40,971 bases of DNA. It comes from a virus. The notes beneath the pieces are model-generated. The model was not told the DNA's origin, did not search any database, and saw only the letters and a program-made list of their open reading frames with translations. Within the stretch, counting starts at the first letter, position 1, and every line of letters begins with the position of its first letter. Below are positions 1 through 40,971 of this stretch, in pieces. The position numbers and the translations under genes are program-made. Where the stretch lies: IMG/VR virus record IMGVR_UViG_3300034272_002360, positions 1 to 40,971 of that record; one strand, written 5' to 3'.

Positions 1-315
1 GTTCAGGCGTCCGTGCGATTTCACGCATGGCTTCTTGAAACTCAATCTCTTCCGCATACTTAGGCGTTCCGTCGGGGTGGTTCTTGCCTGTTAGGGGCTT
101 GAATGAATCCGCTACGGCTTGGAGTTCGGGCTTGGCTTCAAGCACGGCTTTAAGTTTGGCTGGTGTGAGGTCTCCGCCAATGGCTTTGTATCCCTGCATC
201 AAATGCTTGATGTGCTGATAGCCTAGCTCTTGAGCCTTGCCGTCGAGTCGTGCCTGTGGGGAGCCTGCACCGCTTTGTGATGTCGCTGTGCCTCCCTTTT
301 CAAGAGGGATAGGCT
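1..315. repeat. Terminal overlap copy A (pairs with 40500-40815)
   Basis: Base 1 aligns with 40500 and the match runs to about 315 with roughly 14 scattered substitutions (about 95% identity). It codes for the same protein segment in both copies. The divergence rules out an exact packaging repeat and points to two alleles of one locus. Confidence 0.85.
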
Positions 316-3300
316 CTTTGGGCTTGGTGGAAGGTGAAAGCATCTCATCATAAATCGCTCGCATCTTGGTGTTGAGCTGTAAGTCGATGTCGCTTCCTGT
401 GATGCCCTTGTAAATATCAAGTAGCCAAGTCTTGAAGTTATCAAAGACACCTTGAAGGCTTTTGTTTGGAGCTTTGCCTTCTGATAGGTATTTCTCAAAT
501 CCTCGTGCAAATCGTTCGCTTGTGTCGGTCTGCCAGTCTTTATGTCCTGCCCAATCAAGGATCGCTGTGCGTTCTGAATCGGTCAAGACGCCTTCATAAA
601 CGTGTGCGATTTCATGCAGTGGCGTTGACACGTCGGGGTCTGTTAGGGCGTGGATAACGCTCTTTCCATTCTCAAGGGTTTCCATGGCTCCTTTTTGGGA
701 CTGGTAGCGAATATCAGACACATCCTTTGTGAAAAAGCCTTTACTATTCTTTATTAGTCTTTCAGGGCTAAATATTTCACTCCCTGCAGCAGCAGACTCT
801 AAAAAGCGTGGGTCGGCATCAATCTCAATAACAACTGCGTCTTTGCCGAACTTTCTTGTTGCAACATCTAAAGGACTATCTCCAAAGTTGGTACCTTTTT
901 TATTTATGGAGAAATATGACCCCTCTTTAAACCCTTGTTTTTCGATCAGGCTAGCGTTAGTCTTTGATGTGCCGTGATATAAAGTTATAGTTCCGTTTTT
1001 GTTTAATGTTGCCCCTGTAAGCTTAGATAATTCTTTTCCTGCTTTAATTCTTTCCTGTGTGTTTCTAATCTGTATTTGCTCCAATGGTTCGATATTAGTT
1101 TTTTTTACAAGCTGTTGAGCGTACCAGTTCCCATTGGCTTTGATTTGATTTCCGTAAACCTCTTCTACTTTTCCGACGTTTGTAATGTCCCCAATCTTTA
1201 AATTTTTCCCATCTTGAAACATAGCCCCTTCCCCTACGTCGGTTGCGTTGCTTTTCTTAAATCCAATACTATCATAAGCATCTTTTACAGACACCCCTTT
1301 ACGCTCGGCGATCTTCTGAATGATTAAATCACTCACGACGGCTTGGGCTTTTGCCTGCTCATCATTCAAGCCAAAATACTCTTTGCCTACCTTGGTTAAA
1401 TCGTCCACATTTCTAGCGGTTACGCTCGGGTTCGGATCGTTAACTCGTGCCTCGGCTTCCTGTAGCTTTGCCCCTAGTGGCTCGTAAAAGCTGGCTTCAT
1501 CAACTAGGGCTTTGCTTGTGCTGTCGCTATAAAGCTCGTCTGCCACTCGGGCAATGTCTTCAGGCGTTTGGGCTTGGTTCAAGTCACGCTCAAGCCTTGC
1601 TCTCAACTGCTCCTGCTTGCCCTTGTTTAAAGGGGTAAAGCCTTCGACAAGCACTTGGGCTTCTTCAAGCTTAGGGGTGATGATTTCCTGCGTGTATTCG
1701 GGATAGATGCTGTTATTTAGCACGTCTTGATAACGCTGTTCGATTTCCGCTAGGTGTTGGGGTGTGTGTGCTTTGTCTAGGTCGTTTAAAAGCTCTTGCG
1801 TCTTGGCTTCTTGAATGGCGAAGTCTTTGCCTGTGGCATAGTCCATTTCTGCCCCTTGGTTGTCCGATAGCTTCTGTTGAAACGCTTGGAAGGCTTGGCT
1901 TGCCGTGCCTTGCCCTTCGGAATACTGGGGGTCTAGGTTGTCGTCGTTCATCAAGACAAGCTCGTTCAAGGTGTCGAAATTCTTGTCTTTTGCCATACGT
2001 CTAGCGATACTGCTTGAAATGTTGATGCCGTGTTCTTTGCCTAGTCGATTGGTGACGGTGGCGAATGGATCTTGCCCTTTAAAGATAATGTTCTTCCCTG
2101 CCACCTTCACACGATAATTTTCACCTGCTCGTGAATCCACGCCTTTAGCGGACGCTTTGAGCTTGTCGACTTTGTAGCCTAGTGATTTAAGGGTATCCAC
2201 GGCGTAAGACTGCCCCACGTTAGACGACGGTGCGAGTTGATCGCCTAGCACGTCTTCAATGTCTTTAATCGTCACCTTTTCAAAGTCGCCCTTTAGAATC
2301 TTGGGCTTAACTGGTGTTCCTATAGGCTCAAGGGTATTCACCTTTTCACGGCGTTGAAGCTCTTCTATAAAGAAGGGGTCGGGAGCGTCGTCTTCATTGG
2401 TGATTTTACCGCCATAGTAGACGGTTTCGCCTGTGTTGGGGTCGATGCGTGTTTCCCCTACTTGTGCCGTGTTGGGGTCGAAGGAGTCTTGCGTCTGCAC
2501 GTCTTGCGTGGGCTTGCCCTGCTTTAAGGCTTTGGCTTGGTTGTCCATTTGGTCTAGGGCTTTAGCGTAGTCTCGTGCCAAGGGGTCGTTATTCTTGGCA
2601 AGGGTGTTCATTTGCTTTGAGAGGCTACTGCGAATAAGCTTCGCCTCGTTGTGGCTTCCCTGTGCTTTGAGTGCGACGGCTTCCTGAATCTTGGCTTGTA
2701 AATCGGTTTGAATCTGTGCTGTGCGGTCTTGATTGAAGCCTTGTACATCAAAGGGAGCGTCTTCTTGATAAGGGAATACGTCGGTTAAATCCGTGCGGAC
2801 GTTGGGCGTGCCGTCCTGTGGCAAGACACCCACTTGTGACGCATCGATACCTTGTAAGGCTTCTTGAGCTTGGGCTTGTGCCTCGGCTTTCATGGCTCGC
2901 TTTTGAAAGAACTTGTTGATGATGCCCCCTGCCAAGTGTCCGCCTGCACCGAACGCTCCTTGTTGCAAGACTTCCGCACCGTCGATTTCACCCTTTTGCA
3001 TCTGTTGCCCTAGGGCGTTGGCTCCTGCGTTTAAGGTTGCATCTGCCAAGGCTCCTGTGGCAAGCTTGGTAATCGGCTTGGCTCCCATTCCCACAACTGG
3101 GACGGCGTTAATACCGCCTTCTACAATGGCACGTCCATAATCGCCTGCGTCGAGTTGGGCGAAGGTTTTGCCTTCGTTTTGCCGTTCTCGTAAACTTTGA
3201 CCGAATCCGCCTGCCACTGCCCCTAGGGTTCCACCGATTGTAGCCCCCACGGCGGTTCCTACGACTGGCACCACGGAGCCAATCCCTGCTCCGATTAACG

Positions 3301-3649
3301 CACCTGTCCCCACGTTTGCGAAACCACCTGCTAAGGCTCCTGTGAAATTACCTAAGTCGCTTTTGCCTTCTTGCGTATCAACGATACCGCCTGTGGCTTG
3401 CTCGGCAAACTTATTGCCTGCTGATTGAAAGAACTCACCTACGGCTTGATTGAAAAGGTTGGGCGGTTCGATGCTGTTTTGCTTGTAGTAGCTTAGACGT
3501 GCTTCTTGATGCTGTGCCTCTGACATCTTCTTCCAGTCAGGATGTTTGGCATAGCTTTTATCAAAGGTAATGTCGGCGACTTTGAGCTTTTGTTCAGGGG
3601 TAAGCTTCGCCCAATCGGGGTGTGATTGATAATCTGACAATGTAGGCAT
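1..3649 (-). CDS. Giant polyvalent virion protein, long allele (partial at window edge)
   Basis: The frame is open from an ATG at 3649 to the left edge, about 1216 codons, and continues in frame into the right end of the window if the genome is circular. The N-terminus repeats an HPDW motif (HPDWAKLTPEQ, HPDWKKMSEAQ). Residues about 100-140 form a Gly/Ala-rich hydrophobic stretch suited to membrane insertion. Residues about 891-960 look like an ADP-ribosyltransferase fold (YHGTS with H892, YFS with Y912, SEIF with E958). HEIAH at 1012-1016 with E1045 in SERFA suggests a gluzincin metallopeptidase. This organisation fits the phage 'polyvalent' proteins, thought to be injected with the DNA as effectors. 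It is last but one in the minus-strand virion operon. Catalytic activity is inferred; the open frame and motifs are seen. Confidence 0.8.
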   Translation of the reverse strand, partial: MPTLSDYQSHPDWAKLTPEQKLKVADITFDKSYAKHPDWKKMSEAQHQEARLSYYKQNSIEPPNLFNQAVGEFFQSAGNKFAEQATGGIVDTQEGKSDLGNFTGALAGGFANVGTGALIGAGIGSVVPVVGTAVGATIGGTLGAVAGGFGQSLRERQNEGKTFAQLDAGDYGRAIVEGGINAVPVVGMGAKPITKLATGALADATLNAGANALGQQMQKGEIDGAEVLQQGAFGAGGHLAGGIINKFFQKRAMKAEAQAQAQEALQGIDASQVGVLPQDGTPNVRTDLTDVFPYQEDAPFDVQGFNQDRTAQIQTDLQAKIQEAVALKAQGSHNEAKLIRSSLSKQMNTLAKNNDPLARDYAKALDQMDNQAKALKQGKPTQDVQTQDSFDPNTAQVGETRIDPNTGETVYYGGKITNEDDAPDPFFIEELQRREKVNTLEPIGTPVKPKILKGDFEKVTIKDIEDVLGDQLAPSSNVGQSYAVDTLKSLGYKVDKLKASAKGVDSRAGENYRVKVAGKNIIFKGQDPFATVTNRLGKEHGINISSSIARRMAKDKNFDTLNELVLMNDDNLDPQYSEGQGTASQAFQAFQQKLSDNQGAEMDYATGKDFAIQEAKTQELLNDLDKAHTPQHLAEIEQRYQDVLNNSIYPEYTQEIITPKLEEAQVLVEGFTPLNKGKQEQLRARLERDLNQAQTPEDIARVADELYSDSTSKALVDEASFYEPLGAKLQEAEARVNDPNPSVTARNVDDLTKVGKEYFGLNDEQAKAQAVVSDLIIQKIAERKGVSVKDAYDSIGFKKSNATDVGEGAMFQDGKNLKIGDITNVGKVEEVYGNQIKANGNWYAQQLVKKTNIEPLEQIQIRNTQERIKAGKELSKLTGATLNKNGTITLYHGTSKTNASLIEKQGFKEGSYFSINKKGTNFGDSPLDVATRKFGKDAVVIEIDADPRFLESAAAGSEIFSPERLIKNSKGFFTKDVSDIRYQSQKGAMETLENGKSVIHALTDPDVSTPLHEIAHVYEGVLTDSERTAILDWAGHKDWQTDTSERFARGFEKYLSEGKAPNKSLQGVFDNFKTWLLDIYKGITGSDIDLQLNTKMRAIYDEMLSPSTKPKEPIPLEKGGTATSQSGAGSPQARLDGKAQELGYQHIKHLMQGYKAIGGDLTPAKLKAVLEAKPELQAVADSFKPLTGKNHPDGTPKYAEEIEFQEAMREIARTPE
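316..1429 (-). other. Effector cassette (ART-like plus zincin) absent from the other allele
   Basis: This block (residues about 741-1111) is flanked by sequence that also occurs at the right end of the window. There, only about 50 bp of unrelated linker (40816-40866) takes its place. The cassette encodes a helical lead region, the YHGTS ADP-ribosyltransferase-like domain and the HEIAH metallopeptidase domain. Its boundaries coincide with low-complexity linkers (DPNPSVTARN upstream; STKPKEPIPLEKGG downstream), so gain or loss preserves the reading frame. Confidence 0.75.
1430..1534. repeat. Terminal overlap copy A, second block (identical to 40867-40971)
   Basis: These 105 bases are identical to the last 105 bases of the window and lie in the same reading frame. 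Together with the 1-315 block they show that the right end of the window re-enters the left end after skipping the effector cassette. Confidence 0.9.
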
Positions 3650-3659
3650 TTAAGCATCC

Positions 3660-5495
3660 TTATTGAACACGCTGTCCGTACATGTTATAAATGGCGGTGC
3701 TTGACACCCTTTTAGCTGGTGGAGCTTTAGCCTTTTGAGGCGGTGGCGTGGCTTTGGGTGCTGGGGCTTGCACCGTTGGGTTCTCAAGCAAGCCAAGGGG
3801 GCTATTGGACTTTTCGCCTTCTGCCTTTTTGTATGCCGCAATAAGCCTATCAAGTCGTCCTTCGATTGCCGTTTTTTCGGCACCGTTTGCTTTTGCTAGG
3901 GCGATTCTATTTTCGTCTATTTTGTTAGCAAGTTTATCTAGTGTGTCTTGTCTTGCTTTGGTTTCCTTGTCTAGTGCTTCCGCCTGTTTTTGACGTGTGT
4001 TTATATCGGCGTTGATAGCCGTCTGTTTTTCGTCATTGGTATTTTTACGAGTGGTTTCGGCAAGGTCTGCATAATTGTAAGCAAGCGTTTGTGATGCCTG
4101 TTTGTCTTGCAAGTTGTTCTGATAATACGCTTGGTTAGTGCTGTTGACGTTCTGCTGAACACCTGCACCACGTGTGAAAGACTCCCCTAGTGTGTTAGGG
4201 TCTGCAATCGCCACTTGATAAGGGTTCTGTATTGCATCACGTCGAAGTTGTGGGCTGGTGTTGTACGCATTCAAGCTTCCCATAATCTGCCCTTGGGCTT
4301 GGGGGTTGCCTTGTGCCACGGTGGACTTAGGAGCCTTGCCTTGCGGTTGCAAGCCTGCAATAGACTTCTTTAAGTTCTCGTTGCGATTCGTCCACCCTTC
4401 TAAGAACTGCTTTTGTGAGGGGTTTTGAGCAAACTCGTTGTATTTCTGTTGGCGAATGGCAAGGTATTTGTTCGGATCTTGTCCACTCATCTTGAGGAGT
4501 TGTGACGCTCTCCCTACTCCCATATTGACGGCGGTGTCAAAATGTACCTGTGCAAGGGCTGGGTTTGTTTTGGCTATATTGCCTGCTCCGCTTGCGTCCC
4601 AATAGTTCTTTTTGTAAATGGCGGTCGCCTCGCCTTCTGTGATGCTCTTTACATCTCTAGAGGGAAGCTTGTTTGACTTTCTCCACGAATTGTAAGTGCC
4701 TTGGGTGATGCCTAGGTTTGTGGCTCCACCCTTGTCGGCTGGGTTATTAGCATAGCCCCCTTCTGCCTTGCGGACAAAACCAAGGGCTTGTCTGAATGGG
4801 TCGCCTTTGCCTGTTGGAGTAATGGCACTTTGCGGAACGCCTGCCGTGTTCACGTTGCCCCCTGCTTGGGCTCCTGCCGTCAAGGCTTCCGATGTTTTGC
4901 CAAGGGTAGCCATATTGGTAAGGTTTTTGTTTATTTGTCTGTTACGGTCGGTAATATAAGTTTCGCTCACCAACGCCCCTGCTTGGGGATTGAAACCGTT
5001 CCCCATAGTTTCACTAACCATAGCTCGATTGCCTAGCAAGCTACCCACGTTATTATTGCTTGATCGTGCTTCTTCGGGGCTTGTTCTAAATCCGCCTGTG
5101 CCTTGCGTGGGGTCAATCGGTGCTAAACCTTGTGCGGTTCGTTCTTGATTCACAAGCATCAGGTTTTCTGCTTGCTGTTGGAGTTCCGCCTGTCTCGCTC
5201 GCTCCATAGCGTCCTGCTGTTGTTTGAGCTGGGCTTGGTTGTACTGTTGGAGGTTGTAGCGATTCCCTAAGGCTCCTAATCCTGAAAGAATAGCTGGTGT
5301 TCCTTCGGGGGTTTGGTTCACCGCTCCCATAAAATCACCTACATAGCCTAGCCCTTGCATCAGCCGTTGTCCGAACGTGGCTTTTTTAGTGGGGTCGTAA
5401 CTTGCCCCAACAGGTAAACCAAAGGGGGCGGTCTGCAATCCGTTTCCTGCCACAATCTGATAAACTTGGTTTTGCTGGTTTTGATTCGCACCCAT
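3660..5495 (-). CDS. Virion ejection protein with GH108 muramidase domain
   Basis: The protein has 611 residues, with an AAGGA ribosome site 10 bases before ATG. Residues 1-60 contain a hydrophobic patch, residues about 80-115 are Gln-rich and probably coiled coil, and residues about 233-380 match glycoside hydrolase 108. In that domain the catalytic motif EGGYANNPADKGGATN starts at E245 and is followed by the typical YWDASGAG and HFDTAVNMG motifs. A second coiled coil and a Pro/Ala/Lys-rich tail follow. Its place among virion genes, not with holins, suggests a muralytic protein that locally opens peptidoglycan during DNA entry. It stops 10 bases before the polyvalent gene and is probably co-transcribed with it. 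The domain call is strong; the role is inferred from position. Confidence 0.82.
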   Translation of the reverse strand: MGANQNQQNQVYQIVAGNGLQTAPFGLPVGASYDPTKKATFGQRLMQGLGYVGDFMGAVNQTPEGTPAILSGLGALGNRYNLQQYNQAQLKQQQDAMERARQAELQQQAENLMLVNQERTAQGLAPIDPTQGTGGFRTSPEEARSSNNNVGSLLGNRAMVSETMGNGFNPQAGALVSETYITDRNRQINKNLTNMATLGKTSEALTAGAQAGGNVNTAGVPQSAITPTGKGDPFRQALGFVRKAEGGYANNPADKGGATNLGITQGTYNSWRKSNKLPSRDVKSITEGEATAIYKKNYWDASGAGNIAKTNPALAQVHFDTAVNMGVGRASQLLKMSGQDPNKYLAIRQQKYNEFAQNPSQKQFLEGWTNRNENLKKSIAGLQPQGKAPKSTVAQGNPQAQGQIMGSLNAYNTSPQLRRDAIQNPYQVAIADPNTLGESFTRGAGVQQNVNSTNQAYYQNNLQDKQASQTLAYNYADLAETTRKNTNDEKQTAINADINTRQKQAEALDKETKARQDTLDKLANKIDENRIALAKANGAEKTAIEGRLDRLIAAYKKAEGEKSNSPLGLLENPTVQAPAPKATPPPQKAKAPPAKRVSSTAIYNMYGQRVQ

Positions 5496-5499
5496 GGTT

Positions 5500-5883
5500 T
5501 TATTTTCCTTGCATTTGGAGCTGTTGCATCATCGCACGACGAAAAGGGCTGTTGTCTTCGGCGGTGGGCTTGTAATACTGGGGAGGGGCTTGCTGTTGTA
5601 GGCGTTTTTCGTTGCGGTTATTCATGTAGTTTTGGACTAAAGGCAAACCACCACCGATTAACGCACTGCCGAATCCACCTTGTGCGAATCCCTGTAACGC
5701 TCCCATTCCTGCCTGTCGCATAGGCGACATCGGCTGTTGGGGTTGAATAGTGGGAGACTGCACACCGCCTAGTACTTGGGTTGGCATCATGTTTCCCGAC
5801 CCTGCTGGTGAAGCGGGTTCGTTTGCTTTGTCCTTCATTTTTTGCACACCTTGGGCAATCATCATCATTGTTGCGGGATCCAT
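5500..5883 (-). CDS. Small Met/Gln-rich internal virion protein
   Basis: This is a 127-residue protein I do not recognise. It begins MDPATMMMIAQGVQKMKDKANE, so helical and Met-rich, has a Pro/Gln-rich middle, then a Gly-rich hydrophobic segment (MGALQGFAQGGFGSALIGGG) that could associate with membranes. AAGGAG lies just upstream of the ATG. It sits 4 bases before the GH108 ejection protein and 15 bases after the preceding gene, so it is translated as part of the ejection-protein block. Composition and location suggest a small ejection or core protein; nothing identifies a fold. Confidence 0.7.
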   Translation of the reverse strand: MDPATMMMIAQGVQKMKDKANEPASPAGSGNMMPTQVLGGVQSPTIQPQQPMSPMRQAGMGALQGFAQGGFGSALIGGGLPLVQNYMNNRNEKRLQQQAPPQYYKPTAEDNSPFRRAMMQQLQMQGK

Positions 5884-5898
5884 TATCCGTACTCCTTT

Positions 5899-6609
5899 TT
5901 AAAACGCTCCGCCTGTGGAGAACGATAATAATTTTTGCCCGAAGCTCTTGGGTCGTGCTGATCGAGCGTTATAGGTATTCATAGCATTGCTAAACCTTGA
6001 ATTTTCCAAGTCTTGCATGGTGCGTAACTGGTTAATGCCGACGCCTGCCCCTGCAATGTTTTGGCTATTCAAACCTTGTTGCTGGGCTTGTTGCCCTTGC
6101 GACATTGCCGTGTAGTAGTTGGAAAGGTCGATGTTTGGAGCCATATCTGCACTTAAGGCTTGCCCCCGATTGAGGAATGCACTGCTTTCCACATCGGCTA
6201 GGTCTTTGGCTCTTTGCCCTGCGAGTTGCTTGGCGAAATAGTTGGCGAAGCCTGCGGATTGACTCATGCCGTTACCGCTGGCGTCTAACATAGCGTTGCC
6301 TTCGGCTTGGTCGTACGCACTGTTTACGGCTCGACGTTGGGGGTCTGCTAAGGCGTTTTGATAGGCTTCAAGCCCTGCTTTTGATGTGTCAAACGTCCCT
6401 GCGGTGTTGGCGGTGTTGAGCATCCCTTGCCGTGCGATACCTTGCACTTGAAGATCTTGAGGGTCGCTTGTGATGTCTGTCGTAAATTGTTTTTTGCTTG
6501 GGTCGTAAATGCGTTGGACTTGCGTCTTGCCGTCTTGACGTAAAATTTCCCCTGCTGGGTCTTGGGGGGCTTGTTGAACTGGGGCTTGTGGTGATCCGCC
6601 TTTTCCCAT
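5899..6609 (-). CDS. Putative internal virion / ejection protein
   Basis: The protein has 236 residues, an AAGGAG ribosome site and ATG at 6609. The N-terminus is Gly/Pro/Gln-rich, and the body is Ala/Gln/Asn-rich and predicted helical. The C-terminus ends in KSFGQKLLSFSTGGAF. Small Ala-rich helical proteins between the tail nozzle and the large internal proteins are common in podovirus genomes and often belong to the ejectosome. I see no enzyme motif. It follows the GNAT gene by 3 bases and precedes the 127-residue protein, consistent with tight co-translation. Confidence 0.68.
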   Translation of the reverse strand: MGKGGSPQAPVQQAPQDPAGEILRQDGKTQVQRIYDPSKKQFTTDITSDPQDLQVQGIARQGMLNTANTAGTFDTSKAGLEAYQNALADPQRRAVNSAYDQAEGNAMLDASGNGMSQSAGFANYFAKQLAGQRAKDLADVESSAFLNRGQALSADMAPNIDLSNYYTAMSQGQQAQQQGLNSQNIAGAGVGINQLRTMQDLENSRFSNAMNTYNARSARPKSFGQKLLSFSTGGAF

Positions 6610-6612
6610 GGT

Positions 6613-7158
6613 TTAGGACTCCTTGATTTCTTCTGTAATCATACCGCTTGGGGCGTTGTCTTTTTCGTAGTCTGACTTGAGATAAGCCAGTATCAAGACA
6701 TCGCCTCGTTCGGTGTAGCCGTTCCATTCGCCTTTTAAGATGCCTTCCTTCTTGAAGCCTACACGCCTTGCGATCACTTCCGCTGGGTTCTTCTTCATGC
6801 GTCGCACAAGGGCTTTGAGTTTGTAGAGTTTTAAATCTGTAAAGACGTAATCGCTCATCATATGGAGGAAGGTCAAGGCACGGGATCCCTTGCGTTGCTG
6901 GGGCAATAAGACGGCTTGCACTTCGGCGATACTATTGGGGAATAGGTTTAGAATCATCATACCCACTGGCTCATCATCGACTAAGCCTTTGAAGATTTGG
7001 AGGTTGCCTTTTTGGGCTTGCTCTTCCAAGAAAAGCACACTCAAGACGGTGTTATCCGTTGTGTGGCGTTCAAGGTGTTCAATGCACGCTTTTAAGCATT
7101 GGTTCACAAAATTAGCGTCTTGATTAAAGTTAATTGGCACCAGTTTAAGTTGTTCCAT
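6613..7158 (-). CDS. GNAT-family N-acetyltransferase in the tail operon
   Basis: This 181-residue protein has the GNAT shape. A beta segment with GLVDDEPVGMMIL is followed by EVQAVLLPQQRKGSRALTFL, where QQRKGSRA corresponds to the acetyl-CoA pyrophosphate-binding motif A (R/Q-x-x-G-x-G/A). The later RRVGFKKEGILKGEW resembles the typical GNAT C-terminal GF.REG segment. The ribosome site AAAAGGGG precedes ATG at 7158. It lies between the nozzle and the ejection proteins, with 1- and 3-base gaps. Such GNAT genes are frequent in podovirus structural operons; whether they modify virion or host proteins is not known here. Confidence 0.8.
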   Translation of the reverse strand: MEQLKLVPINFNQDANFVNQCLKACIEHLERHTTDNTVLSVLFLEEQAQKGNLQIFKGLVDDEPVGMMILNLFPNSIAEVQAVLLPQQRKGSRALTFLHMMSDYVFTDLKLYKLKALVRRMKKNPAEVIARRVGFKKEGILKGEWNGYTERGDVLILAYLKSDYEKDNAPSGMITEEIKES

Positions 7159-7159
7159 G

Positions 7160-8680
7160 TTAGCCCCTTTTATTGCTTAACGCCTCGTATTCAATATCAA
7201 TGGAGCGAATCACGATAGGCTCGTTGGCATTGTTGCACGATAGGATGATTTTAATGGCTTTGCCTTTGCCAAGGTTTGTAATTGGTGTAAGGCTGGCTCC
7301 GCCGTCGTCCCATGTCGCTTCATCCCACTTGGCAGAATCCCATAAAGCTCCGCCATTTAAAACGATAGACTCAAGCGTGGCGGTGGGTTGGGCGTCGGTC
7401 AATACATACCAACGCACATTTAAGGTTGCTCGAAATCCCGGGTCGACACCGATAAAAACTTGCTTGTATCGCTTAAGCTTCATCAAGCCTTCGTGTGCAA
7501 TCCACTTAGATTCAAACTCGGCGTTGTAAGCCGTGCCGTTGTTGTTAAACACGGTGCTTTGATGCTGGTAGATGTTACCTAGTGCGTCTGTGTGGTACAA
7601 GTCACGCTTATGAATACACATCGACGTGGGCTTCCACCCTGTACGTCGTGCGTTGGCTCCTGTGGTGATGTCGTAGGTCAACACAAGGTCGTTTTCGGTG
7701 CTTATGCCTGTGGGTAATCCGATGATGATATTGTTGTCTTTTGGAACGTACACTAAGGTCGCTTTATCTAAGGCGGTCTGGGTGTTGAAGTTCACCGTGT
7801 TGATGATGTCTTGAATCACATAGTTTGGTTGCTCAACGGCGACTTTGCCGAAGTTCTGTGTCACGGTTAATTTGCGTAAGCCTTCTTGTGAAAAGAAGTA
7901 ATGCTCGTTTCCAATACTCACAACGCCGTTATCGATGACGCATCCCACTTCTTGCGTAATGGGCTTAATAGCAAAGGGTTCTCCACCTGTTGAGCCGAAG
8001 GGGGCGTTTCCTTGTAGGTAGTAAATACACCGTTCTTTGTAGATCACCAGCATATCATCCGTCAATGGCACGACGGCTTTAATGGCTCCGCCGTATCCGC
8101 TCATTATGGTGAAAAAGTCGACGGTGCTTGTGGTGTTGTCAAAGTTGCCGATTGTCTCGGGTCGGGGGGTGTAGATTGTGTCGGGATTGGCTGGGTCGCC
8201 CCAATAAAAGATGCGGTTTCTGAATACGGCGGATCCTTTCGGGCGTGCATCGTTCCATATTGAGCTAGGGTCGCTTATGGTAATATCAGAAGCAGAGGTG
8301 CCATTCCATACCACAGGCTTGTCGATGCCGTTGCACATAATCAGGGAGCTTAGCCATTCGCTCGCCGTCCATTTGGCGGTGGTGCTGGCTCCTGTCTTTA
8401 CCTGCGTCGGCGTGGTGATGCCATTATAAATCTTGCCGTTGAAGCATGAAATTAGCTCGCCCTTAAAGCTAAAAATCCCCTGCCCTGCGTTTGCTCCAGC
8501 GGTGGGGTTGGCGACTGCTGTAAAGCCGTTGACTTTGGTGATGCTCCCTAAGTCCACTCTCATATTATTGATATTTTCAGCATACATAAAGGAATCGTCT
8601 TCACCTTTAGGCACAAGGTAGGAGCCGATCGTTTTGCGGTTGATGCCTCCGCCAAAATTGGTGTATGTTGCTGTAGGCAT
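7160..8680 (-). CDS. Tail nozzle / tail tube protein B-like
   Basis: The protein has 506 residues and starts MPTATYTNFGGGINRKTIGSYL, a form typical of podovirus tail proteins placed after the gatekeeper. The body is beta-rich with recurring W/Y-G motifs (for example FSFKGELISCFNGKIYNG, FRNRIFYWGDPANPDTIY, HYFFSQEGLRKL), consistent with the beta-propeller-like fold of tail nozzles. Its ATG overlaps the stop of the adaptor gene (TAATG), so translation is coupled. It should form the distal end of the short tail. The family-level call is from pattern and synteny. Confidence 0.75.
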   Translation of the reverse strand: MPTATYTNFGGGINRKTIGSYLVPKGEDDSFMYAENINNMRVDLGSITKVNGFTAVANPTAGANAGQGIFSFKGELISCFNGKIYNGITTPTQVKTGASTTAKWTASEWLSSLIMCNGIDKPVVWNGTSASDITISDPSSIWNDARPKGSAVFRNRIFYWGDPANPDTIYTPRPETIGNFDNTTSTVDFFTIMSGYGGAIKAVVPLTDDMLVIYKERCIYYLQGNAPFGSTGGEPFAIKPITQEVGCVIDNGVVSIGNEHYFFSQEGLRKLTVTQNFGKVAVEQPNYVIQDIINTVNFNTQTALDKATLVYVPKDNNIIIGLPTGISTENDLVLTYDITTGANARRTGWKPTSMCIHKRDLYHTDALGNIYQHQSTVFNNNGTAYNAEFESKWIAHEGLMKLKRYKQVFIGVDPGFRATLNVRWYVLTDAQPTATLESIVLNGGALWDSAKWDEATWDDGGASLTPITNLGKGKAIKIILSCNNANEPIVIRSIDIEYEALSNKRG

Positions 8681-9366
8681 TAGTAGGGGTACCCTTGATA
8701 GCTAGAGGCAATATAATCTTCTTCTGTCATGATACAGGGAGCCATTCCTTGATGACCTCTCATGTTCTTTCTAACCATGCCTAGCATCGCCTGTGCGTCG
8801 GCTTGTGCGGTCTGAAATATGGGGTCGCTTTGATACTTTAAGGATTCGGCAATAGCGAACATCTGAATCACAAGGTGAAACTGATCTTGCAATAAGGGGG
8901 TGTCGGTGTCTGCGGAAAGCTCGACGAAATCCAAGTTGCCACGCACTGTAAGGGTGTAGCTGTTATCAGGCGTGGGGTATAAATAAAGCCGTTTCTGATA
9001 AATACTGCAAACGTTCGGCTCGCCAAAAAGCGTGGGGGTCTGGTTTGTAAGTCCGTTCCGCTTGTAGTTCACCTCGAACTCAAGCCAAGGGAGGATGCGA
9101 TAGGGGGCGTTGTTTCCATTCGCAACCATGTTCACCTGCGGATAAGGGATGTTTACATAGTCTTGGTTTGCGGTGGTGGTAACGGTTGTAGAGGCTTCGG
9201 CGTCTTCATTCTTGGGGAATAAGGCAAGCCACACGTAATTATACGCATTGTTGACGTGGATCTTAAGACGTGAAATTTGCCTGTTTGGATTTGTGAGTGT
9301 GACTAGGCTGTCTGTTGGAACATCTGTCATAGTTCCCACGTTTTTGACAAGGGTTAAAAAGTTCAT
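8680..9366 (-). CDS. Head-to-tail adaptor / tail tube protein A-like
   Basis: The protein has 228 residues, an AAAGGTG ribosome site and ATG at 9366. The N-terminal half is helical (NRQISRLKIHVNNAYNYVWLALFP), the middle is beta (QDYVNIPYPQVNMV; KRLYLYPTPDNSYTLTVRG), and the C-terminal half is helical. This is the pattern of the podovirus adaptor (T7 gp11-like) between portal and nozzle. It lies directly upstream of the nozzle gene with a one-base overlap. A hairpin terminator lies in its leader, so its expression may be lower than that of the capsid genes. The family call rests on synteny and residue pattern. Confidence 0.7.
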   Translation of the reverse strand: MNFLTLVKNVGTMTDVPTDSLVTLTNPNRQISRLKIHVNNAYNYVWLALFPKNEDAEASTTVTTTANQDYVNIPYPQVNMVANGNNAPYRILPWLEFEVNYKRNGLTNQTPTLFGEPNVCSIYQKRLYLYPTPDNSYTLTVRGNLDFVELSADTDTPLLQDQFHLVIQMFAIAESLKYQSDPIFQTAQADAQAMLGMVRKNMRGHQGMAPCIMTEEDYIASSYQGYPY

Positions 9367-9375
9367 GGTGTCACC

Positions 9376-9413
9376 TTTAAAAAGAAGCCTCCCCCCTGTA
9401 GGGAAGGGAGGCT
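9376..9413 (-). terminator. Intra-operon rho-independent terminator after capsid genes
   Basis: On the minus strand, arms AGCCTCCC and GGGAGGCT (8 bp, perfect) are followed by TCTTTTT. It lies between the decoration-like gene and the adaptor. This is a usual place for a leaky terminator that keeps capsid mRNA more abundant than tail mRNA. Confidence 0.75.
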
Positions 9414-9437
9414 ATTAGAGGAAAGGGGGGCTTAGGG

Positions 9438-9899
9438 CTATTTGCCTTTGACGTAAACTCGGACGGTGCCTGTAGCATCCGTTACGGTTCCTGAAACCAC
9501 ATCAAAATAAACGCCTAGGTACTTACCTAGGTTACTGGCGGAAGCCCCTGTGGAGGCTTGCTTGGAAAGTCCACGCATAACGTCACCGACGGCGGTTTGG
9601 TTTGCCGTGGCGAATGCGGTAGATCCATCACCCTGTAAGACACCCGCACTACCGGCAACGGTCAATATTGGAGCATTGGAGGTTACGGCGACAATACGAA
9701 CGGTGGGCGTGGAGCTTCCTGTTAATACAGTCAAGTCGTTTTCAATCACAATAGAATCGATGTCAAACTCGCCTAAGTCGATAGCCTGATTGTTAATAGC
9801 GTTAGTGTTTGTAAACGTCAACATGGCGTCGGCGGTCAAGGCGGTATACGTGGCGGTTCCGATAAACTCGCCTTTTCGTAAGGTGCGTGATGCTGGCAT
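9438..9899 (-). CDS. Putative capsid decoration / head protein
   Basis: This 153-residue Thr/Ala/Val-rich beta protein starts MPASRTLRKGEFIGTATYTALT and has a strong GGAGGG ribosome site. Low charge, many short beta segments and no enzyme motif are typical of decoration or minor head proteins. It sits immediately downstream of the major capsid gene and is bracketed by hairpins, so it may be expressed at capsid level. I cannot assign a named family. Confidence 0.65.
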   Translation of the reverse strand: MPASRTLRKGEFIGTATYTALTADAMLTFTNTNAINNQAIDLGEFDIDSIVIENDLTVLTGSSTPTVRIVAVTSNAPILTVAGSAGVLQGDGSTAFATANQTAVGDVMRGLSKQASTGASASNLGKYLGVYFDVVSGTVTDATGTVRVYVKGK

Positions 9900-9928
9900 G
9901 GTATGCCCTCCATAAAATTAAGTGTTAA

Positions 9929-9965
9929 AAAAGGGGGAGGCACGGTTTTTACACCGTGCGTCTGC
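9929..9965 (-). terminator. Hairpin after the capsid gene
   Basis: On the minus strand, arms GCACGGT and ACCGTGC are followed, after 7 bases, by six T. The offset T-run makes this a weak or partial terminator, or an RNA-stabilising hairpin at the 3' end of the capsid message. Confidence 0.45.
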
Positions 9966-11141
9966 CTATCGTGCAAGGTTGACGATGTGGAACAAGGTTT
10001 CTTTAGGGTTTCTGACTTCTACACCCATATGAGTGTAAAGAAACATCTTGTCGCTCAAGCCTGATTTCGCAAGCTCTTCTTTATTGAAAAACTTGGTCGT
10101 CAAGGGTCGTGCGGTCACTCGGGATTTATCCACGAAGAAGACTTCACTTTCACGAAGATCTGTTGAATACATAACATCCACGCTGGCACGATCGCTAAAC
10201 TCATAACGCTGTACGGCGTTTGTGATGGTTTTGTCCCCTTGTGAGGTTCCACCACCCACAACACGAGCTTCTTTCATGGAGTTGAGCGTCACTTGTTGGG
10301 TGAATGGCAAAATCAACTTAATGTTATTTGCATTCACGCCATTGTCTAAAAGGACTTTTAAACGGTCGTCAATCATTTTAAACGTTAACGCTTGGTTGCC
10401 TACATTAATGCGGTTTCCTGCATTATTAGCCCACCAGTTCAAACCGCCTGTTTTGGTAACAGTTTTGCTGTCTTCCGTAAACTCGGCACGTTGACCATGA
10501 AAGAATGCCATTTGACACATTTTCATAATTTCAGCGGAGCCTAGTGCGATCTGATAAGGAAGGGAGGCTTCGTTCCCAAGGGTCTTTACTTCCTGTGCTA
10601 AAGTCGTCAAGGCGATAGGGTAATGGAAGTATTGAGCGAAGTTGTAGCTTGGCGTGGAAAGCTGTGCAAAGTTTCCTGTGATGTCTGCACCGTCTCCAGC
10701 TGTAGCTGCTTCGATGATGACTTGCGCCCCTGCTGGAATGCTAGCCAACGCCGTACTTGAATAGTGACCACGAACCACGGTTAAATCCGTATAGGTGGAC
10801 GCTTCTGTAAGTGCGGTAACTCGCATAAACTCTATGTTTCCATCAACCGATACCGAAATAATGGACTTGGCTTCGGTGTCGACAACATAGCGACGTCTGC
10901 CGTATGTTGCACTCGATTTGACACGCAAGGTCGTTGTGCCTGCGGATGTAATCGCTGTGACGACTTCATCTTTATAGCTACGCAAGGTGTGGTCTGACCA
11001 CTCGAACTTTTTCTGCTCGGTGGGCTTCCCTTTGTTTAAAAACATGTTAAAAATAGGGGCTTCGTTGTCACCTACTTTAGAGATGTTAGACTCTAATTTT
11101 TGGATGACGGCTTCAATAGATGACCAATTTGTTGGAGGCAT
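9966..11141 (-). CDS. Major capsid protein, DUF5309 / SU10-like
   Basis: The protein has 391 residues with AAGGAA before ATG at 11141. The start (NEAPIFNMFLNKGKPTEQKKFEWSDHTLR split by a short linker) closely resembles DUF5309 / SU10-type capsid proteins, where a P-x-F-x-M-x-x-K-G-K...EW..D motif is typical. The C-terminal half has the expected N..KLILPFTQQVTLN and VDVMYSTDL segments. The length fits an HK97-fold capsid protein without a fused scaffold, and a separate scaffold gene lies directly upstream. It forms the icosahedral shell. Confidence 0.85.
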   Translation of the reverse strand: MPPTNWSSIEAVIQKLESNISKVGDNEAPIFNMFLNKGKPTEQKKFEWSDHTLRSYKDEVVTAITSAGTTTLRVKSSATYGRRRYVVDTEAKSIISVSVDGNIEFMRVTALTEASTYTDLTVVRGHYSSTALASIPAGAQVIIEAATAGDGADITGNFAQLSTPSYNFAQYFHYPIALTTLAQEVKTLGNEASLPYQIALGSAEIMKMCQMAFFHGQRAEFTEDSKTVTKTGGLNWWANNAGNRINVGNQALTFKMIDDRLKVLLDNGVNANNIKLILPFTQQVTLNSMKEARVVGGGTSQGDKTITNAVQRYEFSDRASVDVMYSTDLRESEVFFVDKSRVTARPLTTKFFNKEELAKSGLSDKMFLYTHMGVEVRNPKETLFHIVNLAR

Positions 11142-11154
11142 TATAGTGTTCCTT

Positions 11155-12045
11155 CTAAGGTGTTGCTAAATAACTTGCTAAATCATCAATCCCACCCATT
11201 TCACCGTACCGATCCAAGTAGGCATTAGTACCTGTACTTGTTCCCTGTGGTGGCGTTCCGCCGTAGCCTTGCGTCGGAGCCACTTGTTTAGGCTTTGGTG
11301 TTGCGAGAAACGCATCAGCTAAAGCTTTAACAATAGGGTCTTTCATCATGGCTTTTGTCGCATTCTGAATAACTGCTGGGTTATTCCGAAGTTGTGGAGG
11401 GTATTTCTCAACCGCTTCTAGGTAAGCTTTAGCACCGAACTCTCCAAGGGCTTGTGCCTTTGGGTTTTGAGTGTCTCGGATTAGTTTGCCAAGTTCAGGG
11501 TTAAGCTGTTCCACGTGTGAAAATACAGTCTCTTCAATAGCGGTTGCCTGCTCTTGCATGGCTTGCTGTTGAATAAGTGCCTCTTGCTGTTGGACTTTTT
11601 CAAGGAGGGGTTGTACCGCTTCTTGGACTTGTGCTTTAGCAAGTTGAGCAATTACGTTGGGATCTGTAAAATCAAAGTATTCCCCTGCATTATCACTTTG
11701 GGGAGGAGTTTGTGGAACATACTGCGGAACGGGTGGAGCATACGCTTGGGGGGCGTATTGCTGGGGTGGATAGGGTTGTTGTGCTTGCTGTTGCTGTTGA
11801 CGTAAAAGCTCACGAATGGCTGGGTCGTTTAAACTCAACTCTTCCATTAGCTTTTCGGGGTCTACAGGTTCATCAGAAACAGGGGGCGTGGCATCGTCGC
11901 TTTTAGGGTCGGTGCTTTCGCTTGGGGTTTCTGCTGTGGGGCTTGCACTGGGTGGGGCTTCTTCCTGTGGGCTTGCCTCATGTTCACGCATGGTTTCCAT
12001 GAGTTCGGCTTCAAGGTTGAAGGGGGTTTCGTTTTCAAGGCTCAT
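11155..12045 (-). CDS. Capsid scaffolding protein
   Basis: The protein has 296 residues with GGAAG before ATG at 12045. It is acidic and Pro/Ser-rich in residues 1-75, Gln/Pro/Tyr-rich at about 80-120 (QQQQQAQQ then YPPQQYAPQ repeats), and has a long coiled-coil segment at about 130-185. A Tyr/Gly-rich C-terminus follows. This composition and its position between portal and capsid genes identify it as the assembly scaffold. No protease motif is present, so it is probably released without self-cleavage. Confidence 0.8.
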   Translation of the reverse strand: MSLENETPFNLEAELMETMREHEASPQEEAPPSASPTAETPSESTDPKSDDATPPVSDEPVDPEKLMEELSLNDPAIRELLRQQQQQAQQPYPPQQYAPQAYAPPVPQYVPQTPPQSDNAGEYFDFTDPNVIAQLAKAQVQEAVQPLLEKVQQQEALIQQQAMQEQATAIEETVFSHVEQLNPELGKLIRDTQNPKAQALGEFGAKAYLEAVEKYPPQLRNNPAVIQNATKAMMKDPIVKALADAFLATPKPKQVAPTQGYGGTPPQGTSTGTNAYLDRYGEMGGIDDLASYLATP

Positions 12046-12071
12046 TTAGCAACTTCCTTTGAAAAATCTGT

Positions 12072-12350
12072 TTAGAGTAACGTGTCAATCTCTTGATTGA
12101 TTGTATTTAACTTAGCATCTAGGGCGTTTAAGTCCTTTAGGGTGTCACGCAAGGCTTTAGCGTACAAAGATTGTGAGGCGAATTGCAGGGCGTGGTCTTG
12201 GCTACAAATGGCGTTGCCAGTAGGAAGGGAGGCTTCGATTCTGTTTTCAAGAAAAGTTTCGAAACTCTTCCAATTAGGGTGACTTTTTAAGTCAATAAGT
12301 TTCTCAATCTCACGCTTAGTTAACTGGCGTTGCTGTAGGGGTGTTAGCAT
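12072..12350 (-). CDS. Small helical protein between portal and scaffold
   Basis: The 92-residue protein starts MLTPLQQRQLTKREIEKLIDL and is entirely helical with a C-terminal heptad-like region (LKDLNALDAKLNTINQEIDTLL). Its ATG at 12350 has AAGGA nearby and overlaps the 3' end of the portal gene by 35 bases in another frame, so translation is probably coupled. I do not recognise a family. Position suggests a head-assembly accessory. Confidence 0.65.
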   Translation of the reverse strand: MLTPLQQRQLTKREIEKLIDLKSHPNWKSFETFLENRIEASLPTGNAICSQDHALQFASQSLYAKALRDTLKDLNALDAKLNTINQEIDTLL

Positions 12351-14325
12351 TGCTCATCATTCCTTGTAGTTGGGCTTGTTGTGGCTCAAGGTTTACGTCC
12401 ACTTGTGCCTTTTGTTCTTCTAACTCAACCTTTAATAGGTTCACGGCAAAATCGTTCTGTATTTTTTGAGTGTCCGTTTGATGCTTCAACTGAACTTGCA
12501 TCTGCTGGATCTCTAACGCCTTCTTCTGAATGTCGATGTTCAACATGGCGATTTGATTCTGTGCGTCCTGTTGGGCTTGGGCGGTCGCCTGTTCGGCTTG
12601 GTCGGCTTGTCGGCGTTTCTCGTCGTCTACAAGCAATGTCTTAGGGTCTAGCCCCATAGCAACCAAGCTTTCTTCTGCCATATTGTCGATGTTGGCGTAT
12701 TTGGATGCTGGCGATTGCAAGAACAAGGGCATGAAGTTCTGAAACGCAAACGCCTTCTTGTCTCGTTGTTGCTGGTTTTCATAGCCGATGATTTTAACGT
12801 CGAGTTCAGACAAGGGTAAAAACTTGGGGAGTTCGGCAATTAGCTCTTCGGGTTTCTTCTCGTACATCAAAGGCTCTTTAGGATTGTTTGGATCCATAAC
12901 AGGCATGCCCTGCTCGTCGCTTACAGGCGTTCGGGTGTCCTGTGTGATGCGTGCCATTTGAAGCTGTAGCTCGGGGTCTTGCTCAAGCCGTGTCGTCGTC
13001 AAAAGATACGTCCACTCAATCAAGGGCTTTAAAATCTTCTCGTTAATCCGCTTGGCGTGTTGGGTAATGCTGGTGGAGGCGTTTTGCTGTAGGTTGTTCG
13101 ATTCCGTCGCCGTGCGTTGGATTTGGTCAAGTTGCCCTCGGATGCTTCTAGGCATCGTGGCTTCTTCAAACTCATTCTTGAGGCTTTCCACTTCTTGAAT
13201 CAAGTTCTGCAAGACTTGCGGATTAGAGTCAATGGGTTGAAGGTTGTCGAGTGTGGCGACTTCAATCAACGCACCCGGTCTCGAAATAAACTTGTTGGCA
13301 TCAAAGATTTGGTCGTCCACATACTTAAACATGGCGTTCTGCGTCTTCTTGACGTTATCAAGCCTCATGCTGATTAGCTCGTTTGCAGTGGACTGCACCT
13401 TTTGAGCCATAGACGTCAAGCCCCAGCCTAGGTTGTTGTGTCCGTCTTGGATTAGGCACGTTTGAATAAAAGGGGCTTTGCCTTGTGGGTAGGTGTTGGC
13501 TCCGATGCGGATAAGGTGCTTTTCTTTTGCAACCGTGGCAACGATGTTTCTAAGGGTCTTTCCGCCGTCTGCCTTAAGCCGTACATGGTAAATCCATGCT
13601 TCTTTAATCTCAATGCCTTCACGGTGCTTGTGGCAGTCCTTACTTGACCAGTCAATCGGCGTGGCTTGGCTGTCGTTGTCTTTAGGCTCTAGCTTGTCAA
13701 GGTTGATGTAAGGGCTATCTTCCCCTAGTTGCTCATGCGTGGCGATTAAGTCTTCGTAAAACATCCATAACCGCTGAATGCGTGTGCTTTTGTTTACATC
13801 CCCCACGATCGGGTAAAACAAAAAATCGTCCATGTTGATGTTTTCATAACAGACGTTGTTTGTGCTTTCATCTTTCAACCAAGACACCTTAAGGACGCAA
13901 TGCCCAAAGCCAAGGTCGTGAATCGCTTGGGTTAAAGCAAAGTAAATGTCGGCTTGTTCTACCTTCACATTGAGGAAGGTCTGCATCGCATCACACCCTT
14001 TAGTGTCGTCGTCCGACACGGGCTTTAAATTAAAGCGTTCGATGTCATACGCCCACATTTGAGAGATCAGGAAAGACTTCCACGACTCAATGGCGGTGTA
14101 TGTCCAAGGCAAGGCAACAGAAGAGCGAAACACCTTACGGCGATTTTCTTCGTCTTTGACTTTGGCTTCGTAGGCATTTTTAGCCAAGTCCCACTTTTCT
14201 TTATAGGGCTCTCTTTCCTTTTTGCCCTTGTCCCACTGCGTCGCAATGAAAGACACCAACTCTTTGCGTTGGTCTTCTGTGAGGTCTAAGTCTTGCGTCG
14301 TGGGTGCGTTGCTAATGAGTTCCAT
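12316..14325 (-). CDS. Portal protein (head-tail connector)
   Basis: The protein has 669 residues with AAGG before ATG at 14325. The N-terminal region has KWDLAKNAYEAK then VALPWTYTAIESWKSFLISQM, typical of podovirus portals. The middle contains GWGLTSMAQKVQSTANELISMRLDN and the crown-proximal stretch NQQQRDKKAFAFQNFMPLFL. The C-terminus is a long Gln/Ala coiled coil (about 575-655) that forms the portal barrel. It lies directly downstream of the tailspike gene and upstream of scaffold and capsid. The large terminase, its packaging partner, is encoded 22 kb away on the opposite strand. Confidence 0.85.
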   Translation of the reverse strand: MELISNAPTTQDLDLTEDQRKELVSFIATQWDKGKKEREPYKEKWDLAKNAYEAKVKDEENRRKVFRSSVALPWTYTAIESWKSFLISQMWAYDIERFNLKPVSDDDTKGCDAMQTFLNVKVEQADIYFALTQAIHDLGFGHCVLKVSWLKDESTNNVCYENINMDDFLFYPIVGDVNKSTRIQRLWMFYEDLIATHEQLGEDSPYINLDKLEPKDNDSQATPIDWSSKDCHKHREGIEIKEAWIYHVRLKADGGKTLRNIVATVAKEKHLIRIGANTYPQGKAPFIQTCLIQDGHNNLGWGLTSMAQKVQSTANELISMRLDNVKKTQNAMFKYVDDQIFDANKFISRPGALIEVATLDNLQPIDSNPQVLQNLIQEVESLKNEFEEATMPRSIRGQLDQIQRTATESNNLQQNASTSITQHAKRINEKILKPLIEWTYLLTTTRLEQDPELQLQMARITQDTRTPVSDEQGMPVMDPNNPKEPLMYEKKPEELIAELPKFLPLSELDVKIIGYENQQQRDKKAFAFQNFMPLFLQSPASKYANIDNMAEESLVAMGLDPKTLLVDDEKRRQADQAEQATAQAQQDAQNQIAMLNIDIQKKALEIQQMQVQLKHQTDTQKIQNDFAVNLLKVELEEQKAQVDVNLEPQQAQLQGMMSNANTPTATPVN

Positions 14326-14334
14326 AGTTTCGCC

Positions 14335-17196
14335 TTATATATGAACTTTTACATGGACGATAGGAGCAGGAATATCGTTTGAGCCTGCCCCTTCGCTTGT
14401 AATGGATACAAAGAATCCAGCGGTCGTTGGGTCAACAAGTGTAGATCCACGTTGTCCGATGTGAGGGAAGCCTAGCCAAGCATATTGACCCATACCTACA
14501 TCGATTATGTAGTTTGCATCAGGGGGGAGGATTGAAAAAGGTACAAAGAAAACCCCTCTATTGGCTGGGTCGCAAGAGACAAACGAAGCAAACCCTTTCA
14601 CCTTGCGAGTGGCTCTTCTGTTGAGGGTGACGTTGTTTGTCGTGATTGTACCTGTGCCAGCGGATGAGCCGATTGTAAACGTGTTGGCGTCAACTACGGT
14701 TATTTGATGCCAGCCGTTCGTGGCTCCACCAGTAAAGGTGGCATGTACCCAATCGCCTGTTTTTTGACCATGTGCCGTAACCGCAACCGTGGTAACGGAG
14801 CCTGCTCGTGTGTAGGTGCCTGCCGCATTCGCCGTTGTACCTAAGTTGATATTTGTTCTTGCAAAAGATTCGTCTGACCATGTTCCTTTTTTAAAGTCCC
14901 ATGCCGTGAAATACGCTTCAATCAAATTGCTGGACGAATCCGTCACCGCTAAAATATCCACCTGTTGACTATTGAACGCCACGGTCTGCGAGGGGTACGG
15001 CGTGGCGAACGTGGGCTGATAAGGTAGAATCACGGAGCCGTCAAATACTTGATTGCCCCATAGGTAATAAACAGAGTTATTGACTCGGGTCGTGGATGCA
15101 TCCGCCGAAGCACTCGAAGTAAGCGTGTTAGAAGGTGATGAGGCGAACGTGCCAGTCAATGCCAGCAAATAGGAGCCGTCGGGTAACGCTTCTACGGTGG
15201 CAGAAGGACTGGATGCGGTTCCTGTGTTGTTGACCGTGCCTAATGCCCCTGTGTCTAAGTTGAGCCAAGCCTGTACTCGGTTGGTCGATTGCTCAATCGC
15301 CATACGAATCCACGTTAAGCCACTGCCCTTTTTAATCCGTGCCGTGCGTGTGACGGTCGTCGTTGCCGTTGTAAAGGTTTTGGCGACTTGTGCCGTGCCA
15401 GCGGTGCCTTCGGCGATTTTGTCGTATTGAAAACCGCCTAAGGGATCTCTCACGATCGGGTCGTTGGGTGCAACGGTGGCATCCGTCAATGTCCAATTCT
15501 CTAAAGACTCTGAATAGGCGAGTAAGTTCTGCACGGTGAAGTTGTGAGACGTGACGTTTTGAGCCGTGTCTAACACATAACCGCCGTCACATAAGCTAGG
15601 GTGTGTCGTCATGTAGCCGTAATAAGTGGTGCTTGGTGCAAGGCTTGTGCCTGTCTTTAAACCATTAAATCCCACACGGTCGAGGCTTACGGTTTTGTTG
15701 CCTTTGACGAATAGGTCGTTTACACCGTTGGCACTCTTGGCATAAGCGTTTCCATTCAAGGTGAACGTGCGAGCCGTGGCATAGGTGGGTCTAGGCAATT
15801 GAATACCTGAAAAGGACGGCTTGGTTTCAGTCCTTAGTAAGACGGTTGAAATATCGTCTTTAACAAAAGTACCGACGACGTTTTGAAGGACTGTCGAGCC
15901 GTACGCATTCACCACGCCGCTTGATTCTGCTTTCAAGCCGTAAATGCCGTTTGCTGAATAATTGCCGTACTGGGCGTTTAACACGCCGTCTTGCGTGGCG
16001 ACACCGCCATATTGACCGTTGCCAGTGCTGACGACGCTTGAGCCTTTAAGGTTGGCTCCTTCTGTATAGATCCCTGCAAGACGGTTGCCCGTTGTGGTTA
16101 ATCCACTTATGGTGCCTGCGGATGACCCTTTGGCATAAAAACCGTGTTCGCCAAAACCTTGAATGTTCACCTTGGCGTCGGTCTGCCCTGTGGTGCCTAG
16201 TGTAAGGTTTGCGGTGTCATGTGAATAGATGCCATATGTGGCACTTGTGCCTGTGGCGTTGGCGATATTATAATCCCCTACAAGTGAAATCTGATAAAAC
16301 GCCTTTAGTGGCGAGTTGATGTAAAACAGAAAACCCGAACTGCCTGTAAACGTAAGTGTGCTGGTGTTGATTGAAAGCGTCGCATTTGTCAAGGTGAACG
16401 TCGGGAAAGCCCCACCCATAAACGTGTGCTTAATCGTGATACGACTATTGGCGGTATCGACGTTGGTAATGAGCCATGCCCCTTCAAGCACACCGAAATC
16501 GCCTGTGCCTGTAACTGGGGTAAGGCGTGCAAGTTGCCCTACCTCTAGCCCTGTCGTGGTGGATACGTTTAAAATGATACTATAGTTGCCTGCACTTCCG
16601 CTTGTGGCTTGCCATGTGACACCCGTTAAGGCAATGGGCGTACTTCCTGTAATGCCGATATTGGAGGGGTAGAAGTTGGCAAGGGGGATCATGCTCGACA
16701 AGGCGACGTTACCCACTGGCAAGGTGATGTTAATAGTGCCGATTGGGAGCAAGTTTGCAATGCCTGCTAAAAGCGTGGGGACTTGTGCGAGCGTGGGGGA
16801 TAGGTTGTAGGTGCCGTTTGGCACAAGGATAATCTTGCCAGCGTTGGCGTTTAAGGCGTTCACAAAAGCCGTGGCGTCTGTGCCGTAGGTGTTGACGTCA
16901 ATAAAGCTGGTGACTTCGCCGAAGGTGTACGTGGTTGAGCCGACAATGCCTTTAAAGTTGTTTGAGGAGGCATCGTACCAAAAAGAGCCAGCGGTGGAAG
17001 TGGGGGAGCTAGATGCGACGTTAACCCCTTTTTGAAACTGCCAAGCGGATTGAATAGTGTCGTTAATGACTCGGCTTGCCTTGGTGTTACTCGTGCTAAT
17101 AAGTTGGTCAAGCTCTGCGTTGACTTGCCCTGATAGGATTGTTTTTGTCGCTTGAAAATCAAGGGCGTGTAGTCTGACGAGATCATCCGTTGCCAT
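14335..17196 (-). CDS. Tailspike with parallel beta-helix and carbohydrate-binding-like domain
   Basis: The protein has 953 residues. An N-terminal virion-binding segment is followed by FIDVNTYGTDATAFVNALNA, the typical entry of pectate-lyase-like spikes. Residues about 300-440 are short Gly/Asn/Ala-rich rungs (GIYSHDTANL, GFYAKGSSAG, GIYTEGANLKG, GLKAESSGV), a right-handed beta-helix. Around residue 560 NLLAYSESLENWTL opens a jelly-roll domain typical of phage fibres. A small domain near 800-850 (SVTTVAVTAHGQKTGDWV) follows. It should bind or degrade a surface glycan; catalytic residues cannot be picked by eye. Its ribosome site lies within a hairpin. Confidence 0.83.
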   Translation of the reverse strand: MATDDLVRLHALDFQATKTILSGQVNAELDQLISTSNTKASRVINDTIQSAWQFQKGVNVASSSPTSTAGSFWYDASSNNFKGIVGSTTYTFGEVTSFIDVNTYGTDATAFVNALNANAGKIILVPNGTYNLSPTLAQVPTLLAGIANLLPIGTINITLPVGNVALSSMIPLANFYPSNIGITGSTPIALTGVTWQATSGSAGNYSIILNVSTTTGLEVGQLARLTPVTGTGDFGVLEGAWLITNVDTANSRITIKHTFMGGAFPTFTLTNATLSINTSTLTFTGSSGFLFYINSPLKAFYQISLVGDYNIANATGTSATYGIYSHDTANLTLGTTGQTDAKVNIQGFGEHGFYAKGSSAGTISGLTTTGNRLAGIYTEGANLKGSSVVSTGNGQYGGVATQDGVLNAQYGNYSANGIYGLKAESSGVVNAYGSTVLQNVVGTFVKDDISTVLLRTETKPSFSGIQLPRPTYATARTFTLNGNAYAKSANGVNDLFVKGNKTVSLDRVGFNGLKTGTSLAPSTTYYGYMTTHPSLCDGGYVLDTAQNVTSHNFTVQNLLAYSESLENWTLTDATVAPNDPIVRDPLGGFQYDKIAEGTAGTAQVAKTFTTATTTVTRTARIKKGSGLTWIRMAIEQSTNRVQAWLNLDTGALGTVNNTGTASSPSATVEALPDGSYLLALTGTFASSPSNTLTSSASADASTTRVNNSVYYLWGNQVFDGSVILPYQPTFATPYPSQTVAFNSQQVDILAVTDSSSNLIEAYFTAWDFKKGTWSDESFARTNINLGTTANAAGTYTRAGSVTTVAVTAHGQKTGDWVHATFTGGATNGWHQITVVDANTFTIGSSAGTGTITTNNVTLNRRATRKVKGFASFVSCDPANRGVFFVPFSILPPDANYIIDVGMGQYAWLGFPHIGQRGSTLVDPTTAGFFVSITSEGAGSNDIPAPIVHVKVHI

Positions 17197-17227
17197 AAAA
17201 GCATCCTTTATTTACTGGGATGCTTTT
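17197..17227 (-). promoter_or_regulatory. Hairpin overlapping the tailspike ribosome-binding site
   Basis: Arms AAAAGCATCC and GGATGCTTTT (10 bp, perfect, 11-base loop) lie immediately before the tailspike ATG on the minus strand. The Shine-Dalgarno AAAGGAT spans the loop and the 3' arm, so folding would hide it and limit tailspike translation. A terminator reading on the plus strand is possible but has no upstream plus gene to serve. Confidence 0.55.
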
Positions 17228-17238
17228 AGTTTATGATG

Positions 17239-17271
17239 TGGGGCGTTTGGGATTAAACCATAAACGCCCCA
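17239..17271. repeat. Inverted repeat in the divergent tail promoter region
   Basis: Arms TGGGGCGTTT and AAACGCCCCA (10 bp, perfect, 13-base loop) sit between the divergently transcribed tailspike and the plus-strand tail gene. The position suggests an operator or mRNA-leader structure. I see no strong sigma70 promoter in the remaining 85 bases before the plus-strand gene. Confidence 0.5.
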
Positions 17272-17356
17272 AGTGGTACTTTGAACATAGTTACAAGGAG
17301 GTAGTCATATTATTTTGCATTTTAAATAATTATCCCCAAATAAAGGAAACGCCCTT

Positions 17357-19351
17357 ATGCTCCCAGTACAATTAACCGCCAACGGAGCAACCGCCGTAGG
17401 CAACGCCACCGCCAAGTTCAGAGACAACTTCATCACAGGACAACCTGACACGAATGTTTGGTTGACGGAGTGGACGAATCAAGGTACATCTAGTATTACG
17501 AAGGGTGGAGACGCCGCAGGAGCGAGCTACCTACGCCTTTCAATGTGTCCATTCTCAAGCACTGAACTGACACTCACCTCGAAGGAATCCTTTAAGTTCC
17601 CCCAACGGCTCGTTTACGCCTTGTCACAATCTCAACGAATCTTAGGTCAAGAACTTGAAATAAGCCTAGTGGGGTGTGATGACAATAATGTCGTTGAGAC
17701 CGTCGCACCTCCTCCTTCTCAAGCGATTAGTGGTACAATTACCGTCACAACCAACGTGGCGACCATTAACTTTGCCACGCCTCACGTCTTCAAGGGGGGA
17801 GACCGTGTACAGGTTTCAGGATGTACCGATCCACGCCTAAACACGGTTCCTGCGATTGTAACCGTTGTCACAAACTTACAAATCACAATCCCCTTGACGC
17901 TCGCTAACGGGACTTATACTGCTGGTGGAACGGTGACTGGTATTGACGCAGGCGGAAATAATAACAACACGACAGGCTTCTTGTATGAGAACTTGACGTT
18001 GACAAACGGTACATTCTACTCGAAGCGGAACGGTGAAAGTGTTCGATACATCAACGCCACCACCGCCAGCAACACGGCAACGCAGTTAAACGCCAGCCCT
18101 TTTTGTGATGCCTTTAACGCTGCCAACGTAACCGATATTCTTCCCACCTTGCAGGATGTCGTGTACACCAGCCGACCTTTAGACGGATTACTTGCCCCTA
18201 GTGGTATTCTCCGTTGGAACACCGTGCCTGACGAAGAGAAAAGCTATAAGATTCGGATTCGTGCCAAAAACCACGATGCTCAAACCAAACCGATTGCTCG
18301 TATTACTTCCATTTCAAAAGCAGGAACTACTACTGCTAACGTTATTACAGATGTTCCTCACAATCTCACAACCTCTTCTTTTGTGCAGATTCAAGGGGTA
18401 AGGGACATTGCGAACTTTCCAGCTTTAGCCTCGACCCAAGTGGCAAGCATTGTTTCTCCCACTGAGTTTACGATTGTTATAGGAGCTGCCGTTACAGCCA
18501 ACAGTGCAGGCGGTATGGTGATTCTTAACCAAGGCTCTTTGGCTCATGTAGGTTCTACAGGGCTTTCGGTTCAATCCATTTCACGCACAAGTAATGTACT
18601 AAGTGTTGTGGTAAACACCACAGCGACAGGAGCGTTAGCTGGTGAGTTCTGGCACCTATATGGATGTGATGCGACTTCAATGGGACTGTATGATGGAGCC
18701 TATAAAATCCTTCGTATGACAGGGAGCACTTATGACCTAGAGAGTGTTGGGGCAGATTTCGCTACGATTAACTGTGGAGGCTCTCTCTTTAAAAGAACCG
18801 ACCATCGTATTCATAATGTGCAGATGTTAGAATATACACGTCATTTGGTAGAATTGACAATGCAGAATGGGGCTTTAGATGTTGCTCGCAGTCTCCCTGT
18901 ACACATTTCCACACCAATCCCTACTGTAACCACTGTATCAACAGTAACTGGTGTAACCACTGTGTCGACAGTAACGAACGCGGGGACACCTGCTCCCCCT
19001 GCTACTCCTTACATTTTAAACTCTGCCGCCACCACAAACGCAGCGTTGATTCTAACGGGAACATCTGGACTTCATGCATTTTATGCCACTAACATAGGGG
19101 CGACTCCTGCTTTCGTGAAGCTTTACAATAAAGCAACGGCTCCTACTGTTGGTACAGACGTCCCTGCGATGATTATTCCTGTTCCTGCTGCGGTTGCGGG
19201 CGTACCAGGTACGGCGACACTCCCTATAGGTACAAATGGTTTTCGTTTTGCTTTGGGACTCGGCATCGCAATAACAGGTGGTGTGGCTGATAGTGACACG
19301 ACGGCTGTTTTAGCTGGGCAAGTTAAAGTTATGTTATCGAGGACTGTCTAA
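17357..19351 (+). CDS. Large beta-rich tail / receptor-interaction protein
   Basis: The protein has 664 residues with AAAGGAA 9 bases before ATG. It is Thr/Val/Asn/Gly-rich and beta throughout. Two small repeated domains are visible: about 120-205 (VATINFATPHVFKGGDRVQV) and about 320-390 (VITDVPHNLTTSSFVQIQG). Both follow the pattern H-x-(4-5)-V-x-V/I-x-G then FTI seen in phage fibre modules. A Thr/Val tandem repeat (TVSTVTGVTTVSTVTNAG) links to a C-terminal beta domain. It is transcribed away from the tailspike and starts the lysis cassette A operon. Tail fibre or surface protein is an inference. Confidence 0.6.
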   Translation: MLPVQLTANGATAVGNATAKFRDNFITGQPDTNVWLTEWTNQGTSSITKGGDAAGASYLRLSMCPFSSTELTLTSKESFKFPQRLVYALSQSQRILGQELEISLVGCDDNNVVETVAPPPSQAISGTITVTTNVATINFATPHVFKGGDRVQVSGCTDPRLNTVPAIVTVVTNLQITIPLTLANGTYTAGGTVTGIDAGGNNNNTTGFLYENLTLTNGTFYSKRNGESVRYINATTASNTATQLNASPFCDAFNAANVTDILPTLQDVVYTSRPLDGLLAPSGILRWNTVPDEEKSYKIRIRAKNHDAQTKPIARITSISKAGTTTANVITDVPHNLTTSSFVQIQGVRDIANFPALASTQVASIVSPTEFTIVIGAAVTANSAGGMVILNQGSLAHVGSTGLSVQSISRTSNVLSVVVNTTATGALAGEFWHLYGCDATSMGLYDGAYKILRMTGSTYDLESVGADFATINCGGSLFKRTDHRIHNVQMLEYTRHLVELTMQNGALDVARSLPVHISTPIPTVTTVSTVTGVTTVSTVTNAGTPAPPATPYILNSAATTNAALILTGTSGLHAFYATNIGATPAFVKLYNKATAPTVGTDVPAMIIPVPAAVAGVPGTATLPIGTNGFRFALGLGIAITGGVADSDTTAVLAGQVKVMLSRTV

Positions 19352-19536
19352 TGGCTAATTTTACACTTACTAAAATCGACCCTTATTACTATATTTTAAA
19401 TGTGAGCTTTAACGGCTTAGAGTTTTCTCAAGAAATATATTCAGAGAAAACAGGGGATGAATTAACCGCCGATATGCAAGCATACGCCGATGCTTACGAG
19501 AGCGAATACGTCCCCCCTTTGGTAGAGGATTTGTAG
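19351..19536 (+). CDS. Small conserved-type tail-associated protein
   Basis: This 61-residue acidic protein (MANFTLTKIDPYYYILNVSFNG...) has its ATG overlapping the stop of the previous gene (TAATG). It shows a short beta-rich N-terminus and a helical acidic C-terminus. Small proteins of this type often follow fibre genes and may act as chaperones or accessory subunits. I do not recognise a family. Confidence 0.65.
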   Translation: MANFTLTKIDPYYYILNVSFNGLEFSQEIYSEKTGDELTADMQAYADAYESEYVPPLVEDL

Positions 19537-19540
19537 CAAC

Positions 19541-19879
19541 ATGGCAATCAGCATGGCAGATTCGGAGATCATTGCAACTGTGATAAAAGCAACAATCCCC
19601 CATATTGAACCGTGGATGTTTTTTATGGGTGGGGCGTTGTATCTTGGATTTAAGATATATACAGAACTCAAAAAGCAAAGTTCTTACGAAGAAACAAACA
19701 AGCTTTTAGCGAGTATGTTGATAACGCTTAATTCTATGCAACAATCGCAAAATGAGCAAGCCAAGACGATTAAAGACCATGCAGGTACGCTTAAAAAACT
19801 TTCGGATGAAATTATGTTTTTGGTTAAAAATGTAACCCGACACGACGAAGAGATACAATACCTTAAACAGCAAAAATAA
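19541..19879 (+). CDS. Membrane-anchored coiled-coil protein, holin or spanin candidate
   Basis: The protein has 112 residues. A membrane segment lies at about 25-42 (WMFFMGGALYLGFKIYTEL). It is followed by a long charged coiled coil (about 45-112, with LLASMLITLNSMQQSQNEQAKTI). One N-terminal membrane anchor with a coiled coil resembles small phage lysis-associated or haemolysin XhlA-type proteins. It precedes three small ORFs and the M15 peptidase, so a lysis role is likely. GAGGA lies 11 bases upstream. The exact role cannot be assigned. Confidence 0.6.
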   Translation: MAISMADSEIIATVIKATIPHIEPWMFFMGGALYLGFKIYTELKKQSSYEETNKLLASMLITLNSMQQSQNEQAKTIKDHAGTLKKLSDEIMFLVKNVTRHDEEIQYLKQQK

Positions 19880-19888
19880 GGAGCGATT

Positions 19889-20068
19889 ATGAGATAGTTA
19901 AAATCAATCATGCGACTTTGTATTTTTACGACGATTGCTTTTTTACAAGGGCTTGAAATGATACTCTTTCAAAAAGCAGAGGTGGAATTTGTAGAAGTTG
20001 AAGCCGTGCCTTATTTGCTTTTAGATCGTGAGAAGTTAGAAGAAGTTTACACAATAGAGGAGGACTAA
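19889..20068 (+). pseudogene. Small ORF interrupted by amber codon 3 (or reinitiated 52-residue gene)
   Basis: AAGGAG precedes ATG at 19889, but the frame reads ATG AGA TAG and stops. The same frame then runs on from ATG 19910 for 52 codons (MRLCIFTTIAFLQGLEMILFQ... ending YTIEED) to TAA at 20066-20068. There is no ribosome site before ATG 19910. The likely original gene started at 19889 with a sense codon, probably CAG, at position 3. Today it may be inactive, expressed by reinitiation 15 bases after the stop, or expressed in an amber-suppressing host. TAG acts as a normal stop for other genes here, such as the large terminase. Confidence 0.6.
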
Positions 20069-20070
20069 TT

Positions 20071-20211
20071 ATGTTTTGGACAGCTATTTTAAAAATCGCT
20101 CTTTATGCCCTTGAGGAGTTTGGCGATGACATCGTGAAAAGCACAAAAAATCCTTTTGATGATGTCGCCTTGAAAGCCGTCGTCAACGCTTTGAAACTTT
20201 TAAAATTTTAG
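20071..20211 (+). CDS. 46-residue amphipathic protein in lysis cassette A
   Basis: ATG at 20071 is preceded by AGGAGGA, one of the strongest ribosome sites of the window. The product starts MFWTAILKIALYALEEFGDD and ends ALKAVVNALKLLKF, giving two amphipathic helices around a short polar middle. It is too short for a two-span holin but could be a pinholin-like or membrane-active peptide. It sits 2 bases after the interrupted gene and 22 bases before a terminator. Confidence 0.6.
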   Translation: MFWTAILKIALYALEEFGDDIVKSTKNPFDDVALKAVVNALKLLKF

Positions 20212-20233
20212 CATGTAGAGAAAAGCAAAAGTC

Positions 20234-20262
20234 AGGGGCTCCCCCATAAGCCCCTTTTCTTT
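20234..20262 (+). terminator. Rho-independent terminator inside lysis cassette A
   Basis: Arms AGGGGCT and AGCCCCT are followed by TTTCTTT on the plus strand. It separates the small ORFs from the membrane protein and peptidase that follow, so peptidase expression depends on read-through or a local promoter. Confidence 0.75.
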
Positions 20263-20273
20263 AGGAGGGTGTT

Positions 20274-20453
20274 ATGCCGTTTTCTGTATGGCTTGGAGCG
20301 ATGATTCTTTTGTTAATTGTGAATGTCTGCGTACACTGGCTTCAAGACAAGTGGAAACCACAGGGGGACCCTCAAGAAAATCGAGTGGTTCAACGCACAC
20401 CACGCCAACGCTATTGGGTTGAAGGTAACACAGTTCACTCGTATAAAATGTAA
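20274..20453 (+). CDS. 59-residue single-span membrane protein
   Basis: AGGAGGG precedes ATG at 20274. The N-terminus is a membrane helix (VWLGAMILLLIVNVCVHWL, about residues 5-23), followed by a basic, Gln/Arg-rich tail (VVQRTPRQRYWVEG). It lies just after a terminator and 60 bases before the M15 peptidase. It could be a small spanin-type or holin-modulating protein; no family is recognised. Confidence 0.6.
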   Translation: MPFSVWLGAMILLLIVNVCVHWLQDKWKPQGDPQENRVVQRTPRQRYWVEGNTVHSYKM

Positions 20454-20513
20454 TTTTACGCTAAAAATCACAATGAAGCCATGCTTGATTGTAATTTCAA
20501 AGGGAAAATCATA

Positions 20514-20984
20514 ATGAACGCTAAAAAACTATTGACGGTTGGATCGGCGTTTTCGCTCATTAAATCGATGGATTATGACTTGCTTGTAAAAGAGAACATC
20601 ACCACGAACTTTAAATGGGGTGAAGTGTTTGTAGGGATTAAACCTAACGAGTGGAAAGAAGTCACTAAAACCATGTTAGAAAACGCTTTGCGTATGGCGT
20701 TGTACCTTGAAAAGCTTCGCACCTACTTTGGAAAGCCTGTTGTCATCACGTCGTGGTTAAGGGTTCCTAGCCATAACATGCGTATCGGGGGAGCGTCTAA
20801 ATCCATGCACCTAACAGGGCTTGCGGTAGACTTCAACGTAAAAGGCGTGCCGTTCGATAGAAACCAAATGGCACGCTTAAACGAGTTTCACACAGGCGGT
20901 TTAGCACGAGCCGATTACAACAAGGACGGCTGGGCGGACTTTGTTCACGTCGATTTAGGCGACGAGCGGACGTGGACGTATTAA
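20514..20984 (+). CDS. M15-family peptidase, putative endolysin
   Basis: The protein has 156 residues from ATG 20514, chosen because AAAGGGA lies 8 bases upstream; an earlier ATG at 20481 lacks one. Zinc ligands of the M15 (VanY / L-alanyl-D-glutamate) peptidases are visible: SMHLTGLAVDF with H99 and D106, and HVDL with H145. The upstream VVITSWLR segment is also typical. It should cut peptidoglycan peptide cross-links. It ends lysis cassette A, after several small membrane proteins. Its TAA overlaps the stop codon of the convergent DUF551 gene. Confidence 0.85.
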   Translation: MNAKKLLTVGSAFSLIKSMDYDLLVKENITTNFKWGEVFVGIKPNEWKEVTKTMLENALRMALYLEKLRTYFGKPVVITSWLRVPSHNMRIGGASKSMHLTGLAVDFNVKGVPFDRNQMARLNEFHTGGLARADYNKDGWADFVHVDLGDERTWTY

Positions 20985-21205
20985 GGAAGTTCAGGCAACC
21001 GTAACCAGTGCGTCACGCATTGACTGGCTTTAATTTGTCTATCACTAAACAAATTACCGCCCAAATAATGCCAATAAGGTTTGCCGTCTTTCTCGTCGAG
21101 CATTGAAAGAGTAATGCGTTCCCCCATTTCAGGATGTTCCCAAAGGGCTACAATGCCTCTTTCTCCACGGTTTGGTAATTCATCTTTTACGCTAATCCAA
21201 TTCAT
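20981..21205 (-). CDS. DUF551-type small protein
   Basis: The 74-residue protein (MNWISVKDELPNRGERGIVALWEH...CVTHWLRLPELP) has the DUF551 signature: W-I-S-V-x-D-x-L-P at the start and a final T-H-W-x-x-L-P. Function is unknown; DUF551 is frequent in phages and prophages of enteric bacteria. ATG 21205 is preferred over GTG 21208 because the linker AAAGGCGGTGAGTGATG supplies both the ribosome site and the overlap with the upstream stop. It is the last gene of the early minus operon. Confidence 0.78.
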   Translation of the reverse strand: MNWISVKDELPNRGERGIVALWEHPEMGERITLSMLDEKDGKPYWHYLGGNLFSDRQIKASQCVTHWLRLPELP

Positions 21206-21570
21206 CACTCACCGCCTTTCTTTATTTGAGCTTCGTATGATTCAACTTCAAAGGCTAGGTTATCTAGGATCTTTCCTTGTTCTTCAGTAAGGCTTTCAAG
21301 TTGAATTAACTTATATATTTTACTTAAAGCTTTTTCGTAAGTTGCTTCGTCCTTAATTCTTTTTCTGTTTGCGGTATTTTGAGCAATTAGCTTTTCTTTG
21401 TTTTTTTCATAATAAAGCTTTCTGTACTCTTTCTGTTTTTCAGTTTTTTGGTATTTCTCAAAATAGCCATTATCTTTTTGCTTTTTGTAATAAGACTTGT
21501 ATTTTTCTTTATTTTTTTTACGATACGCCTTCATGTAGGCTCTAGCTTTTTCATTGTCTTTAAATGGCAT
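21205..21570 (-). CDS. Lys/Tyr-rich protein with a HigA-like helical segment
   Basis: The protein has 121 residues. Residues 1-70 are dominated by Lys, Tyr, Glu and Gln (KARAYMKAYRKKNKEKYKSYY), a style seen in phage HNH or DNA-binding tails, although no HNH residues are present. Residues about 73-115 (IKDEATYEKALSKIYKLIQLES then LTEEQGKILDNLAFEVESYE) resemble the N-terminal region of HigA-type antitoxins and are nearly the same as in the gene at 21857-22186. It ends KKGGE because its 3' end contains the next gene's ribosome site. Confidence 0.65.
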   Translation of the reverse strand: MPFKDNEKARAYMKAYRKKNKEKYKSYYKKQKDNGYFEKYQKTEKQKEYRKLYYEKNKEKLIAQNTANRKRIKDEATYEKALSKIYKLIQLESLTEEQGKILDNLAFEVESYEAQIKKGGE

Positions 21571-21857
21571 CACTCACCGCCTTTCTTTAGTATTTCAAGG
21601 GCTTCTTCAAATGGTATTTTTTCTTCAAAGGAGTCTCCGTCAAATGTGCATATTAGCGTCTTGGTGGATGTTAGGTATTTAATGTGCTTGATATTCGATA
21701 TATTGTACCCACGAATCCCAATATGAACAAAAACAGGGATTGAGGGGTCTTTTCGTTGTGCCTTTTTAGATGCCTCTTTCTCTATCGGAGTGTTCATCAA
21801 AACGCCTAGCTCCAACACTTTAGCCAAGCATTTAGCATAGTCATTTCTGCGTCGCAT
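21570..21857 (-). CDS. Small cassette protein with beta-hairpin core
   Basis: The 95-residue protein (MRRRNDYAKCLAKVLELGVLM...) has a conserved-looking beta core: YNISNIKHIKYLTSTKTLICTF split by a turn, then DGDSFEEKIPFEEALEILKKGGE. ATG 21857 overlaps the upstream TGA through the GTGAGTGATG linker. I do not recognise a family. The core resembles small RNA- or nucleotide-binding 'KH/S1-like' strips, but this is not a claim. Confidence 0.6.
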   Translation of the reverse strand: MRRRNDYAKCLAKVLELGVLMNTPIEKEASKKAQRKDPSIPVFVHIGIRGYNISNIKHIKYLTSTKTLICTFDGDSFEEKIPFEEALEILKKGGE

Positions 21858-22186
21858 CACTCACCTTCTTTCTTTAGTTTTTGTTTTTTAGTATGCAAAT
21901 CTGCAAATTGTTGACACATTAAAGCTCGTTTTTTTCTTGATTCTACAAGGTTTATAATGTCACGCTCGGTTCTGCTATCGCCTTTCTTTTCAAGCTCTTC
22001 AATAGCACTCCATACCTCATTAAGCTTTTTTCTGAAGTCACACGTTTCTAGTTCTGCCTCGTAAAGCTCCACATCTTTAGCAAGCTTATCTAAGGTCTTC
22101 CCTTGCTTATCAGTAAGGCTTTCAAGTTGCATTAAGTCGTAGATTTTACTTAAAGCTTTTTGATAGCTTGCTTCGTCTTTAATCAT
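21857..22186 (-). CDS. HigA-like helical protein (paralogous segment)
   Basis: The protein has 109 residues. Residues 2-45 (KDEASYQKALSKIYDLMQLES, LTDKQGKTLDKLAKDVELYE) closely match the C-terminal part of the 21205-21570 product. They follow the E.Y..AL..I..LM...LT.E...LD.LA..VE.YE pattern seen at the start of HigA antitoxins. The remainder is a charged coiled coil. No helix-turn-helix follows, so it is not a complete HigA. Its ATG overlaps the upstream stop as TCATGA. Confidence 0.62.
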   Translation of the reverse strand: MIKDEASYQKALSKIYDLMQLESLTDKQGKTLDKLAKDVELYEAELETCDFRKKLNEVWSAIEELEKKGDSRTERDIINLVESRKKRALMCQQFADLHTKKQKLKKEGE

Positions 22187-22635
22187 GATTCACCGCCTTT
22201 CAATCGTGCCACCAGCTCGGAGTTAGGCAAGGGTTGCCAGTGGCTAATGATTGTAGGTATAGGCATAACATCCATATTTTTATATGGGGAATCTTCAGGT
22301 AATGCAATTACATACCTCTGCTCACCACAGTAACGAATAAAATCCAGTTCCTCAATACTAACTTCATTCCTAAACTTATGAAGACAAACAAGAGGCTCAT
22401 TTAATGGTGGTGCATAATGCTCCACAGGCCGCCACACTTGGATTGTGCCGTCGAGGACACACTGAACAAAAGGCTCCCAACTATCCACAAAACGAAAAGC
22501 TTCAAAAGGTTGAAAATCCCGAATATCAGAGCTTCCCATTTGCATCCATTTAAAACCTTTGTCTAATGTTGGATTATCCCAATCGTAAAGTCCCTCATCC
22601 GCCCACTGCTGGAGCTGTTGCATTAAGTTAATCAT
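22183..22635 (-). CDS. DUF551-related early protein
   Basis: This 150-residue acidic and aromatic protein (MINLMQQLQQWADEGLYDWDNP...) has a C-terminus, PIPTIISHWQPLPNSELV, that carries the H-W-x-P-L-P ending typical of DUF551-like proteins. The rest is not recognised. GGAG precedes ATG 22635, which overlaps the preceding stop (ATGATTAA). Confidence 0.55.
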   Translation of the reverse strand: MINLMQQLQQWADEGLYDWDNPTLDKGFKWMQMGSSDIRDFQPFEAFRFVDSWEPFVQCVLDGTIQVWRPVEHYAPPLNEPLVCLHKFRNEVSIEELDFIRYCGEQRYVIALPEDSPYKNMDVMPIPTIISHWQPLPNSELVARLKGGES

Positions 22636-23005
22636 CGTGTTTCTCCAATTCTAGCAAAAGTGCTTTAAAGTAATTCCATAAAACGGGAGGAACAGTTCCT
22701 TTGTATTCAAAAGAGCCACGCCCTGCCAAGGTATCTAATCTACAGGCATAAAAAAGCTTGTGATTCTCATCAATACTAATGGCAAACTGCCCTCTTTTTG
22801 TATTCCACTCAAAGCCCAAGCACCCGTCAGGTTCAGGAGCAAGTTCAGGGTAAGGCAATTCAGGGTAAAGCTCCATAGCCTGCTTGACGAACTCTTCTGC
22901 CAATCGTACAGATCTTTCATTCAAGGGCAATGCCACCTCGCCGTCCCAGCCATGAAATCTACAGGTTTGCTTGATTTCTTCGAGTTGTTCTTGGAAGTTA
23001 GTCAT
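22628..23005 (-). CDS. Hypothetical early phage protein
   Basis: The protein has 125 residues. A helical N-terminus (MTNFQEQLEEIKQTCRFHGWDG then EVALPLNERSVRLAEEFV) is followed by a Pro-rich turn and a beta meander (GCLGFEWNTKRGQFAISIDENH). Proteins with this 'W-DG-x-x-A-x-P...G-x-x-x-E-W' layout are common unknowns in mobile elements. AAGGAG lies upstream and the start overlaps the preceding stop through ATGACTAA. Confidence 0.6.
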   Translation of the reverse strand: MTNFQEQLEEIKQTCRFHGWDGEVALPLNERSVRLAEEFVKQAMELYPELPYPELAPEPDGCLGFEWNTKRGQFAISIDENHKLFYACRLDTLAGRGSFEYKGTVPPVLWNYFKALLLELEKHDD

Positions 23006-23267
23006 TCACTGGCACTCCTTCTTTAAGTAGTCTCAATTCTTCTTTTAATGCGTCGATTTCATCAATAAGCAATTGTTCATCCTTATTGCCTTCTTCTAAC
23101 GACTCTTTAAGGCATTTCTTACAAGGGTCTACAACCAACTGATTTTCTCCACGATGATAAGACTTTCTAAACGTGGACTGTAGGCATAATCCTTCGTTAC
23201 AGTTGCCACAATACACCTCAAAATCAGCTTCTACCTTTACAGTTGTTTCAAACTCATACGTTGGCAT
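22998..23267 (-). CDS. Small zinc-ribbon protein with coiled coil
   Basis: The 89-residue protein starts MPTYEFETTVKVEADFEVYCGNCNEGLCL and has a second pair at CKKC (residues about 49-52). CGNC and CKKC form a likely zinc-binding ribbon, followed by a charged helix (DEIDALKEELRLLKEG). It may bind nucleic acid or protein. It lies in the overlapping early operon. Its GTG-rich end (VPVND) contains the next ribosome site. Confidence 0.65.
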   Translation of the reverse strand: MPTYEFETTVKVEADFEVYCGNCNEGLCLQSTFRKSYHRGENQLVVDPCKKCLKESLEEGNKDEQLLIDEIDALKEELRLLKEGVPVND

Positions 23268-23895
23268 CTTTCGGCACTCCTTCCGTTGTAAAGCCTAGCA
23301 ACACCTGCAAGGCGAGGGGGCAATCGGCTTGGATGTAGTCGCCTACTGCAAGCCTTTCTTTATCGAATGAAGGACTGTATTCTTCTACTTTTAAATACAT
23401 CCACGCTCCCACTGGAAGGTACACACCGTCAACCTCTCTCACTCTCCATGTCGGGTCGTAACGGCAGTCGACTAAATTATCATAGTCATCACATACTAAA
23501 TACTTCGCTTCAGGCACTTTCTCCATAGCCTTCAGCACCGCCTGCGTCACCTTGATGGGGGGATTCAGGGCTTTGTTCCATGCAAATACGAACTCTTGCA
23601 GTATCTCTTTTTCAGATTTATCAGGGAAATGTATATGGCTCTCATGCTTATGCTGAATCGTCAGCATGTCGCCCATTACGTCAAAATCGGTTATTTTATC
23701 AGCATCTAGAAGGACTTCGTAAGTCGTCCCCTCCCCAGCTGTCATCGGTCTAAGCATTTCGTTAGTCATTCCTATCTCCAATCTTTTAATATACCTTTCT
23801 AAATCGTGGACATATTCTTCTAGTTGTTGCACTCTACGCTCTAACATTTCTTTTTGGTACAGCAAATGTGCGTTTTCTTCTTTTAAGTTAGTCAT
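23254..23895 (-). CDS. Hypothetical protein with N-terminal coiled coil
   Basis: The protein has 213 residues from ATG 23895 (inside the ATGACTAA overlap). Residues 5-45 form a coiled coil (EMLERRVQQLEEYVHDLERYI). The motif RPMTAGEGTTYEVLL at about 55 is shared in part with the neighbouring 23888-24121 product (RPMTGGEKIIKFYPV). The C-terminal half is mixed alpha/beta with VPEAKYLVCDDYDN and a Trp/Tyr-rich region. No known family is evident. Confidence 0.6.
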   Translation of the reverse strand: MTNLKEENAHLLYQKEMLERRVQQLEEYVHDLERYIKRLEIGMTNEMLRPMTAGEGTTYEVLLDADKITDFDVMGDMLTIQHKHESHIHFPDKSEKEILQEFVFAWNKALNPPIKVTQAVLKAMEKVPEAKYLVCDDYDNLVDCRYDPTWRVREVDGVYLPVGAWMYLKVEEYSPSFDKERLAVGDYIQADCPLALQVLLGFTTEGVPKDANV

Positions 23896-24121
23896 CACGA
23901 ACTGGGTAAAACTTTATGATTTTTTCTCCTCCTGTCATTGGTCTATGAAGTATCCTGTAGGATTCTGTAAAGTCATTTTGTATTTGTTTTTCAAAATACC
24001 TTTCTGCCTCGTTTAAGGATGTGAAGCATTTGGTATTGCCCCATTCTTTTATTGATGAATAAAAATTTTCAACACAATAATAATCTGTAGCTTTAAAGCT
24101 TTCATTTAACACTTTAATCAT
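23888..24121 (-). CDS. Small hypothetical protein sharing an RPMTGGE motif
   Basis: The 77-residue protein (MIKVLNESFKATDYYCVENFY...) starts at ATG 24121, chosen over TTG 24127 because AAAGGAAGGG is better placed. Its C-terminal HRPMTGGEKIIKFYPVRDD resembles the RPMTAGE motif of the next gene, suggesting a shared module split across two genes. Function is unknown. Confidence 0.55.
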   Translation of the reverse strand: MIKVLNESFKATDYYCVENFYSSIKEWGNTKCFTSLNEAERYFEKQIQNDFTESYRILHRPMTGGEKIIKFYPVRDD

Positions 24122-24321
24122 CCCCAACCCTTCCTTTCTTTTAAAAACGCTTCATAATCTTCCACCGTCACCAGCCAAGCCCCTTTAGGCTTGCTCGCCT
24201 TAAGCAACCCTAGGCGGATGTATTTTCGCACCGTGTGAGGCACGACGTGGATCTTGTCGGCAATGTAGCTCGTCGTTAGCACCAACTGCGGACGTGCGAA
24301 CGTCTTGTTTTCGTGTTTCAT
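24118..24321 (-). CDS. Small winged-helix / excisionase-like DNA-binding protein
   Basis: The 67-residue protein has the HTH_17 / MerR-like layout: LTTSYIADKIHVVPHTVRKYI (recognition helix), RLGLLKASKPKGAWLV (wing) and VEDYEAFLKERKG. AAAGGT precedes ATG 24321. Proteins of this kind serve as excisionases or small transcription factors. Its position directly after the helicase loader is compatible with either; excisionase function is inferred only. Confidence 0.72.
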   Translation of the reverse strand: MKHENKTFARPQLVLTTSYIADKIHVVPHTVRKYIRLGLLKASKPKGAWLVTVEDYEAFLKERKGWG

Positions 24322-25067
24322 GTGTTTACCTTTCTTAAACTTTCATCGCTAAAACGCTTGATAACACCCTTGTGTCTTAGGCGGTCTTCAATCTTCTCGC
24401 CGTAGGTTGTCTTAAATTGATCGCCTGTCGTGTTGGACGTGATGATTGTAGGCAAGCAATGTGAATACCTGTGATCAATCAACGAGTCCATCCACGCCAC
24501 TAAGGCATCACTCACACGCCCTGTTCCTTCTGCCCTCAAGTCGTCCAACATCAGGACGGGGGTGTTGAGCATGGACTGGCGAAGCTTACCGCCGTCATCG
24601 GTACGCAGGACTGATTCCGCCAGCATGAAGTGCGTAAAAAACCGACCGTTCACATGGCTAAGCCAGTCGGGATTTTCAAAACCAACGGCTTTAAACGTCA
24701 CGGCTAAGTCAAGCAAAGCCGAAATGCCAGCCCACGTTTTGCCTACACCGCAAGTCCCCATAAGCACTAGGAAGTTTTGAGACTTGTCACCCGATTTAAT
24801 TCGTTCCGCCCACGCTTTAGCGACGGTTTGAGCAGTGGTTTTAATCTCGCCATTAGCTCCAAAATAGGCGGTGTTGTAAAGCTCGCCAATGCCTAGCCGA
24901 TCCACCGCTCGGGCGTAGTGTTTGGCTTTTGTGGCTTCGTCCAAAACAAGCTTAATCGGTGCAGGGCTTGACTCAATAGGCGTGTGAACGTCGATGTCAA
25001 CGCTTCCTAAACGGCGAATAAGAATATCTTTCACGGTTTCGGTTTTGAGGGATGTGCTAAAAGCCAT
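24318..25067 (-). CDS. DnaC-like helicase loader (AAA+ ATPase)
   Basis: The 249-residue protein has Walker A GTCGVGKT (about 104-111), Walker B VLMLDDLRAEG and a sensor-type TIITSNTTGDQF. These are the order and spacing of DnaC / IstB-type ATPases. The N-terminal 90 residues would contact the replicative helicase. It follows the DUF1376-like initiator, so the pair resembles lambda O and P in arrangement. AAAGGAG is placed for ATG 25067, which overlaps the upstream gene by 11 bases. Confidence 0.85.
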   Translation of the reverse strand: MAFSTSLKTETVKDILIRRLGSVDIDVHTPIESSPAPIKLVLDEATKAKHYARAVDRLGIGELYNTAYFGANGEIKTTAQTVAKAWAERIKSGDKSQNFLVLMGTCGVGKTWAGISALLDLAVTFKAVGFENPDWLSHVNGRFFTHFMLAESVLRTDDGGKLRQSMLNTPVLMLDDLRAEGTGRVSDALVAWMDSLIDHRYSHCLPTIITSNTTGDQFKTTYGEKIEDRLRHKGVIKRFSDESLRKVNT

Positions 25068-26007
25068 CACTGACTCCTTTCGGTTCTCTTTCCCACTGCT
25101 TGCTGATGTTTCGTAGGTTTACGTTTGGGCTATTGAAGGCGTTCGGCTTGCCTCGTGCCTGTGGAGTCCACGCTTCAACGCTGTTGCGGAAAACAGCTTG
25201 AACGTATCGGGGATTATGGGCTTTTTGGGCGGAAATGGACGCATCCACGGCTTGCTTGAAGAGATCCAGCAATTCAGGCTCACCCACGCCTCGCTTCACG
25301 GCTTCTTCGGGGGTTTGATAGGTGCTTAACCACGCCAAAACCCACGAAAAACGGTACAGGACGGCGGTTTCAGACTCGCAGGCTTTCGCTTGGGCTTCGG
25401 CGTAGGCTTGAGCTTCGGAGGCAAAAGCTTTCACGGTTTGGGGCTTTTCGCTTTCTTTTTTTTTAAGCGTTTCAGAAACCAAAAAATCATCACTCACACT
25501 CACATCATTTTCTTTTTTTTGTGAGTTTTTTATATCTTCTCTTCTCTTCTCTTCTCTTCTCTTCTCTTCTAGTAATACGTTCGTATCCGATTTTTTCCAA
25601 CGCTTAGCGACGTTTTTCTTTGCGGTGTTTGACTTTGAGGCTATTCTTTCAATCTCTTCAATCGTACGTTTTTGTACAAAACTGTAACAGTTCTGTGTCG
25701 ATACTGTGTCGATACTGTCACAGTTTGGTAACAGTTCTGTACCATTTTGGTACAAAGTTGACACAGTTTCGTTTAAAACTCGGTCGTAAAACTCATCCAG
25801 AATAGATTGAATTATTACAATTTCACGACTTGAAACCCCGATCATACGACAAGCGTGTTTAGCATTATCAAACCCTTTTTTGTTATGAAACTGCCACCAA
25901 ATCATTTTCATATAAAGCATTTGATGCTTAGGTGTTAAGTGGTAGGTCGCATCTAAAAAAGTATCCAAGTACAATGGCATGTACCGCTCGTTTTTCTCTC
26001 TTGTCAT
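25057..26007 (-). CDS. DUF1376 / YdaU-type replication initiator
   Basis: The 316-residue protein uses ATG 26007, supported by GGGAGG; TTG 26019 lies upstream of that site. The N-terminus RYMPLYLDTFLDATYHLTPKHQMLYMKMIWW, with a linker, matches the DUF1376 opening (MPLYxxDYLxDTxHLTxxxH). KNVAKRWKK matches its conserved K..A..RW. A Glu/Lys/Arg repeat (EEKRREEKRRE) is encoded by seven 5-bp units. The gene contains origin-like repeats. The C-terminal part is helical. It should recognise the phage origin and work with the DnaC-like loader encoded next. Confidence 0.75.
   Translation of the reverse strand: MTREKNERYMPLYLDTFLDATYHLTPKHQMLYMKMIWWQFHNKKGFDNAKHACRMIGVSSREIVIIQSILDEFYDRVLNETVSTLYQNGTELLPNCDSIDTVSTQNCYSFVQKRTIEEIERIASKSNTAKKNVAKRWKKSDTNVLLEEKRREEKRREDIKNSQKKENDVSVSDDFLVSETLKKKESEKPQTVKAFASEAQAYAEAQAKACESETAVLYRFSWVLAWLSTYQTPEEAVKRGVGEPELLDLFKQAVDASISAQKAHNPRYVQAVFRNSVEAWTPQARGKPNAFNSPNVNLRNISKQWEREPKGVSDGF
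25535..25570. repeat. Seven tandem copies of TCTTC
   Basis: Seven exact 5-bp units run from 25535 to 25569. On the coding strand they read AGAAG and encode EEKRREEKRRE in the initiator. Change by one unit would shift the frame, so the tract could act as a slippage switch. Confidence 0.9.
25681..25753. repeat. Origin-like iteron cluster within the initiator gene
   Basis: GTAACAGTTCTGT occurs at 25684-25696 and 25728-25740. CTGTGTCGATA occurs in tandem at 25693-25703 and 25704-25714. The palindromes ACTGTAACAGT and ACTGTCACAGT start at 25681 and 25714. GTACC and GGTAC flank ATTTT at 25739-25753. AT-rich tracts follow at 25455-25540. Iterons inside an initiator gene next to an AT-rich stretch resemble the lambda origin inside gene O. 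Confidence 0.55.
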
Positions 26008-26017
26008 ATTGCCTCCC

Positions 26018-26044
26018 AAAAAGCGGATGCGAACACCCGCTTTT
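26018..26044. terminator. Hairpin between recT and the initiator gene
   Basis: Arms AAAAGCGG and CCGCTTTT surround a 10-base loop, with T-rich 3' arms in both directions. On the minus strand it ends just before the GGGAGG ribosome site of the initiator gene, so it may attenuate transcription or shape translation start. Confidence 0.5.
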
Positions 26045-26063
26045 GATTACTGTGTAACTTAAA

Positions 26064-26969
26064 TTAAGCGTCTGCTTCAACATAAAAATCGAGTTCGGGT
26101 TGGCTAGGCTGTGGGCTGTCGTAGTAGACTTCCCCACTCTCCACATCCAAGTGATACGGAAGGTTTTCATGCTGTGCGTTGTCGATTTCTTGAGCCTTAC
26201 GCAAGGTGTCAGGAATCACGCTCAAGGGCAGTTGTTTAACAATGCGTCGGATGACGGTTTTCCGTGCCATTTCAGCATAATGTTTCTGCCAAGGGGAATC
26301 GGCACCCCCTGCACTTTTAGAGCTTTTCTTGACGTGTTCAATGTCTTCTTTGCTCATGTATTCAACCACTGGGTCGACATCGGGATTCTTGAACTTAGCG
26401 ACGGCGTAAGCCCCCACAAAAGCCCCTTTGTCACCACTTAGCAAGGGCGAGTGTTTAAGCACGTTTTCGATGCCTTGCGAATACTCAAAGCGTCCCTGCT
26501 TGATCTCTTCTTCATAAACGGCGTGGGCGTTGATAGATGCCACCTCACCGCTATTCATTACAAGCTTTCGTAAGCCTTTGTAGCCGATAATGACTTGAGC
26601 GGTTGTGCCATAAGGCAAGATATAAAGCTCCCCCATAGCACTGTAAGGTTCAAGCCCTAATGCTCCTGCTTGATAAACGGCTTGCATGAGCGATGTAGAG
26701 TCGCATTTTAGCAATGCTGGAGTTTGTTTTAATTGAAGCACGGTAATTTCTTTTAACCGTTCAATCGTCATGTGTTTAGGCATGATTTTTTTCAGGGAGT
26801 CTGCTTGACTTTCAATCATTTGACCAAACAAATTGGCTTTGATGATAGGGTGATTGGCTTCTTTGAACTGAACTTTTAAGTTTGGTTCCTCTGCTTTTAC
26901 GATCGCCTGTTGTACAGGCTCTTGCTTCTTCCCTTGTGCCAATAATTCGGCGGATGTGGGTAATGTCAT
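26064..26969 (-). CDS. recT: RecT-family single-strand annealing protein
   Basis: The 301-residue protein carries RecT hallmarks: LLKCDSTSLMQAVYQAGALGLEP (split motif), AQVIIGYKGLRKLVMNSGEV, HAVYEEE, FVGAYAVAKF and MARKTVIRRIVKQLPLS. It anneals complementary single strands during recombination. It follows the exonuclease gene by 12 bases, forming a RecE/RecT-type pair. AAAGG precedes ATG 26969. The C-terminus is acidic (ELDFYVEADA), where RecT-type proteins often interact with SSB-like partners. Confidence 0.93.
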   Translation of the reverse strand: MTLPTSAELLAQGKKQEPVQQAIVKAEEPNLKVQFKEANHPIIKANLFGQMIESQADSLKKIMPKHMTIERLKEITVLQLKQTPALLKCDSTSLMQAVYQAGALGLEPYSAMGELYILPYGTTAQVIIGYKGLRKLVMNSGEVASINAHAVYEEEIKQGRFEYSQGIENVLKHSPLLSGDKGAFVGAYAVAKFKNPDVDPVVEYMSKEDIEHVKKSSKSAGGADSPWQKHYAEMARKTVIRRIVKQLPLSVIPDTLRKAQEIDNAQHENLPYHLDVESGEVYYDSPQPSQPELDFYVEADA

Positions 26970-26981
26970 AATTCAACCTTT

Positions 26982-27776
26982 CTATAAGTTCCACGGATTT
27001 AACTCTAAGACGTTAATACTAGGCGAGTACGCCTCAAAAATGCCCGTCTCTAAACATTTCTGATATTTTTCTATCGCTAAATTAAGCTTAAGCTCACCAG
27101 TTAGACGCATCGCTGGACTCATTTTGTTGAGGGTGATCGCATAGGGAGGGTCTTTTTCAATCACTACCCAAAGGTAATCGTCGCAAGGCTCGCCAAAGGT
27201 CGCCTCGTGAATCCTCATCGCAAGACAAGCCTGTATGTGATACCCATAATTGCCTACGGACTTAGTGAAGGCTTCAGGACTAGCGTCTGTTGTTGTTTTC
27301 AAGTCAAACATCCGCCATGTGCTTTCCTGTAGCCAATCAGGACGTGCCTTTAATTTTACGCTGTCAATTTCAGCAAAAAGCGAAACCTCGGGTTCACCAC
27401 TGCCGAAAATCATGTCGTAAAAATAGAAGTTCTTAATCGCTTCTGCACACGCTAGGGCGTTTTCATAATCGGGGGTTTTGATAACAGTAATGCCCCTCGC
27501 CTCAAAATCCGCCTTCATTTCTTTGGCTTCTTTTGTGCGAAAATCGCCGTCAAACACGCCGTAACGAGATTCAAAGGTTTTAGGCTCAAGAATCAGTGTG
27601 TGAATCAGTGTGCCTATTTCAAAACACTTTTTCTTGGTCTTTTCCGCCTTCTTTTCAGCCATCGCATGAGCTGGGCTTTTCGCTTGAAGCGTCCGTAAAA
27701 ACGTCGAACTCACATACTCACAATCGGGCGAATGGTAGTCTTCAATCGGTAAATCTCGAACAATAGGCGGTCTCAT
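26982..27776 (-). CDS. RecE-like PD-(D/E)XK exonuclease
   Basis: The 264-residue protein begins RDLPIEDYHSPDCEYVSSTFLRTL, the typical 'YHxx...vSsS.L..l..SPAH' opening of exonuclease VIII-like / DUF3799 nucleases. The motif continues with IGTLIHTLILEP. Active-site candidates are E130 (GEPEVSLF), D147 (KARPDWL) and D158-x-K160 (FDLKTT), then YHIQACL. It would resect double-strand ends to supply single strands for RecT. ATGA overlap with the previous gene and GGAGG support the start. Confidence 0.85.
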   Translation of the reverse strand: MRPPIVRDLPIEDYHSPDCEYVSSTFLRTLQAKSPAHAMAEKKAEKTKKKCFEIGTLIHTLILEPKTFESRYGVFDGDFRTKEAKEMKADFEARGITVIKTPDYENALACAEAIKNFYFYDMIFGSGEPEVSLFAEIDSVKLKARPDWLQESTWRMFDLKTTTDASPEAFTKSVGNYGYHIQACLAMRIHEATFGEPCDDYLWVVIEKDPPYAITLNKMSPAMRLTGELKLNLAIEKYQKCLETGIFEAYSPSINVLELNPWNL

Positions 27777-28240
27777 GCTCCACCCTCCATTGTGCTATAA
27801 ACATCCTGCCACTTCGCCGTTTTGCCTAGCAGTTCCATGCCTTCAAATGGCTCGTGTCGCCATTGAGTGCGGATGTCTTTGCGTTTGAACTGGTCGGTGT
27901 AGTCTTTGTACACCTTTGCAATGGACGCCAGCATAGTCAAGCCGTCCTGCTCAAAGAAGGGGTCTAGGCTGTTGCACATGTCACAGTATCCGAAAAGCCG
28001 TAAAAGCTCATCTCGACTAAAAAGAAGATCGCCTTTTTTCAGCTTAATGTTTTCGTCAAACACACGCCAGCAACTGGGGCATGTAAACTCATCAGCCCCT
28101 GATATATCTAGCCCCTCGCGGTCATAAGGGCAATCATGCTCTGATTCGTTACAGTAGGCTGTGCAAACGTAGCCACGCTCTGAATGGATGCCGTCGCCTT
28201 CTAGGACGGCTGGGTGTCCGCAGTATTCGCAGTTAGTCAT
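27773..28240 (-). CDS. Zinc-ribbon / cysteine-rich protein
   Basis: The 155-residue protein uses ATG 28240 because AAAGG lies between it and an earlier ATG at 28255. It contains CEYCGH, CTAYC, CPSC and CDMC motifs, enough for two zinc sites. A helical C-terminus with MLASIAKVYKDYTDQF follows. Its position just before the exonuclease suggests a DNA-linked or regulatory role. No specific family is recognised. Confidence 0.65.
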   Translation of the reverse strand: MTNCEYCGHPAVLEGDGIHSERGYVCTAYCNESEHDCPYDREGLDISGADEFTCPSCWRVFDENIKLKKGDLLFSRDELLRLFGYCDMCNSLDPFFEQDGLTMLASIAKVYKDYTDQFKRKDIRTQWRHEPFEGMELLGKTAKWQDVYSTMEGGA

Positions 28241-28613
28241 GTTGTGACCTTTCATTATTTTTAAAAAATAGCAATAAAGCCCTGTAAATCAGGTTTTCGT
28301 TAACGCCTTCTTGCTTGGCAATTATTCTTCTTGCCTCTACAGGCTTTTTCTTGTATTTAAGAAGTTTTTCGTATTGCAAGTGAATTGCGTGTTGCAATTT
28401 CAAGTCTTCAATATCAAACATGGGTCTTTTTCGGGTAACTACAAGGTTTTGTCTTCTTTTTTCCGCATCGAGCAATCCTATTTTTTCCAATATGCTTAAA
28501 AATCGACTTAGATCGTGTTGGTTTACTTTGTAAGTGGTGGCTATCTCGTTTATAGGAGTTCCTCTTTCTATAAGGTGTATAATGTCATCAATTTTTGAAT
28601 AGTCTCTATTCAT
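28233..28613 (-). CDS. Putative helix-turn-helix regulator
   Basis: The 126-residue basic helical protein has IIHLIERGTPINEIATTYKVNQHDLSRFLSILEKIG, with a short linker, which reads as a homeodomain-like helix-turn-helix. A second similar unit near the C-terminus (KKPVEARRIIAKQEGVNENLIYRALL) suggests two DNA-binding units. AAAGG precedes ATG 28613, which overlaps the XRE gene stop. It may control the early operon. Confidence 0.6.
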   Translation of the reverse strand: MNRDYSKIDDIIHLIERGTPINEIATTYKVNQHDLSRFLSILEKIGLLDAEKRRQNLVVTRKRPMFDIEDLKLQHAIHLQYEKLLKYKKKPVEARRIIAKQEGVNENLIYRALLLFFKNNERSQHD

Positions 28614-28804
28614 GGTATGACCTTTCTATCAAAATTATCAAAAAATAAATCTAGCTGGGCTTCAATGTTTTTGCTGAGTGGGCGTTTACCTGTTTCAATA
28701 AGGGCAATATAGATTCGGCTATAACCTAGATATTCTGCTAATTTTCTTTGGGAAAGTCCCAAGTCAAGACGAATGTTTTTAAGGTATTCGCTATCAGATT
28801 CCAT
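28610..28804 (-). CDS. Small XRE-family repressor
   Basis: The 64-residue protein has a canonical helix-turn-helix: YLKNIRLDLGLSQRKLAEYLG then YSRIYIALIETGKRPLS. No peptidase or dimer domain follows, so it resembles Cro-type rather than CI-type regulators. AAAGGTGG precedes ATG 28804. It is separated from lysis cassette B by a terminator. It could bind the repeated operators near 33.7-34.4 kb, but this is not shown. Confidence 0.82.
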   Translation of the reverse strand: MESDSEYLKNIRLDLGLSQRKLAEYLGYSRIYIALIETGKRPLSKNIEAQLDLFFDNFDRKVIP

Positions 28805-28819
28805 TTAGCACCACCTTTC

Positions 28820-28849
28820 AAAATAAAGGGGAGGGGGTCTATCCTCCCC
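28820..28849 (-). terminator. Rho-independent terminator after lysis cassette B
   Basis: On the minus strand, arms GGGGAGG and CCTCCCC are followed by TTTATTTT. It separates the lysis cassette from the XRE repressor and the recombination genes. Confidence 0.75.
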
Positions 28850-28870
28850 ATGTTTGTTTTCCCTAGCCAA

Positions 28871-29323
28871 TTAAGCGTTAATTTCAGGGTGTGGCTCGAA
28901 CGGCTCGTTGAGCTTGTCGAGGGCTTTCCCCTGCATTTTGGCAACGTACTCGTTCGGCTCATAGGGAAGCTCTTTTTTAGGGGCTTCCACTTCCACCGCC
29001 ACAGGCTCAAGCGTCGTGCTGGCGTCTCGTGTGGCGACGAACTCGAAGGTTTGCACATGAGGTTCATAGCCAGCTTTCTTAAAAATGGCGTCCTTCAGGA
29101 AAGGCTCGGCATCTTTGGGTACTGGTGAATCGTCGGCGTTGGTGATGACAATCGTTTGACTGTCGGGGTTTCGATAGGTGTAAATCGTCATGATTGAATC
29201 GGCGATTTCAAGGTCTTCTTTCTTCTGTGTCAATCTGCCCCATAAATCTTTCAACCCAAAGATAAAGGGGATAATAAAAACGAGGCTTACCGCCCCCCAT
29301 AAGACAATTTCAAGGTATTCCAT
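28871..29323 (-). CDS. Single-span membrane protein of lysis cassette B
   Basis: The 150-residue protein has an N-terminal membrane helix (LEIVLWGAVSLVFIIPFIFGL, about 4-24). A charged, Pro/Glu-rich domain follows, ending FEPHPEINA. An N-terminal anchor with a large soluble part near a muramidase is compatible with an inner-membrane spanin, though the usual long coiled coil is not obvious. AAGGA precedes ATG 29323. Confidence 0.62.
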   Translation of the reverse strand: MEYLEIVLWGAVSLVFIIPFIFGLKDLWGRLTQKKEDLEIADSIMTIYTYRNPDSQTIVITNADDSPVPKDAEPFLKDAIFKKAGYEPHVQTFEFVATRDASTTLEPVAVEVEAPKKELPYEPNEYVAKMQGKALDKLNEPFEPHPEINA

Positions 29324-29340
29324 AGGTTTATCCTTCTTTT

Positions 29341-29487
29341 TTAGTCGTAGGTTCTAAGTGATTCTTCGTAAGGGTCGTATTCTTGCTCGCTAGGCAAGGT
29401 TCGCCGTGTGTCGTCCCATGCACAGGCAATGCCTATCACAATCGGGAACGCCGTTACGATAATGAAAAATAGGGTGTTTTTATCCAC
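29341..29487 (-). CDS. 48-residue membrane protein with GTG start
   Basis: GTG at 29487 is preceded by AAAGGAG with 6-base spacing. The product starts MDKNTLFFIIVTAFPIVIGIA, a membrane helix, followed by CAWDD and an acidic tail ending EESLRTYD. A Cys right after the hydrophobic stretch could be a lipobox-like site (GIAC), so a small outer-membrane spanin lipoprotein is possible. It lies 2 bases after the 60-residue membrane gene. Confidence 0.62.
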   Translation of the reverse strand: MDKNTLFFIIVTAFPIVIGIACAWDDTRRTLPSEQEYDPYEESLRTYD

Positions 29488-29488
29488 G

Positions 29489-29671
29489 TTAAGCTCCTTT
29501 CGATGACTTGAGGTCAAAGTAAATAAAAGTTAAAAAGTAAAGCGTGTCTAAAAAAGCACTTAAAAAGACATTTATCAAAGAATCACCATGTGCGTATCTC
29601 CAAAAAGTAATCCCTAAAGTCCCGATTGTTGCTATTAAAAACGCACCTTTACAAACATTGTAAAACTTCAT
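29489..29671 (-). CDS. 60-residue two-span holin candidate
   Basis: The product MKFYNVCKGAFLIATIGTLGITFW... has two hydrophobic stretches (about 9-25 and 33-52, LINVFLSAFLDTLYFLTFIYF) and a charged end (DLKSSKGA). Two short spans, small size and location 3 bases after the GH108 muramidase fit a class II holin. AAAGGAG precedes ATG 29671. Confidence 0.65.
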   Translation of the reverse strand: MKFYNVCKGAFLIATIGTLGITFWRYAHGDSLINVFLSAFLDTLYFLTFIYFDLKSSKGA

Positions 29672-29674
29672 CCG

Positions 29675-30124
29675 TTAAGCTCCTTTCAGCTCAATTCCAA
29701 TTCTGTAAACACGTTCAGCCCTTGCAAGCCAACCGTCGCAATACGTCTTGCATTGTTTCCTTTGCGTATATTGCGTTTTTCGTGCGTTACGGTACATTCT
29801 AGGGGTTGTGTTACCCTTCTTTAGAAGGCTAGACGCTCCTGTTACCCCTGCATTCACGGCGTGGTCAAACACTTGTAAAGCAAGGGCTGGGTCCTCTATG
29901 CGATCCGCACCGCTTGCCTTCCAAAACCATTTACGGTAAATGGCAAGCCGTTCCGCTTGCGTCAACGCCGTAACAGGCTTGTTTTTATAGCCTTTGTTTC
30001 TTACAAGCCCTTGATAAAAAGCGGTTGATATTCCCTTGAAGGTTTTTCCGCCTGCATCGTTGGGGTCGTCTGAATACCCGCCTTCTTGGTTCAGCACATG
30101 ACGCATGGCGACTTCAAAGGTCAA
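29675..30124 (-). CDS. GH108 endolysin (N-acetylmuramidase)
   Basis: The 149-residue protein is a stand-alone GH108 domain. It has catalytic EGGYSDDPNDAGGKTFKGIS with E14, then WFWKASGADRI and FDHAVNAGVTGA motifs, and the basic end YCDGWLARAERVY. It should cleave the glycan backbone of peptidoglycan. TTG 30124 is the annotated start but its ribosome site is weak; ATG 30109 inside the protein is an alternative. Neighbouring small membrane genes make this lysis cassette B. A paralogous domain sits in the ejection protein at 3660-5495. Confidence 0.87.
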   Translation of the reverse strand: MTFEVAMRHVLNQEGGYSDDPNDAGGKTFKGISTAFYQGLVRNKGYKNKPVTALTQAERLAIYRKWFWKASGADRIEDPALALQVFDHAVNAGVTGASSLLKKGNTTPRMYRNARKTQYTQRKQCKTYCDGWLARAERVYRIGIELKGA

Positions 30125-30165
30125 CCGCTTAGGCTTAGTTGGTTGTTTCGCCCTTCCGTGGGCTT

Positions 30166-30498
30166 TTACTTTCCCAGCGTGGGCGTTGCCTCCGCTGTTT
30201 CAAGCTTTAAAGGCACTGGGGGAGCATCAGAGAAAGCATCACGATAGGGCTTGAGCATTCCGCATCCACCCTTACGAAGATTCTCGTAAGCTTCAGGAAA
30301 GCCCTTTGAGCGTCGCCCTAATTCTTGACACTGAAAAGTCTGTGCATCAAGTGGCGTGGGTGGTGTCATAAAACCGTTGGCGATCGTGGTGTGCATAAAG
30401 AAGCATCCAGCGACCAGCATTATAAGCCCGAAAATGCTGTATCCTGCAAAGTGATTAAATGATGCCTTTTGAGGCTTTTGGGTTTCTTGGTTTTTCAT
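30166..30498 (-). CDS. Single-span membrane protein upstream of the endolysin
   Basis: The 110-residue protein has a polar 17-residue N-terminus, one membrane helix (YSIFGLIMLVAGCFFMHTTIA, about 19-39) and a soluble domain with two Cys (CQELG, GGCGML). AAGGA precedes ATG 30498. Its place directly before the GH108 gene suggests a holin, antiholin or spanin component, but no family is recognised. Confidence 0.6.
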   Translation of the reverse strand: MKNQETQKPQKASFNHFAGYSIFGLIMLVAGCFFMHTTIANGFMTPPTPLDAQTFQCQELGRRSKGFPEAYENLRKGGCGMLKPYRDAFSDAPPVPLKLETAEATPTLGK

Positions 30499-30538
30499 AG
30501 TTCGTTTCCTTCTTAATTCAGTAACAAAAAATGGGCGT

Positions 30539-31138
30539 TTACTTCTCTAGTGAGAGGTATCCGACCGCCACCTCATAGAGGCAGTCTTCCAAGTGGGCTT
30601 CAGGGTTCTTAATGCCTCTGGCGTAACTGTCGAAATGCGTCGCCACTTGCTCCGCCAATTCGCCACAAAAGCGAACGTAGCCCTTGCTGTATGCCTTACG
30701 GTTCATTAGTGGCAATTCATCTAGGATTAGCTCTCGACGATGCACCATGTAAGCGTGGACGGCTTCTAGGCTGTCGTTAATTTCCATTTCACGGTCGAAT
30801 ACGAAGCTGGCGAAATTGTAGCCTTCTTGCTCGTAATTGGAAGCCGTTCGGGGAAAGTGGGGCTGGCTTGTAAAGCCAAAATCGGGGGACGTCACAGCTT
30901 GGTGAATAGCACCCATAATCGTCGCTAGGCGATGCTGAATGAATTGGAGTCTTCCTTGTAACATGTCGGGGTGATCCTCAATAATTAGGCGACGTTGTAT
31001 TTTGTCGGCGTTGTTTTTTAACACTCGAATGGCAGTGCCTTCCTCGCATCCAGTGGCAAGCATGGACTCATAATCTAGCTTGGACTGCATGAAGCCGTAT
31101 TCCTGCCACGTTTCAAATCCATTAGGGGGGTTAAGCAT
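30539..31138 (-). CDS. Hypothetical early protein, 199 residues
   Basis: The start is ATG 31138 (MLNPPNGFETWQEYGFMQSKL), preferred because GGAGGG lies 7 bases upstream; an earlier in-frame start has no site. The protein is helical with no recognised motif. A central segment (QRRLIIEDHPDMLQGRLQFIQ) and the EINDSLEAVHAYMVHRRELI stretch look like a packed helical bundle. It overlaps the preceding small gene by 8 bases. Confidence 0.62.
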   Translation of the reverse strand: MLNPPNGFETWQEYGFMQSKLDYESMLATGCEEGTAIRVLKNNADKIQRRLIIEDHPDMLQGRLQFIQHRLATIMGAIHQAVTSPDFGFTSQPHFPRTASNYEQEGYNFASFVFDREMEINDSLEAVHAYMVHRRELILDELPLMNRKAYSKGYVRFCGELAEQVATHFDSYARGIKNPEAHLEDCLYEVAVGYLSLEK

Positions 31139-31349
31139 AAGTATTCCCTCCAAACTCACGGTCAATATGAGCCAAGGCTTCACGCAGTACTTCTTTCGTG
31201 TCGCTGGCTCGCTCATCACGGATTGATACGTTCACGCTCACGATAGCGTCTTCTCCAGCCTTGCCTTTGTTCTTGATGTTCTGCTCAAGGCGTGGGTTAA
31301 ACACTGGGGGGACTAGGGGGTTATAAATAAAGGGAAGTATTGATGACAT
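31131..31349 (-). CDS. First gene of the early minus operon, 72 residues
   Basis: The protein MSSILPFIYNPLVPPVFNPRL... has a Pro-rich N-terminus and a helical C-terminus (DTKEVLREALAHIDREFGG). AAAGGAA precedes ATG 31349. It lies immediately downstream of the five-terminator array, where an antitermination or regulatory product would be expected, but no such motif can be recognised. Confidence 0.58.
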   Translation of the reverse strand: MSSILPFIYNPLVPPVFNPRLEQNIKNKGKAGEDAIVSVNVSIRDERASDTKEVLREALAHIDREFGGNTYA

Positions 31350-31365
31350 AGGGGGTTCCTTTCAA

Positions 31366-31592
31366 AGAAAAGCAGGGGCGGTATGAACCCCTGCGGTGTT
31401 ATACATTAATGAAAAAGAGTAGCCTTCTACTCGCCTTAAGGCATTCAAGCACTAAGGCGAATAGAAAAAGGGACGCCGTCGCCCCTTGATATTGTTCGTT
31501 GGAGAAAATCTGAAAAAGAAAAGGCGGTTAAGGTCTCCGCCTAGATCATTGTGATAAAAAAGGAAAGCGATACTTTCGCATCGCTTTCCTTT
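31366..31592 (-). terminator. Array of five tandem minus-strand terminators
   Basis: Reading the minus strand: T1 31561-31590 (arms AGGAAAGCGAT, ATCGCTTTCCT, then T-run); T2 31522-31542 (AGGCGG, CCGCCT, then TTTCTTTTTC); T3 31468-31487 (AAGGGGCG, CGTCCCTT, T-run; its G.U pair forms only in minus RNA); T4 31417-31432 (GAGTAG, CTACTC, TTTTTC), beside a second stem (CGCCTTA, TAAGGCG); T5 31372-31394 (GCAGGGG, CCCCTGC, TTTTCTTT). None has a convincing T-run on the plus side. They lie between attP and the early minus operon. Confidence 0.8.
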
Positions 31593-31610
31593 GATATGAC
31601 TAAAAAATTA

Positions 31611-31657
31611 AATGGCTACGAACCATGAGGTCGGGGGTTCGAATCCCTCGCTGCGCA
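31611..31657 (+). other. attP: attP core: 3' half of a tRNA-Arg(ACG) gene
   Basis: The stretch carries the anticodon loop CTACGAA (anticodon ACG), the variable loop, the T arm with GGTTCGAATCC, the acceptor 3' strand GCTGCGC and discriminator A. No D arm or 5' acceptor is present, so it is not a working tRNA. A tRNA 3' half 140 bases before an integrase is the usual phage attachment core; integration would restore the host tRNA gene on the integrase side. Confidence 0.85.
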
Positions 31658-31684
31658 TATTCCCTTCTTGATTCTACAGGTTCT

Positions 31685-31712
31685 TTGACAACCAAATAGC
31701 CGAAACTATGAA
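31685..31712 (+). promoter_or_regulatory. Likely integrase promoter
   Basis: TTGACA at 31685-31690 and TATGAA at 31707-31712 are separated by 16 bases. A small hairpin (ATGCG, CGCAT) follows in the leader before the integrase ATG at 31797. Confidence 0.6.
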
Positions 31713-31796
31713 GAAAAGTAACGAATGCGGTAACGCATGGCATCTTTTCAGCTTTCCACGTTTTGATTTATGCGTGAATAGATGAAAGGATACATT

Positions 31797-32819
31797 ATGC
31801 TAACTCTCAAGGAAGCCTCGCTTGTGCTTGGCGTTTCCGTGCCTGCTTTAAAGAAGCAGATTCTAACAGGACGGCGTCATGCCGTCAAAACCAAGGGGTA
31901 TAACGACCGTGACGTATGGATGCTGGACATTCCGAATCAGTCTATCCATAACTTAATGGATGACTGGCTCGACGATCTACGTACTGGCAAGGGATACCCC
32001 AAGCCGTACGCTAAAAGCACTGTGCGAAACTACCACTCATTCATTCAAATGATGTGGAACCATGCCAAAGTGGAGTCGTCACTTCAAGCGTTTAATCTTG
32101 TTACCTTGAAGCTGGCAATAGACGCCATAGGTGAATTGCCAGCCTGTCACTACGCTTTGAAACGCAACATTATCGATGCGTTCAAGTGCTTCATGAAGTG
32201 GTTGATTGCTTGTGAAGTCAAGCCTCAATCAAGCTTAGACGGCGTTCAGGACTTACGCCCTAAGCGGTTCACCCCTGCTAAACGAAACAAGCTCAAGCAA
32301 GACGACGTTTCACAATTGCTTCATGCGTTAGAAAAGCATTGCACCCTCCCTTATTTTAAAGAGAGGATGCACCTACTTCTAAAACTCATTCTCACCAGTG
32401 GACTACGCATTAGCGAAGCACTGGGGATCCGCCTTGAACATATTAACTATGAACAAGGCACAATATCGGTACTAGGCAAAGGCAACAAGCCACGCATCAC
32501 GGTACTGTCGGACGATATGAAAGCGATTGTTTTGAAGTGGACTCAGGCGTTCCACGTCACAGGTCAAACACTGTTTAACAATCTCACCTATCAAGGGGCT
32601 AGAATTGCCATAAGACGGTTAAGAAAGCTAGTGCCGTTTCCTCTTAACTTTCACGACTTACGACGCACCTGTGCCACGCAGTGGGTACAAATGAATGTAC
32701 CGTTGACGATGGTTTCTAAGTTACTGGGGCATACGTCTTTAAAGACGACCCAGCTTTACGTCGAAGCCGACGCACTCGATGCCGTGCGGTTTGTGAGAGC
32801 CTTACCTAGTTATTTCTGA
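31797..32819 (+). CDS. int: Tyrosine-family integrase with N-terminal HTH-like domain
   Basis: The 340-residue protein uses ATG 31797, chosen because GAAAGGA lies 6 bases upstream. Residues 1-45 (LTLKEASLVLGVSVPALKKQI) form an HTH_17-like domain in place of the usual arm-binding domain. Residues about 50-145 are a SAM-like core-binding domain. The catalytic set is present: R204 (SGLRISEAL), K228 (LGKGNK), H286 and R289 (HDLRR), H312 (LLGHTS) and Y321 (TTQLYVEAD). It should integrate the phage into the tRNA-Arg gene whose 3' half lies just upstream. Confidence 0.93.
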   Translation: MLTLKEASLVLGVSVPALKKQILTGRRHAVKTKGYNDRDVWMLDIPNQSIHNLMDDWLDDLRTGKGYPKPYAKSTVRNYHSFIQMMWNHAKVESSLQAFNLVTLKLAIDAIGELPACHYALKRNIIDAFKCFMKWLIACEVKPQSSLDGVQDLRPKRFTPAKRNKLKQDDVSQLLHALEKHCTLPYFKERMHLLLKLILTSGLRISEALGIRLEHINYEQGTISVLGKGNKPRITVLSDDMKAIVLKWTQAFHVTGQTLFNNLTYQGARIAIRRLRKLVPFPLNFHDLRRTCATQWVQMNVPLTMVSKLLGHTSLKTTQLYVEADALDAVRFVRALPSYF

Positions 32820-32944
32820 TTTAGCTTGTTCTCAAGCCCTTTTAAATGCAATATCTCTTTCTTAAGCCCCCCATTCAAACGCCGAATGCCAAGGCTTTAG
32901 ATACACTTTTTGCCAAAATCAAACAAAAGTTTTTTATGAAATTG

Positions 32945-33037
32945 TCAATGATCTACTACTTCTAGGTCATTGAGCCAAGAGGGACATCAATCTCCTCTTG
33001 GTGATGTTGGGCGGTGAGACGCCCAACATCGCTTTTT
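32945..33037 (+). terminator. Three back-to-back hairpins ending in the integrase terminator
   Basis: Stem 1 has arms TCAATGA and TCATTGA (32945-32973). Stem 2 has CCAAGAGG and CCTCTTGG (32975-33001). Stem 3 has GATGTTGGGCG and CGCCCAACATC (33003-33030), followed by GCTTTTTA, and is a strong terminator. ACATCA (32984-32989) can also pair with TGATGT (33002-33007), which would break stems 2 and 3. The rest of 32820-33246 holds no gene. Confidence 0.8.
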
Positions 33038-33065
33038 ATCTCAATAGGCTAAGAACGACATCGGT

Positions 33066-33106
33066 AAAAAAAGTCACCTGTAAACTAGTGTAAACAGGTG
33101 ATTTTA
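33066..33106. terminator. Bidirectional terminator between integrase and 33247 gene
   Basis: Arms TCACCTGT (33074-33081) and ACAGGTGA (33094-33101) are perfect. The plus side is followed by TTTTAA and the minus side by CTTTTTTT. It can end both the plus integrase transcript and the minus transcript of the 94-residue gene. Confidence 0.8.
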
Positions 33107-33188
33107 AACTTAATCGATAATCCCTACCCCCTAAGGGGCAAAGGCTTTTACAAAACTTGTTGGCGGAATTATCTGTTTAAGTTTAGGG

Positions 33189-33218
33189 TTGACTTGTTTC
33201 AACCGATATAACTATAAT
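33189..33218 (+). promoter_or_regulatory. Plus-strand sigma70-like promoter flanked by AACTTGTT repeats
   Basis: TTGACT (33189-33194) and TATAAT (33213-33218) are 18 bases apart. AAACTTGTT-like copies lie at about 33155 and 33222, and a related ACTTGTTT overlaps the -35, so a repressor may bind here. It faces the 3' end of the minus gene at 33247 and could transcribe antisense RNA or the Zn-ribbon gene at 33482. Confidence 0.55.
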
Positions 33219-33246
33219 AACAAACTTGTTTATAAAAGGTAAGCAT

Positions 33247-33531
33247 TTATTTGTAGAATACATCAAATGGAGGAGTTTGAACAGGTGGATTTGCTAAGTA
33301 TGCCGAAAGCAACGCCACCATTTTTACCGCTTTTTCTCGAGATATTGGATAGAACTGACTGCGTGTCGGATTTAAGCATTTTAATTCTATAAATGCTTCA
33401 CAATAATCGTCCCGCACACCTAAAGAAATAAAATCAGACTTACTTACATTAACACAATCAAATGGAAGAGAAGGTTTAAATATGGTTTCTTTTTCCGACT
33501 TAAAAAGTTTTTTTAGTGTACTTAAAAACAT
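33247..33531 (-). CDS. 94-residue hypothetical protein
   Basis: The product MFLSTLKKLFKSEKETIFKPSLPFDCV... has a basic amphipathic N-terminus and a mixed alpha/beta remainder (SREKAVKMVALLSAYLANPPV). GGAGA precedes ATG 33531. Its 5' end overlaps the 5' end of the plus-strand gene at 33482 by 50 bases. No family is recognised. Confidence 0.5.
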   Translation of the reverse strand: MFLSTLKKLFKSEKETIFKPSLPFDCVNVSKSDFISLGVRDDYCEAFIELKCLNPTRSQFYPISREKAVKMVALLSAYLANPPVQTPPFDVFYK

Positions 33532-33727
33532 TGTGGATCTCCATGAGAGGGTAAAACGGCTAGAAAAAGTTTCAAATACTCATCAAATTTTATGCTATAA
33601 GTGCCTAAGTAATAATTGGGTTTCTGTTCGCAATGGCAATAAACAAGGGATCCCCTCTTATTGTTTCACTTGTAATGATTGTCAAGACGAATGGGAAGCC
33701 CCCAAGTGGAAACCACCCCATGATTAA
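33482..33727 (+). CDS. 81-residue zinc-ribbon protein
   Basis: The protein has two Cys pairs: CYKC (about residues 38-41) and CFTCNDC (about 61-67), a zinc ribbon of transcription-factor or transposase type. The N-terminus has a short coiled coil (VDLHERVKRLEKV). GAAGG precedes ATG 33482. It overlaps head to head with the minus gene at 33247-33531; one of the two may start later or be regulated by the other. Confidence 0.55.
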   Translation: MVSFSDLKSFFSVLKNIVDLHERVKRLEKVSNTHQILCYKCLSNNWVSVRNGNKQGIPSYCFTCNDCQDEWEAPKWKPPHD

Positions 33728-33782
33728 ATTATAGCACAAGAGCCTAGGCTATTTCCATTTTGGAAAGAACCACTTTTGGCAC
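33728..33782. repeat. 55-bp direct repeat R1 with extended -10 promoter
   Basis: R1 is 53/55 identical to R2 at 34209-34263. It contains TTTCCATTTTGGAAA (inverted repeat) and, on the minus strand, TGCTATAAT, an extended -10. The promoter would read toward the minus gene at 33247-33531. Confidence 0.85.
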
Positions 33783-33787
33783 TGGCA

Positions 33788-33980
33788 ACTGTACGGGATT
33801 TTCGCATGGTTTAATACACAACAAATAGCAGTATCATATCGGTGGCGTCAACGAAATGATATGCAAATGACAGTAGCATTACCAAAGACGAGCTAAGACG
33901 CTTGGTTGATGCTTATTTTAAAGGTGTTGTAAAAAATAGCACCACTTTGCTAGAAGTACAAAAGACACCAGAAGCCTAGT
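33788..33980 (+). pseudogene. Degraded coding remnant
   Basis: One frame reads FAWFNTQQIAVSYRWRQRNDMQ before a stop. A shifted frame then reads SSITKDELRRLVDAYFKGVV and ends LLEVQKTPEA. There is no ribosome site or intact start. The DELRRLVDAYFK stretch resembles the N-terminal region of some phage integrases, so this may be an old integrase or accessory fragment; the identity is weak. Confidence 0.3.
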
Positions 33981-34166
33981 TTATTTAGATTCGTAGCCGA
34001 CTTCTTGAGAAGTTTTTTTCTTGAGGATTTCGTCGTACCCTAAAAACTTTAAGCCATAATTTAAGCTGAATTGGTTTTTGTCTTGATGTTCAAATGGAGC
34101 AAAAACCTCTCGCTTTGTCATGGTGAAAATGTAAGCGTAAATTAAACGTTCGAGTGCTTTAAGCAT
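33981..34166 (-). CDS. 61-residue protein controlled by repeat R2
   Basis: ATG 34166 has AGGAAAGG 6 bases upstream, and the extended -10 TGCTATAAT of R2 lies 43 bases before it. The product (MLKALERLIYAYIFTMTKREVF...) has a hydrophobic aromatic N-terminus and a Lys-rich end. It is not a recognisable regulator. It is one of two genes diverging from the 34221-34453 control region. Confidence 0.6.
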   Translation of the reverse strand: MLKALERLIYAYIFTMTKREVFAPFEHQDKNQFSLNYGLKFLGYDEILKKKTSQEVGYESK

Positions 34167-34208
34167 AAATGTACCTTTCCTGATTGTGGCGACACCGCCT
34201 TGATTGGT

Positions 34209-34263
34209 ATTATAGCACAAGGGGCTAGGCTATTTCCATTTTGGAAAGAACCACTTTTGGCAC
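34209..34263. repeat. 55-bp direct repeat R2 with extended -10 promoter
   Basis: R2 is the second copy, 481 bases from R1. The inverted repeat TTTCCATTTTGGAAA (34233-34247) lies where the -35 would be, and no good -35 hexamer is present, so an activator or repressor is likely to act here. Confidence 0.85.
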
Positions 34264-34364
34264 AAGAAACGCCCTTTTTGTGTGCATGAAAAAACCACCT
34301 GCACAATTTAAGCCGTTTTGTGTGCATGATTACCCTGTTGATGTCAACTAGGTAATGCGTTTGC

Positions 34365-34411
34365 ATACCATTTTGTTGATGTCGACAAAATGGTATAGTT
34401 TCGGTTATAAT
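34365..34411 (+). promoter_or_regulatory. Promoter with 12-bp inverted-repeat operator
   Basis: Perfect arms ATACCATTTTGT (34365-34376) and ACAAAATGGTAT (34385-34396) overlap the -35 TCGACA (34382-34387). TATAAT (34406-34411) follows at 18 bases. TGTTGATGTC occurs here and again about 40 bases upstream, and TTTTGTGTGCATGA occurs twice between 34270 and 34330. This is the control region for the small membrane gene at 34454. Confidence 0.65.
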
Positions 34412-34453
34412 GGGGACGCTTGGACGTGCCGAGCAGAGGGAAAAGGATAGAAT

Positions 34454-34618
34454 ATGAATCAAAAGATACTGATTTCTTGTATAGCGGTTCACCTCCTTAT
34501 AAGTGCCTGTTTTTTTGCTGTTGTTTTGTGGTGCTTGGTGGATCTAAAAGAAACCACGTCTACAGATCTCGCCGATATAATAGTGCAGTTGATTTGTATT
34601 GAATCACTTGTAGAATAA
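34454..34618 (+). CDS. 54-residue membrane protein under operator control
   Basis: AAAGGA precedes ATG 34454. The product starts MNQKILISCIAVHLLISACFF, a membrane helix running to about residue 29 (AVVLWCLV), and ends with a polar helix (DLADIIVQLICIESLVE). The tight operator upstream suggests expression controlled in the prophage or early phase, such as a superinfection-exclusion or membrane-active peptide; this is only an inference. Confidence 0.55.
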   Translation: MNQKILISCIAVHLLISACFFAVVLWCLVDLKETTSTDLADIIVQLICIESLVE

Positions 34619-34636
34619 TACCCCCAACCTCCACTA

Positions 34637-34746
34637 TTGACATACTCCCCTCAAGACTGCTAGGATGAACTCGAATAAGTAAGTTAAATCCTTTCATTAC
34701 TCCTTTCTTTAACAAAGCCCCTCGACTCATCATCGGGGGGCTTTTG
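34637..34746 (+). ncRNA. Promoter-terminator unit: short RNA or attenuated leader
   Basis: TTGACA (34637-34642) and TAGGAT (34661-34666) are 18 bases apart. About 50 bases on, arms AAAGCCCC and GGGGCTTT followed by TTTGTG form a terminator near 34716-34745. A transcript of roughly 75 bases without an ORF would result, ahead of the terminase operon. TATAAT at 34801-34806 with a poor -35 may be a separate promoter for the next gene; GTAAC-N5-GTTAC lies upstream. Confidence 0.5.
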
Positions 34747-34846
34747 TGTTATGTAACAAATCGTTACGTTTGAAAAGTAGACGCTATAAAAAAGCTATCG
34801 TATAATCTTCTTGGGATCGCTTTAAGAGAGAGGGAAATAATAGAAT

Positions 34847-35713
34847 ATGGCACTGAACCTTAACCCTAAGGCGTGCATGGACGCACGAAACCTCAAGAGA
34901 ATTGGGCTTGTTTTGGTGTGGCGTAAAGGGCTTATTGACTGGCTAGAATCCCTTGATGTCTTAAACGCTGTTCATCAGCTCGTGGTGATCCATAACAAGC
35001 CCTTAAGCAAGCTAGAATCGTCCGCCCTTTGTGATATTGGGGCGGATTTGCTGTTTGAGCGTCGCAAGGCGTTGAGTGAAAATGCCCTGTTGAGTCTTGG
35101 CATCTCTCAACTGTCCTGTCGCTGGGTCTTGCATCTCAAGCAAGGAGAAACGCCTCTCTTTGATAGCGTGGCACTTAGGCAAGCGGTGCAGGAGTTGAAC
35201 GCCATAGAAGCCACGTCGGGGGTCTGCCAAGTCAAGCAAGGGGTATCTTCAAAGCCTGAATTGCGTTTGTTTCAAGCACGCTGTCATCACTGGGGGGAGC
35301 ATGGCTTAATTCAGACTAACTGGGGGAAACGGCTATTGAAACCGCCGAATCCTCGCCCCTGCTCGCTGGCGATTCAGTCCCTAGATCCACCTAAGCGTTC
35401 GCCTTTGATGTACCTTGCCAAGGCTCAATTCCACGAATCAAAATCACACGTCGCCTATGCTCAATACCTCCATGCTTGCCTTGCCTTTCTCTCTGAAAAT
35501 ACCATTGAAGCCACCTATTGTGCTAAATACTGGGCGTTGAAAGCCTGCAAACTCAATCCTGAACGCCCTGAAGCCTATACTATCCTTAAGCTGGTGAGTA
35601 ATTTGACTGGCGATTATAAGAAGGCACAAGTCTTTTACCTTAAAGCCCTTGAACTGAATCCGCAAAAGTGGGTGGGTGAATGGATGCCTGCGTACTGTTT
35701 AAATGCCGATTGA
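34847..35713 (+). CDS. Degenerate glycosyltransferase-2-like protein with TPR tail
   Basis: The protein has 288 residues. The N-terminal half follows the layout of family 2 glycosyltransferases (KRIGLVLVWRKGLIDWLESLDVLNAVHQLVVIHN, with linker). However, the place of the D-x-D / DADE motif reads WVLHLKQGETP, so metal binding is probably lost. Residues about 190-285 form TPR-like helices (YLAKAQFHESKSHVAYAQYL; KACKLNPERPEAYTILKLV; FYLKALELNPQKW). GT2-TPR fusions are known in phages. It starts the terminase operon and ends 16 bases before the small terminase. Confidence 0.55.
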   Translation: MALNLNPKACMDARNLKRIGLVLVWRKGLIDWLESLDVLNAVHQLVVIHNKPLSKLESSALCDIGADLLFERRKALSENALLSLGISQLSCRWVLHLKQGETPLFDSVALRQAVQELNAIEATSGVCQVKQGVSSKPELRLFQARCHHWGEHGLIQTNWGKRLLKPPNPRPCSLAIQSLDPPKRSPLMYLAKAQFHESKSHVAYAQYLHACLAFLSENTIEATYCAKYWALKACKLNPERPEAYTILKLVSNLTGDYKKAQVFYLKALELNPQKWVGEWMPAYCLNAD

Positions 35714-35729
35714 AAAGTGAAGGTATTAA

Positions 35730-36194
35730 ATGGAGCCTAGCAAGTATGAAACAGAGATTGTGCATCATCCTATCGGCTCCAATGGTAGCAGAAGGGCTAC
35801 ATCATATGATGTCAAATACTGCGAGATGCTCATCAACCACATGGCACAAGGGCTTTCAGTAGAGGCATTCGCTGGGAAAATCCGTGTAAGCAAGCAAACG
35901 GTTTACAACTGGATGAAGATGTACGAGGAGTTTAGAGAAGCCAAGGCGATTGGGGATGCCTGCGTTCAATACTATTTAGAAAACCTTGCTAACGATGCCA
36001 TGAATGGGGCAATTGAGAACTTTAACACCATTGTGTGGATCTTTAAAATGAAAAACTTGTGTGGCTGGAAAGATAAGCTTGAACTGGGTGTTGAAGAAAC
36101 ACTCTCAAGGAAAGTCATTTGTAATAATTTGAACATATCAAACGTGGCGTCGGCTCCTCTTGAATTTGAAGGGGAGGCGACGCTTGATGAATGA
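35730..36194 (+). CDS. terS: Small terminase subunit
   Basis: The 154-residue protein has an N-terminal helix-turn-helix (YCEMLINHMAQGLSVEAFAGKIRVSKQTVYNWM, split), then an oligomerisation helix (YLENLANDAMNGAIENFNTIVWIFKMKNLCGWKDK). This is the standard small-terminase layout. AAGG precedes ATG 35730. The stop overlaps the start of the large terminase gene. It should recognise the packaging site and recruit the large subunit. Confidence 0.85.
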   Translation: MEPSKYETEIVHHPIGSNGSRRATSYDVKYCEMLINHMAQGLSVEAFAGKIRVSKQTVYNWMKMYEEFREAKAIGDACVQYYLENLANDAMNGAIENFNTIVWIFKMKNLCGWKDKLELGVEETLSRKVICNNLNISNVASAPLEFEGEATLDE

Positions 36195-38067
36195 GGATGT
36201 CTTCGAGTTTACCCTGTTGCCTGCTCAAAAGTGGATGCTTGAACTGCCTGTCGGCTTCACTGGGGGGCATGATGTCGCCTTCTTACAAGGTGGCTATGGG
36301 TGCGTTGAAGGTAGCACACATATAGACCTATGGGACGGTGGCTCAATTGCCATAAAAGATTTTAGCGGTGGCTACATCAAGGCGTGGGACGGTAACGCCT
36401 TTGTTAGGAAATGGGCTACTCGTCCACGTCAATATAAAAAGGCGGATTTGTTCAGTGTGAAAACCGCTTGCTCGAAGGAAATAACAGTAACTGCGAAGCA
36501 TCGGTTTCTGACAAAAGACGGTTGGAAATGTACTGACCATTTGCATGTCGGGGCATCTGTTTTATGCGTTGAAGAATTTTGCTTGAAACCCCCATGTTCT
36601 ACGCTCCATAATCAAACCCTACATGAAGAAATTATAACATCAATTGAGTATAAGACCAACGATATTTATTACGATTTGCACGTACCAGAATTAAACAATT
36701 ACGTCGCTCACGGTTTCGTAAATCACAATAGCGGAAAAACTTTGCCCGGTGCTTTTGGCTGTCTCCTGCTTTGTCAAGAATTGTGCGATTCGGTGGATGC
36801 TGTCACTGGGCTTGTCTGTGCCCCTTCCTATTCCATGTTGCGAGATGCCACCATTCCCACGTATCAGAAGCTTTTAAATGACTTTGGGCTTTCAGAAGGC
36901 ATTGACTACACCTTTAACCGCTCTAACATGAGAATGACGTTTAAGTGTTGGAATGGGGCGATACTGCTCTTTCGCTCGTTGGATAATCCGCAATCGATTC
37001 GCTCCATTAACGCTTCGTTTGCACACGTGGATGAAGGCTCTCTACTCAAGACAAGGGGACACCTGCTTGAAGTCATTGGGCGTGTGAGACAAGGGAATCT
37101 CCCTGTGCATCGCATTTTCATCACATCAAACCCAGAGGCTCGGCGTGGGTGGATGGCTGAACTGTTTGATACGCCGTTTAAGATTACATCCGTTACCGAT
37201 CCACGCAACGGCGAAAAGGTGCAAGTCTGCTTTAGAAAGCGTCGTGCGTCTACCATTGAAAACCCACACATCGGGTACTCGTTCATTGAAACACTGCGTC
37301 AATCTATGGATGAAGACATGTTTAGGGTCTTCGTGCTTGGGGAAGACTGTAACCTAACAAGGGGGCTGGTTGTGAATAACTTTACAGAGAATAACATCAG
37401 GGAATTGAAGCATCGGGAGGAGTTGCCCCTCCATGTCACCTGTGACTTTAACTTTGACCCCTGCTGTTGGGTCTTTGTGCAACGTGTGAATGGGGAGTTT
37501 CACGCCTTTGATGAGCTGTGCCTTGAAAAAACAGACGTGGACGAAATGTGTCGTGCCTTGATTGAGAAGTTTCCCAAGGATAAAATCAAGCACGGTATCA
37601 TCATCAATGGGGATGCGTCCGCCGGCTTTAACCACGTGGGCGTTACAGTGGAAGACAAGGCGAAGGATGAACGCAACTCGCTGTATACGAAGATGCTTAA
37701 CCTGTTGCGTCGTGAATACGGACACGACAATGTGAGAGTCGCCACGAATAAGGGCAACCCTGCTATTAGTCGGCGTATTGAGTCCTTTAAGGCGAAAGTG
37801 TGCAATGCGAACGGTGAAATGTTTGTGTACCTTGACCCACGCTGTAAGCGAACGATTCAATGTATTCAGAATCTACGCTATAAAGAAGGGTGTAACGACT
37901 ACGACTTGCCCTCACCTGCTCAAATTGCAAGAGACCCTTCTCAAAAGTGGTTCTCGGATCACGCCTTTGACGCTTTAAGCTGTATGGTGGATTACTACGA
38001 ACCCTTAAAGATTGATGTCATCAAAAAGAAAGCCTTTGTTCAGAAGGAGCTGTACTTCAGCATCTAG
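36187..38067 (+). CDS. terL: Large terminase precursor with intein in Walker A
   Basis: The 626-residue precursor uses ATG 36187, supported by GGGGAGG. The ATPase has its Walker A split: GGYG (35-38) then SGKT (182-185) after a 143-residue intein. Walker B FAHVDEG has D282 and E283, and the coupling motif is FITSNP (311-316). The nuclease has CDFNFDP with D420, INGDAS with D476 and DHAFDALS with D591 and D595. The spliced product would have 483 residues. It cuts and pumps phage DNA into the portal. It ends at CTAG, shared with the convergent gene. Confidence 0.94.
   Translation: MNEDVFEFTLLPAQKWMLELPVGFTGGHDVAFLQGGYGCVEGSTHIDLWDGGSIAIKDFSGGYIKAWDGNAFVRKWATRPRQYKKADLFSVKTACSKEITVTAKHRFLTKDGWKCTDHLHVGASVLCVEEFCLKPPCSTLHNQTLHEEIITSIEYKTNDIYYDLHVPELNNYVAHGFVNHNSGKTLPGAFGCLLLCQELCDSVDAVTGLVCAPSYSMLRDATIPTYQKLLNDFGLSEGIDYTFNRSNMRMTFKCWNGAILLFRSLDNPQSIRSINASFAHVDEGSLLKTRGHLLEVIGRVRQGNLPVHRIFITSNPEARRGWMAELFDTPFKITSVTDPRNGEKVQVCFRKRRASTIENPHIGYSFIETLRQSMDEDMFRVFVLGEDCNLTRGLVVNNFTENNIRELKHREELPLHVTCDFNFDPCCWVFVQRVNGEFHAFDELCLEKTDVDEMCRALIEKFPKDKIKHGIIINGDASAGFNHVGVTVEDKAKDERNSLYTKMLNLLRREYGHDNVRVATNKGNPAISRRIESFKAKVCNANGEMFVYLDPRCKRTIQCIQNLRYKEGCNDYDLPSPAQIARDPSQKWFSDHAFDALSCMVDYYEPLKIDVIKKKAFVQKELYFSI
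36301..36729 (+). other. 143-residue mini-intein
   Basis: The intein starts at Cys39 (CVEGSTHIDLWDGG, block A). Block B has TAKHRFLT with the conserved T-x-x-H. Block F is YYDLHVPELNNYVAHG, and block G is FVNHN with terminal His-Asn before Ser+1. No LAGLIDADG or HNH endonuclease is present, and the length is near the lower limit for a working intein. It interrupts the Walker A loop between GGYG and SGKT, so TerL should be inactive until splicing. Confidence 0.92.
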
Positions 38068-39647
38068 GGCTGGACTTCATCCTTGTAAAATGGCGTTGTG
38101 CGTCCTAAGAGTTGCTTGCCTGCCTCTTCTGCCTCGAAGTCGCCCTCGTTCCAATCTAAAAGCCAGTCACTCACGCCTTGCCCTACTTTAGAGCCTGTCA
38201 CACTAGGTATAAAGGTTGATGACTTGATTAAAGCTCGTGTCGCTTCACGCACGGCGGTTTCAGGGTCGTCATTCATTACCGCTTCGTGTGCCTTCTTCAG
38301 TGATTTCCCTGTGGTGTCTACGGTTTTCTTGGCAATATCCAGCCCTACAAATAAACGCCCAACGCCTGACGCTTGTGTGAGTTGCGTTCCTGTCCCCTTG
38401 TTGCGTTCGGACTTCTCTTGTAGTTCAGGGCTTATTGCTTCGGCGATACCGTACAAAAGGGGGACTTGTGAGGCTCCGATTTGAAACGCTTCGTTGAAGT
38501 CTTTCCCTTGTAAGGCGTTAATCGTGCCTGCACTCAAGCCTAGCCAAGTGTGGTACAAGATTAAGCCTGCTACGGCTTGCTTGGCACGTTCGGGGTCTTG
38601 CTTAAAGCTGGCGACTTCATGCCATAGATTGCCATATAAACGCACCGTTCCCATGCCGTAGTTGGTTAATTGTGTGCCAAGTCGTCCCACTGGGTCAATC
38701 TGCATAAAGGTTGGGTCTGCTAAACGGTTGGCAAAGGTGATGCGTTGCACGGCTCGCATCCCTTCTTCGTGTCCGCCTTTGGCTTTACCTGCTTCATACG
38801 CCCACGTCTTCATCGGGGCATCGAATAGAAACGTCAAGTCTTGTATGGTTTGCAAGCCTTTATAGTTGGCTTTTCTTAGGGCGTTCCATATCTTGGGGTC
38901 TGCTGGGTTTTCTTTAAAGGGGATGTCGGTTTCTTGAAACACGCCTGCTTTTACAAGGTCGTCTCGTTTGGTGAAGTTCGTAGCGTGGCTTATGGTCTTG
39001 AGTGCGTCGCCTCCGTACAAAACAGGGACTTTCATCATCTCGATTAAGTTTCCCCCAAACACATTGAAGTTACCCGTGATGATGTTTGACACCACGTTAT
39101 TAACGCCCTTTGCTAGAACGTTTTGGTGATCCACATGATACAAGCTTCCGCCGTCCTTTAGCCAATTACTGTATCGGCTCCATGCTGGCGAATCTGACAA
39201 TTCGGGGCGTGTTGCTTCAAGCTCCTTGATTTTGTCTTTGATTAAACCGTTGTATATCTTGCGTCCGTCAGGGTTGTCTTTGTACTCGCCGTTTACCTTC
39301 TCCATAATCTTTTGGAAGGGTTGTACCACGTCTTCCCCTAGGGACTGGCTCACGTTTCTAAACTGATAAAACAAGGATTTGGTGCCATTGATGACACGCC
39401 CTGCACTGGTGGCTGGCTTGTCGAAGTTGTCACGGCTTCCTGCGATCCAATCAATAATCTTGTCGTCGCCTTCTCTTAGTCGACTTCCGTCGTGGAACGC
39501 ATCATCAAAGAGATCGTCAATCTTGGCGGTGTAGCCCTGCTTTTGTGCCTTGCTCATGCTTAGCTTGGCTTCCATGGTATCAACACCCACGGCTTCAAGC
39601 GTGGCGGTTAAGGCTCCTGTAATAGACTCGGGACTACATTCAGTCAT
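38064..39647 (-). CDS. Large internal / polyvalent-associated virion protein
   Basis: The 527-residue protein starts MTECSPESITGALTATLEAVG with AAGGA upstream. A helical N-terminus is followed by Gly/Asn-rich and hydrophobic segments. Residues about 325-400 (GMGTVRLYGNLWHEV; AVAGLILYHTWLGLSAGTINAL; EAFQIGASQVPLLYGIAEAIS) alternate amphipathic and hydrophobic helices, reminiscent of the C-terminal domain of phage polyvalent proteins. It lies 10 bases after the giant polyvalent gene and ends the virion operon, converging on the large terminase. Confidence 0.68.
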   Translation of the reverse strand: MTECSPESITGALTATLEAVGVDTMEAKLSMSKAQKQGYTAKIDDLFDDAFHDGSRLREGDDKIIDWIAGSRDNFDKPATSAGRVINGTKSLFYQFRNVSQSLGEDVVQPFQKIMEKVNGEYKDNPDGRKIYNGLIKDKIKELEATRPELSDSPAWSRYSNWLKDGGSLYHVDHQNVLAKGVNNVVSNIITGNFNVFGGNLIEMMKVPVLYGGDALKTISHATNFTKRDDLVKAGVFQETDIPFKENPADPKIWNALRKANYKGLQTIQDLTFLFDAPMKTWAYEAGKAKGGHEEGMRAVQRITFANRLADPTFMQIDPVGRLGTQLTNYGMGTVRLYGNLWHEVASFKQDPERAKQAVAGLILYHTWLGLSAGTINALQGKDFNEAFQIGASQVPLLYGIAEAISPELQEKSERNKGTGTQLTQASGVGRLFVGLDIAKKTVDTTGKSLKKAHEAVMNDDPETAVREATRALIKSSTFIPSVTGSKVGQGVSDWLLDWNEGDFEAEEAGKQLLGRTTPFYKDEVQP

Positions 39648-39657
39648 GGGGTTATCC

Positions 39658-40971
39658 TTATTCTAAATTTGCGGTGGAGAGCTTGAACAGGTCGCACATC
39701 CCTTTAAGTGCCTTTAGTGTCGGCTCTTTCTCAAGCGTTTTCTTAATGGCGATGATGTCGTTTGCTGTGAGCTTCTTCTTGTTGCCTGCCTTGTTTAGTA
39801 TAGCATCCGTCAATGTTTTGACGCTCTCGGGGGCGTTGAGTTTCATCAACTCGTGCTGAATCTTCTTGATGTCCTTGATGTTCGCCCCGTACTTAATTTG
39901 GAGCTGTTGCTCCTTGCTTAGCTTGGACTTAAACGTTCTCGCCGTGTCTAGCACGTCTCGGGCTTGGCTTGTGAGGATGCCTGCCTCTCGTGGCTTTCGG
40001 TTCAGCACGTCTTCCAATAAGAAGGGGATTGCGTCACGGTACACGTTGGGGTAGGTTCCCACGAACTCGGGGGCGGTGGACTCAACGGGATCACTCAGGA
40101 ATCGGCTCGCTTCCTTGCCTTCCTTTACGAGGCGTGGGTCAAGGTCGATGTAATACTTCGCAAAGTGTCCGTCGGCGTTGTAGGCGTTTACGGCGATTTG
40201 TCCGTTGTGGAGTGCGAACGATTGAGGGGTGATGTTCTGCCGTTTCTTGCCGTCTATGGCGTTGGTGGCTCCCCCTTTGCCACTCATTCCGCCTTCGGTG
40301 GCAATGTCTGCATCTGCTGTTTTCTTTTGCTGAATCAAGCGGTCTAGGAGTTCAACACGCTTTTTAACGCTAGGGCTTGCAAGATCCCACGCTGTAGTTT
40401 TCTTGAGGTCTTGTCCGCTTAAGTAGCCTTCGGGGTTCTTCTCCTGTAATTGCTTCACGCTCTGCTGTCTGCCTGTACCGCTTTCATAATCAAGGTATCG
40501 TTCAGGCGTCCGTGCGATTTCACGCATGGCTTCTTGAAACTCAATCTCTTCCGCATACTTAGGCGTTCCGTCGGGGTGGTTCTTGCCTGTTAGGGGCTTG
40601 AATGAATCCGCTACGGCTTGGAGTTCAGGCTTGGCTTCAAGCACGGTTTTAAGCTTGGCTGGGGTCAAGTCTCCGCCAATCGCTTTGTATCCCTGCATCA
40701 AATGTTTGATGTGCTGATAGCCTAGCTCTTGAGCCTTGCCGTCTAGCCGTGCCTGTGGGGAGCCTGCACCGCTTGATGATGTCGCCGTGCCTCCTTTTTC
40801 AAGGGGGAGGGGTTCAGTTGGTTCCGTTTTGGAACGAACTTGTGCATTTTCTGCACTGGTTGCCCTGTTCGGATCGTTAACTCGTGCCTCGGCTTCCTGT
40901 AGCTTTGCCCCTAGTGGCTCGTAAAAGCTGGCTTCATCAACTAGGGCTTTGCTTGTGCTGTCGCTATAAAG
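39658..40971 (-). CDS. Giant polyvalent protein, short allele / C-terminal part (partial)
   Basis: The frame is open from the right edge to TAA at 39658. Residues encoded at 40867-40971 and 40500-40815 repeat the left-end gene, but the ART-like and zincin cassette is replaced by a short linker (RATSAENAQVRSKTEPTEP). Below 40500 lies the unique C-terminus of the gene, common to both alleles: helical, with SKLSKEQQLQIKYGANIKDI and ending LFKLSTANLE. In a circular genome the left ORF joins here in frame, giving 1496 residues (long) or 1142 (short). Confidence 0.8.
   Translation of the reverse strand, partial: LYSDSTSKALVDEASFYEPLGAKLQEAEARVNDPNRATSAENAQVRSKTEPTEPLPLEKGGTATSSSGAGSPQARLDGKAQELGYQHIKHLMQGYKAIGGDLTPAKLKTVLEAKPELQAVADSFKPLTGKNHPDGTPKYAEEIEFQEAMREIARTPERYLDYESGTGRQQSVKQLQEKNPEGYLSGQDLKKTTAWDLASPSVKKRVELLDRLIQQKKTADADIATEGGMSGKGGATNAIDGKKRQNITPQSFALHNGQIAVNAYNADGHFAKYYIDLDPRLVKEGKEASRFLSDPVESTAPEFVGTYPNVYRDAIPFLLEDVLNRKPREAGILTSQARDVLDTARTFKSKLSKEQQLQIKYGANIKDIKKIQHELMKLNAPESVKTLTDAILNKAGNKKKLTANDIIAIKKTLEKEPTLKALKGMCDLFKLSTANLE
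40500..40815. repeat. Terminal overlap copy B (pairs with 1-315)
   Basis: The block matches 1-315 at about 95% in the same frame; differences are scattered and mostly at third codon positions. It marks the point where the two ends of a circular map overlap. Confidence 0.85.
40816..40866 (-). other. Linker replacing the effector cassette in the short allele
   Basis: These 51 bases encode about 17 polar residues (around ATSAENAQVRSKTEPTEP) and stand in place of 1114 bases of the left copy. The frame is kept on both sides. Confidence 0.75.
40867..40971. repeat. Terminal overlap copy B, second block (identical to 1430-1534)
   Basis: The 105 bases are identical to 1430-1534. The identity here versus 95% in the other block shows the overlap is mosaic. 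Confidence 0.9.

Follow-up and report, generated by a model that had tools for sequence, protein, structure and literature searches.

The window analyzed here, a viral DNA of 40,971 nucleotides (IMG/VR record IMGVR_UViG_3300034272_002360), carries a real and unusual cluster of terminator-like hairpins at 31366–31592 on its minus strand, beside the phage attachment site. We tentatively propose, at slightly less than an even chance, that this array acts as a directional gate on transcription into a leftward gene block of ∼10 kb, and that the block's own transcript must pass it. The hairpins, their U-tracts, their direction, their position on the attP side, and the conservation of a core are seen in the sequence, as are the lack of a recognizable promoter inside or after the array and the presence of further terminators inside the block; the proposal supposes, in addition, that the hairpins terminate in vivo, that read-through from the host poses a real threat, and that there is an antitermination step.

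Five terminator-like hairpins in 230 nucleotides

All five hairpins listed in the initial annotation, each with a T-run behind it on the minus strand, were recovered within ∼230 nt. Read in the order of leftward RNA, hairpin 1 (31560–31591; −21.6 kcal/mol) has a 14-bp stem and a GAAA tetraloop followed by TTTTATCAC, and hairpin 2 (31522–31542; −8.7 kcal/mol), which is found in the window phage only, is formed by GGCGG..CCGCC followed by TTTCTTTTT. Hairpin 3, or T4 (31467–31487; −11.3 kcal/mol), has a GC-rich stem followed by TTCTATTCG; hairpin 4, or B (31417–31432; −5.8 kcal/mol), is formed by GAGTAG..CTACTC and has its T-run in the window phage only; and hairpin 5, or T1 (31372–31394; −14.1 kcal/mol), is formed by GCAGGGG..CCCCTGC followed by TTTTCTTTG. 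A U-tract fused to a GAAAGGAA ribosome site comes next (31356–31371, minus strand; identical in four genomes), and the leftward block opens with a gene whose ATG stands 22 nt past the last stem, that of T1. The arrangement is that of intrinsic terminators, a GC-rich hairpin directly followed by a U-tract, with four of the five stems at or below −8.7 kcal/mol and the fifth at −5.8 kcal/mol, and the hairpins are presumed from these features to work as terminators in vivo. As for their direction, the earlier claim that all of them are one-way stood in that every hairpin has a minus-side T-run and fell short in that hairpin 1 also has a short T-run on its plus side (TTTGATATG). The G.U pair said to form in the hairpin 3 stem in minus-strand RNA only could be read directly from the sequence.

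The number of sites was far above chance, since dinucleotide shuffles of the same 250 nt (n = 1,000) gave a mean of 0.11 terminator-like sites and a maximum of 2. In the same scan, the largest number of codirectional sites per 250 nt was 5 in the window, 3 each in lambda and HK022, and at most 2 in P22, P2, phi11, 186, N15, three relatives of the window phage, and 200 kb of a Vampirovibrionales metagenome-assembled genome (MAG) from the probable host, a reference set that is small (seven phages besides the relatives and the host DNA) but in which no more than 3 sites were ever found, bearing out the view that a stack of five is unusual. When the terminator scan was checked on Vampirovibrionales DNA, 12 sites were located after the stop codons of 162 long open reading frames (ORFs), compared with ∼3 expected from their density, a modest enrichment.

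A sixth hairpin, absent from the initial list, was also detected. Hairpin A (∼31424–31468, minus strand) lies between T4 and T1, is nearly invariant in sequence, and has no T-run of its own. In folding, its stem recruits both the hairpin 3 U-tract and the 5′ arm of hairpin 4; related sequences fold into the same long stem, and forcing hairpin 4 in the window sequence costs 5.9 kcal/mol. Since hairpin A would be made before hairpin 4 during transcription, hairpin 4, which is weak and competes with hairpin A in the folding model, is probably inactive or conditional.

Two readings of single elements were rejected: the palindromes differ in sequence among themselves, which does not fit repressor operators, and the short frame (MNALRRVE..) in the interval between hairpin A and T1 is broken by indels across relatives, which does not fit a coding sequence.

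Conservation and turnover among relatives

Four IMG/VR contigs were identified as relatives: G001 and G002 (via the exonuclease), G004 (via hairpin A), and L065 (via the GAAA hairpin). Another contig, L064, matched the GAAA-hairpin pattern and was discarded, as it had no similarity to the proteins of the window. The stems and U-tracts of T4 and T1 are kept in G001, G002, and G004. Three of the five U-tract terminators are private to the window phage, namely hairpin 2 and those depending on the T-runs of hairpins 1 and 4, and the new T-runs all point in one direction; for hairpin 1, the inner stem and loop are kept in all four relatives, and the long lower stem and T-run occur only in the window phage. 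The number of hairpins, supposed earlier to be conserved, is thus not so, with two U-tract terminators in G001, G002, and G004 and none in L065, and the stack of five is specific to the window genome. On the other hand, identity between lineages is 91 to 100% for hairpin A, the T1 stems, and the T1 tail and 74 to 100% for the T4 hairpin, versus 22 to 53% for the spacer between B and T1. Hence a core of two terminators plus hairpin A (T4-A-T1) looks to be under selection, as judged from these alignments. A single two-sided base-pair change was seen among relatives.

Across the greater part of its length, L065 shares 91 to 94% identity with G001; it lacks the T4-A-T1 cassette, in whose place there are two small ORFs and no terminator-like site, so that small ORFs run from hairpin 1 to gene 1 and the leftward block is kept without any terminator in front. 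The core is, therefore, a replaceable cassette and not an essential part. In G001 and G004, a 73-amino-acid (aa) ORF that has a good ribosome site occupies the interval from hairpin 1 to T4 and is directly followed by T4, and G004 has an extra gene after T1. No integrase of the window type is present on the G001 and G004 contigs, and terminator number does not follow the integrase gene (int), as G002 has int yet only two terminators.

Beyond these contigs, a covariance model of the T4-A-T1 core gave one match in 289 genomes of the host class, by inspection an unrelated single terminator. No match was obtained by blastn of the window against public phages, by IMG/VR scans with the integrase and second-gene proteins, or with a RecE-like query in 18 genomes of the order.

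Several other features of these genomes were recorded. Where the window phage has int and attP, a long, imperfect hairpin (∼75 nt) is present instead in G001, G004, and L065 (15690–15760 in L015 and 4055–4140 in L018). G001 (L015 and L016) and L065 have early genes and parts of the leader in common with the window phage, but their late gene module is unrelated to its own, which makes them a clean case of module exchange. Short tandem repeats consisting of TGTAGCAAAC units and TGCTAGC words, close to the G001 regulatory region (L015, 16160–16250), are possibly operators or an origin. As for the window itself, its ends (1–3649 and 39658–40971) both lie inside one leftward gene, indicating that the genome is near-complete; a fully closed circular contig was rejected, because joining the ends shifts the reading frame by one base and no terminal repeat is present.

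The leftward gene block

As the initial annotation had it, lysis and recombination genes lie behind the array, in a leftward lysis-recombination-replication block of ∼10 kb. Its first gene (31131–31349, minus strand) encodes a 72-aa protein that is conserved in relatives and has no assigned function, followed on the same strand by genes for a GH108 lysozyme (endolysin; 29675–30124), a RecE-like exonuclease (26982–27776), and a RecT-like annealing protein (26064–26969); a DnaC-like loader is also encoded in the block. Further terminator-like hairpins lie inside it on the minus strand, at matching places in relatives: a conserved one with TTTATTTTGAAAGG directly before a Cro/CI-type gene (28828–28849) and one after recT (26023–26040) that is present in G002 too.

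The hairpins at 28828–28849 and 31372–31394 are different and have one layout, a GC-rich hairpin, a U-tract, a GAAAGG ribosome site, and a start codon, and both modules are almost invariant across relatives. From its sequence, this layout is possibly a standard terminator-plus-ribosome-site module of the phage group. Elsewhere in the window, a perfect 10-bp hairpin (17196–17226; conserved in G002) ends at the start codon (ATG) of the first leftward structural gene; the ribosome site lies in its loop region, and the hairpin may control translation.

The attachment site and the host-facing end

The attP core that had been placed beside the array (31612–31658, plus strand) was confirmed: over 47 nt it matches the 3′ portion of a Vampirovibrionales tRNA-Arg(ACG) without a mismatch, and a search of 84,980 species genomes with 44 nt of it gave no second exact match. 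This identity ties the phage to the Vampirovibrionales, which are probably its hosts. The tyrosine integrase gene (31782–32819, plus strand) reads away from the array. A distant relative from the same order, found in integrated form, has its tRNA, its integrase, and a related terminase gene arranged as expected for attL; its duplicated core sits on another contig, and no terminator stack was found at its attR. An integrated copy of the window phage itself was not found, and it is by geometry that the array is assigned to the host-facing attR end of the prophage, in agreement with the earlier claim that this end faces host DNA. A terminator would then lie between the element end and the first block gene, facing host DNA, as in a Tn916-type insulator. 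In the candidate host MAG, attB is flanked by a gene that reads away from the attR (array) end, and host read-through into that end is possible.

G002 has a different tRNA-like attP core, a 26-nt stretch of which was found once in the same MAG; the phage group, therefore, appears to switch its integration site while keeping the array.

Transcription probably enters upstream of the array

In a σ70-type scan, in which plausible rightward promoters of the window phage score 11 to 16 and for which the promoter rules of Vampirovibrionales may differ, no site above background was found in 31350–31620, i.e., the array and the 22 nt before gene 1, the best score inside the array being 5.1. Leftward candidates were located only upstream, on the integrase side of attP. 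The strongest of them (31860–31888, minus strand; TTGACG-17-TGtTAGAAT) scores 15.0, lies inside the integrase gene, and is confined to the window phage, not being conserved in G002. A weaker promoter-like site (32850–32878, minus strand; TTGAAT-17-GATATT) scores 9.5, and its hexamers and spacing are identical in four genomes, with or without int. In G001, G004, and L065, the ORFs between hairpin 1 and T4 or gene 1 argue that transcription enters from upstream and crosses the array. Taken together, these sequence features point to entry of block transcription upstream of the array.

The weaker site and a small hairpin are contained in a 120-nt segment immediately past the stop codon of int (32818–32935) that is ∼83% identical in all relatives, including those lacking int. 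Farther along, a strong rightward σ70-like promoter (TTGACA-18-TAGGAT) has a terminator-like hairpin (34714–34744) no more than ∼80 nt downstream, and a second promoter-like site (34778–34806) then precedes the terminase operon; the first promoter and hairpin (34637–34752) recur in G002 and could give a small RNA.

A proposed transcription gate and alternative explanations

According to the gate proposal, leftward polymerases would arrive from outside, either from host DNA across attR in the lysogen or as spurious or integrase-antisense transcription on the circle, and successive intrinsic terminators would halt them. The block's own transcript would begin upstream of the gate and would pass it, as well as the internal terminators, by leakage or antitermination. 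In favor of the gate, the terminator cluster is beyond chance and beyond the reference phages, the direction of the terminators fits protection of the block behind the array, and terminators inside a conjugation operon are held to be a good sign of antitermination (PMC8955417). Against it, L065 has the block with no front terminators, the attB-side gene reads away from attR, the extra terminators are not linked to the presence of int, and neither an antitermination protein nor a known RNA was recognized in an Rfam scan of the window and a comparison of 39 window ORFs with PHROGs. The insulator and the antitermination leader, put forward in the initial annotation as alternatives, are both possible and mutually compatible.

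If the terminators only blocked outside transcripts, and the block were served by its own promoter lying unrecognized inside the array, for example just before T1, antitermination would be unnecessary, and the last hairpin would double as a 5′ mRNA hairpin before the ribosome site. Such an arrangement would fit the TATAAC (window) or TTTAAC (G001 and G004) standing 3 to 4 nt before the last stem and the repetition of the hairpin, U-tract, ribosome site, and ATG module before the Cro/CI-type gene; however, there is no −35 element at a usable distance, the best in-array promoter score is within background, and the TATAAC-like site is not conserved in G002. Since promoters of the host may follow other rules, we retain this plain insulator as a possible, though unlikely, explanation. 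It is also conceivable, albeit with rather low probability, that a hotspot beside attP gains and loses small genes carrying terminators of their own, leaving an orphan stack with no joint function. The 73-aa gene directly before T4 in G001 and G004, the other small genes replacing the T4-T1 cassette in L065, the extra gene after T1 in G004, and the private status of three of the five terminators all suit such turnover, which accounts poorly for the strong conservation of T4, hairpin A, and T1 next to unconserved spacers and for the shared direction of the new T-runs.

Finally, T4 and hairpin A could form an RNA antiterminator, acting in the manner of HK022 put, with the neighboring hairpins as the terminators to be overcome. 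The two stem-loops abut, span ∼63 nt, are conserved in sequence beyond the stems, and are located in a leader ahead of internal terminators, yet T4 has a good U-tract of its own, only the single two-sided pair change was seen, and the element has no Rfam match, is absent from L065, and was not found in the 289 related genomes, making this improbable. We would regard as a similarly long shot the idea that T4 and hairpin A are a new RNA antiterminator of Vampirovibrionales phages that crosses the attR gate and the internal terminators and so couples block expression to excision or lytic entry.

Comparison with known systems

By analogy, Tn916 is the closest worked example for the gate. In that element, the terminator placed at its end overlaps with the first operon gene, provides insulation in the integrated state, and is bypassed after excision (PMC11658703). 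The array resembles Tn916 T1/canT in that a terminator lies at the element end, where the first operon gene begins, and faces transcription from the host, with the strongest upstream promoter on the other side of the attachment site (PMC11658703). It differs in belonging to a phage of another phylum, in having up to five terminators and no recognized antiterminator, and in being known from sequence alone. On the far side of attP, where a Tn916-type insulator would have a processive antiterminator, lies the conserved leader block at 32818–32935. The pLS20 conAn system likewise features a long operon with several internal intrinsic terminators, but this is a plasmid conjugation operon, and no ConAn-like part was recognized here (PMC8955417).

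As with lambda tR′ and P22 t-late, a terminator is present in the leader between promoter and lysis genes, although here there are several terminators instead of one, and the block adds recombination and replication genes. Neither a Q-like protein nor a qut site was found; among the 39 window ORFs compared with PHROGs, many had no match at all, so that a distant type could escape. A lambda nut/boxB site was rejected, as the GAAA hairpin is single copy per genome and has no CGCTCTT boxA near it, and no N family was present among the proteins scanned. HK022 put RNA is likewise a leader element of roughly 70 nt composed of two stem-loops side by side (PMC9378689), but no sequence relation to it is shown, and one of the two hairpins here is itself terminator-like; the Rfam scan of the window gave no match, the presence of a put model in Rfam being unconfirmed. 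Membership in the N, Q, or put systems is, therefore, not claimed, no component resembling theirs having been recognized in the sequence. Coliphage 186 has terminators in its early region, annotated as antiterminated in lytic growth, and next to its tRNA-derived attP (record annotation), but it shows at most 2 codirectional terminator-like sites per 250 nt in the same scan.

Thus, parts of the gate are known from other systems, and a dense one-way stack at the attR end looks like an unusual variant. If there is no gate, the region shows how terminators pile up and vanish at a gene-turnover hotspot beside attP. If the gate works as proposed, an almost unstudied phage-host group has in it a phage equivalent of the Tn916 insulator; it would provide a conserved, testable RNA core and would suggest that integrated elements have repeatedly evolved terminator gating at their ends.
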